This document shows positions 1 through 11,298 of a stretch of 11,298 nucleotides of DNA, piece after piece. The notes under the pieces are model-generated. The model searched no databases. It saw only the letters and a program-made list of their open reading frames with translations, and had not been told where the DNA came from. The DNA comes from Desulfobacteraceae bacterium (GTDB lineage: Bacteria > Desulfobacterota > Desulfobacteria > Desulfobacterales > UBA11574). A program made the translations under genes and the position numbers. The stretch covers positions 1 to 11,298 of the forward strand of contig JAOUGB010000033.1 of assembly GCA_029857875.1 (NCBI GenBank). The letters run 5' to 3'. The number at the start of each line of letters is the position of its first letter. Position 1 is the stretch's first letter.

Positions 1-41
1 CGCCGGTGGAATTTATAAAAGCTCTTGATGAAAAGCTATAA
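1..41 (+). CDS. 3' end of an unidentified gene (partial)
   Basis: The third forward frame reads PVEFIKALDEKL and then a TAA stop at 39-41. The composition is protein-like, with an amphipathic helical C-terminus, and the stop is followed by non-coding palindromic DNA, so this is probably the tail of a gene that starts left of the window. Twelve residues are too few to name a family. The other two forward frames also stop within 30 bases, so the frame choice is an inference. Confidence 0.35.
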   Translation, partial: PVEFIKALDEKL

Positions 42-100
42 GTACATGTATTTGTAAATACGGTAACGCATTTATATTTTAGTTTATTCATTCTATGTAT

Positions 101-232
101 GCAAAAGTGTAAAGTGCCTAAAGTGAACTAAAGTGCCTAAAGTTAAGGTATTCTATCAATTTTAATTATAATTGATCGCGCTGAAAGCGCGTTCCTCAAA
201 TTTAGCTCACTTTAGGCACTTCAAACTTTTGG
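101..232. repeat. 132-bp palindromic repeat element (MITE-like or REP-like)
   Basis: The arms at 101-132 and 201-232 are inverted copies of each other, with about 4 mismatches in 32 and a perfect 15-bp core (AAGTGCCTAAAGTGA at 112-126 against its complement at 207-221). The left arm also holds a 15-bp direct repeat, TAAAGTGCCTAAAGT, at 110-124 and 129-143. Between the arms are two more perfect inverted repeats: ATCAATT/AATTGAT (155-161/170-176) and CGCGCT-gaa-AGCGCG (177-182/186-191). It carries no ORF and lies between two convergent genes, so it may end transcription from either side. The nested symmetry suggests a dispersed, possibly mobilisable repeat family; that is inferred, as only one copy is present here. 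Confidence 0.75.
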
Positions 233-265
233 ACTTCAGTTAATACGGGGCAGTATCCAGATAAA

Positions 266-281
266 AATACGATATCGTATT
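266..281 (-). terminator. Possible weak terminator of the kinase operon
   Basis: AATACGATATCGTATT is a perfect 16-bp palindrome. Read on the minus strand, downstream of the stop codon at 303-305, it can fold as a 6-bp stem with a 4-base loop and runs into TTTATC. The stem is AT-rich, so termination would be weak. A palindromic protein-binding site is the alternative reading. Confidence 0.35.
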
Positions 282-302
282 AATGAATCAGAGCACTAAG
301 AT

Positions 303-1796
303 TTAATTCTTGACGGGAAGTAAAACAGTAAACACACTCCCTTTTCCGGGTTCGCTCTCTACATTGATGAATCCGCCCATGGAATCCAGAAGCCCTTTCA
401 CGATGGGCAGCCCAAGGCCGGTTCCGGTGATATATCTGGTTTTATCGTCTTTTACCCTGTAAAACCTATCAAAGATTTTATTCAGATATTTGTCGGCGAT
501 ACCAAATCCATTGTCTTTAACACTTACGCGCACGTTGATTCCGGCCATATCAATCGTTACGATAATTTCTCCACCCTCTTGTGTATAATTGATGGCATTG
601 GTAACAAGATTTCCAAAAATACTTTCAAGTGCAATGGGATCTGCGATAAGTTCAGGGAGTTCATCCTGTGGCAGTACAAGGGTGAGAGACTGTTTCTTTT
701 TTTGAGCCGAAGTTCTTAGAAATTCGATGATGTTCTTCAGAATCTCTTCAAGTCGAAGGGATTGAGGTTCATGACAAATAATTCCTTCCTCGATACGTGA
801 AAGGTCAAGCAGATCTCCAATCAGCGAAATCAATCCTTTTGTTTTTTCCCTGGCACGGTCGAGAATATGCTGATCTTGCGCAAATTCTTCACCCACCATG
901 TCTTTGATGACAAGGGCGAGTTGTTCATGGATGGTGGACAATGGGGATCGCAATTCGTGTGAAACCTTTGCAACGAATTCTGATTTTAGGTGGTCCAAAA
1001 GCTTCATGGCGCTAATGTCCACAATATTGAGCACTGCTCCAAGGCATTCCTTTTTTTCCCCCAAAACCGGCTGTCCTCTGGCCATAAAATATTTCTCACC
1101 AGGAAGAGAAAACTCGTAATTCGGAATGTCGTCATAATCCACATGTTTTCCCTGAGATATTTCCAGGACCAGGCGACAAAGGTCTTCATCCGGTAGATAG
1201 TCCTCTATCCGGTTGCCGGTTTTCACGTTGTTATCAAGACCAAGAAGCTGTCTGAAGGCGGGATTCATCAACATCACCCGGCCTTTAGGGTCAGTTACCA
1301 CAACACCGCTGGGAAACGATTCAATGATGGTTCGGATACGGCTTTTTTCCGTATCCAGATCAGACAGCGTCCTGTTTCTCTCCTGCTCAAGCCTTTTTGC
1401 CTCTTGTATAAAATTAATTTTCTCCCAGGCTCGATTGACGACAATTCTAAGCTGATCCGGCTCAAAGGGCTTGGGGATGAAGTCATAGGCCCCTTGTTTC
1501 ATGGCTTCGATGGCTGTTTCTACAGTCGCATATCCCGTGATTACGATAACTTGTATGGTTTTACTCAGCATCCGAATGCGCTTTAAAACCTCCAGCCCGT
1601 CCATGCCCGGCATCTTCAGATCCAGAAGAACGATGTCGATCCTCTCTTTGTCCAATACATCCAATGCCTCGTCTCCGCGTGTGGCTTTCATGACCTTAAA
1701 ACCGGTGCGGGTGAGGATCCGTTCAGATGCATCACGAATATCCTGCTCATCATCAACAACCAGTATCGCTGCGTCTGATTTAATCTCCACGTGCAT
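303..1796 (-). CDS. Hybrid response regulator / histidine kinase (receiver-PAS-HisKA-HATPase)
   Basis: A cytoplasmic two-component signalling protein with no membrane segment. Residues about 10-125 form a receiver domain with acidic pair D15/D16, phospho-acceptor D59 (VLLDLKMPGMDG), T87 and K109. A short coiled coil (about 130-155) leads into a PAS domain (about 152-265). The HisKA domain carries H280 in VSHELRSPL, and the ATPase domain shows an N box near 396-405 (NLVTNAINYT), a G1 box DNGFGI and a G2 box GTGLGLPIVKG (458-468). It probably receives phosphate on D59 and autophosphorylates H280, acting as an intermediate in a phosphorelay; no DNA-binding output domain is present. The ATG at 1796 sits directly against the AAAGGAG ribosome site, so GTG at 1790 (spacing 6) may be the real start. 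The 5' end overlaps the upstream kinase gene, which implies translational coupling. Confidence 0.93.
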   Translation of the reverse strand: MHVEIKSDAAILVVDDEQDIRDASERILTRTGFKVMKATRGDEALDVLDKERIDIVLLDLKMPGMDGLEVLKRIRMLSKTIQVIVITGYATVETAIEAMKQGAYDFIPKPFEPDQLRIVVNRAWEKINFIQEAKRLEQERNRTLSDLDTEKSRIRTIIESFPSGVVVTDPKGRVMLMNPAFRQLLGLDNNVKTGNRIEDYLPDEDLCRLVLEISQGKHVDYDDIPNYEFSLPGEKYFMARGQPVLGEKKECLGAVLNIVDISAMKLLDHLKSEFVAKVSHELRSPLSTIHEQLALVIKDMVGEEFAQDQHILDRAREKTKGLISLIGDLLDLSRIEEGIICHEPQSLRLEEILKNIIEFLRTSAQKKKQSLTLVLPQDELPELIADPIALESIFGNLVTNAINYTQEGGEIIVTIDMAGINVRVSVKDNGFGIADKYLNKIFDRFYRVKDDKTRYITGTGLGLPIVKGLLDSMGGFINVESEPGKGSVFTVLLPVKN

Positions 1797-3267
1797 CTCC
1801 TTTATTTTCTTGAGTGCCGATGGGAAGTATTATCGAAAAGGTTGTTCCTTTTTCTCGCCTGCTTTCAGCACGGATATGACCCCCATGATTTTGAACGATT
1901 CGGTAAGCCAGACTAAGGCCCAGACCGGTCCCTTTGCCTTCTTCTTTAGTGGTAAAAAACGGTTCGAAAATATGGGGAAGATTTTCTTCGGATATCCCTG
2001 GTCCTGTATCGGATATTTCAATGCAGACCTGTTCTTCGCTCTTTAATAGGAGACTTTTTACTGTCAAAATCCCCTTTCCCTCCATGGCCTGGGCTGCATT
2101 GAGAATGATGTTCATAAACAAATGATACAGTTGCTGGATATCAACAAGCACCAAAGGAAGTGATGCATTCAGGTCCTTTACGATATTGATGTTGTGGAAC
2201 AGGGTCTGGCTTTCGAGCAAAAAAAGAGTTCGGGTGAGTGCCTTGTTGATGTCATGGGGACGCATCAGGTGGCGTGTCTGCCGGGTAAACTCGAGGAGTT
2301 CCTTTACCGTGTCGCGGCATCTCTTTGCATCTCTCAATATACGGTGTAAATCTTCTTTTGCCCCTTCCTCGAGATCATATTCTTCCAGGATGAGTTTGGC
2401 AAACAGAGTGATCCCCCCGAGGGGGTTGTTTAGCTGATGCGCAACTCCTGCGGCCAGTTTCCCTAGTGATGACATTTTTTCCGCCTGAAGAAGCTGAAGT
2501 TGGGTTTTTTCAAGCTCTTCTTTCATCCGGAGCTCTTCTCGTAGATCATGAAAAAAGCCGATAGTTGCGATCTCTTTCTCGTTCTCATAAATAATGGAAG
2601 CATTCAGCATGATGGGAATAATTTCACCATATTTACTGATAATGTCTACCTTATAGGATTTGAGTTTTCCTTTGCCGTCGTAGTCATCACTTCTGAGGTT
2701 TCTCATCACCTCATACGCATTATTATCAGGATATATATCCCGAACATTCAGATGATTTAGCGCTTCATCCACCGTATAGCCAAAAACCTTTTCGGCAGCT
2801 TCATTGAAGATGAGAATTTTGCCTTTTGTATCCGAAGAAATAATGCCGTCCACAGCACTTGAAATGAGATTTCGTAAAAAGGCATTGGAACGCTGAAGTT
2901 TTTCTTCGAGTCCACCCCTGGTGGGAAGGTCAAAATCCATGCTGACATAAGCTTCGATTTCGTTGCCGGAATAGATGGGGTATGCAAAAAAACACGGCAT
3001 TTCATTGAGGTCTAACGTGCTTTCTGGTTTGGGCATTAATGTGGGCTTGCGCTTTTCAATAGACTCTTTTACGGCACAATTTTCACAAGGGGAAGAGCGA
3101 TCATAAAACACGTGATGACAGTGTTTTCCGATAGTTTCAGAATCAGCGAGTCCATTCATCCGGCAATTGGCAGCAAGGATTTTAAATTCAGGTGAAACCA
3201 CAATGAACCTTCTTTTGAAAGCGCCGATCGCCTTGAGCAAATAATTTTTTTCAGTCTCTATGCCCAT
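1780..3267 (-). CDS. NtrB-like PAS sensor histidine kinase
   Basis: A soluble sensor kinase of about 495 residues from ATG 3267. A TTG at 3291 would add eight residues but lacks a ribosome site, so the ATG is preferred. An N-terminal PAS-like domain carries a cysteine/histidine cluster (C50-H51-H52, then C61 and C64 in SPCENC), a pattern seen in redox or metal-linked PAS domains. A second PAS domain spans about 122-245, then a coiled coil and a HisKA domain with H277 in [10 protein letters not shown], where the usual glutamate after the histidine is glutamine. The ATPase domain has an N box ([10 protein letters not shown]), DTGPGI and GTGLGLS. The closest general type is the NtrB/AtoS-like kinase that normally phosphorylates a sigma-54 activator; here the next gene in the operon is a receiver-kinase hybrid that could take the phosphate. 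The signal sensed is unknown. Confidence 0.92.
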
Positions 3268-3771
3268 AATACGCCCGATATAGATGCACAAATCTTAAGA
3301 GGATTCGTTTCTTTAGAGATTCAGATGTTTTAAAGGTTGTTCATATTAATCAATCAAATCGACAGGTTGAGTTTCTTTCAATATACACGCAATCAATCAT
3401 AACATCTTTCAGAAGTCAACCGCTGTTTTTTCGAATTTTCTCACTGCCAGCTGTTAAAGGCTATTAACGAAAACTTGACAAGATTTTAGATTATTTTACA
3501 CTGAGGTTGCGGCGATTCAAAATAGCCAAAACCTGATAACCATGTCACCATGTAGTAGTTTTGTCAATAAAAAGATGTTTAAAAATAAATGCCAAAGCCT
3601 TGAGATCAACTGGTAATCTTTGTCCAAAATTTGACTCGTTATGCAAGGTTTGGATCAAATAATCACGGTTGACGACCCGGCTTTTGGTAAGTATCATATC
3701 GCCTGCCTTATTGAGGTTAGTGATTACAAACGCTGATGTCATGACTTCTTATACATCGAGGTGACAGGATT
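3268..3771. other. Intergenic region between the kinase operon and the MFS gene
   Basis: About 500 bases of AT-rich DNA between divergent genes. It must hold the kinase-operon promoter, but I cannot point to a convincing -35/-10 pair or -24/-12 site for it on the minus strand. On the plus strand a perfect TTGACA occurs at 3475-3480. A 65-codon open frame on the minus strand (3545-3742) has no good ribosome site and is not called. Confidence 0.6.
3475..3502 (+). promoter_or_regulatory. Possible sigma-70 promoter for the MFS gene
   Basis: TTGACA at 3475-3480 is followed after 16 bases by TACACT (3497-3502), which matches 4 of 6 positions of the -10 consensus. The orientation fits the transporter at 3772, but the leader would be about 260 bases long, so a nearer promoter is possible. 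Confidence 0.35.
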
Positions 3772-4995
3772 ATGGCTAAACGGGTGAGTATTTCAGACTT
3801 TCTCGGCCTTCGCAAAAGTACCGTCGGGATGCTGTTCATGGTTATCCTTGTGGGTATGGGCGAGCGGATGGCCGAAAGGTTTTTACCGATTTATCTCATT
3901 GCTCTGGGAGGCGGTGCCATATCCATCGGTCTTCTAAACGGCCTCGACAACCTATTGTCCGCTCTCTATGCTTTTCCCGGAGGCTATCTTTCCGACCGCA
4001 TGGGCACCAAAAAAGCCCTGCTTGTCTTTAACATCATTGCCATGTTCGGATTTCTCATCGTCATCCTGATTCCTTATTGGCAGGCGGTATTACTGGGAGC
4101 ATTTTTTTTCCTTTCATGGTCGGCCATCTCTTTACCGGCAACCATGAGCCTTATTGCCCGAGTGTTGCCCATGAACAAACGAACCATGGGGGTTTCTATG
4201 CACTCTCTAATGAGGAGAATCCCCATGGGGCTCGGACCGATTTTGGGCGGCGTGTGTATCGGTCTATGGGGTGAGCGTAACGGTGTTCGGCTTGCCTTTG
4301 TGTGTGCCTTTGTGCTGGCGATTGTGGCAACGATACTCCAACAAGCTCTCATCGAAGAAGACCCACCCAAAAGTGCTGTTGAATCATCTTCGAAAGCACC
4401 TGAAAAAAATCCCCTAAAGCTATTACATGAAATGAATCCGTCGCTCAAACGATTACTGGTTTCAGATATTCTGGTTCGGTTTTGCGAACAGATTCCCTAT
4501 GCGTTTGTCGTGGTTTGGTGCATGAAAACCATTACCGAACCGGTTAGCGCTTTATCATTCGGCGTATTAACAGGCATTGAGATGACTACCGCTATGCTGG
4601 TGTATATCCCTGTGGCGTATCTGGCGGATAAAACGACAAAAAAGCCATTTGTCGTCATAACGTTTGGGTTTTTTTCGATTTTTCCGGTGGTGCTTCTGTT
4701 CTGCCAATCGTTTAAATGGCTGGTATTGGCTTTTATCTTGCGCGGTCTTAAGGAGTTCGGTGAACCGACCCGAAAAGCACTGATCATGGATCTTGCTCCT
4801 GAAGACCGGAAAGCCGCAATGTTCGGTCTGTATTATCTTCTTCGGGATATCGTTGTCTCTATCGCGGCTTTTGGTGGTGCTTTTCTCTGGCAGATCGGTC
4901 CGTCCACGAACTTTATGGTTGCATTTTTGTTTGGTGTCGCAGGAACTGCTTTATTTGCCCTCTATGGTACTGATTTTCCAGTCAATGAGCAATAG
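3772..4995 (+). CDS. Major facilitator superfamily transporter
   Basis: A 407-residue inner-membrane protein with about 12 hydrophobic segments in two halves. The MFS loop 2-3 signature is clear at 71-83 (GYLSDRMGTKKAL), and a weaker second-half equivalent is at about 282-292 (AYLADKTTKKP). A hydrophilic central loop lies at about 193-228. It probably exchanges a small molecule or drug with protons or another ion; the substrate cannot be read from sequence. The start is supported by GAGGTGA seven bases before the ATG. It converges on the deacylase gene, and no functional link to its neighbours is evident. A general efflux carrier is the likeliest annotation. Confidence 0.9.
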   Translation: MAKRVSISDFLGLRKSTVGMLFMVILVGMGERMAERFLPIYLIALGGGAISIGLLNGLDNLLSALYAFPGGYLSDRMGTKKALLVFNIIAMFGFLIVILIPYWQAVLLGAFFFLSWSAISLPATMSLIARVLPMNKRTMGVSMHSLMRRIPMGLGPILGGVCIGLWGERNGVRLAFVCAFVLAIVATILQQALIEEDPPKSAVESSSKAPEKNPLKLLHEMNPSLKRLLVSDILVRFCEQIPYAFVVVWCMKTITEPVSALSFGVLTGIEMTTAMLVYIPVAYLADKTTKKPFVVITFGFFSIFPVVLLFCQSFKWLVLAFILRGLKEFGEPTRKALIMDLAPEDRKAAMFGLYYLLRDIVVSIAAFGGAFLWQIGPSTNFMVAFLFGVAGTALFALYGTDFPVNEQ

Positions 4996-5112
4996 CACGT
5001 TTGATAAAGTCATTCTGTTGAAAGACTTTAACCTCAATTGAGCGATTAAATGGATGTGGTCGGCAAGGATTTTTTAAGCGTGAAAAATAGAAATTTAGCG
5101 ATAGGCTTTCAT

Positions 5113-6096
5113 CTACTCTATTCCAAATGCCAGAACCGGCATTCCGGGAAATGCAACGGAAGAGTCGCAATGTCCTAAAACAATGCCGTCGTGTAAAGCA
5201 GTCAGCGTTTTTTGTAATTTCCCAAACGTATTGTAGATTTTACCTAAAGTCTGATCTTTTTTAACAATATCTCCCGGTTTAACCAAAAATCTGATTATAC
5301 CGCTGGTTGTACTTTGGGGCTTGGCGAAATAATTGAGGATTTTACCTTTATAAATGTCGGGGATCTGATATTGGAACAGCTCGTTAACCGGTTTAATCAT
5401 TTCAAGATATAACAAAATCTTTTCGATGGATCTTACACCATATTCGACATTTTTTTCGTTAATAATATTAGGCTCTCCGAGTTCCAGTGTCAGCGCCGGT
5501 ATATTATGTTTATGCAGGTTGACACAAAGAGATTTGTGAAGTTCTTCCGTGTCACGCACCACCAATAATCCGGTTGTCGAAGCAAAAAGCTCGCTGGTCC
5601 GGTTGACATCGGAAAGCTTGGGATCGCGATCCGGATCAATCAACGCATAGGGCATCGATTTGATCCAATCATTGTGGAGATCCAAAACAATCCTGGGATT
5701 CGTTTTAAGAATCGTCGTAAATATGATATCCGCTATTCTCTCCCCTAGAGAGCCGTCTTTATTTCCCGGAAAGGAACGGTTGAGATCTTCTTTACTTAAC
5801 GTAATATGCCGGGAGGCTGTTTCAAAACCGATGGGATTCATCAGAGGAAAAGCAAAAATAGCGCCCTTAATAAGCTTTCTTCCCAGACGGATTTTTTTGA
5901 AGATCTCTTGGATAATTACAACACCGCCGACTTCGTCGCCATGACTACAAGCCGTCAGCCACACAACTGGTCCCGGATTTCCGCTGTCCGCAGACATAAT
6001 CGGTAACCGCCTTTTCGAAAGATCGGATCCTGTAGGTATTTTGAAAAATGAGTATCTGATTTTTGGGTGCAATGGGGTGGTTTTATTATCGGTCAT
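5113..6096 (-). CDS. Zinc-dependent deacylase, succinylglutamate desuccinylase/aspartoacylase (AstE/AspA) family
   Basis: A 327-residue cytoplasmic M14-like metal hydrolase that cleaves N-acyl amino acids or related amides. Zinc ligands are visible as H52 and E55 (CSHGDEVGG) and H141 (DLHN). The substrate-binding signature DLNRSFPG is at 104-111, preceded by PLMNPIGFE, and the likely catalytic glutamate is in LELGE (205 or 208). The last ~75 residues form the biotinyl-like beta barrel typical of the family (GIIRFLVKPGDIVKK). It lies 161 bp downstream of the methyltransferase-ATP-grasp gene on the same strand, which suggests that it hydrolyses or edits an amide related to that enzyme's product. 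No clear ribosome site precedes ATG 6096. The true substrate is unknown; it should not be assumed to be succinylglutamate, since no other arginine-catabolism gene is present. Confidence 0.88.
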   Translation of the reverse strand: MTDNKTTPLHPKIRYSFFKIPTGSDLSKRRLPIMSADSGNPGPVVWLTACSHGDEVGGVVIIQEIFKKIRLGRKLIKGAIFAFPLMNPIGFETASRHITLSKEDLNRSFPGNKDGSLGERIADIIFTTILKTNPRIVLDLHNDWIKSMPYALIDPDRDPKLSDVNRTSELFASTTGLLVVRDTEELHKSLCVNLHKHNIPALTLELGEPNIINEKNVEYGVRSIEKILLYLEMIKPVNELFQYQIPDIYKGKILNYFAKPQSTTSGIIRFLVKPGDIVKKDQTLGKIYNTFGKLQKTLTALHDGIVLGHCDSSVAFPGMPVLAFGIE

Positions 6097-6155
6097 TGTT
6101 ATTCATTAATCTTGACGAAGTGAAAGAAGTTCGATTCCAATTGTTTTAGACCAAA

Positions 6156-6179
6156 AGGCGAGTATTATTTGAATCGCCT
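6156..6179 (-). terminator. Weak hairpin between the fusion gene and the deacylase gene
   Basis: AGGCGA (6156-6161) and TCGCCT (6174-6179) form a 6-bp stem with a 12-base loop, followed by TTTT on the minus strand. It could partly end transcripts of the fusion gene, or only process or stabilise a two-gene message. Confidence 0.3.
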
Positions 6180-6257
6180 GAAGCAAGCCTTGGATTTATC
6201 AAAAAACGTTTCAGGGCCAACGAAAAGTGATTTGGACAACAGTCTTTCAGGAAATTT

Positions 6258-8261
6258 TTAGCTCCGGTTAAAAGCGGTTTTCAATTGTACTGTGCGGGTT
6301 TCTTCTGTGCAAACAGGAACGTCTGAAACATGAGGACTTTGCAGTCGCTGTTCAGCTGCATCAAGGATAGCCCGTATCATTTCCGCATAGGACATTTCTG
6401 CAAATTTTGCCATTTTTGCCAGATGACCGTCCCAACACCAACCAGGGTTTGGATTTACTTCCAGAAGCTTGGGATGTCCTTTTGCGTCGAGTCTCCAATC
6501 AAACCGGCTGTAATCCCTGCATTCCAGTCTTTCAAACAACTTCATACAGCATTCCACAATGAACTTCTCGGTTTTCTCCGGCAATTTCGCTGGAATAGTT
6601 TTGATTTTGTAATACGGAGAATCCGGAATCCACTTTGCTTCATATCCGCAAACCCTTGGCAGTTCTTCGGGAACAGCCGAATAATCCTCTTCTGCTATCG
6701 GCAAAACATTATAAGATGTCAATGGGTTCCCGATAACACCGACACTCAGATCTTTTCCGGTCAAGAATTCTTCAACAAGAATCGGTTTATCATAACCCAG
6801 TTTTTCTCGAATCATAGAGATTGCGTTGAGGAGTTGCTCAAAGTTGTTTGCAACACTTTGCTGTGTAATGCCGAAACTGGAATCTCCATAGTTGGGCTTA
6901 ACAATGACCGGAAAGGAAAATGGCAAGTTAAAGGTGGTGTCATCCGGTTCGATGAAAAACGCTTCTGGAACCGGGATTCCCATTTCACTGGCGATTCCCC
7001 GAACCAGGGACTTGTCGTAGCAGAATGCAAGACATTGGGTAGAAGATCCGGTGTAAGGTATATCAAGTACTTCAAGGAGTGCCGGAAGATGAAGTTCCTT
7101 TCGAGGATCATTGTTAAAGCCTTCATCGCAGAGGTTAAAGACAAAATGAATTTTTCCGGCCTTTCTGTTTAAATCCTGAATCATCGTATCGTGGTTAGAC
7201 AGATAGCTGAAATCATATTCGGGTAATGCCTGTAGCGCTGATTTCAATTGGTCAATGGTGTAAAAATCGTCCTCGTCGAAAACTCCGCAAGGTTTCAACG
7301 TATCGGGCTTGTTTGGATCACCGAAAATGACGACAATCTGCTTTTTGGGATCTTTTTTTAATTTTTTAGGGACGCGGCTCCATTCTTTTTTTACCTTTCC
7401 GGTGATGATGATTCGTTTCTCCATCATTCCCAGATCCTGATTCCTTACCGAATTTGTAGAGATTTCACCGTGAACGATTGCATCGGAAAAACCAGCTTTT
7501 TCAAAGAGTTTTGCCAGATCATCTCTTGTGTAAAGCCTTTCGGCGTAAAATTGGTCTGCAATGATTCCTTTAGTCACATCCGTTACGATTTCTCTTGAAA
7601 TGAGACGTTGTTCGTCTACGGAAAGGGTGCGTTCTCTGCAAACAAATAGTTTCTTGTCAATCCATTCCCATGACCGGCTTTGAAAATTCTTTTTAAGATA
7701 TTCACCGTCCGTCACGTCGAGAAGGAGTCTTCCCCAGGGTTTTAGCACCTTGAATATTTCCTTTAATATCCTCAGGTCGTCCTGGACAGTTTCAAAATAT
7801 CCGAAGCTGTTCCCGAGCATCATGACAACCTCAAAAGAGTCCGGAGAAAAGGGAAGTTTTCTGGCATCTCCCTCCCTGAATCTAACATTGATATTCTCTT
7901 TTCTTGCCGTTGCTTTTGCCTTTTGAACCAAAAAGCGCGACCTGTCCAGTCCTTCGGCCTTAAATCCTCTTCGAGAAAGTTCCAAGACGTGTCGCCCCTG
8001 ACCACAACATAGATCAAGAATATTGTCCTCATTTTTCAATTCGACAATCTTAGAAAACAGATCGACTTCTTTACGTGTCATATGAATATCTTCAACAACA
8101 TCCGAATCGGTCTTAAGATAAAGAGAATTAAAGATGCAGTTCCACCAATCCGACGGAACGTAGGTTTCAAGATCCTCTACGGGGCCTAAAGTCGTGACGC
8201 GCTTGTCTGTTTTCTTTTTCGTTTTTAAAGATTTTTTGGCTGTCTTTTTCAACGGTGACAT
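6258..8261 (-). CDS. Fusion of a SAM methyltransferase with a Ddl-like ATP-grasp ligase
   Basis: A 667-residue two-enzyme protein. It begins with a lysine-rich, probably disordered tail (1-22). Residues about 60-290 are a class I SAM methyltransferase: motif I DLCCGQGRH (83-91), acidic D106, GDARKLPF (131-138) and MLGNSFGYF (148-156). Residues about 307-640 match the D-alanine-D-alanine ligase type of ATP-grasp: FNLCDEGFNND (375-385), LDIPYTGSS (399-407), PVIVKPNYGDSSFGI (451-465), VEEFLTGKDLSVGVIG (496-511) and the metal-binding end with D588, E601 and N603 (LLEVNPNPGW). Such ligases join a carboxylate to an amine through an acyl phosphate. It is unlikely to be a cell-wall Ddl because of the fusion and context. 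ATG 8261 follows AAAGGAG with only two spacer bases. Expression probably starts at a sigma-54 promoter (8357-8373). The substrates are unknown. Confidence 0.88.
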   Translation of the reverse strand: MSPLKKTAKKSLKTKKKTDKRVTTLGPVEDLETYVPSDWWNCIFNSLYLKTDSDVVEDIHMTRKEVDLFSKIVELKNEDNILDLCCGQGRHVLELSRRGFKAEGLDRSRFLVQKAKATARKENINVRFREGDARKLPFSPDSFEVVMMLGNSFGYFETVQDDLRILKEIFKVLKPWGRLLLDVTDGEYLKKNFQSRSWEWIDKKLFVCRERTLSVDEQRLISREIVTDVTKGIIADQFYAERLYTRDDLAKLFEKAGFSDAIVHGEISTNSVRNQDLGMMEKRIIITGKVKKEWSRVPKKLKKDPKKQIVVIFGDPNKPDTLKPCGVFDEDDFYTIDQLKSALQALPEYDFSYLSNHDTMIQDLNRKAGKIHFVFNLCDEGFNNDPRKELHLPALLEVLDIPYTGSSTQCLAFCYDKSLVRGIASEMGIPVPEAFFIEPDDTTFNLPFSFPVIVKPNYGDSSFGITQQSVANNFEQLLNAISMIREKLGYDKPILVEEFLTGKDLSVGVIGNPLTSYNVLPIAEEDYSAVPEELPRVCGYEAKWIPDSPYYKIKTIPAKLPEKTEKFIVECCMKLFERLECRDYSRFDWRLDAKGHPKLLEVNPNPGWCWDGHLAKMAKFAEMSYAEMIRAILDAAEQRLQSPHVSDVPVCTEETRTVQLKTAFNRS

Positions 8262-8267
8262 GTCTCC

Positions 8268-8327
8268 TTTAATGATGGGTCTATTGGTTTAATGATGGGT
8301 CTATTGGTTTAATAATGGGTCTATGGG
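8268..8327. repeat. Three tandem 20-bp repeats in the leader of the fusion gene
   Basis: The unit TTTAATGATGGGTCTATTGG occurs exactly twice (8268-8287 and 8288-8307), then once with two changes (8308-8327). The array begins next to the ribosome site of the fusion gene and falls wholly inside its predicted 5' untranslated region. A period of 20 is not a codon multiple, so it is not coding. It may bind a regulator or small RNA, or vary in copy number. Confidence 0.9.
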
Positions 8328-8356
8328 TTCATATTTTACCAGTTCCTTTAAATAAG

Positions 8357-8373
8357 AGCAACAGCCATGCCAA
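8357..8373 (-). promoter_or_regulatory. Sigma-54 (-24/-12) promoter of the methyltransferase-ATP-grasp gene
   Basis: On the minus strand TTGGCATGGCTGTTGCT matches the RpoN consensus, with GG (8371-8370) and GC (8359-8358) separated by exactly ten bases. The predicted start is near 8346, giving an 85-base leader that contains the 20-bp repeats. It would need an enhancer-binding activator. Confidence 0.75.
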
Positions 8374-8753
8374 AAAAAACCAATGATCTGATTTTAATAG
8401 GTCCATTTTTCATAGCCTGATTCCGGGACTATCGGTTATGATTTAAAATATGAGATTTATCAGTAAAAACCGGAAAGACATATTAAATTAACCTGAATCT
8501 TTTTTATGAGAAACACATAGGTTTTTGCATCGCAAAACCGAACGCTAAGTTCTCCTTTAAAAAAATCGGAACTATGGCTTCATAAAATTCCCTTATTTTT
8601 AACAAAGGATGTCGCTATTTATTTTTAATAACGGGTTTTGAAATTGCCTCCGACAACTGCGACTCAAGAATTTCTTTTCAACGCTGGGAATCCTGAGCTT
8701 TAAAACGTCTTTTGTAAAGAATCGAATTCCGTTATTTTCAGCCCGTATTTTTG
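8374..8753. other. Non-coding region between two divergent sigma-54 promoters
   Basis: I see no ORF above about ten codons with a ribosome site. The region sits upstream of both -24/-12 promoters, where enhancer sites are expected. Candidate elements are scattered TTCCG/CGGAA words, including a 13-mer (AAAAAATCGGAAC, 8560-8572) that recurs upstream of speD, and a small hairpin TTTTGC-atc-GCAAAA at 8523-8537. None is proven. Confidence 0.5.
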
Positions 8754-8770
8754 CTGGCATACATATTGCT
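8754..8770 (+). promoter_or_regulatory. Sigma-54 (-24/-12) promoter of the small exported protein gene
   Basis: CTGGCATACATATTGCT has GG (8756-8757) and GC (8768-8769) with exactly ten bases between, plus the TGGCAT and TTGCT blocks of the RpoN consensus. The predicted start is near 8781, giving an 83-base leader before ATG 8864. Confidence 0.75.
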
Positions 8771-8863
8771 AAATCGGTTTTCCATAGAACGTTTGATGGA
8801 CTCGTGAAAAGTCATCGAGCTTTTCTTTTCCCAACGAAATTTAAAAACTAGAGGAGGTATAAA

Positions 8864-9160
8864 ATGGATAAAAAATTCAGATGTATTGCAGCAGGAATAA
8901 TATGTGTTTTTTCGTTTATATTGATTTGTTCAAATCCGGTATCCGCCGGTGAAATCACTATAACCGGAATGATCAACGATACATATCAGATTGTTGCGGA
9001 TAACGGCACCGTGTATGAGGTTGCAGATACGGATATGGGCAACGATTTGTTGAATAATGTCGGCAAGACCGTAGAAGTAATGGGTGAAGTCGTCGAAGAG
9101 GAAGGCGTCAAGGTCATTAATGTAAAGTCTTATAAAATACTGGAAAAAACAGAATCATAA
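8864..9160 (+). CDS. Small exported protein, possible OB-fold type
   Basis: A 98-residue protein with a clear Sec signal peptide: basic start MDKKFR, a hydrophobic core at about 8-24, and probable signal peptidase I cleavage after A28 (VSA-GE). C22 lacks a proper lipobox, so it is probably soluble in the periplasm. The mature ~70 residues are acidic and beta-rich, alternating short strands and turns (EITITGMI, YQIVADNGTVYEV, GKTVEVMGEVVEEEGVKVINVKSYKIL). This resembles a small OB-fold or SH3-like barrel, but I cannot assign a named family. A strong ribosome site (GAGGAGG) precedes ATG 8864 by about seven bases. It has its own sigma-54 promoter and is divergent from the methyltransferase-ATP-grasp gene, which hints at shared control. 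The function is unknown. Confidence 0.85.
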   Translation: MDKKFRCIAAGIICVFSFILICSNPVSAGEITITGMINDTYQIVADNGTVYEVADTDMGNDLLNNVGKTVEVMGEVVEEEGVKVINVKSYKILEKTES

Positions 9161-9167
9161 TCTTTTA

Positions 9168-9217
9168 AAAAGCGAGCGTCGACTTCGCATTCCGATGCAG
9201 GTCGTGCGCTCGCTTTT
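9168..9217. terminator. Bidirectional intrinsic terminator
   Basis: A perfect 11-bp stem, AAAAGCGAGCG (9168-9178) with CGCTCGCTTTT (9207-9217), continues through CGAC/GTCG and GCAT-tccg-ATGC inner pairs. It has a T-rich tail on both strands, so it can end the + strand exported-protein gene and the minus strand polyamine operon, which converge here. Confidence 0.85.
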
Positions 9218-9256
9218 ATTATTTCATGGCAGGGTCAGGCGCTATTTTTGAAGTCT
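9169..9256. repeat. Direct repeat copy A (terminator plus remnant of a regulator 3' end)
   Basis: Aligned by eye with 11110-11195 it is about 85% identical, with one 2-base gap. It includes the terminator hairpin and then, on the minus strand, codons reading DFKNSA and a TGA (stop at 9235-9237), matching DFKNRA-TGA at the end of the Fis-type regulator. It lies just after the speE stop codon, where these codons have no gene upstream. Confidence 0.8.
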
Positions 9257-9277
9257 GTCTGGAATAAAGACGCCGGG

Positions 9278-10099
9278 TTAGACGATATCTTCCATAAATC
9301 TTGGTAAGACAAATGAGGACTTGTGTATTTCCGGGGTGTAATATCGGGTCGTGATTCCTTTTTTTGTATATATGTCTTTTATGGGATGGTGTTTCTTTGA
9401 GCAAAACGAAAATCCGATGGTACCGGAAGGATATGTCGGCACCATCGTGAAATAGTAATAAAGGATTGGGAAGATGTTGCGATTGAATGCAAACAATTTT
9501 CTGATGATTTCTCTGTCAAAAAACATGCCTTCCGATTGAGTTACGCTAATACCGTTTTCCTTTAATGCATCGAACATGTTTCTGTAAAACTGTTCCTGAA
9601 AAAGGACTTCCGCCGGGCCGATGGGGTCGGATGAATCCACAATAATCAGATCATATTCATTTTTTCTTTCCTGAACAAAGACAGCCCCGTCTTCAAAAAA
9701 TATCTTTACTTTAGGGTCATCAAATCCCGACGCAAGGGTTGGAAAATGTTTTTTACAGACCGAGATGACCTCTTCATCAATTTCACACACATGGACTTCC
9801 TGGATATCGGAATGTTTCAATATTTCCCTGACAGTTCCTCCGTCTCCGCCGCCGATGACCAATACTTTTTTTACCTTCGGATGAACGTGCAATGAAGGAT
9901 GTGCGATCATCTCATGGTAAGCGAACTCATCATATTCAGTTAACATGATGATATCATCCAGCAAAAGCATCTTGCCGAGTTTAGCTGTTTCATATACATC
10001 AATTTTCTGAAACTCAGAGCGATAGGATTCCAGCTGTTTTACAACCTTTACATTTATGGCCGCTCCATTTGGCGCCCACTTGTCACGAATCCATTTCAT
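9278..10099 (-). CDS. speE: Spermidine synthase (polyamine aminopropyltransferase)
   Basis: A 273-residue cytoplasmic enzyme that transfers the aminopropyl group of decarboxylated SAM to putrescine, giving spermidine and methylthioadenosine. The glycine-rich loop VIGGGDGGTVREILKH (81-96) and the acidic E106 region (CEIDEEVI) bind the nucleoside. The catalytic aspartate is D155 with D158 in DSSDPIGPAEVLF. The N-terminal strand segment and Y/E residues (EYDEFAYHEM) are as in bacterial SpeE, and the length is normal for the family. The start overlaps the stop of the SpeD-like gene as ATGA, so the two are translationally coupled. It is the last gene of the speD operon. Use of a diamine other than putrescine cannot be excluded from the sequence. 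Confidence 0.95.
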   Translation of the reverse strand: MKWIRDKWAPNGAAINVKVVKQLESYRSEFQKIDVYETAKLGKMLLLDDIIMLTEYDEFAYHEMIAHPSLHVHPKVKKVLVIGGGDGGTVREILKHSDIQEVHVCEIDEEVISVCKKHFPTLASGFDDPKVKIFFEDGAVFVQERKNEYDLIIVDSSDPIGPAEVLFQEQFYRNMFDALKENGISVTQSEGMFFDREIIRKLFAFNRNIFPILYYYFTMVPTYPSGTIGFSFCSKKHHPIKDIYTKKGITTRYYTPEIHKSSFVLPRFMEDIV

Positions 10100-10494
10100 T
10101 TTCTCAATACAATATGAATGTTATAATCTTGGGCTTTAAAGAATGTTTTTGTAAATTCAGCAACTTTCCACGGATGATAAAACTTACAGCTAAATACGTC
10201 AATATATACATTGTTTGTCTCATTCGCAAAATGTCCTGAGATGAGTGATGTTTCAATGAGTTGTGTCATTGAAAATCCGGAAACTCTCGGATCCTGGCCA
10301 AAATGGACCACAACCGTTTCGCCATACCGCTTCATTTCGATCTTTTCACATAATACTTTCACATATTCCTTGATTTTATCGGCGTTACGTATCATGTCAG
10401 GGTCACATTTGTAAAGGTCGATACTCGAAAGCAATCCCCATGACTGTTCCTGTTCAAATCGTGATTTAAGTTCAGTGTATTCTTTTTTATGCAT
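10096..10494 (-). CDS. Divergent SpeD paralogue (SAM decarboxylase-like protein)
   Basis: A 132-residue protein from ATG 10494; an in-frame ATG at 10536 would overlap speD by 50 bases and is less likely. Its core aligns without gaps to the neighbouring SpeD around the self-cleavage site, but the usual ES-HFSIHTWPE is replaced by TS-LISGHFANE (T82, S83, H88), followed by conserved strand and cysteine YIDVFSCK (C103). S83 is therefore a candidate pyruvoyl-forming serine. SpeD homologues with altered active sites are reported to have become pyruvoyl-dependent ornithine or arginine decarboxylases; others could be inactive partners that control SpeD. Either role fits between speD and speE, with overlaps at both ends (8 and 4 bases). 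No other diamine-forming decarboxylase is in the window. The activity itself is not shown by sequence. Confidence 0.85.
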   Translation of the reverse strand: MHKKEYTELKSRFEQEQSWGLLSSIDLYKCDPDMIRNADKIKEYVKVLCEKIEMKRYGETVVVHFGQDPRVSGFSMTQLIETSLISGHFANETNNVYIDVFSCKFYHPWKVAEFTKTFFKAQDYNIHIVLRK

Positions 10495-10891
10495 TATTTT
10501 GATCCATCTCTTCAGGTTTGTATTTGATTTTTTCAATGGGCAAATTCAGGATCCCACGTTTGGTTTCAATAACGGATATTGATTTTGCCTCAAAGGCTTT
10601 TTTCATAAAGGTCAAAGCTTTCTGGCTATCGATGGTATCTCCGCAAGTAAAAATATCCACCGCACAATAGCCGTATTCCGGCCATGTGTGGATGGAAAAA
10701 TGAGATTCTGCGATGACGATGACGCCGCTCACTCCGTGCGGATTAAACTTATGAAAGACCGGTGTTATGATTTCTGCACCAGATATGTTAACTGATTCCA
10801 TAAGGATGTCTTCAACCTTATGGAGGTCATTAATAATTTCTACTTTACAGTCATAAAGTTCAATAATTAGATGGTTACCAAGAGATTTCAT
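10487..10891 (-). CDS. speD: S-adenosylmethionine decarboxylase proenzyme (class 1b)
   Basis: A 134-residue proenzyme that cleaves itself between E62 and S63 (AES-HFSIHTWPE) to make a pyruvoyl cofactor and then decarboxylates SAM. S63, H68 and C83 fall at the positions of the catalytic residues of the Thermotoga/Bacillus-type enzyme, and the length fits. The start is ATG 10891, seven bases after GAGGG; a TTG at 10933 opens a longer frame but has no ribosome site and would begin upstream of the predicted transcript start near 10926. It is the first gene of a three-gene operon with the SpeD paralogue and speE, and supplies decarboxylated SAM to SpeE. Transcription probably depends on sigma-54. 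Confidence 0.95.
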   Translation of the reverse strand: MKSLGNHLIIELYDCKVEIINDLHKVEDILMESVNISGAEIITPVFHKFNPHGVSGVIVIAESHFSIHTWPEYGYCAVDIFTCGDTIDSQKALTFMKKAFEAKSISVIETKRGILNLPIEKIKYKPEEMDQNNA

Positions 10892-10936
10892 CAGTACGCC
10901 CTCAGAAATAAAAATTGAATTTTGTGATTTCAAGAT

Positions 10937-10953
10937 AGCAAGACGTGTGCCAA
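10937..10953 (-). promoter_or_regulatory. Sigma-54 (-24/-12) promoter of the speD operon
   Basis: On the minus strand TTGGCACACGTCTTGCT is a near-perfect RpoN site: GG (10951-10950), exactly ten bases, then GC (10939-10938). The predicted start is near 10926 and the leader about 35 bases. An overlapping TGTTATAAT (extended -10 like, 10954-10962) has no -35 and is judged less likely. Confidence 0.8.
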
Positions 10954-11002
10954 ATTATAACATATAAATATTAAAGGATTATTTAACTTTTTATATAAAA
11001 AA

Positions 11003-11021
11003 TCGGAACAAAAAATTCCGA
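11003..11021 (-). promoter_or_regulatory. Inverted repeat upstream of speD (activator site or weak terminator)
   Basis: TCGGAA-N7-TTCCGA lies about 80-95 bases upstream of the predicted speD start. On the minus strand it is followed by six Ts, so it could also be a weak terminator hairpin for read-through from the regulator gene. Confidence 0.4.
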
Positions 11022-11044
11022 AAATAACCAAATGATTCCTATTC

Positions 11045-11091
11045 CGGTATGATTTTCAATAATACCGCAGAAACGGGGGAACAAACCCCGT
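11045..11091. promoter_or_regulatory. Two palindromes at enhancer distance from the speD promoter
   Basis: CGGTAT-N11-ATACCG (11045-11067) and ACGGGG-N7-CCCCGT (11073-11091) are perfect 6-bp inverted repeats about 120-165 bases upstream of the predicted start. This spacing suits dimeric Fis-type activators of sigma-54 promoters. The binding role is inferred. Confidence 0.4.
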
Positions 11092-11109
11092 GAGCACGTA
11101 TTAATTTTT

Positions 11110-11155
11110 AAAGCGAGCATCGACTTCGCATTTTGATTCGGGTCGAGCGCACTTT
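11110..11155 (-). terminator. Terminator of the Fis-type regulator gene
   Basis: On the minus strand, 19 bases after the TGA, AAAGTGCGC-TCGAC pairs with GTCGA-T-GCTCGCTTT (one mismatch, one bulge), ending in CTTTAAAAATT. It is a decayed relative of the hairpin at 9168-9217. Confidence 0.6.
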
Positions 11156-11195
11156 TATTATTTCACGGCATGGTCAGGCTCTATTTTTAAAGTCT
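11110..11195. repeat. Direct repeat copy B (regulator 3' end plus terminator)
   Basis: The partner of 9169-9256 in the same orientation. Here the shared segment contains the true last seven codons (DFKNRA and stop) of the regulator and its terminator. The two copies bracket the whole speD-speE operon. Confidence 0.8.
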
Positions 11196-11298
11196 TCTTT
11201 TCGAAGGCCGTATTTAAGCATGAGTTTATGGAGCTGACGGGTGCTGATGCCGGCCTCGTGGGCAGATTGGTTTATTTTCCCCTTATTTCTTAACATGA
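11174..11298 (-). CDS. C-terminal end of a sigma-54 activator with Fis-type HTH (partial)
   Basis: The frame runs in from the right edge and gives NKGKINQSAHEAGISTRQLHKLMLKYGLRKEDFKNRA before TGA at 11174-11176 (about 40 residues visible). This is the Fis/HTH_8 DNA-binding motif that closes NtrC-family enhancer-binding proteins: the N-(K/R)-x-x-A-A-x-x-L-G-I-S-type pattern, here NKGKINQSAHEAGIS, followed by the recognition helix TRQLHKLMLKYGL. The AAA+ and any receiver or sensor domain lie outside the window. It is oriented toward speD, whose sigma-54 promoter begins about 220 bp beyond its stop, so it is a good candidate activator of that operon. The missing upstream part prevents naming it. 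Confidence 0.82.
   Translation of the reverse strand, partial: MLRNKGKINQSAHEAGISTRQLHKLMLKYGLRKEDFKNRA

Follow-up and report, generated by a model that had tools for sequence, protein, structure and literature searches.

The described enzymes closest to the locus studied here are the D-alanine--D-alanine ligases (Ddl), with VanA and LmDdl2; the methyltransferase NmbA of Chlorobaculum tepidum; and the hydrolases aspartoacylase, AstE and DoeB (N-acetyl-diaminobutyrate deacetylase). NmbA methylates the cysteine amine (nitrogen) of bacillithiol (PMC12719100). A search of open-access papers retrieved no description of a methyltransferase fused to a Ddl-like ligase and no product assigned to one, in line with the preliminary description of this DNA, which had recognized no characterized pathway with such an architecture. 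Annotation hides these genes under names such as D-alanine--D-alanine ligase.

This article describes one such fusion, its distribution and its partner hydrolase, taking as case study a window (the whole stretch of DNA analyzed, 11,298 nucleotides) from a Desulfobacteraceae bacterium. The fusion is probably a bifunctional enzyme of small-molecule metabolism, and its product a small molecule new to biochemistry. The features discussed below are:

6258..8261, minus strand: fusion gene, methyltransferase plus Ddl-like ATP-grasp ligase, 667 aa (ORF, Pfam and homologues of the same architecture)
7392..8198, minus strand: class I SAM methyltransferase domain, residues about 22-290 (Pfam, model and fold comparison)
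6321..7349, minus strand: complete ATP-grasp ligase domain of the Ddl fold, residues about 305-647
6423..6440, minus strand: WCWDGH motif, residues 608-613 (alignments to Ddl and to close fusions)
5113..6096, minus strand: aspartoacylase/succinylglutamate-desuccinylase-like (AspA-like) hydrolase, 327 aa, partner gene (Pfam, co-occurrence and kept residues)
3772..4995, plus strand: MFS transporter, convergent neighbor of the hydrolase gene (Pfam MFS_1)

Domains and conserved residues of the fusion

The reading frame at 6258-8261 (minus strand) is unbroken and codes for 667 aa; the union of a methyltransferase with a Ddl-like ligase proposed in the preliminary description is confirmed. SAM motif I of the methyltransferase is invariant in all 56 aligned fusions; D83, G87, G89 and the segment G150-F156 are identical throughout, and E157 is replaced by D in 8 of them. 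Cap-like strands occur between residues ~196 and 242 of the predicted model. By sequence, the closest solved relative is NmbA (9ri2, E 1.4e-28); by structure (model fold comparison, VIA-align), NmbA is tied with many other methyltransferases. The 50 best structural matches are rich in amine N-methyltransferases (TylM1, KedS8, CalS10, CypM, GSMT, GNMT and NmbA) and also contain the C-methyltransferases PsmD, SeMT and SgMT; since these too are structural neighbors, N- rather than O- or C-methylation is proposed here with caution.

Fold comparison of the predicted structure places the Ddl fold over the whole of residues 306-647, including the N-terminal, central and C-terminal ATP-grasp parts. 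K455, S462, E497, K543, W544, R586, D588, E601, N603 and W608-H613 are invariant in the 56 aligned fusions, and S461 differs in three. The ATP/Mg residues D588, E601, N603, K543 and R586 presumably have as Ddl counterparts D257, E270, N272, K215 and R255, respectively. R586 is aligned with the arginine that we take to bind the acceptor carboxylate in Ddl, and WCWDGH (608-613) presumably occupies the place of the Ddl second-substrate serine. In contrast, Y216, S281 and H63 (E. coli DdlB numbering), assumed here to be residues of the Ddl substrate pocket, are replaced in the alignments by W544, G612 and about D379. With the omega-loop lysine and the ATP/Mg machinery conserved but the pocket replaced, the ligase domain probably works like Ddl in mechanism, on other substrates. 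The acidic set D331, D332, D379 and E380, identical in 56/56 fusions, would suit a cationic amino group.

Five more distant fusions (49-51% identity) retain nearly all the active-site residues of both ligase and methyltransferase, with D331 changed to E and H613 to K, giving WCWDGK; the fusion of locus L014 (57% identity) carries G at position 462. Loss of catalytic residues in close homologues was sought and not found among the 56 aligned fusions. The preliminary description took both domains to be active, and the invariance of the ATP/Mg residues and of SAM motif I in all 56 argues that they probably are.

Distribution, gene neighborhood and stand-alone relatives

The fusion architecture is widespread, not rare. 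Relatives of the fusion amounted to 5661 among 8000 scored candidates, and the 120 of them that were listed all contain both domain sets. When each species was represented by a single genome, scanning gave at least 500 encoding places, the best 80 of which match across both domains with 63-93% identity. Bacterial hosts in these best 80 belong to Desulfobacteraceae, other Thermodesulfobacteriota, Planctomycetota, Atribacteria, Chloroflexota, Thermotogota, Spirochaetes, Aerophobetes, Cloacimonadota and others, and the archaeal ones to Jordarchaeia, Lokiarchaeota, Methanophagales, Methanosarcinaceae, Methanomicrobiales and Aigarchaeota. Archaeal and bacterial groups are intermixed in a tree of 76 loci plus the window, with weak support on 29 of its 74 inner branches. 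In the Jordarchaeia class (Asgard archaea, the class of genome G310) the fusion was found in 8/8 genomes, one copy lying on a 1.1 Mb contig, which makes binning errors an unlikely source of these copies. Within the order of the window itself occurrence is patchy (14 of 389 genomes, with two partial matches among the 14), and a full-length match was present in 8 of the 297 genomes of a phylum sample, where scoring was limited to a few top candidates from each genome. No plasmid place covering 80% of the fusion was detected in a plasmid search, which gave 614 records with partial matches of <60%. Bacterial and archaeal copies share roughly 60-70% identity and a near-constant active site without belonging to a fixed operon, which suggests a small molecule that is useful for its hosts.

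The domain-architecture and neighborhood search proposed in the preliminary description returned many fusions across phyla and one recurrent neighbor, the AspA-like gene. A usable fusion ORF was obtained in 77 of the 80 loci (L049, L050 and L101 were left out), and in five of the 77 the AspA-like gene lies next to the fusion; this comparison took ORFs of at least 80 aa. Ten neighbor proteins from 8 loci revealed no common theme by Pfam. Since no conserved operon surrounds the fusion, a one-gene pathway fits. The MFS gene of the window (3772..4995, plus strand) has the same position in the sister locus L038, and an MFS gene of another subfamily adjoins the fusion in L045, but MFS was not a recurrent neighbor in the 77-locus comparison.

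Upstream of the fusion the window contains two speD-like genes and speE (Pfam). The two AdoMet-decarboxylase homologues just upstream of speE overlap (10096-10536 and 10487-10933, both on the minus strand); the latter passes the speD cut-off of 75.65 bits and the former, at 36.7 bits, is so far under it that it may serve another role. Other arrangements were observed at individual loci. In L039 (10352-18797) the fusion and the AspA-like gene are followed by genes for a 719-aa Ddl-like protein, a gamma-glutamyltranspeptidase and an N-formylglutamate amidohydrolase, and further along the same row by a GNAT-nitrilase fusion and an amino-acid permease. In L061 (6495-10204) two ATP-grasp-type genes flank the fusion, one a clear ATPgrasp_ST and the other a weak match under the cut-off.

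Stand-alone relatives of each domain occur as well. The Ddl-like ligases are often found in tandem pairs, and no function for them was retrieved in the literature searched. In L126, L128, L129 and L135 tandem ligase genes are part of an apparent polyamine operon, which in L126 (Pfam, this locus only) includes deoxyhypusine-synthase-like, arginase/agmatinase-family, pyruvoyl arginine decarboxylase, GNAT and methyltransferase genes. The stand-alone ligase genes of L125 and L133 adjoin lysine-2,3-aminomutase-like genes; L133 (G000:C655) belongs to the window's own genome and contains two Ddl-like ligases beside the aminomutase-like gene, as well as a gene that combines GNAT-like with histone-deacetylase-like parts. 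Stand-alone methyltransferases 36-44% identical to the fusion domain were part of a conserved trio in five of seven regions (L120-L124), the other members being a DUF885 protein and a probable ATP-grasp ligase. The latter matches no Pfam family over the cut-off and aligns at E 0.003 with the structure of a putative glutathionylspermidine synthase. Judged by these similarities, the trio would repeat the set of methyltransferase, probable ATP-grasp ligase and possible hydrolase. A further stand-alone methyltransferase with the same signature motifs (L118, 9794-10642, G097:C26; 51% identity to the fusion domain) adjoins two short SET-domain genes and an ABC transporter, and genome G097 had no reported match to the ligase at E 1e-30.

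The AspA-like hydrolase and its co-occurrence with the fusion

The hydrolase gene lies 161 bases downstream of the fusion on the same strand. Its product (5113-6096) matches Pfam AstE_AspA_cat with 92.2 bits against a cut-off of 25, and misses the curated cut-off of DoeB (72.4 vs 402.7 bits). H52, E55, R96, N106, R107 and H141 are kept in all 24 aligned hydrolases, namely the window's and 23 of its 120 listed relatives. H52, E55 and H141 are presumably zinc ligands, and R96, N106 and R107 correspond to residues that we take to bind the carboxylate in aspartoacylases; since this latter set is kept, an N-acyl amino acid substrate fits the enzyme.

A finding new to this study is an AspA-like subfamily with a one-way dependence on the fusion in the groups sampled. 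Across two orders, all 18 genomes with the hydrolase subfamily carry the fusion, against a base rate of 33/537 for the fusion itself. The hydrolase was detected in 7 of 389 genomes of the window's own order, all within the 14 fusion genomes (Fisher 1.4e-11), and in 11 of 148 genomes of a planctomycete order, all within its 19 fusion genomes (Fisher 5.9e-12); both orders were picked since one genome each already had both genes, and the tests ignore shared ancestry. The thresholds were E <= 1e-100 for the fusion, and E <= 1e-40 (own order) or E <= 1e-60 (planctomycete order) for the hydrolase. Within the phylum sample (297 genomes) the subfamily was present at E <= 1e-40 solely in the window's genome, and the other seven fusion genomes, in a sample where many genomes are incomplete, gave no hydrolase match at E 1e-10. 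A close copy (57-95%) occurs in 9 of 50 fusion genomes and is absent from 41, many of the genomes being incomplete and several of the nine overlapping with those counted in the order samples. In the Jordarchaeia class the copy is intact in two of the 8 genomes and apparently broken in one more. The latter (G873:C15, about 9769-10812) is in three pieces with stops in one of them, and the fusion match of the same genome is free of stops. In these samples the hydrolase occurs only with the fusion and the fusion often without the hydrolase, a distribution that one would predict if the hydrolase served degradation or salvage.

In the window's own order the two genes are adjacent in six of the seven genomes and both at contig ends in the seventh (G511), so joint transfer could account for their co-occurrence there. 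None of the 11 planctomycete pairs is adjacent: the two genes are on different contigs or 2.66 Mb from each other on one contig (G450), and in each of the 11 genomes at least one of the two is flanked by other genes on both sides; in G491 a priA-like gene follows the hydrolase. The divergences of hydrolase and fusion are correlated across 21 genomes (r 0.69, a value reached by 0 of 5000 permutations) and within 10 planctomycetes (r 0.75, 9 of 5000), in a Mantel test that ignores species relatedness. G361 combines a fusion of the diverged kind (49%) with a hydrolase of the usual kind. At the planctomycete loci L171-L176 and L178 the AspA-like gene often occurs with a CGGC-domain gene (7 loci) and with an L-2-hydroxyglutarate-oxidase-like gene (5 loci), and often beside a priA-like gene, these families being assigned on example genes; the presence of the CGGC and oxidase-like genes perhaps reflects shared gene order alone.

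Proposed function and relation to known enzymes

We propose, at what we regard as even odds, that the fusion synthesizes an amino-acid amide carrying an N-methyl group and that the AspA-like hydrolase, where present, cleaves it. The ATP-grasp domain would activate one amino acid by turning its carboxylate into an acyl-phosphate, which would be joined to the amine of a second, carboxylate-bearing molecule, probably an amino acid, yielding a dipeptide-like amide; amide formation is suggested by analogy with the ATP-grasp mechanism, and a carboxylated acceptor fits because R586 aligns with the carboxylate-binding arginine of Ddl. The methyltransferase domain would act on the amino group of this same molecule, N-methylating it either ahead of the ligation or following it; the preliminary description had one molecule methylated and ligated in sequence, and the steps may run in the opposite order. 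The hydrolase would then cut the amide bond for turnover or salvage. The product may serve as an osmolyte, a metal ligand or a redox compound, or have some other purpose. The fuller statement, that bacteria and archaea of many phyla, 8/8 Jordarchaeia among them, use one fused enzyme to make a previously unrecognized metabolite, an N-methylated dipeptide-like amide, with its own hydrolase in some hosts, is advanced more tentatively, at somewhat below an even chance.

An unlikely alternative is that the ligase joins an amino acid, N-methylated or not, to a polyamine or other cationic amine supplied by the neighboring spermidine synthase genes. The speD-like and speE genes upstream in the window speak for it, as do the stand-alone ligase relatives in the apparent polyamine operon of L126 or beside the aminomutase-like genes of L125 and L133. 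However, no polyamine gene family recurs beside the fusion in the 77-locus comparison, the window SpeE matched solely the sister locus L038 among the loci compared, and a small ORF on the opposite strand parts speE from the fusion; R586 and the hydrolase R/N/R set, with the roles assumed above, favor a carboxylated acceptor. The similarity to NmbA, the nearest solved structure by sequence, would also accommodate an NmbA-like enzyme with an added ligation step, whose product is an N-methylated cysteine-based low-molecular-weight thiol. We consider this very unlikely: NmbA similarity does not fix the acceptor, and bacillithiol is an unlikely substrate. BshC is above its cut-off in just 2 of 51 fusion genomes, with weaker or partial matches in 4 more, which led us to reject bacillithiol as the general substrate. 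At E 1e-3, 45 of these 51 genomes, which are incomplete, have no BshC match, so an acceptor other than bacillithiol is expected; the window's own genome, also incomplete, gave none either.

Modification of a protein or peptide terminus by both domains, instead of a free metabolite, is distinctly unlikely. The structural matches include CypM, which methylates peptide N-termini, and ATP-grasp ligases of other families modify peptides, which was counted in favor of this reading; against it, no partner protein gene except the hydrolase recurs (ORFs >= 80 aa compared), and the folds that best fit the ligase belong to enzymes acting on small molecules. An ordinary D-Ala-D-Ala ligase with a methyltransferase attached is extremely improbable, even though Ddl is the closest Pfam and fold match of the ligase domain. 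The fusion falls under the curated Ddl cut-offs (128 vs 243 bits for PRK01372, 124.8 vs 245.65 for TIGR01205), a genuine Ddl is encoded elsewhere in the window's genome (G000:C368, 344 bits), the pocket residues are changed (W544, G612, about D379), and the fusion occurs in Asgard archaea, which are not known to have peptidoglycan. On these grounds a peptidoglycan Ddl was rejected, upholding the earlier view that this is not a cell-wall enzyme; no peptidoglycan genes were detected near the fusion among the nine window genes scanned (Pfam).

If the N-methylated amide proposed here is correct, a new small metabolite is made in bacteria and archaea and degraded in some of them by a dedicated hydrolase. 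The dependence of the hydrolase on the fusion provides a second handle on the system, in which product and degrader can be approached as a pair.

Compared with Ddl, VanA and LmDdl2, the fusion shares the ATP and Mg residues, the omega-loop lysine and the acceptor-side arginine, and differs in its WCWDG motif, its fused methyltransferase and its archaeal occurrence. The stand-alone Ddl-like ligases are up to 42% identical to the ligase domain and several have motifs of the YEAKW and NLC-E type, but they are without a methyltransferase, and in the examples compared NPNPDIS or NPLPGIL replaces NPNPGWCWDG. NmbA resembles the methyltransferase in sequence and fold, whereas the fusion carries a ligase and its hosts are mostly without BshC. 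The partner hydrolase has the AstE_AspA_cat domain and the presumed zinc and carboxylate-binding residues in common with aspartoacylase, AstE and DoeB; unlike these, it scores far under the DoeB cut-off and forms a subfamily of its own, tied to the fusion.
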